From positions 248,001 through 312,000 of the forward strand of contig NZ_SUPW01000005.1 in the NCBI RefSeq assembly GCF_013337285.1: DNA of 64,000 nt. The letters run 5' to 3'. Positions 1-64,000 of this stretch are shown in pieces. Under the pieces are notes generated by a model. It did no database searches. It worked only from the letters and a program-made list of their open reading frames with translations, and was not told the DNA's origin. The translations under genes and the position numbers were made by a program. Each line of letters begins with the position of its first letter. Position 1 is the stretch's first letter. The stretch is from Agrobacterium tumefaciens (GTDB lineage: Bacteria > Pseudomonadota > Alphaproteobacteria > Rhizobiales > Rhizobiaceae).

Positions 1-3000
1 ACGCCCCACATCAGCATCACCCAGGTGGAAGGCGTTTCACCGCGCGATATTCCGGTAACCGTCCTGACCATTATCGGCCGCAACATGCCTTTCCTTTATG
101 ATTCGGTCATGGGTGAGGTCACCAGCAGCTATCGCGGCCTTTATCTGGCAGTCCACCCCATCCTCGTGCATGATGACGACGCGCAGGCTGGCTACCGCCT
201 TGCGGAACCCGAGGATGATCCCGCCGAGAATATCAGCCTCATCCAGCTGCATATCGCGCCGCTGACACAGCAGGCCGCCGCAGCGCTGGAAGAACGGCTG
301 CGCTTTGTCCTCACACAGGTGCAATCCGCCTATCGTGACTGGCGGCCCATGCTGGCGAAGCTTGACGAGGCGCTGGACGAATTATCGAAGCGCGGCTCCT
401 CGCGGCGCAAGACCGAGCGTACCGAAGCGGTCGAATTCCTCAACTGGCTTCGCAATGACAATTTCACCTTCCTCGGCATGCGGGATTACACCTATTCCGG
501 CAAGGGGAAGAACGCCAGGATCGAACGCGGTGACGGCGTCGGCCTCGGCAGCCTGAGCGATCCGGATGTGCGCGTGCTGCGCCTCGGCAAGAACGCCGTA
601 ACGACGACGCCTGAAATTCTCGCCTTCCTGGATGGCCCGGATTTCCTCATCGTCACCAAGGCCAATGTGAAATCCATCGTGCATCGCCGCGCCTATATGG
701 ATTATATCGGCATCAAGCGCTTTGATGAGGACGGCAACGTCATCGGCGAATTGCGCATCGTCGGCCTTTTCACCGCCACCGCCTATACGCGTTCTGTTAA
801 GCAGATCCCGTTGCTGCGCGCCAAGGTCGCGGATGTCGAGCGGCACTTCGGCTTCGATCCGAACAGTCACTCCGGCCGCATCCTGCAAAACACGCTGGAA
901 GCCTATCCACGTGACGACCTCTTCCAGATCGAGACGGACCTTCTGATCCGCTTCATCGAGCAGATCATGGAACTGAGCGACCGGCCACGCGTGCGCGTGC
1001 TTGCCCGTATCGACCGTTTCGACCGCTTCGTCTCGGCCATCATCTTCGTGCCGCGCGAAGAGTATAATTCCTATGTGCGCGAGAAGATCGGCGATTATCT
1101 GAGCAGGGTCTATGACGGGCATATTTCCGCCTATTACCCCGCCTTCCCCGAAGGTGCAGTCGCCCGCGTCCACTTCATCGTCGGCCGCACGGAAGGCAAG
1201 ACACCGCGCATCGCGCAGGACAGGCTGGAAGACGCCGTCAGCGATATTGCGGCACGCTGGATAGACCACCTCGTCACCCTGTCCGAACCGGGTGCGCCGG
1301 TGCTGGAGGTCGATCAGGCCTATCAGGAAGCCTTCGCGCCTGAAGAGGCGATCGGCGACATGCCGGACATTCTGGCTGCCGCCAATGGTGAGCCGGTCCG
1401 CATTGAATTCTACCAGCAGGAAGGGCAGTCGGCCGACACGCTGTCGCTGAAGATTTTCCACCGCGACGGCCATCTGCCGCTTTCGCGCCGTGTGCCGCTG
1501 CTCGAAAATCTCGGCTTCAACGTCATCAGCGAACGTACCTTCGATATCGGTGTCGTTTCAGATGACGGTAAGCGCGACATCGTGCTGCACGACATGGAGC
1601 TATCCGTCGCGGCGGGCACGACACTCGACCTGCCGCATTACGGACCGAAACTCGAGGAAGCCTTCCTTGCCGCCTTTTCGGCCAAGGTTGATAATGACAA
1701 CTTCAATCGGCTGATCCTCGCCTGCGGCCTGTCCGTGCGCGAAGTCTCTGTTTTGCGCGCCTATGCACGCTACCTTCGTCAGACCGGCATTGTTTATTCG
1801 CAGGAGCATATTTCCGAAACGCTCTTCAAATATCCGGCCATTTCCCGTAATATTTTCGCGCTGTTCAAGGCTGGCTTCGACCCGTCTATCGACGAAAAGA
1901 AGCGGCTGAAGAAACTTGCCGAAATACACAAGGCGATCGAAGCGGCATTGAGCGGCGTTCCCAATCTCGATGAAGACCGCACGCTGAGGCGTTACGTCAA
2001 CGCCATCGACGCGACGCTGCGCACCAACTACTTCCAGAAAAATGGCGACGGTACGCCAAGAGACCTCCTGGCGTTCAAGTTCGATCCGAAACATCTGGAC
2101 GGCCTGCCTGATCCGCGTCCCTTCCGCGAAATCTTCGTCTACGGAACCGAGGTCGAAGGCGTGCATCTGCGCTTCGGCAAGGTCGCACGCGGCGGTCTGC
2201 GCTGGTCGGATCGTGGCCAGGATTACCGCACCGAAGTGCTCGGCCTCGTCAAGGCGCAGCAGGTCAAGAACGCGGTGATCGTGCCCGTTGGCGCAAAGGG
2301 CGGTTTCTTCCCGAAGAACCTTCCCGCCGGCGGCTCCCGCGATGAGGTCTTTAATGCCGGACGCGAGGCCTACAAGACCTATATCCGCACCCTGCTCTCG
2401 ATCACCGACAATATCGTCGATGACGCCATCATACCGCCTGCCGATACGCTGCGGCTCGATGGTGACGACCCCTATTTCGTCGTTGCCGCCGACAAGGGGA
2501 CAGCGACGTTCTCCGACACGGCGAACGGCCTTGCCCGCGACGCCGGCTTCTGGCTGGACGATGCCTTCGCATCGGGTGGTTCGGCCGGTTATGACCACAA
2601 GAAGATGGGCATCACCGCACGTGGCGCCTGGGAGACGGTAAAGCGCCATTTCCGTGAAATGGACACCGACATCCAGACCACACCCTTCACCGTGGCCGGC
2701 GTGGGCGACATGTCCGGCGACGTTTTCGGCAACGGCATGCTGCTGTCGGAAAAGATCAGGCTGATCGCCGCCTTCGATCACCGCGATATCTTCATCGATC
2801 CGGATCCCGATACCGACAAGTCCTTCACTGAGCGCAAACGGCTTTTCGAACTGCCGCGCTCCAGCTGGCAGGATTATGACCGCTCGACCCTCTCCGGCGG
2901 CGCGATGATCATCTCGCGTTCCGAAAAATCGGTAACACTGACGCCGGAAGCCGTGGCCGCCATCGGTCTCGACAAGTCCGTCGCCACGCCCTTCGAGATC

Positions 3001-4560
3001 ATGACCGCCATTCTGAAGGCGCCGACCGATCTCCTCTGGTTTGGCGGCATCGGCACCTATATCAAGGCGGCGGTGGAAACCAATGCCGAGGTGGGTGACA
3101 GGGCAAACGACCCCATCCGCGTCAACGCCACCGAACTGCGCGCCAAGGTCATCGGTGAAGGTGCCAATCTGGGCATCACCCAGAAGGGCCGCATTGCCTA
3201 TGCGCTTTCGGGCGGACGTTGCAACTCCGATGCCATCGACAACTCGGCCGGGGTGAATTCCTCCGACGTCGAGGTCAACATCAAGATCGCCCTCGCCTCC
3301 GCCGTCAATACCGGTCGCTTGACGATGCCGAAGCGCAATCAGCTTCTTGCCTCCATGACGCCGGAAGTGGCGCAGCTGGTGCTGCGCAACAACTACCTGC
3401 AATCGCTGGCGATCTCGCTGACGGAACGGCTGGGGCTCGCAAACCGCGAAGAACTTGGCCGCCTGATGGGCGCGCTGGAGGCAACCGGTCAGCTGAACCG
3501 CAAGGTCGAAACCCTGCCTGATAATGCCGAGTTCAGCGAAAGATATGCCTCTGGCAAGCCGCTGACCCGACCGGAAATCGGTGTGCTTCTGTCTTATGCC
3601 AAGCTGACGCTGTTCGACGCACTGGTGGCAAGCCCGCTGCCGGATGAGCCTTATCTCCAGCATCTGCTCGTCGACTATTTCCCGGCCAAGATGCAGAAGA
3701 ACTATGCGGACGATATCAAGGCGCATCGCCTGCACCGTGAAATCGTTGCAACCGCGCTCGCCAACGCCGTGGTCAACCGCGGTGGTCCGGGCTTCGTGCA
3801 GAAACTTGGCGATGCAAGCGGTCTTCTGGCAGCTGACGTCGTCAAGGCGGCCGTCATCGTCGAGGATGGTTTCGGCCTCAAACGTCTGTGGAGTGAGGTC
3901 GACGCGCTTGATGGCAAGATCGGGGGACAAGTCCAGAACGGGCTTTATGCCACCATTGCCCGCATCTTCTCCGATGCAAGCAGGCTTTACCTGCAGACCC
4001 GAAGCGCAGGCGCTGCAACAGGCGACATGGCGACCGAGATCGAGCGCCTGAAAACCGCCATCAAGACGCTGTCGCCTGCAGCGGCAAAATATCGCCGCGA
4101 GCTTGGCGTCACGGAAATCGACGGCGTTCCTTCCACCCTTCTGGAAGAGCTGGATACGCTTTCCCTGCTGGTCTATGTGCCAGAGATCATGCGTATCGCC
4201 GAAAGTGCGGGCACGACGCTTGCCCGCGCCGCCGAAAGCTATGCCACCGTTTCCTCGACCTTCCGTGTGGCACGCCTGCTGGACGCCAGTCAGCGCATCG
4301 CACCGGCCGATCATTACGAGAGCCTAGCTCTTCTGCGCAGCCAGGACCAGATCTCCTCCTCCCGACGCCGGATCGTCATCTCTGCGCTGACGGAATATGC
4401 AAAGGAGAAAGATCCGGTTCAGGCCTGGTATGCCGCCGACCGCGTGCGGGTGAACCGCATCGTTTCCGAGCTGGGTGCACTCAGCGAAAGTGGCGATACC
4501 AACCTCGCTCGCCTGACGGTGGCGGCGGGGCTGCTTTCCGATATCGTTCAGGCGCGCTGA
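1..4560 (+). CDS. gdhB: NAD-specific glutamate dehydrogenase, large class (5' end outside window)
   Basis: Oxidises L-glutamate to 2-oxoglutarate and ammonia with NAD in the cytosol, linking amino-acid catabolism to the TCA cycle. The reading frame is open from base 1, so the true start lies upstream; about 1,519 residues are visible, and the large (about 180 kDa) class is usually somewhat longer. The catalytic region is clear in the middle, with the segments GGLRWSDR and VPVGAKGGFF and, further on, GVGDMSGDVFGNG of the nucleotide-binding part. The long N-terminal regulatory part contains FTFLGMRDY. Glutamate-dehydrogenase hexamers of the small class lack these flanking regions. It appears to be a single-gene unit, ending 109 bp before the MFS gene. 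Family assignment is firm. Confidence 0.96.
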   Translation, partial: TPHISITQVEGVSPRDIPVTVLTIIGRNMPFLYDSVMGEVTSSYRGLYLAVHPILVHDDDAQAGYRLAEPEDDPAENISLIQLHIAPLTQQAAAALEERLRFVLTQVQSAYRDWRPMLAKLDEALDELSKRGSSRRKTERTEAVEFLNWLRNDNFTFLGMRDYTYSGKGKNARIERGDGVGLGSLSDPDVRVLRLGKNAVTTTPEILAFLDGPDFLIVTKANVKSIVHRRAYMDYIGIKRFDEDGNVIGELRIVGLFTATAYTRSVKQIPLLRAKVADVERHFGFDPNSHSGRILQNTLEAYPRDDLFQIETDLLIRFIEQIMELSDRPRVRVLARIDRFDRFVSAIIFVPREEYNSYVREKIGDYLSRVYDGHISAYYPAFPEGAVARVHFIVGRTEGKTPRIAQDRLEDAVSDIAARWIDHLVTLSEPGAPVLEVDQAYQEAFAPEEAIGDMPDILAAANGEPVRIEFYQQEGQSADTLSLKIFHRDGHLPLSRRVPLLENLGFNVISERTFDIGVVSDDGKRDIVLHDMELSVAAGTTLDLPHYGPKLEEAFLAAFSAKVDNDNFNRLILACGLSVREVSVLRAYARYLRQTGIVYSQEHISETLFKYPAISRNIFALFKAGFDPSIDEKKRLKKLAEIHKAIEAALSGVPNLDEDRTLRRYVNAIDATLRTNYFQKNGDGTPRDLLAFKFDPKHLDGLPDPRPFREIFVYGTEVEGVHLRFGKVARGGLRWSDRGQDYRTEVLGLVKAQQVKNAVIVPVGAKGGFFPKNLPAGGSRDEVFNAGREAYKTYIRTLLSITDNIVDDAIIPPADTLRLDGDDPYFVVAADKGTATFSDTANGLARDAGFWLDDAFASGGSAGYDHKKMGITARGAWETVKRHFREMDTDIQTTPFTVAGVGDMSGDVFGNGMLLSEKIRLIAAFDHRDIFIDPDPDTDKSFTERKRLFELPRSSWQDYDRSTLSGGAMIISRSEKSVTLTPEAVAAIGLDKSVATPFEIMTAILKAPTDLLWFGGIGTYIKAAVETNAEVGDRANDPIRVNATELRAKVIGEGANLGITQKGRIAYALSGGRCNSDAIDNSAGVNSSDVEVNIKIALASAVNTGRLTMPKRNQLLASMTPEVAQLVLRNNYLQSLAISLTERLGLANREELGRLMGALEATGQLNRKVETLPDNAEFSERYASGKPLTRPEIGVLLSYAKLTLFDALVASPLPDEPYLQHLLVDYFPAKMQKNYADDIKAHRLHREIVATALANAVVNRGGPGFVQKLGDASGLLAADVVKAAVIVEDGFGLKRLWSEVDALDGKIGGQVQNGLYATIARIFSDASRLYLQTRSAGAATGDMATEIERLKTAIKTLSPAAAKYRRELGVTEIDGVPSTLLEELDTLSLLVYVPEIMRIAESAGTTLARAAESYATVSSTFRVARLLDASQRIAPADHYESLALLRSQDQISSSRRRIVISALTEYAKEKDPVQAWYAADRVRVNRIVSELGALSESGDTNLARLTVAAGLLSDIVQAR

Positions 4561-4577
4561 TCGGCAGTCTTAAAAAC

Positions 4578-4604
4578 GCCATCCGGGTTACCGACCCGGA
4601 TGGC
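4578..4604. terminator. perfect 11-bp hairpin after gdh
   Basis: GCCATCCGGGT pairs perfectly with ACCCGGATGGC around a 5-base loop, 18 bases after the gdh stop. A run of A precedes it and another follows it. A U-tract would therefore form only on the minus-strand transcript, while on the plus strand the stem is followed by A. It may still end or stabilise the gdh mRNA, but it is not a canonical terminator for that strand. Confidence 0.5.
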
Positions 4605-4669
4605 AAAAAACGAAGCGGATGACCGGCATCCCGCACTCTATTCTCCCCGATTATCCGATAGGACGATGA

Positions 4670-6046
4670 ATGACTGTCCCCTCCCCAAACGCGGAAACAG
4701 TGGTTGCCAAACGCGGCATCTGGGGCTGGGTCATGTTCGACTGGGCGGCGCAGCCGTTTTTCACGGTCGTCACCACGTTCGTTTTCGGGCCTTATTTCGT
4801 CGCCCGTCTCACCGATGATCCGATTTCAGCACAGGCGACATGGAGCAATATGGCGACGGTCTCCTCGATCATCATCGCCCTCTTCTCCCCCATCCTCGGC
4901 TCCATCGCCGATCAGTCCGGCGCACGCAAACCGTGGATCGCCTTTTTTGCCGTCATCAAGATCGTCAGCCTCTTTTTCCTCTGGTTTGCAGCGCCAGGCT
5001 CACCGCTTATCCTGCCGATCATCTGCATGATCCTCGCCTCCATCGCGGCAGAATTTTCTATCGTCTTCAACGACTCCATGATGCCGCGACTGACCAACCC
5101 GCAAAATGTCGGGCGCATTTCCAATCTCGCTTGGGGGCTCGGTTATCTGGGCGGCATGGTGGTGCTGATTGCGGTGGTGACGCTTCTGGCCGCCAACCCG
5201 CAGACCGGGCTGACCATCGCCGGCATCAAACCACTTTTCGGTCTCGACCCGGCAACCGGCGAGGACGCCAGAATAACCGGTCCGCTCGCTGCGCTCTGGT
5301 ATCTCATCTTCATTCTGCCGATGTTTCTGTTAACCCCGGACGCCGAAAAGGGCCTGCCCTTTGCAGCGGCGATCCGCTCGGGCCTTTCAGAACTCAAGAT
5401 GACACTCCGCGAACTGCGTTACCGCCCGACGCTGTTGCGGTTTCTGATCGCGCGCATGCTCTATCAGGATGGCGTGAACGGCGTGCTCATTCTGGGCGGA
5501 GCGTTCGCCGCTGGCATGTTCGGTTGGGCGACGATGGAAATCGGCCTCTTCGGCATTCTCCTCAACGTCGTCGCCATCGCAGGCTGCTTTGCCGCCGGGC
5601 GGCTCGATCAGAAACTCGGATCGCGCATCACCATCCTCATCAGTTTGGTGCTGCTGCTGCTCGCCACGCTCGGCATCGTCTCCACGGAAAAGGGCTCGAC
5701 CCTGTTTGGCTGGATACAATTATCGACGGCGGACAATGGCGGCATCTTCGCGACAGGCGCGGAAAAGGCCTATCTGCTGTATGGCGTCCTGATCGGCCTC
5801 GCCTTCGGCCCCGTCCAAGCCTCGTCCCGCTCTTATCTCGCGCGCAATATCACCGTGGCAGAAGCGGGCCGTTATTTCGGCATTTACGCGCTTTCCGGGC
5901 GTGCCACGAGTTTCATGGCGACGCTGTCGTTTTCCATAGCAACCTATATAAGCGGCTCCGCCCATATCGGCATGGCCACGCTCATCGTATTTCTGGGGGC
6001 TGGATTTCTACTGTTGCTGCGCGTGCCGGAAAGAACGGCAGGCTGA
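4670..6046 (+). CDS. MFS transporter, UMF1/Atg22-like
   Basis: Inner-membrane permease of 458 residues with about 11-12 hydrophobic segments. The N-terminal GIWGWVMFDWAAQPFFTVV and the following FGPYF resemble the UMF1 family of major facilitators, which is related to the yeast vacuolar effluxer Atg22. A loop of about 50 residues after segment 5 carries the LDPATGED stretch. The substrate cannot be told from sequence. The ATG is chosen because the hydrophobic family N-terminus begins about 10 residues later. The gene is monocistronic and convergent with phaR. Confidence 0.85.
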   Translation: MTVPSPNAETVVAKRGIWGWVMFDWAAQPFFTVVTTFVFGPYFVARLTDDPISAQATWSNMATVSSIIIALFSPILGSIADQSGARKPWIAFFAVIKIVSLFFLWFAAPGSPLILPIICMILASIAAEFSIVFNDSMMPRLTNPQNVGRISNLAWGLGYLGGMVVLIAVVTLLAANPQTGLTIAGIKPLFGLDPATGEDARITGPLAALWYLIFILPMFLLTPDAEKGLPFAAAIRSGLSELKMTLRELRYRPTLLRFLIARMLYQDGVNGVLILGGAFAAGMFGWATMEIGLFGILLNVVAIAGCFAAGRLDQKLGSRITILISLVLLLLATLGIVSTEKGSTLFGWIQLSTADNGGIFATGAEKAYLLYGVLIGLAFGPVQASSRSYLARNITVAEAGRYFGIYALSGRATSFMATLSFSIATYISGSAHIGMATLIVFLGAGFLLLLRVPERTAG

Positions 6047-6106
6047 AAGTTCGAAGCAGCAGCCGATGCGGTTGATCAAACCCGACATCGGCCCGCACAA
6101 GACAGA

Positions 6107-6682
6107 TCAGAGCTGATCCAGTTTTTGCTGCAATGCGCGCAGCTGTGCCTTCAGCTCATCGATTTCGGACGCGTTCGGCTTGCGGGTCTCCTTCGGTGCC
6201 TGCGGCATTGCGAAAGGCGTGAAACCCTGCATCGCCTGCCGGAACAGTTCCGTATTGCGGCGGATCTGTTCTTCCATCATCTGCAGCGGCGCCTGAAAAT
6301 TCCGGGCAAGCGAACCGTCGCCGAACGCCTTAGCCATATGCTCCTGCATCTGGCTCTGCTGATCCGAGAATGTCTTCATCGAATGTTCGAGAAATGTCGG
6401 CACGACCATCTGCATCTGATCACCGTAGTAGGAGATCAATTGCCGCAGAAACGCCGTCGGCAGTAACGTATTGCCGGTTTTGGCTTCCTGTTCGACGATG
6501 ATCTGCGTCAGAACCGCATGGGTGATGTCTTCGGACGACTTGGCATCCTGAACCTTGAAGTCCTCGCCGCGCTTGACCATCTGCGCCAGATCATCGAGCG
6601 TCACATAGGTGCTGGTGCCGGTATTATAGAGCCGCCGGTTGGCGTATTTTTTAATGATTGTTTCGCCGTCGTGTTTCGCCAT
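6107..6682 (-). CDS. phaR: polyhydroxyalkanoate synthesis repressor PhaR
   Basis: Transcriptional repressor that senses PHB granules and controls phasin and PHB genes. The N-terminal KKYANRRLYNT at about residues 11-21 and the following DLAQMVKRGEDFKVQDAK are the PHB/PHA accumulation regulator DNA-binding domain. The QMQMVVPTFLEHSMKTF region is the PHB-binding part, and the C-terminus ends in a short coiled coil. The start at 6682 gives 191 residues, the normal length, with GAGG upstream; a longer open frame to 6814 has a low-complexity N-terminus and is not preferred. It diverges from phaA. In rhizobia the same protein is also called AniA. Confidence 0.93.
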   Translation of the reverse strand: MAKHDGETIIKKYANRRLYNTGTSTYVTLDDLAQMVKRGEDFKVQDAKSSEDITHAVLTQIIVEQEAKTGNTLLPTAFLRQLISYYGDQMQMVVPTFLEHSMKTFSDQQSQMQEHMAKAFGDGSLARNFQAPLQMMEEQIRRNTELFRQAMQGFTPFAMPQAPKETRKPNASEIDELKAQLRALQQKLDQL

Positions 6683-6782
6683 GCCCGCCTCCTCGCGATG
6701 ATGGTATTTTCTTTTTTTTGGTCTTAGTGCTCTTCCCGGCGCAAAGTGTATGCGCAAAACGAGCCCTCTGACAAATGTTTTG

Positions 6783-6813
6783 TGCATCGCAACAGTTTGT
6801 TTTTTGCGCAGCA
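6783..6813. promoter_or_regulatory. two TGC-N3-GCA elements, candidate PhaR sites
   Basis: TGCATCGCA (6783-6791) and TGCGCAGCA (6805-6813) lie between the divergent phaR and phaA genes with start-to-start spacing of 22 bp, two helical turns. PhaR proteins of related alphaproteobacteria bind TGC-rich inverted repeats of the CTGC-N3/4-GCAG type. Binding here is inferred from similarity and position only. Confidence 0.4.
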
Positions 6814-6924
6814 ATTTTCCGCAAGATTCCCGGGTGATTTAGCAATATCTTTTAAAGCAACCTTCGGCATTTGACTTGTATTGAAAGCTTTGCCAGTCTC
6901 CGCCCGCATGTGAGGAGAATAGAG

Positions 6925-8106
6925 ATGACCCTGCCTTCAATCGTGATTGCCAGCGCCGCGCGCACCGCTGTCGGTTCCTTCAATGGCCACTTCGCCAACA
7001 CACCCGCCCACGAGCTGGGGGCAACCGTCATCAATGCCGTGCTGGAACGCGCGGGTGTTGCGGCAAACGAAGTCGATGAAGTCATTCTTGGTCAGGTGCT
7101 GACGGCTGGCGAAGGGCAGAATCCGGCCCGGCAGGCGGCTATGAAAGCCGGCATTCCGCAGGAGGCGACCGCCTTCGGCCTCAACCAGCTCTGCGGCTCC
7201 GGCCTGCGCGCCGTCGCCCTCGGCATGCAGCAGATCGTTACCGGCGATGCGGCCATTATCATCGCCGGCGGTCAGGAATCCATGTCCATGGCGCCCCATT
7301 GCGCACATTTGCGCGGCGGCGTGAAAATGGGTGATTTCAAGATGATCGACACCATGCTGAAGGACGGCCTGACCGACGCATTCTATGGCTATCACATGGG
7401 TATCACCGCCGAAAACATCGCCCGCCAATGGCAGCTTTCCCGCGATGAACAGGATCAATTTGCTGTCGCATCGCAAAACAAGGCCGAAGCGGCACAGAAT
7501 GCCGGCCGTTTCGCCGATGAAATCGTCGCCTTCACGGTCAAAGGCCGCAAGGCCGATATCGTCATTGATGCAGACGAACATATCCGCGCCGGCGCTTCGC
7601 TGGAAACCATGGCAAAGCTTCGCCCCGCTTTCGACAAGGAAGGCACGGTGACAGCAGGCAATGCCTCCGGCCTGAATGATGGCGCAGCCGCCACACTTTT
7701 GATGTCGGAACAGGAAGCGGCAAGGCGCGGCATCAAACCGCTGGCGCGCATCGCCTCCTGGGCGACGGCGGGCGTCGATCCGCAGATCATGGGAACCGGC
7801 CCCATCCCCGCCTCCCGCAAGGCGCTGGCCAAGGCCGGCTGGTCGATCAACGATATTGGTCTTGTCGAGGCCAATGAAGCCTTTGCCGCCCAATCCTGTG
7901 CGGTCGTGCGCGAACTGGGCCTTGATCCTGATATCGTCAACGTCAACGGTGGTGCAATCGCCATCGGCCACCCGATCGGCGCTTCCGGCGCACGCGTCCT
8001 GAATACGCTGATTTTCGAGATGCGACGCCGCAACGTGTCCAAGGGCCTAGCAACACTATGCATCGGCGGAGGCATGGGCGTCGCCATGTGCATTGAGGCG
8101 CTCTGA
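6925..8106 (+). CDS. phaA: acetyl-CoA acetyltransferase (beta-ketothiolase)
   Basis: Condenses two acetyl-CoA to acetoacetyl-CoA, the first step of polyhydroxybutyrate synthesis, and also works in the reverse direction. It has 393 residues, the usual thiolase length. The acylated cysteine is Cys90 in NQLCGSG; GGAIAIGHPIGASG carries the catalytic histidine, and the C-terminal CIGGGMG holds the second cysteine. The start at 6925 follows TGAGGAG at good spacing; an upstream in-frame ATG at 6871 adds residues not seen in thiolases. phaB follows 127 bp later on the same strand. Confidence 0.96.
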   Translation: MTLPSIVIASAARTAVGSFNGHFANTPAHELGATVINAVLERAGVAANEVDEVILGQVLTAGEGQNPARQAAMKAGIPQEATAFGLNQLCGSGLRAVALGMQQIVTGDAAIIIAGGQESMSMAPHCAHLRGGVKMGDFKMIDTMLKDGLTDAFYGYHMGITAENIARQWQLSRDEQDQFAVASQNKAEAAQNAGRFADEIVAFTVKGRKADIVIDADEHIRAGASLETMAKLRPAFDKEGTVTAGNASGLNDGAAATLLMSEQEAARRGIKPLARIASWATAGVDPQIMGTGPIPASRKALAKAGWSINDIGLVEANEAFAAQSCAVVRELGLDPDIVNVNGGAIAIGHPIGASGARVLNTLIFEMRRRNVSKGLATLCIGGGMGVAMCIEAL

Positions 8107-8233
8107 AACGGCTGCGTGGCTTTCCAAAAATCAATTCCTGTTCGGCGAACAATAGGGTAGAAGCAGCCTCCCATTGGCCGTATTTCTGTGGCCGTTGAGC
8201 ACGGCAAAAGCAGTTCAGGACATGGAGGCCGAT

Positions 8234-8959
8234 ATGAGCCGGGTTGCGTTGATTTCCGGCGGGACGAGCGGCATAGGCGCCGCAATTGCCCGCGCCTTGC
8301 AGGCGGCCGGCTACCGGGTGGCCGTCAACTACGCTTTCACGACCGACAGGGCTGAAGCCTTTCAGAAAGAAACCGGCATCCCTGCTTTTCAGTGGGACGT
8401 TCGCGACTACGACGCCTGCGTCGACGGCATTGCAAAGGTGGAAGAGGCCTTCGGTCCCGTCGAGGTTCTCGTCAACAATGCCGGCATCACCCGTGATGCG
8501 ATGTTTCACAAGATGTCGCCGCAGCAATGGCGCGAGGTGATCGACACCAACCTCACCGGCGTCTTCAACATGACGCACCCCGTCTGGCCGGGCATGCGCG
8601 AGCGCGGTTTCGGCCGCATCGTCAATATTTCCTCGATCAATGGCCAGAAGGGGCAGGCGGGGCAGGCCAACTATTCCGCCTCGAAGGCAGGCGATATCGG
8701 CTTCACCAAGGCGCTCGCCCAGGAAGGCGCCAGCCGCAACATCACCGTCAACGCCATCTGCCCCGGTTATATCGGCACGGAGATGGTGAGAGCGATACCG
8801 GAAAAAGTGCTTGCCGAACGGATCGTCCCGCAAATTCCGGTCGGGCGGCTGGGCGAACCGGAAGAAATCGCCCGTTGTGTCCTGTTTCTCGTTTCCGACG
8901 ACGCCGGTTTCATCACCGGCTCCACCATGACGGCCAATGGCGGGCAATATTTCGCCTGA
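8234..8959 (+). CDS. phaB: acetoacetyl-CoA reductase
   Basis: NADPH-dependent short-chain dehydrogenase that makes (R)-3-hydroxybutyryl-CoA from the phaA product. It has 241 residues, with the Rossmann glycine motif GGTSGIG near residue 10, NNAG, and the catalytic Ser/YSASKAG (Tyr-x3-Lys). The tail GSTMTANGGQYFA is typical of PhaB. The start at 8234 follows GGAGG and places the glycine motif normally; an earlier in-frame ATG at 8174 would add 20 unrelated residues. No PHA synthase gene lies in this window. Confidence 0.95.
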   Translation: MSRVALISGGTSGIGAAIARALQAAGYRVAVNYAFTTDRAEAFQKETGIPAFQWDVRDYDACVDGIAKVEEAFGPVEVLVNNAGITRDAMFHKMSPQQWREVIDTNLTGVFNMTHPVWPGMRERGFGRIVNISSINGQKGQAGQANYSASKAGDIGFTKALAQEGASRNITVNAICPGYIGTEMVRAIPEKVLAERIVPQIPVGRLGEPEEIARCVLFLVSDDAGFITGSTMTANGGQYFA

Positions 8960-9109
8960 GATCGGTTACCCGTCACTTCGGTGGCAGCTAAATCAGTAAA
9001 CTTTTTGTGATAATTGCTCCGGCGAATTTGCCGCACACAAAAACTTGAGCACGAGGCACTGGAAAGATCGAAGCGCTAAACCAATGAAAATACGATAGTT
9101 TTTGTATAG

Positions 9110-9132
9110 TTTAGAATGAGTCTAGAAATTCT
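9110..9132. promoter_or_regulatory. candidate iron-responsive (ICE-like) operator
   Basis: TTTAGAATGAGTCTAGAAA resembles the inverted repeat TTTAGAA-N-TTCTAAA bound by the rhizobial iron regulator Irr, though the right arm is imperfect. An overlapping AGAAT-N10-ATTCT repeat is exact. It lies about 25 bp upstream of a TTGACA element and 94 bp before the iron-storage genes, which fits, but the match is not strong. Confidence 0.35.
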
Positions 9133-9157
9133 GCGCTGATACAAAAAGAGGTTTTTC

Positions 9158-9187
9158 TTGACATTTGGTGTCTTGTTTTGGTTTAAG
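9158..9187 (+). promoter_or_regulatory. possible promoter of bfd-bfr
   Basis: A perfect TTGACA (9158-9163) is followed after 18 bases by TTTAAG, 39 bp before the bfd start. The -10 element is weak. Confidence 0.4.
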
Positions 9188-9225
9188 AACGAAAACAACG
9201 TGTTGCGTCATACAGGCAGTCCATC

Positions 9226-9537
9226 ATGCTGGTTTGCAGCTGCAATTACATCACCGATCACGATATCCGGGACGTCATCAACGAACTCCTCGACGAGGAC
9301 TGTTGGCAGTTGATCGTTCCTGCGAAAGTGTATCACGCCATGGAAAAACGTGGTCGCTGTTGCGGCTGTTTTCCGACCGTTGTCGACCTGATCATCAAAA
9401 CCACCGAAGAATATCACGCCCGTCGCCACTCGACTGAGGCCGATGTTTTTGATTTTATGTCCCGCTTGAAGCGATTCCATGAAGAGAACAGGAGAGCGGA
9501 CATTGAAAGGCGACAAAAAAGTCATCGAGCGGCTTAA
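9226..9537 (+). CDS. bfd: bacterioferritin-associated ferredoxin
   Basis: Small [2Fe-2S] protein that reduces the iron core of bacterioferritin and so releases stored iron. It has 103 residues. The four cluster cysteines are visible as CSC at residues 4-6 and CCGC around residues 45-48, in the BFD-like helical fold. The tail after about residue 70 (basic, ending RQKSHRAA) is longer than in enteric Bfd. The gene overlaps the next one by 35 bp, so the two are probably cotranscribed and translationally linked. Confidence 0.9.
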
Positions 9538-9988
9538 CGAGGCCCTTTTTCTCGAACTCGGTGCGGTGAACCAATATTGGCTTCATTACCGGCTGCTGAA
9601 CGACTGGGGCTACACAAAGCTCGCAAAGAAGGAGCGCGCTGAATCCATCGAAGAGATGCAGCACGCCGACAAGATCATTGATCGTATCATCTTCCTCGAA
9701 GGTCATCCCAACCTTCAGACGCTGGCTCCGCTGCGCATCGGCCAGAACGTCAAGGAAGTGCTGGAAGCTGATCTCGCGGGCGAATACGACGCGCGGACCT
9801 CCTACAAGAAGTCGCGTGACATCTGTTCCGAGGCCGGAGACTACGTCTCCATGAAGCTGTTTGAAGCCCTGCTGATCGACGAAGAAGGCCATATCGACTT
9901 CCTCGAAACTCAGCTCGATCTGCTCGGCAAGATCGGCGTGGAAAAATATGGTCAGCTCAACGCCGATTCCGCCAACGAAGCGGAATAA
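9503..9988 (+). CDS. bfr: bacterioferritin
   Basis: 24-mer haem-containing ferritin that oxidises Fe(II) and stores it as mineral. A TTG start at 9503, preceded by AGGAGAG, gives a 161-residue protein beginning (M)[11 protein letters not shown], exactly the family N-terminus. With this numbering Glu18, Glu51 and His54 are ferroxidase ligands and Met52 is the haem ligand. An in-frame ATG at 9479 would add eight residues absent from the family. The 35-bp overlap with bfd suggests coupled translation. Iron control is likely from context. Confidence 0.95.
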
Positions 9989-10008
9989 GCTTTCGACATT
10001 GGATAAAG

Positions 10009-10035
10009 AAAAGGCGGCCCATGGCCGCCTTTTTA
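10009..10035. terminator. bidirectional terminator between bfr and rppH
   Basis: AAGGCGGCC and GGCCGCCTT form a 9-bp stem around CAT, followed by TTTT on the plus strand and by a T-rich run on the minus strand. It sits between the convergent bfr and rppH stops. Confidence 0.85.
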
Positions 10036-10036
10036 T

Positions 10037-10549
10037 TTACTTGCCGGAGAGGTACCGGAACTCTGCGACCACCTGCTCGTAGACCGCGCGCTTGAATGGC
10101 ACGATCAAATCCGGAAGGCTTTCCATCGGCTTCCAGCCCCAGGCATCAAATTCAGCCGTGTGGCCCGTCGGTGGCGGGTCGATCTGGATTTCACTTTCAT
10201 CGCCTTCGAAGCGGAAAGCGAACCAGCGCTGCGCCTGCCCGCGATATTTGCCCCTTAGACCGATGCCGATCAGTTCGGGCGGCAGATCGTAGTTGATCCA
10301 GTCACTCGCTTCCGCAAGCAAAGTCACCGTCTTCATTCCGGTTTCTTCGTAAAGCTCACGAATGGCGGCCGTCAAAGGCCGCTCGCCATCATCGATACCG
10401 CCCTGCGGCATCTGCCACAATTGCGGTGAGCCGTCATATTCGGAATTACCTTCGCTGATGCGCCGGCCAGCCCAGACAAGGCCTTCGGCGTTGAGAACCA
10501 TTATTCCCGCACAGGGGCGATAAGGCAAATCTTCTGCTTTGATTGTCAT
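10037..10549 (-). CDS. rppH: RNA pyrophosphohydrolase / dinucleoside polyphosphate hydrolase (Nudix)
   Basis: Nudix hydrolase of 170 residues that removes pyrophosphate from mRNA 5' ends or cleaves dinucleoside polyphosphates; the alphaproteobacterial members are also known as invasion-associated IalA. The Nudix box G-x5-E-x7-RELYEETG starts at about residue 45 (GGIDDGE). The N-terminal [11 protein letters not shown] is characteristic. The start at 10549 matches family length; upstream in-frame sequence to 10684 does not resemble Nudix proteins. It is the last gene of the minus-strand run. Confidence 0.9.
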
Positions 10550-10605
10550 GGGGAACCTGCATTGCTGAGCGCCGCAAAGGCGCATGAAATAGCCGTGCAG
10601 AAGGT

Positions 10606-11829
10606 TTACTGCCCAGCCTGCTGCGAAACAAGCGCAGAAACGCCAACGATCTCGATACCGCGCCCACCGGCTTCCCGCGACCATTTGGAAATCGCGGCGA
10701 TGCTTTCGTCGAAAGCCGAAGCCACACCAATCGCCTGACCGTTGCGGCGTGCAATTCGCTCCAGCTCATCCAGCTTGCGCAGGATGGCGCTTTCAGTCAC
10801 TTCACCATCGAGCAGAACATCGGCAAAACCCTGCGGCGCGGAGATCGCCTTGGCAATTCCGCCGCTCAACGACTGTGCCGATGAAGCATCATCCAGAAAC
10901 AGCAACCCGCGCTTGCCGATATCCCGCATCACCGGCTCCAGCGCCGCCTGTTCGGCGAGGAAACGCCCGCCAAGATAGTTCATGATGCCGGTATAATTGG
11001 TGATTTTCGCCATGGAGCGATGCAGCCGGTCGATGTTGACCTTTGCAGGATCGCCGGCCAGCAGCGTGTCCGGTCCGGGATTGGTACCGGGATAACCGAA
11101 AGGCTCCAGCGGTATCTGCAGAAGGATTTCATGGCCCTGGCGACGCCCTTCCTGCATCCAGCGCTGCAGGCTATTGCCGCTTGCGGCAAAACCAAGCGTC
11201 ACCTCCGGCGGCAGATCCCGGATCGCTTTTTGCGAACCCGTCTGGCTGAGGCCGAGGCCGCCGACGACGATCGCCACCCGAGTGCCACGGGCGCCCGACC
11301 AGGGCCGTGCATATTGCTCCATCGGCCGCAGGCCATCGGCGCCAACGACCGGCAGTCTTCCGAAAGCGGACTCTTCCAGCAACTCCTCATTGGGACGAGT
11401 GGCCATGCGCGGGTCCTGACCATAGGTCTGGCCACTCATCAGCACCGGCCCGTTGGCATCGCGGGGCCTCGGAGAATAGACCGATACGACATTGCCGTCC
11501 GGCATGGTTTCCCGGTTGATATTGGCGCCGGAGCGGCCGCTTTCCGGTTTCAGGCCGGCCGTCCCAGCAGAACCTACCCCATCGACAGCCGCCGTTTCAG
11601 GCGTGCTTTGGGGCCGCTGCAGCTGAACATCTGGTCCCAACGCCGTCTTCTGCAGGTTGCCTGGCGAAAGCGCCGTATAGACGGAGAGCCCGCCGATTGA
11701 GAAAACCGCAAGCACGGACAAAACCATAATGACGGAAAAGCGCCGGTTGATGCCGACGCTTTTTTTCTGACGACCCAGAAGCGGTTTTCGCAGGTCCGAA
11801 GGCAATGAACGGTCCGTCCAAACGGTCAA
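10606..11829 (-). CDS. divergent polysaccharide deacetylase family protein
   Basis: 407 residues. One membrane segment near residues 32-50 ([15 protein letters not shown]) anchors it with the bulk in the periplasm, followed by a low-complexity linker to about residue 170. The C-terminal domain ([44 protein letters not shown]) belongs to the divergent polysaccharide deacetylase (YibQ/DUF610) family, related to NodB-type deacetylases but without all the usual metal ligands. The substrate is unknown; a cell-envelope polysaccharide is a guess. It is 141 bp downstream of ctpA in the same direction, past a hairpin. Confidence 0.85.
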
Positions 11830-11934
11830 AGCATGTCACGCAAAACTATGCGGCGGTTTGCGATAACGACATGCAAAAAAACAGGGACTTAAAGCAAAAG
11901 CAGCGAATCTGGAAATCGCGACCCGCTTTAAGCA

Positions 11935-11965
11935 ATCGAAAAAATGCGCCGGCTGGCCGGCGCAT
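11935..11965 (-). terminator. Rho-independent terminator after ctpA
   Basis: On the minus strand ATGCGCCGG pairs with CCGGCGCAT around CCAG and is followed by TTTTTTC. It lies just after the ctpA stop. Confidence 0.8.
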
Positions 11966-11970
11966 CTATC

Positions 11971-13299
11971 TTACTGCTTGTTGACCACAGCCTTGTCCGG
12001 GTTCGGCGGGAAAGACGGATCGGTCTTGCTGCCGCGCAGCAGATCCAGCGCATAGTTGAGCTGGATATCGTCCTTGGCTTCCGGCGGAACATAGGCGGAG
12101 GAACCCGAACCTTCGTCGGTTTCGCTCTGGCCCTTGATGTGGCCAGAAAGACCGGATTCGCCTTCGGTGGTCACCTTACCCTGCAATTCCGGCGGCAACG
12201 GCTGTTCCACCTTGATGTCAGGCGCGATGCCCGTGCCCTGGATCGATTTGCCCGACGGCGTGTAATAAAGCGCCGTGGTCAGACGCAACGCACCGGCCTC
12301 GCCGAGCGGAATGATCGTCTGGACGGAACCCTTGCCAAAGGAACGCGTGCCGACAACGGTGGCACGACGCAGATCCTGCAGCGCACCTGCAACGATTTCC
12401 GAGGCCGAGGCCGAACCGCCATTGACGAGCACGATCACCGGTTTGCCGTCGGTCAGATCTCCCGCCGTCGCGTTGAAGCGGCGGGTCTCATCCGGATTGC
12501 GGCCGCGGGTCGAAACGACTTCGCCGCGCTCAAGGAAGGCATCTGAGACATTGATCGCCTGATCGAGCAGACCGCCGGGGTTGAGGCGCAGATCGAGAAC
12601 GTAACCCTTCAGCTTGTCTGCCGGTACGTCCGCCTTGATCTTCTTGATCGCCTTTTCGAGATCGTCATAGGTCTTCTCGGTAAAGGAGATGACGCGCAGA
12701 TAACCGACATTGTCGCCCTCGACGCGGGACTTGACCGCGCGAACGGCAATGACATCACGCACAACGGTGATGTCGAGCGGCTTGTCGGCACCCTGACGAA
12801 TAACCGTCAGCTTGATAGGCGTCTTGACCGCACCGCGCATCTTTTCGACAGCCTGCTCCAGCTTGAGGCCGCGAACCGGTGTACCGTCAATTTCCGAAAT
12901 GAAGTCGCCAGCAAGAATACCCGCGCGGGAAGCCGGCGTATCATCCATCGGCGAGATGACCTTGACCAGTTCGTTTTCCATGGTCACTTCGATGCCGAGA
13001 CCGCCGAACTCACCCTTGGTCTGGGTGCGCATGTCGGTGGCATCCTTGGCATTCATGAAGCTGGAATGCGGATCGAGCGAGCTGAGCATGCCGTTAATGG
13101 CATTTTCCACCAGCTTTTCGTCATCCGGCGGCGTCACATATTGCGCGCGCACGCGCTCGAACACGTCGCCGAATATCGACAACTCCTTATAGGTCGAAGG
13201 CCCGGCCGCCTGTGCCGGCATGCTCGCCGAATAAATCACGCTCATCGCCGTGGCGCCCATAAGCCCACCGATAAGGAGAAGCGAAACCTTACGAATCAT
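11971..13299 (-). CDS. ctpA: carboxyl-terminal processing protease CtpA (S41)
   Basis: Periplasmic serine protease that clips C-termini of exported proteins and regulates cell-wall hydrolases. It has 442 residues: an N-terminal signal peptide (LLLIGGLMGATAMSVIYSA), a PDZ domain around residues 95-180 (GGLGIEVT, SRAGILAGDFISEIDG), and the S41 catalytic domain with Ser in NGGSASASEIVAGAL and Lys in SFGKGSVQ. The start overlaps the end of the upstream EnvC-like gene by 11 bp in another frame, with GGAAGG upstream. The low-complexity tail ends ANPDKAVVNKQ-like. Confidence 0.95.
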   Translation of the reverse strand: MIRKVSLLLIGGLMGATAMSVIYSASMPAQAAGPSTYKELSIFGDVFERVRAQYVTPPDDEKLVENAINGMLSSLDPHSSFMNAKDATDMRTQTKGEFGGLGIEVTMENELVKVISPMDDTPASRAGILAGDFISEIDGTPVRGLKLEQAVEKMRGAVKTPIKLTVIRQGADKPLDITVVRDVIAVRAVKSRVEGDNVGYLRVISFTEKTYDDLEKAIKKIKADVPADKLKGYVLDLRLNPGGLLDQAINVSDAFLERGEVVSTRGRNPDETRRFNATAGDLTDGKPVIVLVNGGSASASEIVAGALQDLRRATVVGTRSFGKGSVQTIIPLGEAGALRLTTALYYTPSGKSIQGTGIAPDIKVEQPLPPELQGKVTTEGESGLSGHIKGQSETDEGSGSSAYVPPEAKDDIQLNYALDLLRGSKTDPSFPPNPDKAVVNKQ

Positions 13300-14686
13300 T
13301 GTGCGCCCTTCCGGTATTTTTTGCGGTCCACCAAGGTTGGGAATCAACCGGCACACCATCTTTCCTGAACTCAATGTAGAGCGTTGGCCGGTCGGTTTCC
13401 AGCGCCAATGCTGCTGCACTCGCTACTCTTTTTGCACCCATGGAGGCGATAGGCTCTCCGGAGAACACAAACATTCCCTGCCGTGTCCTCACATTGTCCA
13501 TGCCCGTCATCACCACGTGATATCCATCACCCGTATTGAGGATGATCATCCGGCCGTAACTGCGAAAATCTCCGGCAAACACCACAAAGCCGTCTGCAGG
13601 CGCCGTCACGATGGCTTCCGGTCCGCTCGCGACGACAATTCCCTTGGAAAAGTGGCCAGTACCGTCAGCATCGCCAAAGCGCCGAAGCACCTCGCCCGCA
13701 ACCGGAACCTCCAGCTTACCCTTCAAACTCGCGAAGGGATATGCGGGCGCAATGCGGTTTTTATCGGGCATTCCAGCCGCCGCTGCGGCACGCTCCTTTT
13801 CACGTTCTGCTTCCGAAAGACGGGCCACGCGCTGCTCTTCCGCCCGCGCCCTTTCCATTGCTTCCCGCACTGAGGTGATCTCGCCTTCGAGCGAGCTGAC
13901 CAGACCTTCAAGACTGGTTGCCTTGCCCGCAAGCTCCTCGGATCGCTTGCGTTCCGCCTCCAGCTCAGCCGCAGTCTGTGTATTTCTACGGTCATTTTCG
14001 GCAAGCAGCAGGTCGAGGCGTTTTTCCTCTTCCAGACTTGCCGTCATCATACCCGTAAGATCGTCCTTTTCGCGAGCGATTGCCTGCCTCAGATCAGTCA
14101 ATTCTTTGAGAGCGGAAACCAGCTTGTCGGTTTCACCGCGAATACCCGGAACGACGGCACCAAGAAGAATGGCGCTGCGCACGGAGGCAAGTGCATCCTC
14201 CGGCGAAACGAGAAGGGCAGGTGGCGGGTTTCTACCCATGCGCTGCAATGCGGCCAGAACCTCCGCCAGCACCCCGCGCCTTTCACGTAACGACGCTTTG
14301 ACGCCGTCCTCTCGAACGGAAAGTTTGGCGAGGCGATCCTCACCGTCGCTGATCTTGGTTTCCAATGCCTTGCGCCGGGCAGCAGATGCGATCAGCTCTT
14401 CCCGGATACGGGCGCTGTCCTGATTGAGGGAAGCAATGCTTTCCTCAAGATTGCGGGTCTTGTCCTCCGAAAGGCCGATACTGTCGACCAATTCCTCCAG
14501 ATCCTGGCGGTTCTGGTCACGACGGTTTTCCAGTGTCTGCAGTTCGTCCGGCGATGAATCGCCGTTCTCGGCCGGAGCCGCGCCCGCATCGTCTCGCGAA
14601 TAGCCTGGACCGGCCCCAATGACGAAAGCAGCAATAACCGCACCCGCAAGGGCAGCGCGCTGTTTTCGTTGAGACCTCTTGTCCAT
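13289..14686 (-). CDS. EnvC-like murein hydrolase activator (coiled coil plus degenerate LytM/M23)
   Basis: Predicted exported cell-division factor that activates amidases. It has 465 residues: signal peptide (ALAGAVIAAFVIGAG), a long coiled coil from about residue 45 to 300 rich in Glu, Arg and Leu, and a C-terminal M23 domain. The M23 zinc ligands look lost: the usual H-x3-D reads HFSKGIV and the HxH site reads YHVVMTGM, as in inactive EnvC-type activators. An in-frame start at 14809 would add 41 basic residues before the signal peptide; 14686 fits better but neither has a strong ribosome site. It overlaps ctpA by 11 bp. Confidence 0.85.
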   Translation of the reverse strand: MDKRSQRKQRAALAGAVIAAFVIGAGPGYSRDDAGAAPAENGDSSPDELQTLENRRDQNRQDLEELVDSIGLSEDKTRNLEESIASLNQDSARIREELIASAARRKALETKISDGEDRLAKLSVREDGVKASLRERRGVLAEVLAALQRMGRNPPPALLVSPEDALASVRSAILLGAVVPGIRGETDKLVSALKELTDLRQAIAREKDDLTGMMTASLEEEKRLDLLLAENDRRNTQTAAELEAERKRSEELAGKATSLEGLVSSLEGEITSVREAMERARAEEQRVARLSEAEREKERAAAAAGMPDKNRIAPAYPFASLKGKLEVPVAGEVLRRFGDADGTGHFSKGIVVASGPEAIVTAPADGFVVFAGDFRSYGRMIILNTGDGYHVVMTGMDNVRTRQGMFVFSGEPIASMGAKRVASAAALALETDRPTLYIEFRKDGVPVDSQPWWTAKNTGRAHNDS

Positions 14687-14845
14687 TTGAACTTTCTTTG
14701 ATGCCGAAGCAGAAGCACTGATATTAGGGATTTTGCTGCGATCTTCCAAGAGGCCTGAAAGAGGACAACGGCAAAGGCGTCTGCGCCTTTTCGTGTCGCG
14801 GAGCTTCATGTTGAAATTGAGACGATTTTTACACCAAAAACCCGC

Positions 14846-15328
14846 TCAAACCCGATGATACGGGTGACCGGAAAGAATGGTGACGGCGCGGTAAAGCTGT
14901 TCGGCGATCAGGATGCGAACGATCTGATGCGGCCATGTAAGCTTGCCAAGATTGAGAACGGCCGCCGCCCTGTCGTAAAGAGCGGGATCGAGACCGTCAG
15001 CCCCGCCAATGGCAATGATGAGGTCGCGCTTGCCGCTGTCGCGCAGGTCGCCAAAAAACGTGGCGAAAGCCGGACTGTCCAGCGCCTTGCCGCGCTCGTC
15101 GAGAAGCACCAGCACCGCACCGTCGGCCAGATGCTTTTCCAGCATCGCCGCTTCTTCGCGCTTGCGTGTCTCCGCATTCGACGCCCGACTTTCAGCAACC
15201 TCGATCACCCGCGAAAACTCCAGCCCGATTGCCGGGCCGGTCTTGGCAAGACGCTCGATATAACGGGTCGCAAGATCCTTTTCAGGGCCGGATTTAAGCC
15301 GTCCCACCGCAAAAATCGAAATCCGCAT
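14846..15328 (-). CDS. rlmH: 23S rRNA pseudouridine-1915 N3-methyltransferase
   Basis: SPOUT-fold methyltransferase that methylates pseudouridine 1915 in helix 69 of 23S rRNA using S-adenosylmethionine. It has 160 residues, the usual size. The AdoMet-binding knot region is IIAIGGADGLDP at about residues 104-115, and the C-terminus ends in the conserved EQLYRA...HPYHR. It lies downstream of rsfS in the same direction, the common bacterial pairing. Confidence 0.95.
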   Translation of the reverse strand: MRISIFAVGRLKSGPEKDLATRYIERLAKTGPAIGLEFSRVIEVAESRASNAETRKREEAAMLEKHLADGAVLVLLDERGKALDSPAFATFFGDLRDSGKRDLIIAIGGADGLDPALYDRAAAVLNLGKLTWPHQIVRILIAEQLYRAVTILSGHPYHRV

Positions 15329-15485
15329 CGCAAACCTGTGACTGTCGTGACAAACAGGGTCACGCTCTTAACAGCATAGCTTGCGGATTCCTATGCGGCC
15401 GGTTCGATTTCCGGCCAGAGACATCGTACCGAAGTCAGATATGACCTTCGGCAAACACGATGCACTCGATCAAAGGCTCACCGCA

Positions 15486-15899
15486 TCAATGCAGCGTTTC
15501 TTCCGGCATATCCGGCGTCGCCCACATTTTTTCAATGTTGTAGAAGGCGCGGATTTCCGGACGGAACACATGAACGATGACATCGCCGGCATCGATCAGC
15601 ACCCAGTCGCCGGTCTCCAGACCTTCGACGCGGGCGTTGCCGAACCCCTCATCCTTCATATCCTTGAGAAGATGCTCGCAGATCGCCGAGACATGCCTGT
15701 TCGATCGCCCGGAGACTACAACCATATAGTCCGCAAGCGCCGATTTTCCGGCAATGTTGAGAGATACGATATCTTCAGCCTTGGAGTCCTCGAGGCTCGC
15801 GAGGACGGTTTCGAGGGAATGATCGGCGGCATCGTCGCCACTGTCCTGGCCCTTCGGGATAGCAACAAATGCTTTTCCCTTGCTGTGTACTGTTGTCAG
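15486..15899 (-). CDS. rsfS: ribosomal silencing factor RsfS, probable CTG start
   Basis: Binds L14 of the 50S subunit and blocks subunit joining in starvation. The first ATG (15725) lies inside the conserved core and would remove DIVSLNIAGKSALAD, so translation must begin earlier. The frame is open upstream with no ATG, GTG or TTG in range. CTG at 15897-15899, preceded by GGAAAGGG, gives 137 residues starting (M)TTVHSKGKAF. Core motifs include DYMVVVSGRSNRHV and DWVLIDAGDVIVHVF. Lies between nadD and rlmH, a widespread order. The exact start is inferred. Confidence 0.85.
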   Translation of the reverse strand: MTTVHSKGKAFVAIPKGQDSGDDAADHSLETVLASLEDSKAEDIVSLNIAGKSALADYMVVVSGRSNRHVSAICEHLLKDMKDEGFGNARVEGLETGDWVLIDAGDVIVHVFRPEIRAFYNIEKMWATPDMPEETLH

Positions 15900-16025
15900 A
15901 GGTTTTCCCTTTCCAAGAATGACAAAACAGATACTGGGCGACGCGATTCTCTGCGTCGCTTTATAAAGGTGGCATCAAAGCATTAACTTTTCAAGATATG
16001 GACCCTTCAACGACCGCCGCATACA

Positions 16026-16649
16026 TCATTTGTGATTATTGCGCAGTGCCGTGGAGCTGAGCGTCGAACGCGGACCGTGGATGAAGACCCAGGCGGGAGC
16101 CCGTTTTTTCCATAAAACCCCCGCATCGTCCTCGTCTATCCGCGCCTGGCTGAAAGCCTGCGCCATGGTGGAAGAAAGATAGGACAGGGTGGAACCCGGC
16201 CGGTCGATCACCGCAATCGGAAAGGTCTCGGCAATCTCTCGCCATTTCTGCCAGCGGTGGAAGCTTTTCAGATTGTCGGCCCCCATGATCCAGATGAAGC
16301 GAACATGCGGATTTTTCGCCTTCACCTTGGCAAGCGTATTGGCCGTATAGCTGATGCCCAGTGATTTTTCGAAGGCCGTTACCTTAATGCGCGGATCGCT
16401 GACAAGCTTTTCGCAGGCAGCGATGCGGTCCTCCAGAGATGCCAGTTCTGAGCGGCTTTTCAGCGGATTGCCGGGCGTGACCATCCACCAGAGCTGGTCG
16501 AGACCCAAGCGGCGCAGCGCGATCTCGGCCACCAGCGCATGGCCGGCATGCGGCGGATTGAAAGAGCCGCCGAACAGGCCGACGACCATGCCGCGCTCCG
16601 CATGCGGCATGGTGAGATAACGTCGGTCAAGGCGCTTCTCAATCGGCAA
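16026..16649 (-). CDS. nadD: nicotinate-nucleotide adenylyltransferase
   Basis: Adenylates nicotinate mononucleotide in NAD synthesis. The nucleotidyltransferase motif GGSFNPPHAGH is near residue 27 and the second motif STALRNN is at the C-terminus. It has 207 residues from a TTG at 16649, only 2 bp after the proA stop; an in-frame ATG at 16610 would give 194 residues and is an alternative. No strong ribosome site is seen for either, which fits translational coupling with proA. Confidence 0.93.
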   Translation of the reverse strand: MPIEKRLDRRYLTMPHAERGMVVGLFGGSFNPPHAGHALVAEIALRRLGLDQLWWMVTPGNPLKSRSELASLEDRIAACEKLVSDPRIKVTAFEKSLGISYTANTLAKVKAKNPHVRFIWIMGADNLKSFHRWQKWREIAETFPIAVIDRPGSTLSYLSSTMAQAFSQARIDEDDAGVLWKKRAPAWVFIHGPRSTLSSTALRNNHK

Positions 16650-16651
16650 GA

Positions 16652-17930
16652 TCAGGTCCGTGTCTGGCCGGTGCCATGCACACGGTATTTGAACGAAGTG
16701 AGCTGCTCGACGCCAACCGGGCCGCGCGCATGCATCTTGCCGGTGGCGATGCCGATTTCCGCACCCATGCCGAATTCACCGCCATCGGCAAATTGCGTCG
16801 AGGCATTATGCAGCAGAATGGCCGAATCGAGTTCGTTGAAGAAACGCTCGACCACTTGAGGGTCTTCGGCGATCACCGCCTCGGTATGGTTGGAGGAATA
16901 GGTGCCGATATGATCGATCGCACCTGAAATACCGTCCACCACGGCAACCGAAATGATCGCATCGAGATATTCGGTGCGCCAGTCCTCTTCCGTCGCGGCC
17001 TTCAGGCCCTCAACCATATTACAAACCGCCTGCGAACCGCGCACCTCGCAACCGGCTGCGATCAAGTCATTGACGAGCGGCGCGAGATGCGTGGAAATAG
17101 CAGCGGCATCGACCAACAGGGTTTCGGCCGCGCCACAAATGCCGGTGCGGCGCATCTTGGCATTGACGACGATACGCTTTGCCATATCGAGATCGGCCGA
17201 GGCATCGACATATATATGGCAGATGCCTTCCAGATGCGCAAAGACCGGCACGCGCGCTTCCGATTGCACCCGGGCAACCAGGCTTTTGCCGCCGCGCGGT
17301 ACAATCACATCGACAGTGCCGTTCAATCCACCCAAAAGCGCGCCGACGGCGGCGCGGTCCGTCACCGGCACCAGCTGGACGGCATGTTCGGGCAGACCGG
17401 CAATCTTCAAACCTTCCACGAGGCAGGCATGGATAGCGCGCGATGAATGTTGTGAATCCGAACCGCCGCGCAGGATAACGGCATTACCCGCCTTCAAGCA
17501 GAGCGCGCCGGCATCCGCCGTCACATTCGGGCGGCTTTCGTAGATAACACCGATCACGCCGAGCGGCGTGCGCACGCGCTCGATCTTCAGCCCATTCGGA
17601 CGATCCCAGGCGGCGATAACTTCGCCAACCGGATCGGCCAGCGCCGCAACCGAGCGGATGCCTTCGGCAATGCCGGCAATCCGCGCCTCGTTGAGTGTGA
17701 GCCTGTCGACGAAAGACGCTGCAAGCCCGGCAGTATCCGCCGCCGCCAGATCTTTCTTATTGGCGGCAAGGATCACATCCCTCGATGCCTCGATAGCGGA
17801 GGCCATGGCAAGAAGCGCGCGGTTCTTCTGGTCCGTCCCTGCAATGGACAACGGTCGCGAAGCAGCTTTTGCCTGAGCGCCGATGGTCATCATCAGCGCG
17901 TCAATATCATGGCTCTGCTTCACGGCCTGT

Positions 17931-17938
<8 letters not shown>
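16652..17938 (-). CDS. proA: gamma-glutamyl phosphate reductase
   Basis: NADPH-dependent reduction of glutamyl 5-phosphate to glutamate semialdehyde, the second step of proline synthesis. It has 428 residues of the aldehyde dehydrogenase superfamily, with the catalytic Cys in [13 protein letters not shown] and the cofactor region [13 protein letters not shown]. The ATG at 17938 overlaps the proB stop by 8 bp; an in-frame start at 17959 would lie deeper inside proB. It is coupled to proB. Confidence 0.96.
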
Positions 17939-20182
<2,244 letters not shown>

Positions 20183-20268
20183 TCAGCTTGTGGCGCAACC
20201 TGAAGCGATGCCGGCCAAAGTGCCTTGCGATATCGCGTTACGCATTGCGGTAAAAAGTTCTGTCGTTT

Positions 20269-20297
20269 CGAATACAAGCGCTTTCCCACAACGTCAA
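20269..20297 (-). promoter_or_regulatory. sigma-70-type promoter of the obg operon
   Basis: On the minus strand TTGACG (20292-20297), 17 bp, then TATTCG (20269-20274). It lies about 100 bp upstream of the obg start. Confidence 0.65.
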
Positions 20298-20327
20298 AGA
20301 CTATCGTGAAGCAAGCACCAAAGCGGG

Positions 20328-20359
20328 ACAAGGCCGGTTTACGATGAAACCGGCCTTGT
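20328..20359 (-). terminator. 13-bp hairpin after the GNAT genes
   Basis: ACAAGGCCGGTTT pairs perfectly with AAACCGGCCTTGT around a 6-base loop, 8 bp after the acetyltransferase stop. No U-tract follows, so it could instead protect the 3' end. Confidence 0.6.
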
Positions 20360-20367
20360 ATTGATTG

Positions 20368-20958
20368 TCAGCGGCGCGGCGGAATGAAATCTTCTGCCGT
20401 GATCACCGTATCGATATGCGCCACCATGGCGGCGCGCGCCGTGGCGTAGATCTGGTGGCAGCCGGTCACCCGGAAGCCGAGTTTCTCCTGCACACGCAGC
20501 GAAGCGGGATTATCCGCAAACACGCCGGAATGAACAACCACTCCGGGCATGCGGCGGAAAAACCGTTCGACCACGGCGGCCACCGCCTCGGTCATGTAAC
20601 CCTTGCCCCAGTAAAAGCGGTTCAGCCAGTAGCCGAGATGCCACTCGCCGTGCCGCAATTCGACGGAGACGACGCCGATGAGCGTATCGTCACCACTGGT
20701 GATGGCGAAATCCCAATCGGGCAGGGTGCCTGATGTGCGCAACACCAGCCATTCCAGCGCGTCCTGCCTGTGATAGGGCGCAGGAACACGGGCCAGCATC
20801 CTGGTCACGGCAAAATCGCCAAGCGATTCCGCAATGCTGCCGGCATCGGAAAGCCGCTGCGGACGCAGCACCAGACGTGAGGTCTCGATGGTCGGGCAGG
20901 GGCCGGGCGGCGCGGCCGTCGCGCCAGTCCGGCGGCGGGTAAGGTCGAGCGTGCTCAT
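20368..20958 (-). CDS. GNAT acetyltransferase, RimJ/RimL type (distal copy)
   Basis: 196 residues. It transfers an acetyl group from acetyl-CoA to an unknown acceptor, probably a protein N-terminus or small amine. Family features are TSRLVLRPQRLSDAG near the N-terminus, GYWLNRFYWGKGYMTEA (acetyl-CoA-binding) and NPASLRVQEKLGFR. The start at 20958 overlaps the upstream acetyltransferase stop by 4 bp (ATGA), so the two are cotranslated. A longer frame to 21084 lies wholly inside the neighbour. Confidence 0.85.
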   Translation of the reverse strand: MSTLDLTRRRTGATAAPPGPCPTIETSRLVLRPQRLSDAGSIAESLGDFAVTRMLARVPAPYHRQDALEWLVLRTSGTLPDWDFAITSGDDTLIGVVSVELRHGEWHLGYWLNRFYWGKGYMTEAVAAVVERFFRRMPGVVVHSGVFADNPASLRVQEKLGFRVTGCHQIYATARAAMVAHIDTVITAEDFIPPRR

Positions 20959-21587
20959 CCCATGTCCCCCCAGCTCTTCAGCGAAACCCAGGTCTTGCGA
21001 TCCAGCCTGTACCATTCGACCGGCACCATGCCGCCCAGCGCCAGCGAGCCGATCATGCCGGAACCCTGAAACTGGAAGCCGCACTTCTGGATGACGCGCC
21101 GCGACGGGATGTTGGTAACCCGGCAGCGGGCATCGATATGGTCGATTTCGCGCGTGCGGAAGGCCATGTCGATCAGCGCATGCGCAGCTTCCGTCATATA
21201 GCCCCGGTTCCAGTAGGGTTCCCCTAGCCAGTAACCGATCTCCAGCGTCTTTTCGTCTTCCTGCGGTTCAAGCGCGCAGCAGCCCAGGAACTCGCCATTG
21301 TCCATGCGGGTAATTGCATAGACGCACTTGCCAATCTCGCCAGCTTTGGAGCGTCGCACAAAATCCGCGGCGTCTTTGGCCGTGTAAGGGTGCGGCATAC
21401 GCGACACCATGGTCGCGATATTGGCATTGTTGGCAAGATGGGCAAGGGCGTCGATGTCTTCTTCGTGAGGCGTGCGTAAAACCAGCCTCTGCGACAGTAA
21501 AACGGGGCAATCGCTCCTCGACCGATCGGGCCTCGGCCGCTCTTCGGGTGACCGTGATTGGTCGACCCTTAACAATTCAGCTTGCAT
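20955..21587 (-). CDS. GNAT acetyltransferase, RimJ/RimL type (proximal copy)
   Basis: 210 residues, related to the following gene: LSQRLVLRTPHEEDID, GYWLGEPYWNRGYMTEAA and IPSRRVIQKCGF align with the same positions in its partner. The pair probably arose by tandem duplication. The ribosome site GGAGGG is well placed. It lies downstream of rpmA across a terminator. The acceptor is unknown. Confidence 0.85.
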   Translation of the reverse strand: MQAELLRVDQSRSPEERPRPDRSRSDCPVLLSQRLVLRTPHEEDIDALAHLANNANIATMVSRMPHPYTAKDAADFVRRSKAGEIGKCVYAITRMDNGEFLGCCALEPQEDEKTLEIGYWLGEPYWNRGYMTEAAHALIDMAFRTREIDHIDARCRVTNIPSRRVIQKCGFQFQGSGMIGSLALGGMVPVEWYRLDRKTWVSLKSWGDMG

Positions 21588-21607
21588 GGTTCAGTCCCTC
21601 CATGAGG

Positions 21608-21647
21608 TAAAAGAAAAAGGGGAGTTGGGTGGTGCCCCATCTCCCCT
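21608..21647 (-). terminator. terminator of rplU-rpmA
   Basis: On the minus strand AGGGGAG and CTCCCCT (with an inner TGGG/CCCA pairing) form a hairpin followed by TTTTTCTTTTA. It separates rpmA from the acetyltransferase genes. Confidence 0.75.
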
Positions 21648-21718
21648 GTTTTCTTGACTGAACCTGATACGTCTCAGCCGGGTCGATGGGACACCGGCTG
21701 CATATGACGCTTACCGGC

Positions 21719-21988
21719 TTATTCTGCGGCTTCCGCTTTCGGAGCCACGGATACGAACACGCGGCCATTGGCCTTCGCGCGGAAGTTCACGTTACCTGCG
21801 GTCAGCGCAAAAATCGTGTGGTCCTTGCCGATGCCGACATTGGCGCCCGGATGCCACTGCGTGCCGCGCTGACGCAGAATAATATTGCCTGGAATGACGG
21901 CTTCGCCGCCGAACTTCTTCACGCCAAGGCGCTTGGATTCGGAATCGCGACCGTTACGCGAGGAACCGCCAGCTTTTTTGTGTGCCAT
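21719..21988 (-). CDS. rpmA: 50S ribosomal protein L27
   Basis: 89 residues, beginning [16 protein letters not shown], whose N-terminal tail reaches the peptidyl-transferase centre. No leader peptide of the Firmicutes type is present. It follows rplU by 40 bp, the universal order. The alanine- and glutamate-rich tail ends the protein. Confidence 0.98.
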
Positions 21989-22028
21989 TGGAGTTCTCCT
22001 TTAAACCTTGTTTCCCGTGTCGCGCCGA

Positions 22029-22343
22029 TCAGGCAGCAACGATGTCCGTGATGCGGACGACAGTGTGATGCTGACGATGGCCGCGCGAACGCTTGGAGTT
22101 CTGGCGACGACGCTTCTTGAAGGCGATGACCTTCTTGCCGCGATTGTGCTCGACAACTTCAGCCTTGACGATAGCGCCCTTAACGAAGGGAGCACCGAAC
22201 GCGGCGTCGGCACCTTCGCCGATCACGAGAACTTCGGTGAATTCTACAGTTGCGCCTGCTTCTGCTTCCAGCTTTTCGATGGTCAGCACGGAGTCGGCCG
22301 CTACGCGGTACTGCTTACCGCCGGTCTTGATGACTGCGAACAT
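22029..22343 (-). CDS. rplU: 50S ribosomal protein L21
   Basis: 104 residues starting MFAVIKTGGKQYRV, with the RNA-binding KKVIAFKKRRRQNSKRSRGHRQ near the C-terminus. The ribosome site AAAGGA precedes the ATG. It is read from a strong promoter about 180 bp upstream through a structured leader. Confidence 0.98.
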   Translation of the reverse strand: MFAVIKTGGKQYRVAADSVLTIEKLEAEAGATVEFTEVLVIGEGADAAFGAPFVKGAIVKAEVVEHNRGKKVIAFKKRRRQNSKRSRGHRQHHTVVRITDIVAA

Positions 22344-22515
22344 TTTTTATCCTTTCATGTTCGTTCCGGCTCTGCCCGCCAAAGCAAGCTCGCCGTCTTT
22401 TTATCAGTCGGAATTTGGTAGAAACCCGTCGGGACAGAATGTCCCTTTGAATGTCTGCCGGTGAAGCCGCCTTTGAGGGGCGGAATAAATCGAAGGCGGA
22501 CTACGCCATCAATTT
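22344..22515 (-). other. structured 5' leader of rplU-rpmA
   Basis: About 170 nt of untranslated leader on the minus strand. CCGCCTT (22493-22499) and CCGCC (22479-22483) can each pair with the same AAGGCGG (22467-22473), giving mutually exclusive stems. Further down GGGACA and TGTCCC (22431-22445) form a 6-bp stem with a GAA loop. This could be an autoregulatory L21 binding site; no comparison was possible. Confidence 0.4.
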
Positions 22516-22521
22516 GGGTGC

Positions 22522-22550
22522 CGATTACGCGAGACGCCAGTTTATGTCAA
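22522..22550 (-). promoter_or_regulatory. sigma-70-type promoter of rplU-rpmA
   Basis: Consensus TTGACA (22545-22550), 17 bp, then TAATCG (22522-22527) on the minus strand. It lies in the 331-bp gap between rplU and the divergent metallopeptidase gene; the rest of that gap is the rplU leader and the metallopeptidase upstream region, where no clear promoter is seen. Confidence 0.75.
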
Positions 22551-22674
22551 GATGACGACGGCTTGAAAAGTAACTGTAACGCCAAGAATTTCATGCTTTT
22601 TTGGCGGGTGCAGCAGTCAGGTCTCGAAATTTGCGCAGCAAGTGTTTATATGGGCCTACCAACAAGGAGCAGAA

Positions 22675-23115
22675 ATGGCCCGCATAGACCAGACCGACGA
22701 TTGGCGGGACCGCCATGCGCCGACAATTTCCGCCTTCGAGTCGCTTGCGATCGAGGCATATGGCCACCTGCCAGAAGAATTCCGCGCCTTAACGAAGGAT
22801 CTCATCATCGAGATCGCGGATTTTCCGACCGACGAAGTATTCGAGGACATGGCGCTCGAAACCCCGTTCGATCTTCTCGGATTGTTCGAGGGGCGCGGCA
22901 TCTCCGAGCGTTTCACCATGGAAACCGGCGAGATGGTAAACCGCATCACGCTTTATCGCCGCCCCATTCTCGATTATTGGGCCGAGAACGAGGAAACGCT
23001 TGGCGACATCATCACCCATGTCCTCATCCATGAGATAGGCCACCATTTCGGCCTCTCGGACGACGACATGGAGCGGATCGAAGAAAGCGCTGATGAGGCC
23101 GCGGCGGAGCGATAG
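22675..23115 (+). CDS. zinc metallopeptidase-like protein (zincin, DUF1025 type)
   Basis: 146 residues with the zincin signature HEIGHHFGLSDDDME near residue 118, in which HExxH binds zinc and the downstream Asp/Glu can complete the site. No signal peptide is visible, so it is probably cytosolic. The start at 22675 follows AAGGAG. Similar small proteins are widespread in Alphaproteobacteria; the physiological substrate is not known. It is monocistronic and diverges from rplU. Confidence 0.85.
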   Translation: MARIDQTDDWRDRHAPTISAFESLAIEAYGHLPEEFRALTKDLIIEIADFPTDEVFEDMALETPFDLLGLFEGRGISERFTMETGEMVNRITLYRRPILDYWAENEETLGDIITHVLIHEIGHHFGLSDDDMERIEESADEAAAER

Positions 23116-23133
23116 CCCCGCCGGCGCTGCGTC

Positions 23134-23340
23134 TTATTGCTCGCCGAGCTTCATATCCGGGTGATATTCCTTGCCTTCGACCACCTTGGTCACGGCCTGA
23201 CCGCAATGCATGACACCGCTTGCCGCGTTGAAGGCATAGCTCGGTGAGCCGGCAAGTTCCCATCCCTTGTTCAGCGCGTCAGTGACCCGGTGACAGAATT
23301 TCGCGTCATCGGGGCCGGTTATGAAACGATAAACTTTCAC
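23134..23340 (-). CDS. DUF1737-type small protein
   Basis: 68 residues (MKVYRFITGPDDAKFCHRVTD start; conserved LNKGWELAG). It resembles the DUF1737 family of unknown function. Its ATG overlaps the stop of the upstream CitE-like gene by 4 bp, so the two are almost certainly cotranslated. No membrane segment or catalytic motif is visible. Confidence 0.75.
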   Translation of the reverse strand: MKVYRFITGPDDAKFCHRVTDALNKGWELAGSPSYAFNAASGVMHCGQAVTKVVEGKEYHPDMKLGEQ

Positions 23341-24248
23341 GTCTTTTCTGCCTTTCTTTGGGCGATGATATCGGCCATGGCGACCAGCCTTTCGGCTTCA
23401 ACCACATGCAGCCGCTCGATCATCCGCCCGTTCATGTTGATGACGTTCAATTCCACAGATTCCGGCTTTGCAAAAGCGGCAATAATCTCGCGCGCTTCCA
23501 CAACTGCCGCCTCATCCGGGCCGAAACGGCAATTGGCCGGCTCGATCTGGGCCGGATGGATCAGCATCTTGCCATCGAAGCCCATGGCGCGACCCTGTTC
23601 GCATTCGACTTGAAAAGCCGCGATATCGCGAAAATCATTGGAGACGCTGTCGATGACATCGAGGCCATAGGCCCGGGCGGCGAGCACCACCTGCATCATC
23701 CATGGGACAAGATAGGCGCGACCGGGCAAGGCCGGAACACGCGTTTCCTTACGCAAATCGTTGAGGCCGATGACAAAAGCGGCAAGCCGGGCATCCGGCG
23801 TGTGGGCGGCATCGGCAATCGATGCAGCGTTAAGGACACCTAGCGGCGTTTCGATCATGGCCCAGATTTTCATGGCCTGCGGCGCGTCCGCCTCCGCCAG
23901 AAGGTCGGCCACGTCATTGATATCGGCGGGCTGCTCCACCTTCGGCAGGAGAACCGCATCCGTCCGGCAGGACAGCACGAGCTGCAAATCTGCCTTCCCG
24001 TCCGCAGTGGAGAACGGGTTGATGCGGATAATCACCTCGCGCCCGGCAAAGGGTGCCTCTAAAAACAGTTTTTCGAGATTTTCCCGCGCCTTGCCCTTCA
24101 TGTCGGGCGCGACTGAATCCTCAAGATCAAGGATCACGCCGTCGCAATCGAGATCGCGGATTTTTTCAAGCGCCCTGACATTGATGGCCGGAACCGACAG
24201 CAGCGAACGGCGCGGTCTCACAAGAATATTTTCGGAAAAATTGACCAT
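23337..24248 (-). CDS. CitE-like aldolase/lyase (HpcH/HpaI family)
   Basis: 303 residues of the CitE subgroup. RRSLLSVPA near the N-terminus, DGVILDLEDSVAPD (metal and CoA pocket), VIIRINPF, VLLPKVE and AMIETPLGVLNA are family motifs, and GKMLIHPAQI binds the CoA moiety. Related enzymes are citrate lyase beta, malyl-CoA lyase/thioesterase and citramalyl-CoA lyase. No citD or citF is present, so a stand-alone acyl-CoA lyase or thioesterase is likelier than citrate lyase. Cotranslated with the DUF1737 gene. Confidence 0.85.
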   Translation of the reverse strand: MVNFSENILVRPRRSLLSVPAINVRALEKIRDLDCDGVILDLEDSVAPDMKGKARENLEKLFLEAPFAGREVIIRINPFSTADGKADLQLVLSCRTDAVLLPKVEQPADINDVADLLAEADAPQAMKIWAMIETPLGVLNAASIADAAHTPDARLAAFVIGLNDLRKETRVPALPGRAYLVPWMMQVVLAARAYGLDVIDSVSNDFRDIAAFQVECEQGRAMGFDGKMLIHPAQIEPANCRFGPDEAAVVEAREIIAAFAKPESVELNVINMNGRMIERLHVVEAERLVAMADIIAQRKAEKT

Positions 24249-24357
24249 GCCGCACTTGTGTCAAGCTTTTGTGACATCTGCAAGCTGACAATCCACTGAA
24301 TCCTCTTGCAAGCCGGAAGAAGAAGGCCCACATTCGTCTGGAAAGAAAGGTTGAATC

Positions 24358-24588
24358 ATGCAAGGCATCCGTTCATTTTTCATCGCCGCATCCGGCATCG
24401 CAATTCTGGCGATGGCCGCTCTTTTCACGGCGTCGCTCACAGTCGCTTTTATCGGCGTGCTCGCCGTTCTCAGTGCTGCCCGTATGCTTTCCGCGCGCCT
24501 GAAACCGGCTCCCATTCCGGTCAAGCCCCGCAACCAGCGCGACATGCGCGTCTGGAACGATGGCAAAGGCACGATTATCGATCTCTGA
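24358..24588 (+). CDS. small membrane protein, unknown
   Basis: 76 residues: two closely spaced hydrophobic stretches (about 5-25 and 27-42), then a proline- and basic-rich tail ending DMRVWNDGKGTIIDL. A weak AAAGG precedes the ATG. Coding is supported by length, codon pattern and a plausible protein, but the function is unknown. It lies 163 bp upstream of leuD. Confidence 0.65.
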   Translation: MQGIRSFFIAASGIAILAMAALFTASLTVAFIGVLAVLSAARMLSARLKPAPIPVKPRNQRDMRVWNDGKGTIIDL

Positions 24589-24751
24589 GGTCGTTTAATC
24601 CGGTCAAAATGCCATTGCGACACACGCAGCGTACCGAAGAACGCGGGTTTGCGCTTCTAAAGCGCTAAGTTTTGCAGTATTTCCCGAGAAAGAACATCCG
24701 GCAGGCTCTGCCCGCGCCGGATTTGTTCAAGGGAAACACGGGAAGCGACAG

Positions 24752-25357
24752 ATGGAAAAATTCACCAAGCTGACGGGCGTTGCAGCGCCCATGCCGGTGG
24801 TCAATATCGACACCGATATGATCATTCCGAAAGACTATCTGAAAACCATCAAGCGCACGGGCCTTGGCAAGGGCCTTTTCGCCGAGTCGCGTTATCTTGA
24901 GGACGGCTCGCCCAACCCCGATTTTGTGCTGAACAAGCCCGCTTACCAGAACGCCCAGATTCTGGTCGCCGGCGACAATTTCGGCTGCGGCTCCTCGCGC
25001 GAACACGCGCCATGGGCGCTTCTCGATTTCGGCATCCGCTGCGTGATCTCCACCAGCTTCGCCGACATTTTCTACAATAACTGTTTCAAGAACGGCATCC
25101 TGCCTGTTGTCGTCAGCCCCGAGAACCTCGAAAAGCTGCTTGATGACGCCTCGCGCGGATCGAATGCCGTTCTGTCCATCGATCTGGAACGCCAGGAAAT
25201 CAGCGGCCCCGATGGCGGCACGATCACCTTCGAGATCGATGAATTCAAACGCCATTGCATGCTGAACGGCCTCGACGACATTGGCCTAACCATGGAGCAT
25301 GCCGGCGCCATCGACACGTTCGAGAAGGCAAACGCCTCGGTTCGCCCCTGGGCCTGA
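24752..25357 (+). CDS. leuD: 3-isopropylmalate dehydratase small subunit
   Basis: Works with LeuC to isomerise 2- to 3-isopropylmalate in leucine synthesis. It has 201 residues with the swivelling-domain motifs [14 protein letters not shown] and [13 protein letters not shown]. leuC is not adjacent; leuB follows past a terminator, so leucine genes are split in this genome. Confidence 0.97.
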
Positions 25358-25378
25358 CCACATTTCCGCCCTTCAAAA

Positions 25379-25416
25379 AAGCCGATCCCGTACAAAACCG
25401 TACCGGATCGGCTTTT
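25379..25416 (+). terminator. terminator after leuD
   Basis: AAGCCGATCC pairs with GGATCGGCTT, and an inner GTAC/GTAC pair closes an AAAACC loop; TTTT follows on the plus strand. It lies about 20 bp after the leuD stop. Confidence 0.85.
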
Positions 25417-25575
25417 GCTTTGCTTGAAAAGCCCTTGAGGCGGAGATAAGAAGCCCTCGATCCTGTCCAGCTGGCGATACGACCTGACTGGGACGGAAAC
25501 GAGTTTGACGCCGCGCTCGCCGCAATCGAAAACCCTTCATGATGTTTTCCGGCGCGCCGCCCAAGGAGGGTTCTC

Positions 25576-26688
25576 ATGACAGTCCGTTCGCTTTTCCTGC
25601 TGCCCGGTGACGGTATCGGCCCTGAAGCCATGACTGAGGTCCGCAAGCTGATCGATTATATGAACAGCGCGCAAAATGCCGGCTTCACCGTTTCGGAAGG
25701 CCTTGTCGGCGGTTCGGCTTACGACGCCCATGGCGTAGCGATTTCCGACGCGGATATGGAAAAGGCGCTTGCCGCGGATGCGATCCTGTTCGGCGCCGTC
25801 GGCGGCCCGAAGTGGGATGGCGTTCCCTACGAACATCGCCCGGAAGCCGGCCTCTTACGCCTGCGCAAGGACCTCGAACTCTTCGCGAACCTACGCCCCG
25901 CCATCTGCTACCCCGCGCTCGCCGCCGCTTCCTCGCTGAAGCCGGAGCTGGTTGAAGGCCTCGATATCCTCATCGTTCGCGAACTGACCGGCGGCGTCTA
26001 TTTCGGCGAACCGAAGCAGATCATCGATCTCGGCAACGGCCAGAAGCGCGGCATCGACACGCAGATTTATGACACTTTCGAGATCGAACGCATCGCCGGC
26101 GTCGCTTTCGAACTGGCCCGCACCCGCGACAACCGCGTCTGCTCGATGGAAAAGCGCAACGTCATGAAATCAGGCGTTTTGTGGAACCAGGTCGTCACCG
26201 AAACCCACGCCGCCAAATACAGGGACGTTCAGCTGGAACACATGCTGGCGGACGCCGGCGGCATGCAGCTGGTGCGCAAACCCAAGCAGTTCGACGTGAT
26301 CGTGACCGACAACCTCTTTGGCGACATGCTCTCCGACGTTGCTGCGATGCTCACCGGCTCGCTCGGCATGCTGCCTTCGGCCTCGCTTGGCGCACCGGAC
26401 GCCAAGACCGGCAAGCGCAAGGCCATGTATGAGCCGGTTCACGGCTCGGCCCCTGATATCGCCGGCAAGGGCATCGCCAACCCCATCGCCATGATCGCCT
26501 CCTTCGCCATGTGCCTGCGCTATTCGTTCAACATGGTGGATGAGGCGACGAAGCTCGAAACGGCAATCGCCAACGTGCTGGACAAGGGCATCCGCACCGC
26601 CGACATCATGGCCGATGGTAGCCGCCAGGTCAGCACCTCTGAAATGGGTGACGCGGTTCTCGCTGAATTCAAGGCGCTTTCGGCGTAA
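25576..26688 (+). CDS. leuB: 3-isopropylmalate dehydrogenase
   Basis: NAD-dependent oxidative decarboxylation of 3-isopropylmalate. It has 370 residues. [12 protein letters not shown] opens the protein, [10 protein letters not shown] and EKRNVMKSG line the active site, and NLFGDMLSD and [18 protein letters not shown] carry metal and NAD contacts. The ribosome site AAGGAGGG is strong. Its 3' end overlaps the convergent di-haem peroxidase gene by 20 bp. Confidence 0.97.
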
Positions 26689-27919
26689 CGCTCACCGAAA
26701 CCGGCTGGGCAGGCGGCACCGCCGTCTGCCCTTCTTCCTTCGGGAGAAGATGCTCGTAGCGCCTATCGGTCAGCGTCTTCAGAAATGCGACGATGGCATC
26801 CACCCGCTTGTCATCCAGCGCCGGCGCAGATGTCAGTTCCGTCATGGCGATATTCTCAGGCACCTCCGGCACATCCCATGTCTTGCCAGTTTCCGGGTTG
26901 ATCTGACGGCTGGGCTTCTTGCTCTTATATTTCACGTAAAACAGCACCACCGTGCGTAAATCCCGAAACACGCCATTGTGCATATAAGGACCGGTAACCG
27001 CGACGTTGCGCAACGTCGGCACCTTGAATTTTCCACGCTGAGCCGGATCACCGGCCACTTCAGGATTTTGCGCCAAACCCAGATCGACCGCATCCGGCCT
27101 CGAACCATTTACGGCCCTGACCGCCATATTAGCGGGAACACCGATATTGAAATATTTGTGGTTGGTGAAGAGGCCGTCTTCCAGACCCTTGGCACCACGG
27201 ATTTCATGGCAGGTATTGCAATTGGTGAATTGCGTCGAGGAGATGAGAACTCGGCCCAGCTCCTCCTGATCGGTCAGCTTTTCCTTGCCCCGCAGAAAGC
27301 GGTCGTACTTGGAATCGAAGGTTGAGAATTCATCCGAGCGCTCGAAGCTCGCCAGCGCCTTGGTCATCGCGGCATAGGCGGTCTCATCGCTCTGGAAGAC
27401 ATCATTGCCGAACTGTGTGCCGAAGGCTGCGACATAATCCGGGTTTTCCCTGAGCCGTTTTACGACAGAGGCTTTGTCCGGCATGCCCATTTCAAGCGGA
27501 TTGAGCGGCGGGCCGCCCGCCTGATCTTCCAGCAGCGAGGCCCGGCCATCCCAGAACTGCCCGCCGACATACTCACGCGCCGCATTTTTGCCGAAAGGCG
27601 GCGTGAACCGGGCATAGGCTGCCGTCGGCGCATTGCGGTCACCGAGCGAAATGCCGTCATCACCCAGCGACACATCCCGCCCAACCTTCTCGCTCTCGCG
27701 TGCATCGGAAAAACCTGAAGCCTGCATATGGCAGGTGGAACAGGCCATGGTGCGGTTCATCGAAAGATTGGGATCATCGAATAGCGCTGCGCCCAGCTTT
27801 TCCAGCGTCGCATAGTCTTCGCCGCCATGGGCGGACATGCCGTTGATTCCCCCACCGAAGGGAGCCAGCAGAATGGATGCAGCAAGAGCGGCAGAGAGAA
27901 AAATTCGGGGCTTTATCAT
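26669..27919 (-). CDS. di-haem cytochrome c peroxidase / MauG family protein
   Basis: 416 residues, exported (signal peptide [15 protein letters not shown]). It has two CxxCH haem sites, CSTCH near residue 60 and CNTCH near residue 235, as in bacterial di-haem peroxidases and Mau[16 protein letters not shown] is a conserved segment near the second haem. It probably reduces peroxide in the periplasm or oxidises a protein; no maturation partner is adjacent. The start at 27919 places the signal peptide first; the longer frame to 27997 does not. Confidence 0.88.
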
Positions 27920-28135
27920 CGGTAGGCACGCTCGGGACAAAAATGCGCGATAGCAGGCTCGGGCCGGAAAATATGAAACAGCTTTCAAGCCGACCACACT
28001 TCACGGAACATGGATCGCAGGAGCTATTTCCGCTTTTCCGTGTTCCCTGACGCGATCTATAGCACTTTCCCATGGCCAGAGCCTACAAACTTTCGCAGCT
28101 TGCTCCACTTTGCCGCACCACGACGAAAACCCCGG

Positions 28136-29452
28136 TCAACCGCCTCTCGCGATGGCATGGAAGAAGGTGCCAGAGACGAAACCCCTTCTCCCACCCGATG
28201 GCCCGAGCGGACGGCCCTGCCCGTCGGCGATCTGGGCAAAAGGCTCATCACGGCCGGGATCGGTGACCCGTGCATAATGAAACTCATGGCCGCGCAGAAC
28301 ATCGCCCGCCGAGCCGAGCGGACCACTTGCCGCGATCGTTGCCTGCCGGTAACCGAGGTTCATCTTACGCGTTGCAAAACTGGTGGCATGCGATAGAAGC
28401 CCGGTCATGGCGTGGGTTGCCCCATCAGCATCTTCAAGCGTCTCGCCGAGCACCATGTAACCGCCACACTCACCATGCACCGGCTTCGTCGCGGCAAAAC
28501 GGGTAAGACCGGCCTTGAAATCACCCGCATCGGCGAGTTTTCCGGCAAAAAGCTCGGGATACCCGCCCGGCAACCAGCAAATATCACAGCTCTCGTCAGG
28601 CGCCTGATCAGCCAGCGGCGAAAATGGCACGATTTCGGCCCCGGCCGCATGCCAATGTTTCCTGAGATGCGGATAAAGGAAGGTGAAAGCCGCATCCTCA
28701 GCCAGCGCGATACGCTGGCCGGGTGGTGCAATCGCCGCCGACACCGAACCCGAAGGCACATTCACCGGCGCGGCGAGTGAAAGCAAGGCGTCGAGATCTA
28801 TGGATTTTTCCATTGCATCCGCCAGCCGTTCTATATGGGCATCGATTTCCGGATGTTCGCTGGCCTGAACCAGCCCCAGATGCCGCTCCGGCAAGATGAG
28901 CGACGGATCGCGCAGGACACAGCCCGCAACGGGAAGGCCGATTTTTTCGATGGCTTCCGTGCACAGGGTCCGGTGCCTTTCGCTACCAGCTCGGTTCAGC
29001 ACCACTGCCGCCATGGTGACATCAGGATCGTAATGAGCAAAACCATGGGCGATAGCGGCCGCCGTCTGCGACTGGCCCGACACATCCAGCACCAGCAGCA
29101 CGGGAATGCCGAACAGCCGCGCCAGATCCGCCGCCGAACCGGTGCGGTTTTCCGCCACCGGAATGCCGTCGAACAGACCCATGGCGCTTTCGATCAGAAC
29201 GAGTTCCGCATCCTCGGTTTGCTGTGAAAACAGATGCCGCAGCAAATCCGGCTGCATGGCCCAGCTATCCAGATTGAGACCGGGCGTGCCGGTGGCGAAG
29301 GCGTGGAAACCGGGATCGATATAATCCGGCCCGGTCTTGATCCCCCGCACCTTGATGCCACGCCGGGCAAAGGCCCTGAGCAGGCCGATGGTCACGCTGG
29401 TCTTGCCCGACCCCGAACGCGGCGCACCGATGATGATCGCCCGAACCGTCAT
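28136..29452 (-). CDS. cobB: cobyrinate (hydrogenobyrinate) a,c-diamide synthase
   Basis: Amidates side chains a and c of hydrogenobyrinic acid using glutamine and ATP. It has 438 residues: an N-terminal ATP-binding domain (GAPRSGSGKTSVTIGLL, KTGPDYIDPG) and a C-terminal class-I glutamine amidotransferase domain with the cysteine in VHGECGGYMVLG and histidine in GHEFHYARV. Its start overlaps the cobA stop by 4 bp. Confidence 0.96.
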   Translation of the reverse strand: MTVRAIIIGAPRSGSGKTSVTIGLLRAFARRGIKVRGIKTGPDYIDPGFHAFATGTPGLNLDSWAMQPDLLRHLFSQQTEDAELVLIESAMGLFDGIPVAENRTGSAADLARLFGIPVLLVLDVSGQSQTAAAIAHGFAHYDPDVTMAAVVLNRAGSERHRTLCTEAIEKIGLPVAGCVLRDPSLILPERHLGLVQASEHPEIDAHIERLADAMEKSIDLDALLSLAAPVNVPSGSVSAAIAPPGQRIALAEDAAFTFLYPHLRKHWHAAGAEIVPFSPLADQAPDESCDICWLPGGYPELFAGKLADAGDFKAGLTRFAATKPVHGECGGYMVLGETLEDADGATHAMTGLLSHATSFATRKMNLGYRQATIAASGPLGSAGDVLRGHEFHYARVTDPGRDEPFAQIADGQGRPLGPSGGRRGFVSGTFFHAIARGG

Positions 29453-30237
29453 GAACCGACCCCACCGAGACGGCTTCGCATCGAAACGATCTCCCCGATG
29501 ACGATCAACGCCGGTGCTTCAAAATTTTCCCGCTTTGCATCGTCAGCTATGCTTTCCAGCGTACCAATGAAAATGCGCTCTTGCTCCGTCGTCGCCGACA
29601 TGATGACCGCAACCGGCGTCGTGCCCGAACGTCCGCCCTGCACCAGAAGTGCTGCAATCGCGCCAATATTCTTTAACCCCATATAGACGACAATGGGTTC
29701 CTGTGTTTTCGCCAGCGCCAGCCAGTCGAGATCCTCTTCGGTGCCCGCCGCATGGCCGGTGGCAAGCGTCACAGCGCGGCTGATGCCGCGCATGGTGGCG
29801 GGAATGCGAGCCGAAGCAAGCGCGGCGAGCGAAGAGGTCATGCCCGGCAGGATCCGGAAGGGAATGCCGGCTCCGACAAGCGCCTCCGCCTCTTCGCCAC
29901 CGCGCCCGAAAATGAAGGGATCGCCACCTTTCAGCCGCAGCACCTTCTTACCCTGCCGTGCAAAATCGATCAGGGAGGCGGTAATATCGTCCTGCGTCGT
30001 CGAGGGCTTGCCGCCCCGCTTCCCGGCAAAGACGATTTCGGCCTGTGGGCCAAGAGACACAACGTCATCGCTTACCAGTGCATCGCGCACGATAATATCG
30101 GCCTGAGAAAGCGCCAGCACCACTTCCAGCGTCAGATAACGTACATCGCCCGGCCCTGCGCCCGCGAGCCAGACGTGACCGGCCTCAAAGACCGGGCCTT
30201 TTGCGGCAATGCTGTTCAAAATCTGCGGTATCGACAT
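29449..30237 (-). CDS. cobA: uroporphyrinogen-III C-methyltransferase
   Basis: Methylates uroporphyrinogen III at C2 and C7 to precorrin-2, the entry to corrins. It has 262 residues of the tetrapyrrole methylase fold: VWLAGAGPGDVRYLTLE, RLKGGDPFIFGRGGEEA and GMTSSLAA. It is not fused to cysG dehydrogenase/ferrochelatase. Only 21 bp separate its start from the divergent cbiD start. Confidence 0.96.
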   Translation of the reverse strand: MSIPQILNSIAAKGPVFEAGHVWLAGAGPGDVRYLTLEVVLALSQADIIVRDALVSDDVVSLGPQAEIVFAGKRGGKPSTTQDDITASLIDFARQGKKVLRLKGGDPFIFGRGGEEAEALVGAGIPFRILPGMTSSLAALASARIPATMRGISRAVTLATGHAAGTEEDLDWLALAKTQEPIVVYMGLKNIGAIAALLVQGGRSGTTPVAVIMSATTEQERIFIGTLESIADDAKRENFEAPALIVIGEIVSMRSRLGGVGS

Positions 30238-30258
30238 TCTCTTGGCTGCTTTTTAACG

Positions 30259-31425
30259 ATGACGGAAAAAGCCGTCCCGGCTATAGGAATTGATATGGAA
30301 ACGGATGGAAAGACCCTTCGCCGCGGCTGGACCACGGGCACCTGCGCGGCAGCCGCCACGAAGGCGGCCTGTGCCGCCCTTCTGACCGGCGAATTTCCTT
30401 ACCCCGTCGAGGTCGAACTTCCAAGCGGTGCGAGGCCGGCATTTTCCCTTGCAACGGAAGAAAAAGGTGAAAACTTCGCCCGCGCCGGCGTCGTCAAGGA
30501 TGCCGGCGACGATCCTGACGTCACCCATGGCGCGCTGATCGAAAGCACGGTCAGACGGGGTGAGCCAGGAAGCGGCATCACTTTCAAGGCCGGCAAGGGC
30601 GTCGGCACCGTTACCCGGCCGGGCCTGCCACTGCCGCCGGGAGAACCCGCCATCAACCCCGTGCCGCGCAAGATGATCGAGACCGCCATTCGCGAAGTGG
30701 CGGGAGCGAATGCCGATTTCGAAGTGGAAATCTCGGTTCGAGACGGCGAGAAACTGGCCGAAAAAACCCTGAATGGCAGGCTCGGCATTCTCGGCGGCAT
30801 TTCCATTCTCGGCACTACAGGTGTCGTCATTCCCTTTTCCTGCTCGGCCTGGATTCACTCCATCTGGCGCGGCATCGATGTGGCGCGGGCAACCGGCTGC
30901 ACACACGTGCTCGGCGCAACCGGAAACACCTCCGAAAAGGCCGGGCAGGCGCTGTATGACCTGCCGGAAACTGCCCTGATCGACATGGGCGATTTCATCG
31001 GCGGCATGCTGAAATATCTGCGCAGCCACCCGGTCGAGCGGGTGACGATCGCCGGCGGTGTCGCCAAAATGACCAAGCTCGCCCAGGGCATGCTCGACGT
31101 GCATTCCAAAAAGGGCCTTGCCGATCTTGAAGCATTGGCGGCTTTGGCCACGGAGGCGGGAGGCGATGATGATCTCGCCATTGCCATCCGTCAGGCCAAC
31201 ATGGTCGCGCACGCCTTTCAGCTGGCCGAAGACGCGGGGATAGACCTCGGGGCAATCGTTGCGGAAAAAGCCTGGGTAACCGCTGCGGCGGCGCTGAACA
31301 CGCCGGCCATCGCGCTCGATATTGTGGTTTTCGATCGTCAGGGCGCGCTCAAGGGGCGCACCGCCTCCACGCCGTCGCATCAACCCGCCGCATCTTCTTT
31401 CGGAGAACGGAACCGGCGTACATAG
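30259..31425 (+). CDS. cbiD: precorrin-5B C1-methyltransferase CbiD
   Basis: C1-methylation/deacylation enzyme first known from the anaerobic cobalamin pathway; here it probably fills the place of CobF in an aerobic cluster, since no cobF is present. It has 388 residues, with [17 protein letters not shown] near the N-terminus, [14 protein letters not shown], and [11 protein letters not shown] with [14 protein letters not shown] later. An in-frame ATG at 30295 is a possible alternative start. It is a lone plus-strand gene whose end overlaps the convergent cobM by 46 bp. Confidence 0.93.
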
Positions 31426-32153
31426 TCGGTACTATAAAGCGCGCTCTCGCGAAAATCCGTGGAGGCAAGCCCGCGACCGACAAAGATCAGCGCCGTGCGC
31501 TCCACCGGCTCGGCCGCAAGCTTGCCCTCAACATCGAACAGTGTGCCGCGAATGACCCGCTCATCCGGCCAGGAGGCGCGCACCACGATGGCAACGGGGC
31601 AATCGGACCCATAAAGCGGCGTCAGCTCCTCCACCACCTTGCCGATGGCATGGATGGCGAGGTGGATGGCGAGTGTCGTGCCAGTCGCACCGAAAGCCTT
31701 CAGCGTCTCACCGTCAGGCATCTTCGATGCACGACCGGAAATGCGGGTCAGCACAAGGCTCTGCGCCACTTCCGGCACCGTCAGCTCCCGCTGCAAGGTG
31801 GCGGCAGCCGCGGCGAAGGAGGGCACACCAGGCGTGACGGTATAATCCAGACCCAGCCGCTCCAGTCGGCGGATCTGTTCGCCCATGGCGCTCCAGACGG
31901 AAAGATCGCCGGAGTGCAGCCGCGCGACATCCTTGCCTGCCTTTGCCGCCGCCGCGAATTCCGCCTCGATCTCGTCAAGCGAGAGCGCCGCCGTATCGAT
32001 GATGCGCGCCCCCGGCGGGCAATAATCGATCAGCGCCTTCGGAACCAGCGAACCGGCATAAAGACACACAGGGCAGGCAGCGATGAGATCGCGCCCGCGC
32101 ACCGTAATGAGATCTGCGGCACCCGGACCGGCGCCGATGAAATGAACCGTCAT
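31380..32153 (-). CDS. cobM: precorrin-4 C11-methyltransferase
   Basis: AdoMet-dependent methylation at C11. It has 257 residues: [43 protein letters not shown] and the family [12 protein letters not shown]. Its start overlaps the cobE stop by 4 bp, and its 3' end overlaps cbiD. Confidence 0.96.
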
Positions 32154-32569
32154 TCTTCTTCTCCGTATTCAATGGCGCAGTCGTTACCACGTGGCACGTT
32201 GCCCGTCGTTGCGATAGCCACAGTTACATCACCGACGACGAGGCGTGGCGAAACCAACCGTGCATTTTCTCCCGCCGCCGCAAGCGCCGAAGCTTCACTG
32301 ACGCTTGGCGTTCCGGCATGATCAAGGCTGGCCTGTGAAAATGTCATCGTCTCAGCGGCAACTGCCTCGAGCCGCTTCTGCGTTACGATTTCAAGCGACA
32401 GCGACAGGGCTTTTGCCGCTTCCGCGAGGCCAGCTTCCCCGGCCTTGAGCGACGCAGTCGCCAGAGAGTCAACCGTCATGCCAAGGGTCAGCTCGGCGGT
32501 GCGTATGGCCGTGATGATCGCATCCGAAGCAGCACCTTTACGGCAGCCTATACCGGCCACGGTCACCAT
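32150..32569 (-). CDS. cobE: cobalamin biosynthesis protein CobE (CbiG C-terminal-like)
   Basis: 139 residues resembling the C-terminal domain of Cbi[16 protein letters not shown] at the N-terminus and a later [14 protein letters not shown]. The exact role is unsettled; CobE binds a pathway intermediate in other aerobic producers. The ATG at 32569 overlaps the cobL stop by 7 bp; another at 32587 would add six residues. Confidence 0.85.
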
Positions 32570-33840
32570 GGCTTGACCCAGCTCCATTGCGTCACCGGCA
32601 TGGCCGGCCGCCAGCCTGACATGGAGCCGACAGCCGCTACGCGAGAAACCTCCAGCCGGATCATCGAACCGCCAAGCTGCGCACAGGCGGCCAGCAAAAC
32701 CGCTTCCATTTCCAGCGTCACCGCATTGGCGACCAGCCGCCCGCCGGGTTTCAAAACCTCCATGGCAGCCTCGAGCACACCTGCTTCACTGCCGCCACCG
32801 CCAATGAAAATAGCATCCGGCGTGGGCAAGCCTTCAAAAGCTGCCGGGGCCACACCGATCATGACCTCCAGCCCCGGAACGCCAAAAGCATCGGCATTGC
32901 GGGTGATCCGCTCCGCCCTTTCCGGATGCTGCTCTATGGCAATGGCGCGCAGCGAGGGATGCGACAGCATCCATTCGATACCGATCGAGCCGGAGCCTGC
33001 TCCTATGTCCCACAGCAACTCGCCCCGTCGAGGCGCCAGTGAGGAGAGCGTCACAGCCCGGATTTCCCGTTTGGTTATCTGCCCGTCATGTTCGAACAGA
33101 CTGTCATCGAGCCCCTGCGTAAACGGCAGGACACGCGCATCCTCATCCGCCACGACATCAATCGCCACCACATTCAGCGGGTCAATATCTTCAAAGGCAA
33201 AATCAGCCGCCCTGGCTTGCCGCCGCCTTTCACGCGCTCCCCCCAACGCTTCAAGCAGGATGAATTCCGACCGACCAAAACCGGACTCAGACAGCAACCC
33301 CGCAATCAAAGCCGGGTCACGCTCATCCGAGGTCAGCGCAATGATCCGCGCGCCGGGATGCAGATACGGCCGCAAAAGATCGATGGAGCGCCCATGCAGC
33401 GAAACGCATTCGGCCGATTGCAACGCCCAGCCAAGGCGTGCCGCGGCCAGAGAAAAGGCGGAAGGCGAGGGATAGCAGACAGTCTCCCCGGAGGGGATCC
33501 GCCGCAGAAGCGTAACACCGACGCCGTAGAAAAACGGATCGCCGGAGGCCAGCACACAAACCCGCCTGCCGCGCAACGCCAGAACATCGCTCATGCCCAC
33601 ATCAAAGGGCACTGGCCACGGGCGTGCCTCCCCCTGAATGGCTGCTTCCGCCAGTTCCAGATGACGTTTGCCGCCGAAAACCACCTCGGCCACCTCTATT
33701 GCCGCAACCGCGTTGCGGCCCAGCCCCTCAAGCCCGTCTTCGCCGATACCGACGATCGAGAGCCATGGCTTTTCTTTCTTTTCGGTGGAAGCACTCTTTT
33801 CAGTAGAAGCCTTACCCGTTCCGGAATATTCAGACGTCAT
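32563..33840 (-). CDS. cobL: precorrin-6Y C5,15-methyltransferase (decarboxylating)
   Basis: Bifunctional: the N-terminal CbiE-like domain (WLSIVGIGEDGLEGL, VLASGDPFFYGVG) and the C-terminal CbiT-like domain (LLWDIGAGSGSIGIEWM) methylate C5 and C15 and decarboxylate the acetate side chain. It has 425 residues. The N-terminal 22 residues contain the duplicated ASTEK stretch and are not conserved. The start ATG at 33840 shares two bases with the divergent cobK ATG; GGAG is well placed upstream for this strand. Confidence 0.94.
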   Translation of the reverse strand: MTSEYSGTGKASTEKSASTEKKEKPWLSIVGIGEDGLEGLGRNAVAAIEVAEVVFGGKRHLELAEAAIQGEARPWPVPFDVGMSDVLALRGRRVCVLASGDPFFYGVGVTLLRRIPSGETVCYPSPSAFSLAAARLGWALQSAECVSLHGRSIDLLRPYLHPGARIIALTSDERDPALIAGLLSESGFGRSEFILLEALGGARERRRQARAADFAFEDIDPLNVVAIDVVADEDARVLPFTQGLDDSLFEHDGQITKREIRAVTLSSLAPRRGELLWDIGAGSGSIGIEWMLSHPSLRAIAIEQHPERAERITRNADAFGVPGLEVMIGVAPAAFEGLPTPDAIFIGGGGSEAGVLEAAMEVLKPGGRLVANAVTLEMEAVLLAACAQLGGSMIRLEVSRVAAVGSMSGWRPAMPVTQWSWVKPW

Positions 33841-34621
33841 GACAGGCTCCATACTCATCCTTGGCGGCACGGCGGATGCCCGCATTCTGGCCGGCAGGCT
33901 GGCAGAAGACTCCGGCTACCGAATTCTGCTGTCCATGGCGGGCCGCACGCTCTCGCCGGTCGAACAGCCGGTACCGATGCGCAGTGGCGGGTTTGGCGGC
34001 GCAGCAGGGCTGGCGGATTTCATTCGCACCGAGGGTTTCGATATTCTGGTCGATGCCACCCATCCGTATGCGGCAAAAATTTCCGCCAACGCGGTTGAAG
34101 CGGCAAGACTGGCCGACGTTCCACTTGTGGCGCTTTCGCGTCCCGCCTGGCAGCGACAGCCAGGTGACCGATGGCAGAGCGCCGACACTGCCGAACAGGC
34201 TGTTGCCGCGCTTGGAGATGAAAGCAGGCGTGTATTTCTGGCTCTCGGCCGCCAGGAGCTTCTTCCCTTCGAAGCCGCCCCCCGGCACAGCTATCTCATC
34301 CGCAGCGTCGACCCCGTGGAGCCGCCACTGAACGTACCGCATGCGCGCTACATCACCGCACGCGGCCCCTTTGCGCTGGACGACGAAATCCGCATGCTGG
34401 AGGAAAACCGCATCGAGACTGTGGTTTCGAAAAATTCCGGCGGCAGCGCCAGTTACGGCAAAATCGAAGCGGCGAGACGGCTTGGCCTGCCGGTCATCAT
34501 GATCGAGCGGCCGCGATCTCTCGGCGACGCGCCCCTGAAGGGCACGACGGTGCCGGACATAGCGTCTGCGCTCACCGCCATCCGCCATCAGCTCTCCCTT
34601 TTCGAAAACCGCGGCGAATAA
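33839..34621 (+). CDS. cobK: precorrin-6A reductase
   Basis: NADPH-dependent reduction of precorrin-6A. It has 260 residues: SILILGGTADARILAGRL at the N-terminus, DATHPYAAKIS, the motif GRQELLPF and the late VVSKNSGG. A lone plus-strand gene: the start overlaps the cobL start and the last 34 bp overlap the convergent cobJ. The ribosome-binding region lies inside cobL coding DNA and is weak, so expression may be low or depend on a promoter inside cobL. Confidence 0.95.
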   Translation: MTGSILILGGTADARILAGRLAEDSGYRILLSMAGRTLSPVEQPVPMRSGGFGGAAGLADFIRTEGFDILVDATHPYAAKISANAVEAARLADVPLVALSRPAWQRQPGDRWQSADTAEQAVAALGDESRRVFLALGRQELLPFEAAPRHSYLIRSVDPVEPPLNVPHARYITARGPFALDDEIRMLEENRIETVVSKNSGGSASYGKIEAARRLGLPVIMIERPRSLGDAPLKGTTVPDIASALTAIRHQLSLFENRGE

Positions 34622-35349
34622 GCGATCGGTTCCTTGCCGGAACGCTCGATCAGACGGGTTTCCACCGAACCGACGATGATGCAGGTGGCCATGTCAGCCA
34701 TGTCGCTCAATGCTTCCGAGAGTGGCACGACCCGAATGCACTCATCCGCACGGCCCGCGGCGCGACCGAAGATCACCGGCACCGAGCCGGGCAGATGCGC
34801 GCGCAAAAGATCAAAAGCGGTGCCGAGCTGGTGCGGCCGCGCCTTGCTGACGGGGTTATAAAAAGCCATCACGAAGCCGGCTTCCGCCGCCGCGATCAGC
34901 CGCTTTTCGATGATGCCCCAGGGCTTGAGATTATCAGACAGCGAAATGGCGCAGAAATCATGGCCTAGCGGCGCGCCAGCCTTTGCGGCAACCGCCAGCA
35001 TGGCGGTCACACCCGGTACGACGGAAAAATCGATGCCACGCCATTCGGACGGGCCATTTTCAATCGCCTCGCAGATGGCCGCCGCCATGGCGAAAACGCC
35101 GGGATCGCCGCCGGAAACCACGCAGACCTTGCCACCTTCGGCTGCAAGCCGCAGCGCCTGTTCGGCGCGGGAAATTTCCTCACGATTGTCGGAGGCGTGG
35201 CGGCGTTGGTGGGGACCAAGCGACAGGCGGTCGAGATAAGGAATATAACCGAAGAAATCTTCCGAAGCCTCGACGGCAGCCAGCGCTTCCGGCGTTACCT
35301 GCGCCATACTGCCGGGGCCGAGGCCGACGACGACGAGCCTGCCGGTCAT
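34588..35349 (-). CDS. cobJ: precorrin-3B C17-methyltransferase
   Basis: Ring-contracting methyltransferase at C17. It has 253 residues: LVVVGLGPGSMAQVTPEA, GYIPYLDRL, VSGGDPGVFAMA, and VMAFYNPVSKARPHQ, all family hallmarks. Start and upstream stop (cobI) overlap by 4 bp. It is the last gene of the cobN-G-H-I-J run. Confidence 0.96.
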   Translation of the reverse strand: MTGRLVVVGLGPGSMAQVTPEALAAVEASEDFFGYIPYLDRLSLGPHQRRHASDNREEISRAEQALRLAAEGGKVCVVSGGDPGVFAMAAAICEAIENGPSEWRGIDFSVVPGVTAMLAVAAKAGAPLGHDFCAISLSDNLKPWGIIEKRLIAAAEAGFVMAFYNPVSKARPHQLGTAFDLLRAHLPGSVPVIFGRAAGRADECIRVVPLSEALSDMADMATCIIVGSVETRLIERSGKEPIAYSPRFSKRES

Positions 35350-36113
35350 GGCTTTTCACCTGCAGACGGTCTGGTTTTCCAGCCGGGCACCAGAACCAGC
35401 GAAAAATAGGGTGCCGGCGATGCGTCACGCTCGATAAGCGGCACCGCATGGCTGTTTGCCATGGTGCCGCGCTCCACATAGAGCGCCTCGCTGAGCTTAC
35501 CGGCCTTTTCCAGCGCCCGGCGGATTTTCGGCAGGTTGCGCCCGACCTTCATGATCACGGCTCCATCGGTACCGGAAAGTCGTTCCGCGAGAATATCTTC
35601 CGCAAGCGTTCCGGGGAGCACGCTCAATATATCGTCACCCTGTACCAACGGCAGCCCGGCCATGGACCAGCAGCCGGACATGGCCGTGATACCCGCAACC
35701 ACCTCTGCATCGTAGGACGGAGACAGCCGCAGATGAAGGTGCATATAGGAGCCGTAAAACAGCGGATCGCCTTCCGAAAGCACGGCCACATTGCGCCCGG
35801 CCTCAAGATGGGCGGCAATGTCCCTCGCCGACTGGTCGAAGAATGCGGCAATCGCGCCGCGATAATCCTCGCCGTTCTTGTCGCTTTCGACGGTCACCGG
35901 ATAGACCAGCGGCATTTCCAGCGTACCGGGGCGGATGAAGGCTTCGACGATGCCGCGACCATTACCGCTACCGCCCTTCTTGCAGAAAAAAGCAAGCACA
36001 TCGGCATTTTCGATGGCGCGCACCGCTTTCAGTGTCAGAAGCTCGGGATCGCCCGGGCCGGTGCCGACACCAACCAGTTTACCCTTGGCTTGTTCAAAAA
36101 GAGCCGCACTCAC
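35346..36113 (-). CDS. cobI: precorrin-2 C20-methyltransferase
   Basis: Methylates precorrin-2 at C20. It has 255 residues: KLVGVGTGPGDPELLTLKAV, FFCKKG, VLSEGDPLFYGSYMHL and GITAMSGC match the family. Overlaps cobH by 4 bp. Confidence 0.96.
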   Translation of the reverse strand: MSAALFEQAKGKLVGVGTGPGDPELLTLKAVRAIENADVLAFFCKKGGSGNGRGIVEAFIRPGTLEMPLVYPVTVESDKNGEDYRGAIAAFFDQSARDIAAHLEAGRNVAVLSEGDPLFYGSYMHLHLRLSPSYDAEVVAGITAMSGCWSMAGLPLVQGDDILSVLPGTLAEDILAERLSGTDGAVIMKVGRNLPKIRRALEKAGKLSEALYVERGTMANSHAVPLIERDASPAPYFSLVLVPGWKTRPSAGEKP

Positions 36114-36742
36114 AGGCCTGCCCTCGCAACCGCATTGATGGCAGCGGCCGTCATGGCCGAACCGCCCATACGTCCCTTGACGATGGCATAGGGAATGCCG
36201 AGCGCGCTTGCCTCCAGCGCATCCTTCGATTCCGCCGCGCCGACGAAGCCGACGGGCATGCCGATGATGGCGGCGGGACGCGGCGCACCCTTTTCCAGCA
36301 TCTCGAGAAGATAGAACAGCGCCGTCGGCGCATTGCCGATGGCAACAAGAGCGCCGTCCAGTTTTTCCGCCCAGAGATCGAGTGCGGCGGCCGAACGCGT
36401 ATTGCCGATCTTTTTCGCAAGCTCTGGTGTGCGTGGATCACGCAATGTGCAGATGACGGCATTGTCATTCGGAAGCCGGGCGTGGGTTACGCCATGGGCA
36501 ACCATTTGCGCATCACAGAGGATGGGCTTTCCGGCCAGCAACGCACCCCGCGCCGCGGCAACGAAATCGGGCGAGAAACGGAAATGGCTGGCCGCCTCCA
36601 CCTGCCCGCAGGCATGGATCATGCGAATGGCGATATCCGCCTGCTCTTCGGTAAAGCCGGATAAATCCGCTTCTTCACGGATAATGGCGAAGGAGCGCTC
36701 ATAGATCGCGTTGCCGTCGCGAATATAGTCATAGTCGGTCAT
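36110..36742 (-). CDS. cobH: precorrin-8X methylmutase
   Basis: Moves the C11 methyl to C12, giving hydrogenobyrinic acid. It has 210 residues. The family histidine is in MIHACGQVEAASHFRF, and VGFVGAAESKDAL and PYAIVKGRMGGSAM follow. Overlaps the cobG stop by 4 bp. Confidence 0.96.
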   Translation of the reverse strand: MTDYDYIRDGNAIYERSFAIIREEADLSGFTEEQADIAIRMIHACGQVEAASHFRFSPDFVAAARGALLAGKPILCDAQMVAHGVTHARLPNDNAVICTLRDPRTPELAKKIGNTRSAAALDLWAEKLDGALVAIGNAPTALFYLLEMLEKGAPRPAAIIGMPVGFVGAAESKDALEASALGIPYAIVKGRMGGSAMTAAAINAVARAGL

Positions 36743-38100
36743 CGGTCATCCTGTCGAAGCGCCGCACCAATCGCTTGCCTGCCAAGACGGGCAAGCAGGG
36801 TGGCGCCGTTTTCCCCGGGCTTATGTTCTTTTTCGTAGAGACGGGCAAGCCGCGAAAGCGCCGTCCTCTGCTGTGCGAAAGGTAAAATCCCGTCGGGTGG
36901 GTCGCCGGCGCGGCCGGAAACGGAAAAGGCCAGCCCATCGGCCGTGCCGCAAAAGGCCAGAAGCGACGGGGCAGGGTGCGCGCAGCCTTTGCCACAGCCG
37001 GAAATATGCAGCGTGAAAGAACCGTCGAGCAATGAGGCGCATTCCCGGGAAGCAAAAGCGGCCAGTTCATGCGTTGGAAGAAAAGCCGATGCACAGCCCG
37101 GCGCGCCGGGACAGACAGCGATGGAAGAGCGCGCATCACCGGCTTCGGTAACGAAACCACATGCCCCCGCAGCCTCAAGCAATGCATCGCAAGCGGATTT
37201 CGATCCGAAAAATAGCATGCTATGGTTTGGTGACGGCCGCAAAGCCCAGATGCCGAGCATATCGGCCTCATGGCAGAGATGCGATAAATCCGAGCCTCGA
37301 ACCTGCCCGAAGGCAGGCGCGGTTCCGGCAGCAAAAAGGCCCGTGCCCGCTGCCATCAATCCAAGCGGCGAAGAAGGTGCCCGAACGGCCTCGCTCTTTA
37401 GCAGCCGATCCAGCAGCCGGTCACCACAAACCGCTTGGATGGCCGATCGGTCCAGATCGCGGCCACGTGCAAATGGCCCCTTGCCGGCGAGATAAAGGAG
37501 AAGCGAAAGGACCACATCCGCCGCCGCAGCCGTTTCGACCAACCCCGCGTTCAGTGCTTTGCTTTCCGGCCCGCCGACAAGCAGTTGCCAGAAAGTCTGG
37601 CTGTCCAGCCGGATCGCTTTGAGGCGAATATCTGCCAGCAATTCCCCCATGGAGAGATATCCGCCACCATCAATGACGACAGAAATCTTGGCGGCGAGCT
37701 TTTCATGAAGAGCGAGCCGGTCGGCCTCTTTCCTTATCTGTTCGGCGAGAAAACGCCCGTCGGCGATTTCCGTGTCATCCCGGCCGGCAAGAGGCGAAGT
37801 CTCGACTGCCAGCCCTTCGCGCAGCGGCAGACCAAGTGCCAGAACATCCTTTTCCAAGGCGCATGCGCTTTCCGGCGTCAGGCCGCGGAACTGGAGGCTG
37901 CCGCGTGCGGTGATGTCGAGCAGGCCATTGCCGTGCCGCTCGGCAAGGTCGCAAAGTGCCACCATCGCACGGGGCGAGATATCCGCCTCGAAAGCTACTC
38001 GGGACAGAAAACCGTCGCCGGTCCGCATGGGTGCTGAGAGCGCCGGGCAAAGACCGCGGCGACCGAATGGCTGAACGGTATCGGCAGCAGCAGCCATCAT
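36739..38100 (-). CDS. cobG: precorrin-3B synthase CobG
   Basis: Oxygen-dependent hydroxylation that allows ring contraction; it marks the aerobic pathway. It has 453 residues related to sirohaem nitrite/sulfite reductases. The Fe-S cysteines appear as C-x5-C (CPGAPGC) and C-x3-C (CGKGC) near residues 325-375. ITARGSLQFRGL is the substrate-side motif. The ATG at 38100 overlaps the cobN stop by 4 bp; a longer frame to 38175 runs inside cobN. Confidence 0.93.
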   Translation of the reverse strand: MMAAAADTVQPFGRRGLCPALSAPMRTGDGFLSRVAFEADISPRAMVALCDLAERHGNGLLDITARGSLQFRGLTPESACALEKDVLALGLPLREGLAVETSPLAGRDDTEIADGRFLAEQIRKEADRLALHEKLAAKISVVIDGGGYLSMGELLADIRLKAIRLDSQTFWQLLVGGPESKALNAGLVETAAAADVVLSLLLYLAGKGPFARGRDLDRSAIQAVCGDRLLDRLLKSEAVRAPSSPLGLMAAGTGLFAAGTAPAFGQVRGSDLSHLCHEADMLGIWALRPSPNHSMLFFGSKSACDALLEAAGACGFVTEAGDARSSIAVCPGAPGCASAFLPTHELAAFASRECASLLDGSFTLHISGCGKGCAHPAPSLLAFCGTADGLAFSVSGRAGDPPDGILPFAQQRTALSRLARLYEKEHKPGENGATLLARLGRQAIGAALRQDDR

Positions 38101-41100
38101 GCGCCAACCCTTTCTGTGCGGGGCAGGATCAGCATTTCCAGCTCCGCATCCACCGCATTTCTCCGGCTGTGCCACAGGCCGCGACGGCGGGCGGACAGGA
38201 AGCGCTCAGCCATCACCTGTCCTGCCTTCGGATTTTCCCGCAGGATGAAATCGCGCACCGCCTCGTTGCCGAAATAGGCATCATAAAGCGCCTCGATCAG
38301 CGAAGAGGAAACAACATGAGTGGTTTCGGCAAAACCGACCAGCCGGTCCACAGTCTCGGCAAATTCCGCCGCTCCGCGTGGGCCATGCCGCATCTGGCCG
38401 GCAATGAAGCGCGGGTTGACGGCGCGTGCCCGCACCACCCGCGTCAGCGCCTGCGCCATCGACCTTGCACGCGGACGTGCCGGGTCGGTCGTATCCAGCG
38501 CCACGATATCGGCTACACCACCCAATGCTGCCTTCGCCGAGGAGAAGCCGCCGATGAAGGCGACATCGGAAGAACCGTCAAGAAGATCGCGGCCGGGATC
38601 GTCGCCAGTATGAACCAGAAGATCGGCCCGGCGCACAAGTTCCACAAAACCGGCATTCTCGAACATCTCCAGCCCATCGGCACCGCCGAAAGCATGGCTT
38701 GCAGCATCAAGATAGGCCTGTCCCAACTCCTCGCGTTCCTCCCATTTTCCGCTGGCGAGTTTTTCTTCGATACCCGCGCCATAGGTTCCGGGCGCGGAAC
38801 CGAAGATACGCGCCGGAATATGCCCGAGCGCTGCCGCCTCTTCCGCCAGCGGATTGTCTCCCGGCGCCTCATCCCGCCGCGCCACGGCCTTGGCGGCGGC
38901 ATCAAGCAGCGCAATCAGCGCCGGAAACATGTCGCGGAACAGGCCGGAAATGCGAAAGGTGACATCAACCCGCGGCCGCCCAAGGCTCGCCGGTGGCATA
39001 ACTTCGATGCCGGTGACGCGGCCAGTGGTCAGGTCATGGATCGGTCTCGCCCCCATCAGATGCAGCGCCTGCGCCACATCCTCACCGCCATTGCGCAGGC
39101 TCGCACTTCCCCAGAGATCGAAAACCAGATGTTTCGGCCAGTCGCCATGACTTTGCAGGTGGTGCCGAAGCACTTCTTCCCCCGCCATGCGGCCTAGCTC
39201 GAAAGCCGTCGGCGTCGGCATGGTGCGCGGGTCGGCTGCATAAAGATTACGGCCGGTGGGCAGCACGTCGAGCCGTCCGCGAGCGGGTGCCCCGGAAGGG
39301 CCGGCAACCACATGTCGTCCATCAAGCGCGGCGAGTAGCGCCGCTTTTTCCGCCCTGGCGCTTTCAAGTCTCAGCGGATCGATTTCCCCTTCCGCGTAGC
39401 GGCCGAAGACATGCTGGCCATCCTTGATGGCGAAATCTTTCAGGTCGCAGAGAAAGGCGTCGATACGCGACAGGGCCGCGTCGGCGTCATCCTTCGCGCC
39501 CACGCCCGCCTCCGCCGCAAGCCCGGTTTCCAGCGCCTTTTCAACGATCCGTTTCGCCAGCCGGTCACGGCGGCGGCGATCCAGCCCATCCGCCTGCGCA
39601 TATTCATCGACCAGCTGTTCCAACGCCGATTGGCCCTGTGAAAGCCCGGCATTGACCAGCACCGGCGGAATATGGCCGATAGTCACGGCAGCAATCCGCC
39701 GTTTGGCCACCGCCGCCTCGCCGGGATTGGAAACGATGAAAGGATAGACCACCGGCAGTGGGCCGGTGACGATTTCCGGAAAACAATTGCGCGAAAGCGC
39801 GACCGTCTTGCCCGGCAGCCACTCGAGCGTGCCGTGAGCACCGACATGGACGATGGCATGTGCCGCCGCGACCCGTTGCATCCACGCACCGAAAGCAACA
39901 AGTGCGTGACGCGGCGGCAGGGCAGGGTCGTGGTAATCCACCCGCTTATCCTCGTTTCGCCCCCGGTCCGGTGCGAGCGCCACGAACACATTGCCAAAAC
40001 GGGCGACGCGAAAGCGGAATGCGCCATCGGCAAGCGCATCGTCACTTTCCGCAGTTCCCCACGTGGCATTCACGGATACGGCCGCCGTTTCCGGCAAAAC
40101 CTCAAGAAAATCTAGATAGGCGGAAAGATCAATCGCCGCTTCCTGATGCTCGACACAATCCAGTAAAGCCCGAGCGGTTTCAGGAATATTCGACACCGCA
40201 TATCCCGCATCGGCAAGATCGCGCAACATTTCAAGCACGCTTTGCGGCACATCCAGACCAACGGCATAACCCATGCGCCCCGGCGCGGCACCGGGATAAT
40301 CGGGCATCAGAATAACGATACGGCGATCCTGTTTCGATGCCTGTTTCAATCGCAGAAAGGCCGCGATGCGGTTCGCCACCTGCTCGACGCGATCCGCCTC
40401 CGGCACATTTAGGAGGCTGACACCACCATCCGCCCGCGCCTGTTTGAACGAAATCGCACCGGCGAGAATCCGGCCATCCAGTTCCGGCAGAACCACATGC
40501 ATGGCAAGATCGGACGGGTTGAGGCCGCGGGCATTTTCCACCCAGCCATCCCGCCGGGTCGTTGCCATGACCACCTGAAACACCGGCACGCCAAGGCGGT
40601 CGAACAGTGTTTTCCCGACTTCATCCGTCTGGCTGGCAAAAGCCGTGGCGGCGATGATGGCGACAGGCTGAAGATCGGGCAGCACGGTTTCGAGAAAACG
40701 GATCGCCTCCCCATCCTTCAGGCCGCTGACGAAAATCGGCAAGGGCGCAAAACCGCGCTCGCAGAGCGCGTGGAAAAGCGCATCCACGGGCACCGCATCC
40801 TCCGCAAGCAGCATGGAGCGGTAAAAGAGAATGGGAAGGATGGCTGCATCGGCTGAAAAAGCCGCGCGCGCTTCTGCCTGGCCGACGACGCCCTGCCCCG
40901 GCCGGTAGAATCCGGCCTTCGGCAATGGTTCGGCCTCGATATCCGGCCAGATGCCATCCTTTGCCAGAACCGCCAGACCAGCTGCAAGGCGGCCCATATT
41001 TTCCCCTCCGCCTTTACGGAAAAAGGAAAGGACGGAGGCCAACATCTGCCGATCCACGGTCGAAGCCGCTTCGAGCTTTTCGTCCCTTTCGCTGCATTCT

Positions 41101-41447
41101 CCCGGCAAAAGCAGAAGCTTGATGCCGTGCCTGCGTGCCAAAATCGCAAGCTGGTCGACGCCGTAACGCCAGCGCTCCGCGCCGCCCAGAATCCGGATAA
41201 GAATAACGCGGGCATGTTCCGCCGTCTTTTCGGTCCACAGATCAACCGACATCGGATGCCGAAGCTCGGACAGGTTGGCGACGGACAGGGACGGCGCAGA
41301 GTCCCCCGCCTGTCGCCAGGCCTGCTCAAGCCCGGCGATGTCGCTTGCCGAAAAAGACAACATCACCACATCTGAACGGGGCTGGTTGAGATCAACCGGC
41401 TCGATCAGGTCGTCCAGAGACGAGGATGTGGTGGCGAGAATATGCAT
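38097..41447 (-). CDS. cobN: cobaltochelatase subunit CobN
   Basis: Large subunit of the ATP-dependent aerobic cobaltochelatase, which inserts cobalt into hydrogenobyrinic acid a,c-diamide with CobS and CobT (neither is in this window). It has 1,116 residues, toward the short end for the family, but it runs through the conserved HVGAHGTLEWLPGK, DVLPTGRNLYAADPR, DLWGSASLRNGGED, RISGLFRDMFP and MRHGPRGAAEFAETVD, so it appears complete. It lies 32 bp after cobW. Confidence 0.95.
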   Translation of the reverse strand: MHILATTSSSLDDLIEPVDLNQPRSDVVMLSFSASDIAGLEQAWRQAGDSAPSLSVANLSELRHPMSVDLWTEKTAEHARVILIRILGGAERWRYGVDQLAILARRHGIKLLLLPGECSERDEKLEAASTVDRQMLASVLSFFRKGGGENMGRLAAGLAVLAKDGIWPDIEAEPLPKAGFYRPGQGVVGQAEARAAFSADAAILPILFYRSMLLAEDAVPVDALFHALCERGFAPLPIFVSGLKDGEAIRFLETVLPDLQPVAIIAATAFASQTDEVGKTLFDRLGVPVFQVVMATTRRDGWVENARGLNPSDLAMHVVLPELDGRILAGAISFKQARADGGVSLLNVPEADRVEQVANRIAAFLRLKQASKQDRRIVILMPDYPGAAPGRMGYAVGLDVPQSVLEMLRDLADAGYAVSNIPETARALLDCVEHQEAAIDLSAYLDFLEVLPETAAVSVNATWGTAESDDALADGAFRFRVARFGNVFVALAPDRGRNEDKRVDYHDPALPPRHALVAFGAWMQRVAAAHAIVHVGAHGTLEWLPGKTVALSRNCFPEIVTGPLPVVYPFIVSNPGEAAVAKRRIAAVTIGHIPPVLVNAGLSQGQSALEQLVDEYAQADGLDRRRRDRLAKRIVEKALETGLAAEAGVGAKDDADAALSRIDAFLCDLKDFAIKDGQHVFGRYAEGEIDPLRLESARAEKAALLAALDGRHVVAGPSGAPARGRLDVLPTGRNLYAADPRTMPTPTAFELGRMAGEEVLRHHLQSHGDWPKHLVFDLWGSASLRNGGEDVAQALHLMGARPIHDLTTGRVTGIEVMPPASLGRPRVDVTFRISGLFRDMFPALIALLDAAAKAVARRDEAPGDNPLAEEAAALGHIPARIFGSAPGTYGAGIEEKLASGKWEEREELGQAYLDAASHAFGGADGLEMFENAGFVELVRRADLLVHTGDDPGRDLLDGSSDVAFIGGFSSAKAALGGVADIVALDTTDPARPRARSMAQALTRVVRARAVNPRFIAGQMRHGPRGAAEFAETVDRLVGFAETTHVVSSSLIEALYDAYFGNEAVRDFILRENPKAGQVMAERFLSARRRGLWHSRRNAVDAELEMLILPRTERVGA

Positions 41448-41479
41448 CTAAGGCATTTCCAGTAAAAGTCCGTGGCCGG

Positions 41480-42517
41480 TCAGGCGGCCAGCATCTGTTC
41501 TATCTTTTCGCGGTTGATGCCCTTTTCACCGATGATAACGAGCCGGCTGCGGCGCTCCTCACCCGCCGCCCATGGGCGATCGTAATAGTGGTTGACCCGG
41601 CTGCCCACGGCCTGCACCTGCAGGCGCATCGGCTTGGCGGAAACCTCAATGAAGCCCTTTATGCGCAAAACATTTTCCGCAGCCGCCGTCTCTGCAATGC
41701 GGATCGCCAGCGCTTCCGGATCGCTCACGGCAGGCAGATCGATGACGAAGCTGTCGAAATCGTCGTGTTCATGATCCAGTTCACCATCATGGTGGGTACG
41801 GCGGTTTTCGATGTCCTCTTCCACTGCAAGACCGAGACCGATCAGCACCGCAGGATCGATTGCGCCATTGGATGCCACGACGATCTTCGCGGCCTTTGGC
41901 AGGTGCTCAAGAATGTGGGCCTTTGCCTTGTCGAGACCAGCGCTATCGAGAAGATCAGCCTTGGTCATCACGATAAGGTCGGCGCAGGCGATCTGATCCT
42001 CGAAAACCTCTTCAACCGGGTCATCGTGATCAAGCGCCTCGTCATTCGCCCGCTGGGCGGCGAGTGCTTCCATGTCGTGGGCAACCTGTCCCTCGGCAAG
42101 GGCGGCACCATCCACTACGGCCACCACGGCATCCACCGTCACGCGGCTCTTGATCGCCGGCCATTGGAAGGCCTGCACCAGCGGCTTCGGCAGGGCGAGG
42201 CCGGACGTTTCGATGAGGATATGCTCCACCTTCGGCTGGCGGCTCAAAATCTGCTCGATGGCGGGCTGGAAATCATCCGCCACCGTGCAGCAGATGCAGC
42301 CATTGGCCAGTTCGACGATGTTTTCTTCCGGGCAGCTTTCAATGCCGCAGCCTTTCAGAATTTCGCCATCGATGCCGATATCGCCGAATTCATTGACGAT
42401 GATGGCGAGCCGCTTGCCATCCAGCTTTTCCAGAAGACCGCGCAGCAGCGTGGTTTTTCCGGCCCCCAGAAAGCCGGTGACGATGGTGCAGGGAACGCGG
42501 TCCAGAAGGGTGCTCAT
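41480..42517 (-). CDS. cobW: CobW GTPase (COG0523)
   Basis: G3E-family P-loop GTPase thought to supply cobalt to the chelatase. It has 345 residues: TGFLGAGKTTLL, the metal-binding CxCC as GCICC at about residues 73-77, a NKxD-like TKAD, and the His/Asp-rich HHDGELDHEHDDF around residue 245. The C-terminal CobW_C domain follows. Overlaps the DUF1636 stop by 4 bp. Confidence 0.95.
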   Translation of the reverse strand: MSTLLDRVPCTIVTGFLGAGKTTLLRGLLEKLDGKRLAIIVNEFGDIGIDGEILKGCGIESCPEENIVELANGCICCTVADDFQPAIEQILSRQPKVEHILIETSGLALPKPLVQAFQWPAIKSRVTVDAVVAVVDGAALAEGQVAHDMEALAAQRANDEALDHDDPVEEVFEDQIACADLIVMTKADLLDSAGLDKAKAHILEHLPKAAKIVVASNGAIDPAVLIGLGLAVEEDIENRRTHHDGELDHEHDDFDSFVIDLPAVSDPEALAIRIAETAAAENVLRIKGFIEVSAKPMRLQVQAVGSRVNHYYDRPWAAGEERRSRLVIIGEKGINREKIEQMLAA

Positions 42518-42939
42518 GATCTCTCCTCGGTAAAATCGAATGGGGGAATGCGCGCCACCATGCCGCGCTTTAATGTGTCGGGCCGGCCACGCCAGGGCAT
42601 CAGGCCATCTGCGGAGGCGGCCAGCATATGCGCGCCTGCAAGCAGGTCTTCCGCGTCATTGGGCGTCAGCCCGCCAAACACATAGGACCAGCCGTCGCCG
42701 CCACGCAGCACGGCACTGAGGCCGCGCTTGCAATTGGCAAGGCAATTGACGGAACGAACGACGACGCCAGATTCTTCCGCCTTTGCGGTGACGGCATCGG
42801 CGAGGCGCGAACCGGCGCGCGGTTCAGCATTGGGATCGGCTTCATCGCGACAGCTTCGGCAAACGAAGACGACCACACCGGACGCCGTGTCAGCCTGCGT
42901 GTTTCCGCCTGCACATGAAAATGTCGCTGAAATATCCAA
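42514..42939 (-). CDS. DUF1636 metal-binding-like protein
   Basis: 141 residues, thioredoxin-like ferredoxin in appearance, with CRSC near residue 27 and CLANC near residue 65. The start is a TTG at 42939 with GGGAAG nine bases upstream; no ATG lies before the first cysteine pair, and a GTG at 42876 is the alternative. First gene after the B12 riboswitch and coupled to cobW (4-bp overlap), which suggests a role in cobalt or B12 handling. Function is unproven. Confidence 0.8.
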   Translation of the reverse strand: MDISATFSCAGGNTQADTASGVVVFVCRSCRDEADPNAEPRAGSRLADAVTAKAEESGVVVRSVNCLANCKRGLSAVLRGGDGWSYVFGGLTPNDAEDLLAGAHMLAASADGLMPWRGRPDTLKRGMVARIPPFDFTEERS

Positions 42940-43069
42940 ACCGTTTCGCTTCCCGCGCCTTCAAAAAAATCGTCGGGGTGCGGATATCGAAAACGGCATG
43001 CGCAGATGCGCAACCCCAATGTTCGATCTGACCGACTGACCGGAGCACCCCGCCCGGCAGACGTTTTTT

Positions 43070-43265
43070 CTGAAACGGCAGGTCTCCTGGCTTGCGGCTT
43101 CAAAACACCCGGGCACCGCCTTCCCGAACCCATATTGAAGGCCCAGTGGCTTTACGGTGCGGGCTTACCGCTTACAGTTGCGGGGGCAGCCACGGAATGA
43201 CCCATTGTCCGGGTGGAACCGTGTTCCCTCTTAGCTTTTCCCGTTGCCGGGAAAAGACCGTCAGT
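43070..43265 (-). promoter_or_regulatory. cobalamin (B12) riboswitch
   Basis: On the minus strand the RNA reads, in order, GAGGGAACACGGT, the CCCGCAACTGTAAGCGG core, the B12 box GCCACTG (43144-43150) and AAGCCAGGAGACCTGCC. This is the full conserved set of the class-I cobalamin aptamer. It precedes DUF1636-cobW-cobN and so should repress these genes when B12 is high. The expression platform lies in the next about 130 nt; a TGCGCA-TC-TGCGCA stem there is the only obvious hairpin. Confidence 0.93.
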
Positions 43266-43271
43266 CCGCTA

Positions 43272-43300
43272 CCATTAGGCTGAACGGGGGTGAGGGTCAA
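43272..43300 (-). promoter_or_regulatory. promoter of the riboswitch operon
   Basis: TTGACC (43295-43300), 17 bp, then TAATGG (43272-43277) on the minus strand. Transcription would start near 43265, just before the aptamer. Confidence 0.6.
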
Positions 43301-43323
43301 TGCCGCGGCCTGTCCCTCACACA

Positions 43324-43351
43324 TTGCCGGGTGCGGCAAATTGGGTATAGT
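43324..43351 (+). promoter_or_regulatory. possible promoter of cobO-cobQ
   Basis: TTGCCG (43324-43329), 16 bp, then TATAGT (43346-43351), 57 bp before the cobO start. It diverges from the riboswitch promoter. Confidence 0.4.
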
Positions 43352-43408
43352 CGCCGCTCCGAATGGCGGGGGCATGGCCCCGCACAGCAGGATGAGAAGG
43401 AAAACGTG

Positions 43409-44026
43409 ATGACGCGCGACATCAGCGACAACGAAGCCGAACGCCACCGGCAGAAAATGGTCAACCGCAAGACGGCTCAGGATGCCGAAGTTGCGGCAAA
43501 GACCATCGAAAAAGGTCTGCTGATGATCAATACCGGCCCCGGCAAAGGCAAGTCCACGGCGGCCTTCGGCCTTGCTTTGCGCATGCTCGGCACCGGGCGG
43601 CGAGTCGGCGTGGTGCAGTTCATCAAGGGCGTATGGTCAACGGGCGAACAACAGGCTCTGACGCTTTTCGGTGACAAGATTGTCTGGCGCACCATGGGCG
43701 AGGGTTTCACGTGGGACACACAGGATCTGAAACGCGATGTTGCCGCAGCCACAAAGGCCTGGGAAGAAGCCAAGGTCCTGATGGCCGATGAAACGATCGG
43801 CCTCCTGATCCTCGATGAACTGAACATCGCGCTGCGTTACGACTATCTGCCGCTGGAAGAGGTCGTTGAAACGCTGTCCAGTCGCAGGCCTGATCTGCAC
43901 GTTATCGTCACCGGCCGCAACGCCAAACAACCGCTGATCGACGCCGCCGACATGGTGACGGAAATGACGCTGGTGAAACACCACTTCAAGGCGGGCGTGA
44001 AGGCGCAGGCCGGGATAGAATTCTGA
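43409..44026 (+). CDS. cobO: cob(I)yrinic acid a,c-diamide adenosyltransferase
   Basis: Adds the adenosyl group to the corrinoid cobalt. It has 205 residues of the CobA/CobO/BtuR family, with the P-loop [14 protein letters not shown] near residue 41 and [23 protein letters not shown] precedes the ATG; a GTG directly before it is also in frame. cobQ follows after 1 bp. Confidence 0.96.
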
Positions 44027-44027
44027 C

Positions 44028-45485
44028 ATGACTGCGCGGGTGCTGATGTTTCAGGGAACCGGCTCGGACGTCGGCAAATCGCTGATGGTGGCCGGCCTTG
44101 CCCGTGCTTTCGTCAAGCGCGGCCTGTCCGTCATGCCGTTCAAACCGCAGAACATGTCGAATAATGCGGCGGTCACCGCCGATGGCGGCGAGATCGGCCG
44201 CGCCCAGGCGCTGCAGGCGCGGGCGGCGGGTGTGCCGCTCTCCGTTCACATGAACCCGGTACTCCTGAAACCACAGAGCGAGACCGGCGCACAGGTGGTG
44301 GTGCAGGGCAAGATCGTCGGTAATGCCAGAGCGGCCGATTATCAGCACATGAAGGCCGGGCTGATGCCGCTTGTGCTGGAAAGCTTTGAGCACCTGAAAC
44401 TACGGGCCGATCTTGTGCTCGTGGAAGGAGCGGGCAGCGCGTCTGAAATCAACCTTCGCGCCAATGACATCGCCAATATGGGTTTTGCCCGTGCGGCAAA
44501 TGTGCCCGTAATCCTGATCGGCGATATCGATCGGGGCGGCGTCATCGCCAGCCTCGTCGGCACCAAGGCAGTGCTTGAGCCGGGCGATGCGGCAATGATC
44601 GAAGGTTTCATCGTCAACCGCTTTCGCGGCGATCCGGCGCTGTTTTCAGATGGCATGCGGATGATTGCGGAAAAGACCGATTGGGCCTCCATTGGGCTTC
44701 TGCCGCATTTTTCCGATGCCGCGAAACTGCCGGCGGAAGATGCTCTCGGTCTTTCCGGCCCTGCCCAGCAGAAACCGGGCGCAAAGATCCGCATCGCGGT
44801 GCCAATCCTGCCACATATTTCCAATTTCGACGATCTCGATCCGCTGGACATGGAACCGGATGTGGAACTGATCCGCGTGCGGCCGGGCGAAACCATTCCT
44901 GCCGATTGCCGGCTGGTGCTGCTTTGCGGCTCGAAATCCACCATCGCCGATTTGGCCGTGTTGAAAAATGCGGGTCTCGATATCGATATCAAGGCCCATG
45001 CCCGGCGTGGTGGCTATGTTCTTGGCCTATGCGGCGGATACCAGATGCTGGGGAAAACCGTCGCTGATCCTGACGGCATAGAAGGGCCGCTGGCGACGAT
45101 TGACGGGCTTGGCTTGCTGGATGTCGATACGGTTTTGACCGGCGACAAACGGCTGGTTTCCGTGCAGGGCAGGAGTTTCGACGGAATTGATTTATCCGGC
45201 TATGAAATGCATGTCGGCGAAACCAAGGGTGCTGCGGATAACCAGCCGTTCTCGATGATCGACGGACATGCCGATGGCGCCATCTCGCCCGACGGCCGCA
45301 TCTTCGGCACCTATATTCACGGGCTTTTTGCGGATAACGGCCAGCGCAGCGCATGGCTGGAGCGGCTTGGCGGTGAGGGCACCCATCTGAATTACGATGC
45401 GCAAGTGGACGCCGTTCTTGACCGTCTGGCGACACATATGGAACAGCACCTCGATCTCGACCGGCTGCTGTCTATAGCGCGATAA
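44028..45485 (+). CDS. cobQ: cobyric acid synthase
   Basis: Amidates side chains b, d, e and g with glutamine and ATP. It has 485 residues: the ATP-binding [20 protein letters not shown] and [22 protein letters not shown], and a GATase domain with the cysteine in [12 protein letters not shown]. The 3' end overlaps the convergent cobD by 14 bp. Confidence 0.97.
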
Positions 45486-46437
45486 GGATCGCCAGCAGCC
45501 CAAACAGGCCGATCAGCAAGACATCTGCGATCCGCGCCAGCCGCAGCGCGGTGCGAATATCGCCGGCAACCAGCGTCGCTCTTCCGCCTTCACCCATGAA
45601 ACCCGCATCAATCATCTGCCCGCCATAGGAGCGGGGGCCGGCAAGTGCAAAGCCAAGAGCACCAGCCAGCGCCGCCTCCGGCCAGCCGGCATTGGGGGAA
45701 CGATGGTGGTGCGCATCACGACGGATCGCAGCGATGGCGCCCTTGGGCGACGCGCCCTTCACAAAAAAAGCTGCCACTACGAAAAGAACGCCGCTCAACC
45801 TCGACGCCGGCAGATTGACCAGATCGTCCAGCCGGGCCGAGGCCCAACCAAAGGCTCCATGGCGTGGCGAACGATGGCCGATCATGCTGTCGGCCGTATT
45901 TATCGCCTTATAGGCCGCGCCGCCCGGCAGGCCCAACAGGCCGAGCCAAAGGGCAGGGGCAACGATACCGTCAGAAAAATTCTCGGCCAGACTTTCAATC
46001 GCCGCCCGGCAGATCGCCGCCTCATCCAGCTTTTGCGGATCACGACCAACGATCATCGATACAGCCTTGCGGCCACCTTCCACCCCCTCGCGCTCCAGAG
46101 CGGTGGCAACAGCTTCCACATGCTGTTCCAGACTTTTCTGCGCCGGAAGCGAAGCACCGAGGATCGCCACAGCCAACAGGCCAAAGGGCAGGAGAAGCAG
46201 AATCGATTGCGCAAACCATGCAAGAATGACGGTGAGACCGGCAAAAACCACCAGAGCCGCCACGCCCGCCGCCTTACGCTGCGAAAATGACGCGCTCTCC
46301 CGGTTCCATTTTTTGTCCAGCAGCGCGATAAGCGAACCGATCCAGGTGACGGGGTGGCCGATGCGATTGAACAGCCAGTCCGGATAGCCGGTCAGGCGTT
46401 CGATCACGAGCGACAGGAAAGCGAGAGCAAAGAACAT
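45472..46437 (-). CDS. cobD: adenosylcobinamide-phosphate synthase (CobD/CbiB)
   Basis: Membrane enzyme attaching (R)-1-amino-2-propanol phosphate to adenosylcobyric acid. It has 321 residues with about 4-5 membrane segments: [38 protein letters not shown], the [14 protein letters not shown] motif. The ATG at 46437 overlaps the divergent cobC ATG. Confidence 0.95.
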
Positions 46438-47482
46438 GGGCGAGACAGTACCAGAAAAGGCTCAAGGAGCGATCCGTCACGGCGGCAATCTCGGCAAGGC
46501 GCGCCTGATGTTTCCTGACGCGCCTGAACCGTGGATCGACCTTTCGACCGGGATCAATCCGCACTCCTATCCGCATTCGCCGGTTCCCGCCAGCGCATTC
46601 GCCCGCCTGCCGGAACCGGATGCCGCCGAAGATTTGAAGCAGCTGGCAGCAGCCCATTTTGGCGCGCCTTCTGCCTCGCATGTCACGCTGTCTCCCGGCA
46701 CCCAGATGTTGATGCCGTTACTCGCTCAAGTCGCGCTTTCCCGTGGGGCAAAAAGCGGGGCCGTGCTTTCGCCCGCCTATGCCGAACATGCCCGCACCGC
46801 GCGCATGGCCGGACTAACCGTGACCGAAGTTGAAAATCTTGGCGACCTGTCAGCTCACGACTATGTGGTGGTGGTCAATCCCAACAATCCCGATGGCCGC
46901 ATCACGGATCGAGAGGCTTTGCTGTCTCTCGCCGATTCGATGCGTCGTAAAGGCGGCATGCTCGTCGTGGATGAAGCCTTTGTCGACGCAGGAGGGGCGG
47001 AAAGCCTCGCAAATGCTGCGGATCACGAGGCGCTGATTGTGCTGCGATCCTTCGGCAAATTTTATGGCATGGCTGGCGTGCGGCTCGGTTTCGCGATTGC
47101 GCGTCCCGATATTGCTGCCGCACTGGAAGCAAACTTAGGCCCGTGGGCAGTTTCCGGCCCGGCACTGCATATTGCGACCGAAGCTTTGGCAGACGAGGAA
47201 TGGCAATCATCCATGCGCCTCCAGCTCGCTAAAGAAGCCCGGCGCATGAATGACCTGCTGAAGGAAGCGAGGCTGGAAATCGCCGGCGGCACGTCCCTCT
47301 TCACGCTCGTTCGGGACAAGCGTGCCACAGCGCTGTTCGGCCATCTCGGTCGGCGCGGCATTCTGGTCCGCATTTTCGATGAAAGGCCGAACGACATGCG
47401 TTTCGGCCTTCCCGGCAGCGAAGCGGACTGGCAGCGCCTCGATGAAGCGCTGCTCTCTTTCTATCATCCCTCGAAGGTGTAG
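46436..47482 (+). CDS. cobC: threonine-phosphate decarboxylase
   Basis: PLP-dependent enzyme making (R)-1-amino-2-propanol O-2-phosphate, the CobD substrate. It has 348 residues: HGGNLGKARLMFP, WIDLSTGINPHSYP, VVVNPNNPDGR, and the PLP lysine in LRSFGKFYGMAGVRLGF. It starts on the CATG shared with cobD and overlaps the convergent L-fuconate dehydratase by 19 bp at its end. Confidence 0.96.
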   Translation: MGETVPEKAQGAIRHGGNLGKARLMFPDAPEPWIDLSTGINPHSYPHSPVPASAFARLPEPDAAEDLKQLAAAHFGAPSASHVTLSPGTQMLMPLLAQVALSRGAKSGAVLSPAYAEHARTARMAGLTVTEVENLGDLSAHDYVVVVNPNNPDGRITDREALLSLADSMRRKGGMLVVDEAFVDAGGAESLANAADHEALIVLRSFGKFYGMAGVRLGFAIARPDIAAALEANLGPWAVSGPALHIATEALADEEWQSSMRLQLAKEARRMNDLLKEARLEIAGGTSLFTLVRDKRATALFGHLGRRGILVRIFDERPNDMRFGLPGSEADWQRLDEALLSFYHPSKV

Positions 47483-48741
47483 GTCTCAATCGAATCCGGC
47501 TTCATTTCGATGGAGAAGCCCGGCAGTTTCGGCGGCATGTAAGCGGCGTTGCGGATATCGCAAGGCTCGATGAAGTGCTCGTGCAAGTGATCCACATATT
47601 CGATGACGCGACCTTCCTTGGTGCCCGATACCACCAGGTAGTCGATCATCGACAGGTGCTGCACATATTCGCAAAGGCCGACGCCACCGGCATGCGGCCA
47701 GACCGGTAGATTGTATTTGGCGGCAATCAGCAGCACAGCCAGCACTTCATTCAGCCCACCCATACGGCAGCTGTCGATCTGCACCACATCGATGGCGCCT
47801 TCGGCGATGAACTGCTTGAACATGATGCGGTTCTGGCACATTTCACCAGTTGCTACCTTCACGGAACCAATGGCTGCGCGAATCTTGCGATGGCCGGCGA
47901 TATCGTCCGGGCTGGTCGGCTCTTCGATGAAGAAGGGCTTGGAAAAGGCGAGCTTGTTCACCCACTCGATTGCCTGATCCACTTCCCACACCTGATTGGC
48001 ATCGATCATCAGATAACGGTCGGGGCCAATCACCTCGCGGGCGATGGTGAGACGGCGGATGTCATCCTCCAGATCGCGACCGACCTTCATCTTCACATGG
48101 TTGAAACCGGCATCGATGGCTTCCTGGCAAAGACGACGCAGCTTGGCGTCGTCATAACCGAGCCATCCGGCCGACGTCGTGTAGCAGGCATAACCCTCGT
48201 TCTTCAGCGTTTCGATACGTTCCTTCTTGCCGCTTTCGGCCTTTTTGAGGATCGCAAGCGCATCGTCGCGGGTCAGCACATCGGTCAGATAACGGTAATC
48301 GACGATATCGGCGATTTCTTCCGCGCTCATATCGGCAACAAGCTGCCACACCGGCTTGCCCGCCTTCTTCGCAAGCAGATCCCAGACCGCATTGACGACG
48401 GCACCGGTGGCGAGATGCATCGCACCCTTGTCCGGGCCGATCCAGCGCAGCTGGCTGTCGCTCGTCAGATGCCGCCAATATTTGCCGGGGTTCTCGGTAA
48501 CCATGGCAAGATCGGTGCCGACCACCAGATGCCGCATCGCTTCGATCGCCATGCAGCAAATGTCATTGCCACGGCCGATGGTGAAGGTCAGGCCATGGCC
48601 CTTCAGGCCCGGCTCGTCGGTGTCGAGAATGACATAAGCCGCCGAATAATCCGGGTCGGGGTTCATCGCATCCGAACCGTCGAGGCTCTGGGAGGTCGGG
48701 AAACGCAGGTCGAAAACACGCAGATCTGTAATTTTGGTCAT
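47464..48741 (-). CDS. fucD: L-fuconate dehydratase
   Basis: Enolase-superfamily enzyme that dehydrates L-fuconate to 2-keto-3-deoxy-L-fuconate. It has 425 residues. The catalytic Lys is in HVKMKVG, metal ligands are in LMIDANQVW, FFIEEPTSPDD and VATGEMCQN, and the catalytic histidine is in WPHAGGVGLCEYV. Known FucD enzymes also act on L-galactonate and D-altronate. It is the last gene of the nine-gene minus-strand sugar unit. Confidence 0.92.
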   Translation of the reverse strand: MTKITDLRVFDLRFPTSQSLDGSDAMNPDPDYSAAYVILDTDEPGLKGHGLTFTIGRGNDICCMAIEAMRHLVVGTDLAMVTENPGKYWRHLTSDSQLRWIGPDKGAMHLATGAVVNAVWDLLAKKAGKPVWQLVADMSAEEIADIVDYRYLTDVLTRDDALAILKKAESGKKERIETLKNEGYACYTTSAGWLGYDDAKLRRLCQEAIDAGFNHVKMKVGRDLEDDIRRLTIAREVIGPDRYLMIDANQVWEVDQAIEWVNKLAFSKPFFIEEPTSPDDIAGHRKIRAAIGSVKVATGEMCQNRIMFKQFIAEGAIDVVQIDSCRMGGLNEVLAVLLIAAKYNLPVWPHAGGVGLCEYVQHLSMIDYLVVSGTKEGRVIEYVDHLHEHFIEPCDIRNAAYMPPKLPGFSIEMKPDSIETYTFEG

Positions 48742-48777
48742 GGCCGGTTACTCGCGGTCAGTGTCAAAGGAAATCGT

Positions 48778-49107
48778 TCAATCGTGGTGGAAGGTTTCTT
48801 CCATCATCGCCCACCACTCGTCTTGCTTGCGGCTTTCGAGCGGTTGCTGGCAGGGAATGGTGAAAGACCACCATTCCTGGTTCTTGGGGCTTGCGGCTAT
48901 CTTCGCCATGTCAGCGCTGAAATCCGTGCCGTGATATTCCCAATAACCGAACAGCAGATTTTCCGGTTCACGCAGGAAGATCGTATAGTTACGGATGTTG
49001 CTGTCGCTGATGAGCGCCAGAACTTCCGGCCAGACGGCAGCGTGCAGCCTTTTATACTCCACGATCATGTCCGGTTTGACGCCTATGACCATGCCCATAC
49101 GCTGCAT
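48778..49107 (-). CDS. sugar mutarotase of the L-rhamnose mutarotase family
   Basis: 109 residues: MQRMGMVIGVKPDMIVEYKRLH, then YTIFLREPENLLFGYWEY and a final WWAMMEETFHHD. RhaM-type proteins interconvert alpha and beta pyranoses of 6-deoxy-sugars. Its place inside the fuconate cluster points to L-fucose or L-galactose rather than rhamnose; this is inference. It lies 11 bp after the tagaturonate-reductase-like gene. Confidence 0.85.
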   Translation of the reverse strand: MQRMGMVIGVKPDMIVEYKRLHAAVWPEVLALISDSNIRNYTIFLREPENLLFGYWEYHGTDFSADMAKIAASPKNQEWWSFTIPCQQPLESRKQDEWWAMMEETFHHD

Positions 49108-49118
49108 GAAAAACTCCG

Positions 49119-50252
49119 TTATTGCTTGATGGTGGCAAGCGCCGCGCGCAGCCCGTGTTGCGGCAGGTTCAACCCCAGCCGTTCTGCAGCAGCGATGATC
49201 GGGATGAATCGACGACGCTTCTTTTCATCGTGGTTACCGGCGATATCGGCCAGCCGATGCGCGAGAAAAGGATTGCGCAAACGTTCGCGCAACACACCGA
49301 TATAGACCGCAGCCTCATCTCCCATGCCTTCGGCAGCAAAGACCGGCAGAACCTCGTCCCGCCACAGCGTTTCCAGATCCGTAACGAGAGCGTCGTCGGC
49401 CATTGCCTGCCGCACCGTCTCGTCCTTGGCCCGGGCATCCTGCATCCAGCGCTCGGCCAGATAGGAATGGCCGAGATTGAGCAGAAAGAGCTTCAGTTTT
49501 TCGTAGTGGTCGAGATCATCCGTCAGCACGATCGCAGGGTGAGCGCATGGCAAAACGAGCCCTTCCTGCCTCTCGATCGCCCAGAGCGCATAGGGCTCCG
49601 CCACCGCACCAACTGGATCGATCGGCTCGGAGACGATGCGATCGACCAGACTATTGGCGAAACGGCATTTCTCGTTGAGATAAAAGGCAAACCCCGCCGG
49701 CAGCCGCCACTCGTCTGCAAGCTGGCGAATGACTTGCTGCAGCCTTTCGCCATTGCGCGGCACAAGCTCGCAGGGGAAGATCGACAAAGGCGCTTCCGGA
49801 TTGCTCTGAAAACGCTCCAGCAGCAACGTGCAGAGCTTCGCCGGAAAGCTTTTCGGCACCACCGTGAAATCGGCCGCAAGGCCAGGACCGTCAGCGGAAT
49901 CCAGCTCATAACCGCGATCGCCCGTATTGGACAGGATAACCTCGGCCACGCAGGCAAGACGCCGCACTTCGGCCCAGTCGGTCGCGGCCGTCAGCGCGCG
50001 TGCGACAGCCTTACCCGGAATTTCCTCTTCCACTTCCTGCCCATCGCTGATACCGCGAATGCGCACAGGGTAGGGCGCTCCGCTGTTCAGTGCCGCAACA
50101 CGCTTCAGGCTTTCCGCATTGCCGGTCGTCTGGACAATAGCGATATGTCCAAGAGCCTCGCCTTTATCCAGCGCCTGCGAAACGAACAAATCCGCATGCG
50201 CCAGAAGAAAGCGGCTGGTGCCAAATTGCAGAATGGGCGTGTCAGCTGTCAT
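49119..50252 (-). CDS. mannitol dehydrogenase family oxidoreductase, probable tagaturonate reductase (UxaB-like)
   Basis: 377 residues of the polyol long-chain dehydrogenase family. ILQFGTSRFLLAHADLF is the NAD-binding start, and KLKLFLLNLGHSYLA has the family Lys-x4-Asn-x2-His catalytic set. Together with the altronate-dehydratase-like gene it suggests interconversion of D-tagaturonate and D-altronate; fructuronate or another keto-acid is possible. Its start overlaps the Zn-dehydrogenase stop by 4 bp. Confidence 0.85.
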   Translation of the reverse strand: MTADTPILQFGTSRFLLAHADLFVSQALDKGEALGHIAIVQTTGNAESLKRVAALNSGAPYPVRIRGISDGQEVEEEIPGKAVARALTAATDWAEVRRLACVAEVILSNTGDRGYELDSADGPGLAADFTVVPKSFPAKLCTLLLERFQSNPEAPLSIFPCELVPRNGERLQQVIRQLADEWRLPAGFAFYLNEKCRFANSLVDRIVSEPIDPVGAVAEPYALWAIERQEGLVLPCAHPAIVLTDDLDHYEKLKLFLLNLGHSYLAERWMQDARAKDETVRQAMADDALVTDLETLWRDEVLPVFAAEGMGDEAAVYIGVLRERLRNPFLAHRLADIAGNHDEKKRRRFIPIIAAAERLGLNLPQHGLRAALATIKQ

Positions 50253-51259
50253 GCGACCTCCACCATGCCTTTGATCACTCCGGCTTTCGGATCGGTCAGA
50301 CCGGCGAATTTGGAAGGCACATCGGCAAGCGTCATACGGTGGGTGATCAGCGCTTCAGGTACCTTGCCTTCCCGCAGCGCCTGCAAAACGCGTTCGAAAT
50401 CCTCAGGCGTGGCGTTGCGGCTGCCGAGCAGCGTCGTCTCGCGCTTGTGAAACTCCGGATCGTTGAAGCTGATATCGCTGGCGACGATGGATACCAGCAC
50501 ATAGGAGCCGCCATGCCCGACGAAGGAAAACCCGCGCTCCATGGCCTTCGGATTGCCCGTCGCATCAAAAACCGCATCGAAGAAATCACCGCCGGTAATA
50601 TCGTAAAGGCGGTCTTTGTCGCCTTCACCAAGCGTTACCGTGTGGGCAACACCGAGGTGCTGCTTGCAGAAATCCAGCCGGTCGGTGCGCCCGTCGATCA
50701 TGGTCACCTCGCCACCATCGAGAGCCGCAAAAACCGCAACCGCCATGCCGATCGGGCCGGCGCCGACGATCAGGACCTTCTGTCCTTTCTCGACCGCTCC
50801 ACGGCGGACCGCATGGGCGCCAATGGCCAGAAATTCAGTCATGGCTGCCTGATCGAGGCTCAGCCCCTCCGCCTTCAGCACGAATTGCTGCGGCACGCTC
50901 AGATATTCGACCATGCCGCCGTCGCGATGAACGCCGAGAACGCCGATATTGCGGCAGCAATTGCTCTTGCCTTTCAGGCAGGCGCTGCACTCACCGCAGG
51001 AAATATAAGGGATGACGGTGACGACGTCGCCTGCCGTAAGATCGCTGCCTTCCGGTGCCTCTTCCACTGTCCCGGAAAGCTCGTGGCCCATGATGCGTGG
51101 GTAGGAAAGATAGGGCTGGTTGCCTGTGAAGATGTGTAAATCCGTACCGCAGACACCGATGCGCCGGATGCGCACCAGCACTTCACCTTCGCCACGAAGA
51201 GGCTTCGGCAGGTCCTTGGCGGTGAGTTGACCGGGAGTGTCACAGAAAATCGCCAGCAT
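50249..51259 (-). CDS. zinc-dependent alcohol dehydrogenase, probable L-galactonate (sugar-acid) 5-dehydrogenase
   Basis: 336 residues of the medium-chain family. Catalytic zinc ligands lie in GVCGTDLH and MGHELSG; the structural zinc cysteines are in CGECSACLKGKSNCC; NAD binds at VGAGPIGMAVAVF. It resembles RspB/LgoD-type enzymes, which oxidise L-galactonate to tagaturonate. Action on 2-keto-3-deoxy-L-fuconate is the main alternative. It lies 3 bp after the lactonase. Confidence 0.85.
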   Translation of the reverse strand: MLAIFCDTPGQLTAKDLPKPLRGEGEVLVRIRRIGVCGTDLHIFTGNQPYLSYPRIMGHELSGTVEEAPEGSDLTAGDVVTVIPYISCGECSACLKGKSNCCRNIGVLGVHRDGGMVEYLSVPQQFVLKAEGLSLDQAAMTEFLAIGAHAVRRGAVEKGQKVLIVGAGPIGMAVAVFAALDGGEVTMIDGRTDRLDFCKQHLGVAHTVTLGEGDKDRLYDITGGDFFDAVFDATGNPKAMERGFSFVGHGGSYVLVSIVASDISFNDPEFHKRETTLLGSRNATPEDFERVLQALREGKVPEALITHRMTLADVPSKFAGLTDPKAGVIKGMVEVA

Positions 51260-51262
51260 GCA

Positions 51263-52084
51263 TCACCTGTCAGAAAGGGAATAAAAACGGATGGCGTTGC
51301 CGCCAAAAACTGCCGCATGGTCCTCTGCCGGCACGATGTCGCGGCAGAAATCCAGCCAGCCCTGATAATCTCCCGCCAGTCGCAACACCGGCCAGTCGCT
51401 GCCGAAGATCGCGCGGTCGGCACCGAAGATTTCCAGAATGGTTTCGGCATAGGGCCGAACCGCTTCCGGCCGCTGATCGCCACGCTCCGTCAGCAGGCCG
51501 GAGAGCTTGCAATGGACGTTGGGAAGAGCAGCCAGAGCCGCCATGTCGCTCCGCCAGCCGCTATAATGACCGGTAGCGATCAATGGCTTCGCACCATGAT
51601 CGATGACAACAGGCAATTGCGGATAACGGCGGGCAAAGGAAAGGAGATGCGGCAGATTGGGCGGCAACACCAGCGCATCAAAGACCAGCCCGTGTTTCAC
51701 CAACGCTTCCACGGCGGCATCCAGCGCCTGATCGTCGATCCAGGCAATATCTTCCATGCCCTGCAGCATGGGGCGCACTCCCTTGAAGGCCGGATGTTTT
51801 GCCCGGCGGGCAATTTCCGTCACCGCATCGGGAGACTTCATGTCCACCCAGCCGACCACGCCCTTGATGAAGTCGGTCTTTTCCGCCAGCTCCAGCATGA
51901 AATCCGTATCGACCGCAGTCTCCATCGTCTGCACCAGCACCGTGCCGGAGACACCGGCTTCGGCCAATAACGGCGACAGATCGGCCGGAAGAAAATCCCG
52001 GTAGATGGCGGCGAGCGACGGCGGCGGCCATTGCCCGGCGCGGTCCTTCATCAACCAGAAATGCTGGTGGGCGTCGATGATCAT
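51263..52084 (-). CDS. amidohydrolase, probable L-fucono/L-galactono-lactonase (COG3618)
   Basis: 273 residues: MIIDAHQHFWL provides the HxH metal site, a later VVIDHGAKP and FGSDWPV carry further ligands. COG3618 members include L-fucono-1,5-lactonase and rhamnonolactonase. It opens the lactone made by the aldose dehydrogenase encoded 4 bp upstream. The start at 52084 puts the HxH near residue 5, as in the family; the longer frame to 52126 overlaps that gene. Confidence 0.88.
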   Translation of the reverse strand: MIIDAHQHFWLMKDRAGQWPPPSLAAIYRDFLPADLSPLLAEAGVSGTVLVQTMETAVDTDFMLELAEKTDFIKGVVGWVDMKSPDAVTEIARRAKHPAFKGVRPMLQGMEDIAWIDDQALDAAVEALVKHGLVFDALVLPPNLPHLLSFARRYPQLPVVIDHGAKPLIATGHYSGWRSDMAALAALPNVHCKLSGLLTERGDQRPEAVRPYAETILEIFGADRAIFGSDWPVLRLAGDYQGWLDFCRDIVPAEDHAAVFGGNAIRFYSLSDR

Positions 52085-52088
52085 GGCC

Positions 52089-53102
52089 TCAGGCCTTTCC
52101 GCCGGGTACGGGCGAACCTTCGGCAATCAGGCCGCGCCTGTGCAACTCAGACCAGAATTCATCCGGGATAGGCTGTTCGAACCATTCGATATTGGAGGCA
52201 AGCTGCTGCGCATTGCGCGCGCCTGACACGACCGTGACCGAAGCCGGATGGGCGAGCGGAAATTGCAGCGCGGCCGCCTGCAACGACACGCTCAGCTCCT
52301 CGCAAACGCCCTGCAGCGCATCGACGCGCGTGAGGATATCGGCAGGCGCATCGGCGTAGTTGAACTTGCGGTTGCCGGCCAGAATGCCCGAATTGAACGC
52401 ACCGGCGACGACGATGCCCACGCCGCTTTCAGCACAGCGGTTCATGAAGGCAAGGCTCTGCTGTTCCAGGAGCGTATAACGACCGGCAAGCATGGCGACG
52501 TCGATATCGAAGACATCCATCGCGTCGCTAACGATCTGCCATTCGTTGACGCCAAGGCCAACAGCTCCGGTCGACCCTTCTTCACGCAGTTTGCCAAGCG
52601 CCCGGAAGCCGCCGCCAGTGGTCAGCTGCTCCCAGTAATGCTGGTGCTTTTCGCCATGGGTGAAGGAGCCGATATCATGCACATAAAGAATATCCGGCTT
52701 CAGAACACCCAGCCGCTGCTGGCTAGCCTCGAAGGAACGCAGGATACCGTCATAGGAATAATCATAAGTCGGGCGGAACGGCAACGGCGCGATATAGGCG
52801 TCCTCTTCCGGGCCGACGGTTTCATCCGGAACCATCACACGACCGACCTTGGTGCTGAGTGTATAATCGCTCCGCTCATGCTCCGTTACCATGGTGCCGA
52901 GACGACGCTCCGATCGCGTGTAACCGTAAAAGGGCGCGGTATCGAAATAACGCATGCCGCTTTCCCATGCCGTATCGAACGCACCTTTGGACTCTTCATA
53001 GGGCGTAACGCGGTAGAGATTGCCCATCTGGGCGCAGCCGAGGCCCATGACCGTGACGTCAACGGCGCGGCGCGGCAATTTGCGTGTATCGGAGACTTTC
53101 AT
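52089..53102 (-). CDS. aldo/keto reductase, probable L-fucose (L-galactose) 1-dehydrogenase
   Basis: 337 residues. The catalytic tetrad is visible: Asp in YFDTAPFYG, Tyr in the same motif, Lys in LSTKVGR and His in YVHDIGS. The subgroup includes L-fucose dehydrogenase, L-galactose dehydrogenase and pyridoxal 4-dehydrogenase. As the first enzyme of the unit it should oxidise the sugar to a lactone with NAD(P). Starts at 53102; the longer frame to 53168 has a poorly conserved N-terminus. Confidence 0.88.
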   Translation of the reverse strand: MKVSDTRKLPRRAVDVTVMGLGCAQMGNLYRVTPYEESKGAFDTAWESGMRYFDTAPFYGYTRSERRLGTMVTEHERSDYTLSTKVGRVMVPDETVGPEEDAYIAPLPFRPTYDYSYDGILRSFEASQQRLGVLKPDILYVHDIGSFTHGEKHQHYWEQLTTGGGFRALGKLREEGSTGAVGLGVNEWQIVSDAMDVFDIDVAMLAGRYTLLEQQSLAFMNRCAESGVGIVVAGAFNSGILAGNRKFNYADAPADILTRVDALQGVCEELSVSLQAAALQFPLAHPASVTVVSGARNAQQLASNIEWFEQPIPDEFWSELHRRGLIAEGSPVPGGKA

Positions 53103-53133
53103 CGCAGGGACTTTCCGGGTTTTTCTTTGAAAA

Positions 53134-53159
53134 GGCGCGCCGCCGTAAAGCGGCGCGCC
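53134..53159 (-). terminator. strong hairpin between transporter and enzyme genes
   Basis: GGCGCGCCGC and GCGGCGCGCC form a perfect 10-bp GC stem around a 6-base loop, followed on the minus strand by TTTTC. It lies 8 bp after the binding-protein stop. It could be a partial terminator or a stabiliser of the binding-protein mRNA. Confidence 0.7.
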
Positions 53160-53167
53160 GTCATGCA

Positions 53168-54109
53168 TTAGTACAGAACGTTCTTGGCTTCCGGCTTTTC
53201 AACGTTGTCCTTAGTGACGACAACGACGCCAGTGTCGACGAACTTCTCAACCTTTTCCTTGTTGATGAGCTTGGTGATGGTTTCCACACCCTTTTCACCC
53301 ATCTGGTAGGAACCCTGAACGACGATGCCGGCCAGCGTGCCGTCCTTGACGAAGCCCTGAAGGTCCTGATTGCCGTCGAAGCCGATGCCGATGACCTTGC
53401 CGGCCTTACCGGTCTGGGCGAGCGCACGGCCAACGCCGATTGCCGTCGGCTCATTGGCGCCGAAGATGCCCTTCAGATCGGAATTCGCGGCCAGAACGTC
53501 GGTGGTCTGGTTCAGCGCGGTCGCCATCTGCGACTGCGAATAGAAAGGACCGACAATCTTAAGGTTGGAATTCATCTGGATGTAATCGGTGAAACCGCCA
53601 ACGCGGCCAATTTCCGAACCGGCGCCGGCGACGTATGACATGACGGCAATCTTGCCTTCCTTGCCCACCTTGTCGATCAGCGCCTGCGCTGCCAGTTCGC
53701 CGGCTTTCTTGTTATCGGTCGCGAGGAACGACTGGTAATATTGCTCCGAGCCGCTGGCCAGCTGCGAGTCGATCAGAACCACGGGAATACGGGCTTCCCA
53801 GGCCTTCTTGACGGCCGGAACCAGTGCATCCGGATCGGAAGGGGCAAGAACAATGCCTGCGACCTTACGGTTGATGGCGTTTTCAACCATGTTGACCTGG
53901 TCGGCGATCGCGGATTCGGCAGCCGGACCCTGGAAAGTCATGGTGTTGCCGGAAGAGTTCTTCATCGCCGCATCGGCGCCCTTCTGGACGTTCTGCCAGA
54001 AAGTGGAGTTGACGGTCTTGACAATGACGGCGATTTCGCCGGCCTGCACGGTGGAAACGCTCCACAGCGCGATTGCGGATGTCAGAAGGGCGGTCGCAAG
54101 TTTGTTCAT
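53168..54109 (-). CDS. sugar ABC transporter periplasmic binding protein (RbsB type)
   Basis: 313 residues with a signal peptide (LLTSAIALWSVSTVQAG). The type-1 periplasmic fold is shown by IAVIVKTVNSTFWQNVQKGA, GIVLAPSDPDALVPAV, VLIDSQL, and GIFGANEPTAIGVGRAL. The ligand is unknown; an L-fucose-like sugar is inferred from the neighbours. Confidence 0.92.
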   Translation of the reverse strand: MNKLATALLTSAIALWSVSTVQAGEIAVIVKTVNSTFWQNVQKGADAAMKNSSGNTMTFQGPAAESAIADQVNMVENAINRKVAGIVLAPSDPDALVPAVKKAWEARIPVVLIDSQLASGSEQYYQSFLATDNKKAGELAAQALIDKVGKEGKIAVMSYVAGAGSEIGRVGGFTDYIQMNSNLKIVGPFYSQSQMATALNQTTDVLAANSDLKGIFGANEPTAIGVGRALAQTGKAGKVIGIGFDGNQDLQGFVKDGTLAGIVVQGSYQMGEKGVETITKLINKEKVEKFVDTGVVVVTKDNVEKPEAKNVLY

Positions 54110-54185
54110 TTCTTCCTCCGTGATGTCGGCATACCGGGCCTCCCCTTGCCGATCTTTTTTGCGGAAAGGGTCCGCAGGCCCTTGA

Positions 54186-55208
54186 TCAGCGGCGGTTGCG
54201 CAACTGGTCGATCCAGACGGTGACCAGAATGACGAGGCCGATGATGATCTGTTGCGTGAAGGCGGAGACGCCGTTCATATTGAGACCGTTGCGCAGGATA
54301 CCGATGACGAAGGCGCCGATGGCTGTGCCGGAAATGGTACCAACGCCCCCGATCAGCGATGTGCCGCCAATGACGGCACTGGCAATCGCATCCAGCTCAT
54401 ACATCACGCCTTCATTCGGCTGGGCGGTGACGAGGCGCGACATCAGCACGCAGCCCGTCAGTCCAGCGAGCGTGCCGGACAGAATGTAGGTGAAATTGGT
54501 AACGCGGGCGACGTTCACGCCAGACAGGCGCGCCGCATCCGCATTGGAACCGACGGCATAGATATGACGGCCGAGGATCGAGCGGTTGAGCATGAAGGAA
54601 ACCGCAAGCGCAATCACCACCATCAGGATGACAGGGTAGGGGATGCCCGGAAACACCACGTTCGGGAAGCCGTCGTCACCGATATTGACGATGCGGAAGA
54701 GAGCGCCATTGCCGAGTTCGCCGAAGGATTCGCCGAGGCCAGAAACAGCACGCGCACCGGTGATCTGCAGGGCCACGCCGCGGGCGATCAGCATCATGCC
54801 AAGTGTGGCGATAAAGGGCGGCAGCTTAAAGCGTGTGACAAGCAGGCCGTTGATGAAGCCGCAAAGCGACCCCGTCAGAATGCCGAGAAACATGCCGATC
54901 GGCACCGGCATGCCAAGTTCTTTCACCGCAAGGGCTGCAACGACGCCGGCGAGCGCAAGCACTGAGCCAACGGAAAGATCGATACCGCCGGTGATGATGA
55001 CGCAGGTTGCGCCGATACCCAGCAGCGCGATGGACGTGACCTGCAATGCGATCGTCATGCCATTATTAACGGTGAAGAAAGCGCTGCTGGTTGCGGAGAA
55101 GACCGCTACAAGCGCAACGAGGCTGCCAAGCGCCGCAAATTTCTGGATGATGTCCTTTTGGCGGTCGCTGAAAGCGAAGCTCTTCTTTGGTTCTGCAATA
55201 TTGGCCAT
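54186..55208 (-). CDS. sugar ABC transporter permease (RbsC type)
   Basis: 340 residues with about 8-10 membrane segments. ITGGIDLSVGSVLALAGV and the FKLPPFIATLGMMLIARG region are the family signatures. The ATG at 55208 follows AGGAACG; a GTG at 55220 overlaps rbsA. It lies 8 bp after the ATPase gene. Confidence 0.94.
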   Translation of the reverse strand: MANIAEPKKSFAFSDRQKDIIQKFAALGSLVALVAVFSATSSAFFTVNNGMTIALQVTSIALLGIGATCVIITGGIDLSVGSVLALAGVVAALAVKELGMPVPIGMFLGILTGSLCGFINGLLVTRFKLPPFIATLGMMLIARGVALQITGARAVSGLGESFGELGNGALFRIVNIGDDGFPNVVFPGIPYPVILMVVIALAVSFMLNRSILGRHIYAVGSNADAARLSGVNVARVTNFTYILSGTLAGLTGCVLMSRLVTAQPNEGVMYELDAIASAVIGGTSLIGGVGTISGTAIGAFVIGILRNGLNMNGVSAFTQQIIIGLVILVTVWIDQLRNRR

Positions 55209-55216
55209 GTCGTTCC

Positions 55217-56779
55217 TCACTGCGCGGCCCGGCCGTAACCGGACGCATACCGCATGATTTCTTCCTGATTGGTCTTGGCGGTCTCAAGCACGCCCGTGAT
55301 CCGGCCCTGGTGGAAAACGGCGATGCGATCCGTCAGCCCGAGAATTTCCGGCAGCTCTGAACTGATGAGAACAACGCCGATGCCCTTCGCAGCCAGTTCG
55401 TCCATGATCTTGTAGATCGCGAATTTCGCGCCGACATCGATGCCGCGCGTCGGCTCATCGAAGAAGAGCACACGCGACTGCCGGAACAGCCATTTGCCGA
55501 TGATGATTTTCTGCTGATTACCACCAGAGAGCAGCCGCACCGTCTGCTGGATGGAAGGCGTGCGAATATTCAGAAGGTCGACGTAACGTCTGGCGACATC
55601 GTCGTGCTTCTTGAAATCGATCAGTCCGAAACGGTTGGAAACCTCGCCGATATTGGCAAGAGTTGTGTTTGCAGCAACGGACATCTTGATGGCCAGACCA
55701 TCGCTCTTTCTATCTTCCGACAGATAGGCAATGCCTTCCCTGATGGCGTCCTGCGGTGAGCGAATGGAAAGCTCGCGGCTCTCAAAAACGATTTTTCCAC
55801 TATCGAGGGCATCGGCTCCGAAGATCGCACGCGCCACCTCGGTGCGCCCAGCCCCCATCAGCCCGGCAAAACCGAGAATTTCGCCGCGCCGCAGTGAGAA
55901 GGAGACATTCTGAAACACGCCCGCGCGCGTCAATCCCTCGGCAGAGAAGATGATATCTTCGGAGGGATTCGATGTGCGCTCCGGGAACTTGTCTTCCAGT
56001 GAGCGCCCGACCATGCGCGTGACGATATCGTCAACGGTGATCGAAGCGAAATCGTCGGTAGAAATATAACGCCCGTCGCGCAGAACCGTCACGCGATCGA
56101 CGATCTCGGCCATTTCATCAAGACGATGAGAAATATAGACAATGCCGACACCGGATGCCTTGAGATCGCGAATGACCTTAAACAGCAGCCGCGTTTCCTG
56201 CTCGGTCAGCGAGGAGGTTGGCTCGTCCATGATGAGCACTTCAGCGTCAAGAGAGAGCGCCTTGGCGATCTCCACCATCTGACATTGGGCGACGGAGAGG
56301 CCACGCACAATCTGATCGGGGTCGATATCGACTCCCAGCCGATCGAGACAGCGTTTGGCATCGAGGCACAGCTTTTTGCGGTCGACGAGAAAGCCACGGC
56401 GCGGCTCGCGGGCAAGATAGATGTTTTCGGCAACGGAGAGATGAGGAACGAGGTTGAGTTCCTGATGGATAATAGCGATGCCTGCAGCTTCGGACTCCAG
56501 CGGCGATGCATATTGCACCTTCACGCCCTTGTGCAGGATCGTGCCGTCGCTCGGCTGGTAAACGCCGCTGATGATTTTCATCAGTGTCGATTTTCCAGCG
56601 CCATTCTCGCCGCAGACAGCGTGCACTTCGCCGCTGCGCAGATCGAAATGCACATTCGACAGCGCCTTGACGCCCGGAAATTCCTTGCTGATGTTTTCAA
56701 GACGCAGGAGGGCCGAACGCTCCGCGCCCGTCTCCTCAGGCGAAAAATCGCCCCGAATTGTCGATGCGCCCTGCGGCAT
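55217..56779 (-). CDS. sugar ABC transporter ATP-binding protein (RbsA type)
   Basis: 520 residues with two ABC domains. The first has GENGAGKSTLM, LSVAQCQMVEIAKAL and LIMDEPTSSL. The second has GLMGAGRTEVAR in place of a canonical Walker A, and LSGGNQQKIIIGKW, FFDEPTRGIDVGAK. The ATG at 56779 follows GGAGG. First gene of the nine-gene minus-strand unit. Confidence 0.95.
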   Translation of the reverse strand: MPQGASTIRGDFSPEETGAERSALLRLENISKEFPGVKALSNVHFDLRSGEVHAVCGENGAGKSTLMKIISGVYQPSDGTILHKGVKVQYASPLESEAAGIAIIHQELNLVPHLSVAENIYLAREPRRGFLVDRKKLCLDAKRCLDRLGVDIDPDQIVRGLSVAQCQMVEIAKALSLDAEVLIMDEPTSSLTEQETRLLFKVIRDLKASGVGIVYISHRLDEMAEIVDRVTVLRDGRYISTDDFASITVDDIVTRMVGRSLEDKFPERTSNPSEDIIFSAEGLTRAGVFQNVSFSLRRGEILGFAGLMGAGRTEVARAIFGADALDSGKIVFESRELSIRSPQDAIREGIAYLSEDRKSDGLAIKMSVAANTTLANIGEVSNRFGLIDFKKHDDVARRYVDLLNIRTPSIQQTVRLLSGGNQQKIIIGKWLFRQSRVLFFDEPTRGIDVGAKFAIYKIMDELAAKGIGVVLISSELPEILGLTDRIAVFHQGRITGVLETAKTNQEEIMRYASGYGRAAQ

Positions 56780-56835
56780 CTGGAAACCTCCCACCCGTGT
56801 TCCCCGCTCCACCGGGGTGCCTTCAACAGGCCAAA

Positions 56836-57052
56836 TGGTTAGGCCGGTTTTTTTGAATGGTCAAGCCAATTAGGCCAAAATTTGAAATACGGTTTTGAAA
56901 GGAACGGAATGCCTACCTATAGAAAACAGATATAATTCTGTAAATTCTTATATTTAAGTAATTTCTTGCGTATTGATACGCTTGGCGTTACGGTAAGGCC
57001 AAATAGAGATTGCAGACAGGGCTTATCGAAAAACACATGAATGGTCAGGCCA
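56836..57052. promoter_or_regulatory. five TGGTCAGGCCA-like elements, candidate GntR operators
   Basis: Copies at 56836-56846 (TGGTTAGGCCG), 56858-56868 (TGGTCAAGCCA), 56867-56877 (CAATTAGGCCA), 56991-57001 (CGGTAAGGCCA) and 57042-57052 (TGGTCAGGCCA). The best copy is the imperfect palindrome TGGTC-A-GGCCA, like FadR-type operators. On the minus strand the first two overlap a TTGACC-N17-TAACCA promoter-like pair for the transporter unit. The last one lies in codons 2-6 of the regulator gene. Confidence 0.55.
56895..56923 (+). promoter_or_regulatory. sigma-70-type promoter of gntR
   Basis: TTGAAA (56895-56900), 17 bp, then TATAGA (56918-56923). An inverted repeat ACAGA-N6-TCTGT (56926-56941) sits directly downstream and may be a further operator. 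Confidence 0.6.
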
Positions 57053-57729
57053 AAATAGCGGAACCACGCCGGCTCTATCAGCAGATAGCGGACCAGATAC
57101 GTGAACTCATTGATCTCGGTGAATTTCTGCCCGGAACACGGCTTCCGGCCGAACGGGAGCTGGCGCAGAAGCTCGGTGTATCGAGACCCTCGTTGCGAGA
57201 GGCGCTGATTGCGCTTGAAATCGACAACACTGTCGAAATTCGTATGGGTTCCGGTGTCTATGTATCGACAGAGGCTCTCCAGACTACCCATCACACCAAA
57301 TCGCTGGGCGACAGCCCCTCTGAACTGATGCAGGCGCGCGCCGCCCTGGAAGGCGCAACCATCGTGCTGGCGGCAAGCCGCATGACAGATGAAACGATCT
57401 CAAGCCTTCGCCAGATCCTGAATACCATGCAGAAGGAAATCGAGGCCGGACGCAAACCGCTGGATCAGGATCGGCTGTTTCACGTCACCATTGCCGAACA
57501 ATCCGGCAACAGCGTCCTCACACGGCTGGTGGCAAATCTTTTCGACGAACGACACAGCCCCATTTCAGCCCAGTTGCGGGTCAAATTCGAGGATCGGGAT
57601 ACCTGGACCCATGCGCTTCAGGAGCACGAAGCCATTCTGGCAGCTCTCGAACTCAAGGATCCGCTATTGGCGCAGGCGGCCATTCATATCCATCTGGAAG
57701 GCTCCAAGCGGCGCTGGGTCGAAAGCTGA
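57037..57729 (+). CDS. GntR-family regulator, FadR/FCD subfamily
   Basis: 230 residues. The N-terminal winged helix (RLYQQIADQIRELIDLGE, LPAERELAQKLGVSRPSLREAL) is followed by an FCD effector domain (ARAALEGATIVLAA, DRLFHVTIAEQSGN, HEAILAALE). It diverges from the transporter unit and precedes the UxaA-like gene by 42 bp, so it probably controls both. The ATG at 57037 is preferred over a TTG at 57010; no clear ribosome site is present. Confidence 0.92.
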   Translation: MNGQAKIAEPRRLYQQIADQIRELIDLGEFLPGTRLPAERELAQKLGVSRPSLREALIALEIDNTVEIRMGSGVYVSTEALQTTHHTKSLGDSPSELMQARAALEGATIVLAASRMTDETISSLRQILNTMQKEIEAGRKPLDQDRLFHVTIAEQSGNSVLTRLVANLFDERHSPISAQLRVKFEDRDTWTHALQEHEAILAALELKDPLLAQAAIHIHLEGSKRRWVES

Positions 57730-57771
57730 GTTAAAAACATAGCAGGCAATATACCGGGAGGAGGAAAACCC

Positions 57772-59304
57772 GTGAGTGAGAATTCCGAGGCAACCATTTT
57801 GCTGAACGCCAACGACAATGTTGCGGTGGCGCGCCGGTCAATTCCGGCCGGTGGTGCGACGGGGAGGGGCGATCTGACGGCTCGTGAGTTGATCGGGCGC
57901 GGGCACAAAGTGGCCCTGAAATACATCAAATCCGGAGACGAGGTACTGAAATACGGCCAGGTGATCGGTATCGCCACTCAGGATATCGAACCGGGCCGAC
58001 ACGTGCATCTGCACAATCTCGCAATGGTGCCCTCCGAGCATACACATCAGTTCAGCGTCGATATCGAAGAAAAGGGCATGGTGCCGGAAACCGAGCGCCG
58101 CACCTTCATGGGTTATGATCGCGGGCTCGGCGGCGTGGGCACACGCAACTATATCGGCGTCATCGCATCGGTGAACTGTTCCGCCACGGTGTCGCGTTAT
58201 ATCGCCGACTACTTCAACAAGCAGGGTGGACTTGACGGTTTCGACAATGTCGATGGCGTCGTAGCGCTGACGCACGGCGGGGGCTGCGCGCTGAATACCA
58301 AATCGGAAGGCTATCGCCTTCTGATCCGCACCATCCAGGGTTATGCTCGCCATCCCAATTTCGGCGGTATTCTGCTGATCGGCCTCGGCTGCGAAACCAA
58401 CCAGATCGCCCCTATCCTCGAACATTACAAGATGGAAGAGGGCGAGCGGCTGCGCACCATGACGATCCAGCAGCACGGCGGCACGCGCAAGACAATCGAT
58501 GCGGCGATTACCGAGATCAAGGCCATGCTGCCGATGGTCAATGCCGCCCGCCGTACCGAACAACCGCTTTCGAAGCTGAAGGTGGCGCTGGAATGCGGCG
58601 GTTCGGATGGCTACTCCGGCATCTCCGCGAACCCGGCCTTGGGTTATGCATCCGACCTCATCGTCCGCAATGGCGGCACGACGGTTCTTTCCGAAACACC
58701 GGAGATTTACGGCGCGGAGCACCTGCTGACAAAGCGCGCCGTCACCCCGGCGGTCGCCGAAAAGCTGTTGCAGCGCATCGACTGGTGGCGGGATTATACC
58801 GCGCGCAATGGCGATGAACTCAACAACAACCCCTCCCATGGCAACAAGCTCGGTGGGCTGACCACCATTCTGGAGAAATCGCTGGGTGCAGTCGCCAAGG
58901 GCGGTTCCATGCCGTTGAAGGCCGTTTACGAATTCGCCGAGACCGTCACCGAGCAAGGTTTCGTTTTCATGGATACACCCGGCTACGATCCCGTTGCCGT
59001 TACTGGCCAGGTCGCCGGCGGCTGCAACGTCATCTGTTTCACCACCGGCCGCGGCTCGGTGTCCGGTTTCAAGCCGTCACCCTGCATCAAGATCGCCACC
59101 AATTCCGAAATGTATGAACACATGAAGGAAGACATGGATATCAACTGCGGTGAGATTGTTACCGGTACAGAAACTATCGAAGAATCCGGCAAACGAATTT
59201 TCGAACATATTCTGGCCGTGGCTTCCGGCGACAAGACGGTGAGCGAAATTTACGACTACGGCGACAACGAATTCGTGCCGTGGCAGGTCGGGGCGGTGAC
59301 CTGA
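57772..59304 (+). CDS. UxaA-family altronate dehydratase-like protein
   Basis: 510 residues: an N-terminal SAF domain (to about residue 100) and a C-terminal altronate/galactarate dehydratase domain (GTRNYIGVIASVNCSATV, THGGGCAL, GLGCETNQI, ECGGSDGYSGISANPALG). It would convert D-altronate to 2-keto-3-deoxygluconate. The start is a GTG behind GGGAGGAGG. Probably cotranscribed with the regulator. Confidence 0.92.
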   Translation: MSENSEATILLNANDNVAVARRSIPAGGATGRGDLTARELIGRGHKVALKYIKSGDEVLKYGQVIGIATQDIEPGRHVHLHNLAMVPSEHTHQFSVDIEEKGMVPETERRTFMGYDRGLGGVGTRNYIGVIASVNCSATVSRYIADYFNKQGGLDGFDNVDGVVALTHGGGCALNTKSEGYRLLIRTIQGYARHPNFGGILLIGLGCETNQIAPILEHYKMEEGERLRTMTIQQHGGTRKTIDAAITEIKAMLPMVNAARRTEQPLSKLKVALECGGSDGYSGISANPALGYASDLIVRNGGTTVLSETPEIYGAEHLLTKRAVTPAVAEKLLQRIDWWRDYTARNGDELNNNPSHGNKLGGLTTILEKSLGAVAKGGSMPLKAVYEFAETVTEQGFVFMDTPGYDPVAVTGQVAGGCNVICFTTGRGSVSGFKPSPCIKIATNSEMYEHMKEDMDINCGEIVTGTETIEESGKRIFEHILAVASGDKTVSEIYDYGDNEFVPWQVGAVT

Positions 59305-59318
59305 ACAAAGGTCAAAAT

Positions 59319-59334
59319 TGTCCCACGTGAAACA
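59319..59334. other. candidate parS centromere site
   Basis: TGTCCCACGTGAAACA differs by one base from the ParB-binding consensus TGTTNCACGTGAAACA, at its fourth position. It sits in an intergenic gap, where the other CACGTG sites of the window do not match. Confidence 0.55.
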
Positions 59335-59335
59335 A

Positions 59336-59364
59336 AAGGCCCGGAAATCGCTTTTCCGGGCCTT
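59336..59364. terminator. terminator between the UxaA-like gene and purH
   Basis: AAGGCCCGGAAA and TTTCCGGGCCTT form a 12-bp stem around TCGCT. On the minus strand it is followed by TTTTGTTT, so it ends purH well; the plus-strand tail is weak. Confidence 0.8.
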
Positions 59365-59391
59365 AACTATTCCTGACCATAGGTCCGCGCC

Positions 59392-61008
59392 TTAATGGCG
59401 GAAGTGACGCATGCCCGTGAACACCATCGTCACATTATGCTCGTTTGCAGCGTCGATCACTTCCTGATCACGCATGGAGCCGCCCGGCTGGATGACAGCG
59501 GTAGCGCCCGCAGCAATCGCAGCAAGCAAACCATCGGCGAAGGGGTAGAAGGCTTCCGAAGCAACGGCAGAGCCGCGCGTCAGCGGTTCGGCAAGGCCGA
59601 GGGCCTCGGCCGCATCTTCCGCCTTCTGGGCGGCGATGCGGGCGGAATCCACCCGGCTCATCTGGCCGGCACCGATACCAGCCGTCTGTCCATCCTTGGC
59701 ATAGATCACGGCATTTGATTTCACATGCTTGGCGATCTTGAAGGCGAACTTCATGTCCTCAAGCTCCTGCGCCGTCGGCGCACGCTTGGTGACAACCTTG
59801 AGGTCCAGATCCTCAACCATGCCATTGTCACGGCTCTGCACCAGCAGACCGCCGGAAACAGTCTTCGCGGTAATGCCGGCTGCGCGCGGGTCCGGTAGAC
59901 CGCCAGCGGTCAGCAGGCGCAGGTTCGGCTTCCGGGCAATGATGGACTTGGCTTCTTCGGTGACGTCAGGCGCAATGATGACTTCGGTGAAGAGCTTGAC
60001 GATCTCTTCCGCCGTCTCCGCATCAAGCGTTTGGTTCAAGGCAATGACGCCGCCAAAAGCCGAAACGGAATCGCAGGCCAACGCCCGCCGGTAAGCTTCG
60101 GCAAGTGTCGGGCCGGTCGCAACGCCACAGGGGTTGGCATGCTTGATAATGGCGACTGCTGGTGCATTTTCCGGCAGGAATTCCGCCACCAGCTCGTAAG
60201 CCGCATCCGTATCATTGATATTATTGTAGGAAAGCTGCTTGCCCTGAAGCAACGTTGCGGTTGCGACGCCGGGACGCTTTTCGCCGGTCAGGTAAAAACC
60301 GGCGCTCTGATGCGGGTTCTCGCCATAACGCATCTTTTCCTTCAGTCTACCGCCGATGGCCCGGTAATCCGGCGTCTCTATCGAAAGCGCTTCAGCGAAC
60401 CAGTTGGAAATCACGGCGTCATAGGCGGCCGTGCGGGCATAGGCCTTGGCGGCAAAGCGCTGGCGCAGCGCATAGGAAGTCTGCCCGTCATCCGCCTGCA
60501 GGGCTTCGACCAGCGCGGGATAGTCGGAGGGATCGGTAACGACGGTGACATAAGCATGGTTCTTGGCGGAAGCGCGGATCATCGCCGGCCCGCCAATATC
60601 GATGTTTTCGACCGTCGTCGGATAATCGCCGCCCTTGGCGCGAACTTCCTCAAAGGGATAAAGATTGATCACCGAGAGATCGATCGCCTCAATGCCATGT
60701 GCCTTCATCGCCTCTACATGGTCTGCATCATCCCGGATCGCCAGAAGCCCACCATGCACATTCGGATGCAGGGTCTTGACCCGACCGTCCATGATCTCGG
60801 GAAAATTGGTCACGTCGGAAACATCCGTCACCGGCAACCCCGCATCGGCAATGGCCTTCGCCGTTCCACCGGTCGAAAGCAGCCGGACACCAAGCTTGGA
60901 GAGGACCGTCGCCAGCTCGATGATGTCAGTCTTGTCGGACACGGAAAGAAGCGCCGTGCGGATTTTGACTTTATCGGGGGCGGGAATTTTTTTGGACACG
61001 ACGGCCAT
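59392..61008 (-). CDS. purH: bifunctional AICAR transformylase / IMP cyclohydrolase
   Basis: Last two steps of IMP synthesis. It has 538 residues: the N-terminal cyclohydrolase ([39 protein letters not shown]) and the C-terminal transformylase (KHANPCGVA, with the Lys-His pair; [11 protein letters not shown]). The ATG at 61008 with GGAG upstream gives the standard length; a frame to 61080 adds 24 unrelated residues. Confidence 0.97.
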
Positions 61009-61175
61009 CGGGCATACTCCGTTTAACGGGGAGGACAGGCTGAAATGGAATTGATCCAGCAATTGCCGCCGCGTTAACACAGCTTACCGGATTAATAAAC
61101 AGCACGGATGACGGAGGGTGAAAACTATGGGCAGTTTTCGCCCGAAATCACCCGGATTGCGGGGCGAGATGCGGC

Positions 61176-62843
61176 TCAGGCCTTGCGTTCGATGATCCAG
61201 CGGATTTCCCGCGTATTGGCGAGATTGAAAGGCAACTCGATTTGTTGCGAAGGCCGCATGCCGGAGGCATCGGCCATGAACACATCTTCGGTCACGAAAA
61301 CCTCCAGCCCCGGCGCTGAAAACAGCCAGGTGGTCCCATCCGTCGCTTCCAGATAAACCGATTCCTCATCCCGCCGATGCAGCTGAATATGGGGATGGAT
61401 GTGGAAGCGTGAAACCGCCGAGATCGATTGCAATGGCGTCTTCGCCACATTCTCGTCAGCTCGCAACAAGTCACGCCCTTTTATCTTCGTGCCGGCCGCA
61501 TTCAGTTCGATTTCTCGCTCGTGATAGCAGCCGAAGTTCTGCAAATATCCATCATGTGATGCCCAGAGAACATCGCTGCCATTTCCGTCCGTTCCACGCT
61601 CACTATCCACCTGGCTGACGCCGGAGATCATGATCGGGCCAAGCAGCCTGGAGCGAGACAATCTGCACGAGGAGGTATCGGCAAGCGTGACGGTGGAATG
61701 GGCGGCCGTTGACCGGCTGGCCCGCTGATATTCCGGTGCTGCATTTTTCGGAAAGCCAGAATTGATGATGAACCGGTTCTTGCCGCAGGACATCTCAAAG
61801 GACAGGCAACCCGAATGGGCACTACGCGAAAGCTCCGCCGAACCGGGATACCCCGTATCCACAATGATGACGGTCTCATCTGTCGCAAGCCGATGGTAAT
61901 TCACATCCGGCAGCATTTTCGAAGGCCGACCAGCGGTTTCATCATAACGCAGCACGGAGACAAGCTCGTTGGCAAGCGTCGCCGTCGCGCCGTTGAACAG
62001 TGCGAGGTCGCCACCCTGATGCCTGAAAAAGCGGATTGCCGGAAACATCCGATCTATCGCCGGCACGAGCCCGGAGGGCAGATCGTGGCCAAGATTGATA
62101 TAACTTTGCCGAAGCGGCAGAAGATCGAGCAGCAGATCAAGCATGACCCGCGGGTTGCGGGACACATGCCCGCCATCGGGCAGAATCTGGCGTTCCATTT
62201 CCTGAGCCAGCTTCATTCCATGCCGAGTGATACGCGAAAGGCGTGTCGGCATGGCGATGGAGGCCATGGCAAGCGCGATCCTGATTCGCAGCCGCGTCTC
62301 GCCATCAGGTGCGTGTTTAACGATCCTGTCGAGATAACGCACATGAAAGGCGAGGCTTTTGAGGAACCGGCGATAAAAACCAGCATCGGCCTCGAATAAA
62401 ACGACGGGGGAATGGGACAGCCAGGCAATCAGCCGCTGCGCCGCGATCTCCGGAGACCAGCCTATCCCGGTAACGCGTCTGCCGTTCAGGGCAATCCATT
62501 CGGCAACAATGCGACGCGCCCGCTTGCAGGCTTCGCTCGACCTGTCGGAACGGATATGCCGCAACCAGCCGAAGGCGTGCAGCCGCTCCTCAAAAACCAG
62601 CGAGGGATAATCCACCTGAAAAGGCGACAGGCCGCCGGTTTCCACGACACGACCGGCAAGCGCGATGCGCCCACGCAGCAATTCCTCGGCAAAATAGGGA
62701 TCGATTGCCCTCAGATCCGTAGGCGCCGCTACCAGACCATCGGGAACACGATTGGCAAACCGCGAGACATGCAGGCGCAAAGGTGTAAGGCCGACACACA
62801 GATGACGATACGCCATCCGTGAAAGAAGACCGGCCGCATTCAT
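61176..62843 (-). CDS. heparinase II/III family protein
   Basis: 555 residues. The first part is alpha-helical (LHAFGWLRHI, WIALNGRRVTGIGWSPEIAAQRLIAWL) and the second is beta-rich, the heparinase II/III-like domain (DGGHVSRNPRVMLDLLLDL, RLATDETVIIVDTGYPG, AHSTVTLADTSSC). No signal peptide is obvious. The substrate is unknown: such proteins sit beside rsmB and purH in many Rhizobiales but are not shown to cut glycosaminoglycans. A TTG at 62867 is the alternative start. Confidence 0.88.
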   Translation of the reverse strand: MNAAGLLSRMAYRHLCVGLTPLRLHVSRFANRVPDGLVAAPTDLRAIDPYFAEELLRGRIALAGRVVETGGLSPFQVDYPSLVFEERLHAFGWLRHIRSDRSSEACKRARRIVAEWIALNGRRVTGIGWSPEIAAQRLIAWLSHSPVVLFEADAGFYRRFLKSLAFHVRYLDRIVKHAPDGETRLRIRIALAMASIAMPTRLSRITRHGMKLAQEMERQILPDGGHVSRNPRVMLDLLLDLLPLRQSYINLGHDLPSGLVPAIDRMFPAIRFFRHQGGDLALFNGATATLANELVSVLRYDETAGRPSKMLPDVNYHRLATDETVIIVDTGYPGSAELSRSAHSGCLSFEMSCGKNRFIINSGFPKNAAPEYQRASRSTAAHSTVTLADTSSCRLSRSRLLGPIMISGVSQVDSERGTDGNGSDVLWASHDGYLQNFGCYHEREIELNAAGTKIKGRDLLRADENVAKTPLQSISAVSRFHIHPHIQLHRRDEESVYLEATDGTTWLFSAPGLEVFVTEDVFMADASGMRPSQQIELPFNLANTREIRWIIERKA

Positions 62844-62967
62844 GCTGCCTGCAAAGGACCCTGACAAGCTGTGTTTCCCGCTTCACATGTTTTGTTTTTA
62901 TCAGTGAACCGTGATGACCGGAACATTATCGATAAATATCAATGATTCGCGAAAGCTTCGCTTTTTT

Positions 62968-64000
62968 CTACTTCTTACGCAAGACACTGCTAAAAAACCC
63001 ATCGACACCGCCGAACATATCCGGCGTCGTGCGCAGATCACCCTCGGGACTGACTGCCGCTTCCATTCCCGGCCAATCTTCCTTGCGAACGGCAATACGC
63101 TCCACACCTGGATTTTCCGCCAGAACCTGCGCAATCATCTCTTCGCCTTCCGAAGGATCAAGCGAGCAGTTGGAGAACACCACCACACCGCCAGAACCCA
63201 CCAATGTCAGCGCATGCCGCAACATCTGGCCCTGAAGAGCCGCAAGTTTGGCAATGTCCGTTTCATCCTTGGTCCAGCAAACATCGGGATGTTTGCGCAG
63301 CGTACCGGTTGACGAACAGGGCGCATCCAGGAGAACAGCGTCAAAGAGCTGCTCCGGCTGGTACTTCAACATGTTCACCTCCACCGTTTCGGCATGGAGG
63401 CCAAGCCGGTCGAGATTTTCCCTGAGACGCCGCAGACGATTGCCGGACTGGTCCAGCGCCGTCACTTTTGCACCCGCCAGTGCAAGCTGCGCCGTCTTTC
63501 CCCCCGGGGCCGCGCAGAGATCGGCGACACGTTTGCCGGAGATGTCTCCCAGCAGCCGCACCGGCATGCTGGCGGCAAGATCCTGCACCCACCAGGCGCC
63601 CTCGGTAAAGCCTTCAAGCGAAGGTATCTGACCTTCGAAGTCTCCAAGACGCACGCTGCCATTCGGCAAAACCGTACCGCCCAGCTTCTCCGCCCACAGG
63701 GCCGGATCGGCCTTGACTGTGAGATCGATGGAGGCCGGTGTCAGCTGCGCTTCGGAAATCCGCTTTGCAACTTCATCACCGTAAGCCGACACGAGACGGG
63801 CATAGAACCAGTCCGGCAACACCGGCACAGCAGCGATAGCCTGTTCGATTTCTGCTTTCTCCCGGCCAAGTCGTCTGAGAACGGCATTGACCAGTTTCAC
63901 GAAACGCTTGTTACGTGGGTCACGATGTGCCTGTTCAACAGCCAGATCGACGGCGGAATGATCGGGAACATCGAGATAAAGCATTTGCGCCGCGCCGACG
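62968..64000 (-). CDS. rsmB: RsmB-type rRNA cytosine-C5 methyltransferase (5' end outside window)
   Basis: Methylates a cytosine in 16S rRNA. The frame stays open to the last base (VGAAQM precedes the MLYLDVPDHSAVD stretch), so the start lies beyond. An N-terminal NusB-like part is partly visible (FVKLVNAVLRRL). The methyltransferase domain shows DLCAAPGGKTAQLA (AdoMet), DAPCSSTGTLRKHPD (with one catalytic Cys) and VFSNCSLDPSEGEEM (the other). Upstream of the heparinase-like gene. Confidence 0.93.
   Translation of the reverse strand, partial: VGAAQMLYLDVPDHSAVDLAVEQAHRDPRNKRFVKLVNAVLRRLGREKAEIEQAIAAVPVLPDWFYARLVSAYGDEVAKRISEAQLTPASIDLTVKADPALWAEKLGGTVLPNGSVRLGDFEGQIPSLEGFTEGAWWVQDLAASMPVRLLGDISGKRVADLCAAPGGKTAQLALAGAKVTALDQSGNRLRRLRENLDRLGLHAETVEVNMLKYQPEQLFDAVLLDAPCSSTGTLRKHPDVCWTKDETDIAKLAALQGQMLRHALTLVGSGGVVVFSNCSLDPSEGEEMIAQVLAENPGVERIAVRKEDWPGMEAAVSPEGDLRTTPDMFGGVDGFFSSVLRKK

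Follow-up and report, generated by a model that had tools for sequence, protein, structure and literature searches.

A gene island in Agrobacterium tumefaciens predicted to combine L-galactose and L-fucose catabolism

We analyzed a 64,000-nucleotide stretch of the Agrobacterium tumefaciens genome (contig NZ_SUPW01000005.1, positions 248,001 to 312,000; hereafter the window), in which eleven genes, each an intact open frame at its predicted position, occupy 47464..59304. Nine of these, from fucD to rbsA, form a compact unit on the minus strand, and gntR and uxaA diverge from it on the plus strand. Read from RbsA to FucD with the longest frames, the minus-strand gaps measure -4, +76, -1, -38, +3, -4, +11 and +36 bases, so the nine genes can be read as one operon. 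A family-library scan covering 10 of the 11 proteins, all but the RbsC-type permease, matched them to the expected families (MR_MLE/FucD, rhaM, Mannitol_dh, Zn-ADH, Amidohydro_2, Aldo_ket_red, CUT2-type binding protein and ATPase, GntR-FCD and SAF-UxaA). This bears out the original prediction of a minus-strand unit with a UxaA-like gene divergent from it beside a GntR regulator. Recent acquisition of the island is unsupported by composition: in 1-kb steps, its G+C content is 0.54 to 0.60, versus 0.56 to 0.61 in the flanks seen.

The Zn-dehydrogenase (50249..51259, minus strand), a predicted L-galactonate 5-dehydrogenase, is 41% identical to E. coli LgoD over 335 aa and scores 270 bits against it, versus 142 bits against RspB; the RspB/LgoD-type enzyme originally proposed is thus, by homology, kin to LgoD. 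We ruled out that it is the missing ketodeoxyfuconate dehydrogenase (KDFDH), since it is LgoD-like and a separate KDFDH-like short-chain dehydrogenase (SDR) is encoded elsewhere in the genome. In a tree of these dehydrogenases, the Agrobacterium rows group with betaproteobacterial rows at a support of 94/87, which is below the level starred by the tool and gives a hint only. The 377-aa UxaB-like reductase (49119..50252, minus strand), predicted to convert D-tagaturonate to D-altronate, has tagaturonate reductase (PRK03643) as its best family, at 201 bits with a cut-off of 359, and scores 120 bits against E. coli UxaB versus 53 against UxuB. The UxaA-like protein (57772..59304, plus strand), a predicted D-altronate dehydratase, is 36% identical to E. 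coli UxaA and, over the part aligned, about 37% identical to GarD; it reaches 389 bits against a galactarate dehydratase model with a cut-off of 731, and sequence cannot decide its substrate. It is the sole match of its kind in the genome at E 0.001. A relative of KDG kinase, named by homology, lies at C12:313577-314470 and is 40% identical to E. coli KdgK.

Three further enzymes may act ahead of this route. The mutarotase (48778..49107, minus strand) had been called RhaM-like, which holds at the level of the family (Pfam rhaM), but its finer identity is that of an L-fucose mutarotase relative, with 173 bits against the L-fucose mutarotase PDB 7byu and at most 43 against yiiL and L-rhamnose mutarotases. 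The aldo-keto reductase (AKR; 52089..53168, minus strand; Pfam Aldo_ket_red), a predicted L-galactose/L-fucose 1-dehydrogenase, has L-galactose dehydrogenases as its top PDB matches, at only 85 bits. The COG3618 amidohydrolase (51263..52126, minus strand), a predicted lactonase, has L-fucono-1,5-lactonase as its best NCBIfam model, at 204 bits under a curated cut-off of 400, and scores 135 bits against PDB 4dlf. Judging from the frames in one relative's locus (L004), the true starts are probably near 52084 for the amidohydrolase and near 53102 for the AKR. Amidohydro_2 proteins are encoded at three places in the genome. The island copy is nearest to the Sinorhizobium meliloti lactonase (29%, 101 bits); against the same protein, one of the remaining copies scores 37 bits and the last has no match, which makes the island lactonase the likeliest of its family to act on fucose.

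The importer genes follow on the same strand. The CUT2-type sugar-binding protein (53168..54109) scores 517 bits against PDB 4wut, Agrobacterium vitis Avi_5133, whose ligand is D-fucose, not L-fucose, a point against the L-fucose assignment; the predicted structure of the island protein has a mean pLDDT of only 45.8, and a literature search for 4wut or Avi_5133 found no paper. The RbsC-type permease (54186..55220), an open frame whose orthologues in each of the 11 relatives' loci are 96-100% identical, takes its name from its gene position and from an annotated ABC permease of Paracoccus, with which it shares 63% identity. The RbsA-type double ATPase (55217..56812), whose start codon is uncertain, matches NCBIfam sugar ABC ATPases with up to 583 bits, all those shown being under their cut-offs.

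FucD (47464..48741, minus strand), a relative of L-fuconate dehydratase in the enolase superfamily, scores 533 bits against the L-fuconate dehydratase PDB 2hne and 710 against 4ip4. Its alignment retains the catalytic motifs KxK, DAN, IEEP, TGE and PHAG. The gene lies at C15:295467, and its next-best match in the genome is 32% identical. The 2-keto-3-deoxy-L-fuconate dehydrogenase and the last hydrolase of the fucose route had been reported as missing from the island and expected elsewhere; both parts proved correct by homology, with the two genes lying outside the operon of fucD. The KDFDH-like SDR is at C18:87297, beside an IclR gene that is 57% identical to the IclR gene of an S. meliloti fucose cluster. 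It scores 317 bits against 8xwk/8y4j, given as L-KDFDH structures in PMC11199699, but its score against human BDH2/DHRS6 (2ag5) is hardly lower, at 300 bits. The hydrolase, at C15:334008, 22 kb beyond the window, is 78% identical to the hydrolase beside S. meliloti FucD and scores 420 bits against diketo-deoxyrhamnonate hydrolase, under a cut-off of 500. The genome therefore has relatives of mutarotase, FucD, KDFDH and hydrolase, at three separate sites.

The regulator (57010..57729, plus strand, start uncertain) carries GntR and FCD domains and is 36% identical to E. coli ExuR, placing it among ExuR/UxuR kin. Between it and rbsA lie three operator-like boxes with the core YGGTHARGCCRRWT (56833..57006, no strand assigned), whose 19-base matches start at 56833, 56855 and 56988. 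The boxes are conserved across aligned relatives, and matching ones occur at gntR orthologues outside the set from which the matrix was built. Both divergent arms of the island are probably under repression by the GntR protein. Its control of the late fucose genes is unsupported: a matrix search gave no convincing operator hit in front of the SDR gene, in front of the hydrolase gene or within the KDG kinase locus, and exact box matches across the genome number 10, versus 11 for a reversed control. Three of the 10 fall within the island, and one lies 169 bases past the end of the SDR gene rather than upstream of it.

The same genes occur in the same order in all 11 named relatives' loci, with 96-99% identity for FucD and 86-98% for the mutarotase, which argues that the gene set is not a product of chance; these loci were picked by the presence of the reductase, so the frequency of island absence cannot be read from them. 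Outside Agrobacterium, among 37 loci with a related reductase, we found the Zn-dehydrogenase in 23, the AKR in 18, UxaA in 17 and FucD in none; 14 have both Zn-dehydrogenase and UxaA, again without FucD, and six have none of Zn-dehydrogenase, UxaA, AKR and lactonase. These counts are lower bounds, made with fixed identity and length cut-offs on stretches of 12-25 kb, and a mutarotase and an amidohydrolase annotated in Sphingomonas were left out of them. The material included 16 plasmid loci, chosen by hand among the 40 listed out of 314 records, and 21 Rhizobiaceae loci, which are every non-own match at E 1e-50. Of the loci seen, only those of the Agrobacterium group have FucD linked to the L-galactonate genes. 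Together, these linkages indicate that the L-galactonate genes are a module and that FucD is a local addition to it.

Two other genomes of the genus that we searched (G016 and G116) lack the full set. G016 has FucD alone at the island site, between cobC and purH. In G116, FucD, the Zn-dehydrogenase and UxaA are kept, such a reductase is missing, and the island site has no mutarotase; the only Mannitol_dh_C proteins of that genome are a 515-aa frame and UxuB beside UxuA. Only the window, G016 and G116 gave a view of the purH flank.

Gene content, kinship, linkage and operator boxes are direct observations, and from them we infer every substrate and the regulation. On balance, the island probably serves to import L-galactose and L-fucose and to oxidize both with a common set of early enzymes, after which the two take separate routes. 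The ABC importer would bring in the sugar and the mutarotase would speed exchange of its anomers, after which the AKR would oxidize C1 of L-galactose and of its 6-deoxy form, L-fucose, and the COG3618 enzyme would open the lactone. L-Galactonate would then be oxidized at C5 to D-tagaturonate by the LgoD-like enzyme, reduced to D-altronate by the UxaB-like enzyme and dehydrated by UxaA to 2-keto-3-deoxygluconate, the predicted substrate of the KDG kinase encoded elsewhere. L-Fuconate, without the 6-hydroxyl, would instead be dehydrated by FucD, and the route completed by the ketodeoxyfuconate dehydrogenase and the hydrolase, whose genes lie at two further sites of the genome. This scheme of a shared entry and two branches had been put forward in the original prediction; gene content, kinship, linkage and the finding of the fucose genes elsewhere are consistent with it. 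The support is partial: the lactonase, reductase and dehydratase score under curated cut-offs, FucD linkage was seen only in the Agrobacterium group, no operator was found at the late fucose genes, and G116 lacks such a reductase and, at the island site, a mutarotase.

In a different reading, the island would serve L-galactose alone. FucD and the mutarotase would then be remnants, left at its end, of a fucose operon that has been broken up, and any fucose would enter through other enzymes. In its favour, FucD was seen with the module in no loci but those of the Agrobacterium group, it stands alone between cobC and purH in G016, and the late fucose genes are scattered with no GntR box found at them. 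Against it, FucD and an L-fucose-type mutarotase are retained in 11 of 11 relatives' loci, the KDFDH-like SDR sits beside an IclR gene with 57% identity to that of the S. meliloti cluster, and the genome has no COG3618-type fucose lactonase nearer than the island's own; we regard this reading as unlikely.

Two alternatives concern substrates. FucD of Xanthomonas is promiscuous, and the FucD of the island might dehydrate L-galactonate directly as well, leaving the LgoD-like and UxaB-like detour to serve something else. G116, which keeps FucD without the reductase, would fit such a scheme, and an L-galactonate dehydratase of Acidovorax is mentioned as unpublished data in PMC6336799. Against it, LgoD-like, UxaB-like and UxaA genes are linked without FucD in 14 of the 37 loci, so these genes are useful without FucD, and we consider direct dehydration very improbable. 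The true substrates might also be different sugars with a similar geometry, L-glucose or D-arabinose for example, with L-galactose and L-fucose too narrow a choice. One dehydratase takes D-arabinonate, D-altronate, L-fuconate and L-galactonate (PMC6336799), but FucD and the L-fucose-type mutarotase point to the L-galacto/L-fuco series, and the L-glucose route of Luteolibacter needs a C4 epimerase, of which there is none among the island genes; this too seems a poor prospect, if a better one than direct dehydration.

Returning to the shared-entry reading, we tentatively suggest, with rather less confidence than an even chance would warrant, that in Agrobacterium a stand-alone fucose operon was dismantled and the oxidizing enzymes of an L-galactose operon, now shared by both sugars, took over from its upper half, with the 6-hydroxyl deciding the route. 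If so, a sugar acid with that hydroxyl would go to LgoD-type oxidation and one without it to dehydration by FucD, and G016 and G116 would represent gain or decay of the merger at the same site. The series from G016 through G116 to the full island offers a natural view of two pathways joining or separating. Plant cell walls contain L-fucose, and rhamnogalacturonan II has some L-galactose; the ability to use the two sugars could thus benefit a bacterium that lives with plants. For this common plant-associated group, the island offers clear, testable gene assignments.

Each of the two routes is already known, so what the island plausibly adds is a neat new arrangement of them and not a system of a new kind. 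The idea of fucose and L-galactonate genes in a shared locus is likewise already published for Halomonas: the published account (PMC5507952) describes loci that hold fucose genes together with lgoD, uxaA, and either uxaB or uxaF, proposes shared use and likely co-regulation, and reports for strain HL-93 the whole fucose pathway and an ABC transporter predicted to take L-fucose. Compared by description, those Fuc/Lgo loci resemble the island in holding fuc and lgo/uxa genes together; they add a TRAP transporter for acids, whereas the only transporter genes of the island are those of the CUT2 ABC importer, and they include the last two fucose enzymes (COG0179 and COG1028), which here are encoded elsewhere in the genome. 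Route 3 of the non-phosphorylating L-fucose pathway, as outlined in PMC11199699 and PMC6336799, has its mutarotase, FucD, KDFDH and hydrolase represented here by relatives at three places, in contrast to the single cluster of S. meliloti (locus L015). A literature search on S. meliloti gene tags found no paper, and that cluster is therefore named from homology alone.

For L-galactose, the lgu pathway of Luteolibacter LG18 has been proven by enzymes and mutants (PMC12632266). Like the island, it has an AKR, an L-galactonate dehydrogenase, UxaB-like and UxaA-like enzymes and a KDG kinase elsewhere; unlike the island, its cluster as listed in the figure legend has no FucD, lactonase or importer, and its second sugar is L-glucose, not L-fucose. 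Luteolibacter LguA did not accept L-fucose (PMC12632266), so dual use by the island AKR is not a given. The LgoD-UxaB-UxaA route of E. coli for L-galactonate comprises the same three reactions, its enzymes being the nearest characterized relatives compared (29-41% identity), but there the galactonate symporter gene lgoT lies beside lgoD, and lgoD, uxaB and uxaA are scattered. By description, L-galactose catabolism in Phocaeicola (Bacteroides) vulgatus, as cited in PMC12632266, likewise passes through D-tagaturonate.

All eleven genes of the island (window positions 47464..59304) were intact and lay where the original prediction had placed them. Family scans returned the claimed families for ten of the proteins, and the permease was identified by position and homology. 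The nine minus-strand genes overlap or abut, with gaps of only 76, 36, 11 and 3 bases, and gntR and uxaA diverge from this unit. Within the window, which sits in contig C15 of the 5.0-Mb genome, the island is flanked by cobC and purH. The closest named relative by island locus is Rhizobium rhizogenes GBBC3284 (reductase 97% identical); in all 11 named relatives' loci, which were retrieved via the reductase, the other ten genes and cobC were present in conserved order. Upstream of the island, near genes resembling cobalamin genes, is a cobalamin riboswitch (window 43060-43277, minus strand, 115 bits).

The best reading of the island, with all substrates predicted, is the scheme proposed originally, in which shared early enzymes for L-galactose and L-fucose lead into an LgoD/UxaB/UxaA branch and a FucD branch. 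We found no earlier report of the Agrobacterium island in the open-licence literature. A 2017 paper describes co-located fucose and L-galactonate genes in Halomonas, and predicts an ABC system for L-fucose in Halomonas HL-93 (PMC5507952). A route for L-galactose by AKR, L-galactonate dehydrogenase, UxaB-like and UxaA-like enzymes is proven in Luteolibacter (PMC12632266).

The Zn-dehydrogenase scored 270 bits (41%) against Escherichia coli LgoD and 142 bits against RspB, and the 377-aa reductase scored 120 bits against UxaB versus 53 bits against UxuB. The UxaA-like protein matches UxaA at 36% and part of GarD at 37%, which makes the two about equally remote, so its substrate was taken from context; the genome holds no second match to it (E 0.001). 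A 2-keto-3-deoxygluconate (KDG) kinase relative is located on contig C12. An L-galactose branch with these predicted substrates is likely.

Linkage was surveyed in 37 loci outside Agrobacterium, comprising 16 hand-picked from 40 listed plasmid matches and all 21 Rhizobiaceae matches from other genomes. The linked genes were Zn-dehydrogenase (23 loci), AKR (18), UxaA (17), lactonase (6), mutarotase (3) and a gene resembling 2-keto-3-deoxy-L-fuconate dehydrogenase (KDFDH; 2), while FucD was linked in none of the 37. Zn-dehydrogenase and UxaA occurred together in 14, and six lacked Zn-dehydrogenase, UxaA, AKR and lactonase alike. Burkholderia cenocepacia carries RbsA, RbsC, SBP, AKR, lactonase, Zn-dehydrogenase and UxaB in island order with gntR divergent; UxaA there follows UxaB, rather than lying behind gntR as in the island, and the locus has no FucD. 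Cupriavidus, Diaphorobacter and Thioclava have minimal Zn-dehydrogenase-UxaB-UxaA-kinase sets. These patterns fit a single pathway module.

For the fucose branch, FucD scored 533 bits against L-fuconate dehydratase 2hne with its catalytic motifs in place, and the island encodes an L-fucose-type mutarotase. The lactonase is the nearest, at 29%, to the Sinorhizobium meliloti lactonase among the genome's three Amidohydro_2 places. Two late fucose genes had not been evident in the island, and relatives of both do exist elsewhere in the genome. One is a KDFDH-like SDR (C18:87297-88013; 62% to the SDR of the S. meliloti FucD cluster), which scored 317 bits against H. huttiense L-KDFDH, with human 2ag5 second at 300 and remaining entries at or below 189; it is divergent from an IclR gene that matches its S. 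meliloti cluster counterpart at 57%. The other is a hydrolase (C15:334008-334844; 78% to the S. meliloti FucD-cluster hydrolase), whose top NCBIfam match is 2,4-didehydro-3-deoxy-L-rhamnonate hydrolase (420 bits against a cut-off of 500). A fucose branch running through the same early enzymes, again with predicted substrates, is plausible. In the locus extracted from C18 (L045 6288-7253 and 8223-9020, both plus strand), a transaldolase-looking frame, judged by eye, and the KDFDH-like SDR flank the IclR gene on opposite sides.

Of 131 family genomes, 47 had FucD (E 1e-150) and 22 had the UxaB-like reductase (E 1e-50), while matches to the hydrolase family, paralogues counted, occurred in 114 (E 1e-100). 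As judged from the match positions, a hydrolase match lay within 5 kb of FucD in at least 23 of the 47 FucD genomes. FucD and the reductase co-occurred in 15 genomes, adjacent in our genome and on separate contigs in the other 14. Within the genus, FucD is the sole island gene lying between cobC and purH in one genome (G016:C6:264000-283900). Another, G116 (G116:C40:204000-223900), a natural partial loss of the island, retains FucD, Zn-dehydrogenase, lactonase, AKR, importer, GntR and UxaA, with neither reductase nor mutarotase at the site and no other reductase match in the genome at E 1e-50; the Mannitol_dh_C family is represented there by a 515-aa frame and by a UxuB adjoining UxuA. This gap tells against an indispensable reductase, or else represents decay.

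Other loci also combine the two gene sets. Sphingomonas parapaucimobilis has Zn-dehydrogenase, mutarotase, UxaB-like reductase, split UxaA, AKR, amidohydrolase, FucP and an SDR (59% to the S. meliloti SDR) in one locus. The Rhizobiaceae genome G120 (G120:C23:138000-157900) has hydrolase, KDFDH-like SDR, UxaA, LgoD-like Zn-dehydrogenase, importer, UxaB-like reductase and mutarotase within about 13 kb and no FucD match genome-wide (E 1e-150); its UxaA may dehydrate both acids. Fucose and L-galactonate genes have therefore probably merged more than once.

The gntR/RbsA divergent region contains three boxes with the core YGGTHARGCCRRWT, conserved across the aligned Agrobacterium sequences; the first had no pattern match in G116, and no exact box match was present in P. 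phymatum. A matrix built from the window, the 11 relatives, G116, genome G113 and B. cenocepacia was scanned on ten other loci. Its top matches fell at the gntR orthologue in six (Cupriavidus, Comamonadaceae, Diaphorobacter and genomes G013, G015 and G115; 23.9-28.1 bits); top scores were at most 13 bits in Thalassospira, Thioclava, Sphingomonas and Paracoccus, all four without a gntR orthologue at the linkage cut-off. Top scores were 2.5 upstream of the hydrolase, 7.5 upstream of the SDR and 7.8 in the KDG kinase locus. A fourth box-like match (window 57039-57057, plus strand) falls within the initial stretch of the gntR reading frame and may be autoregulatory or merely coding.
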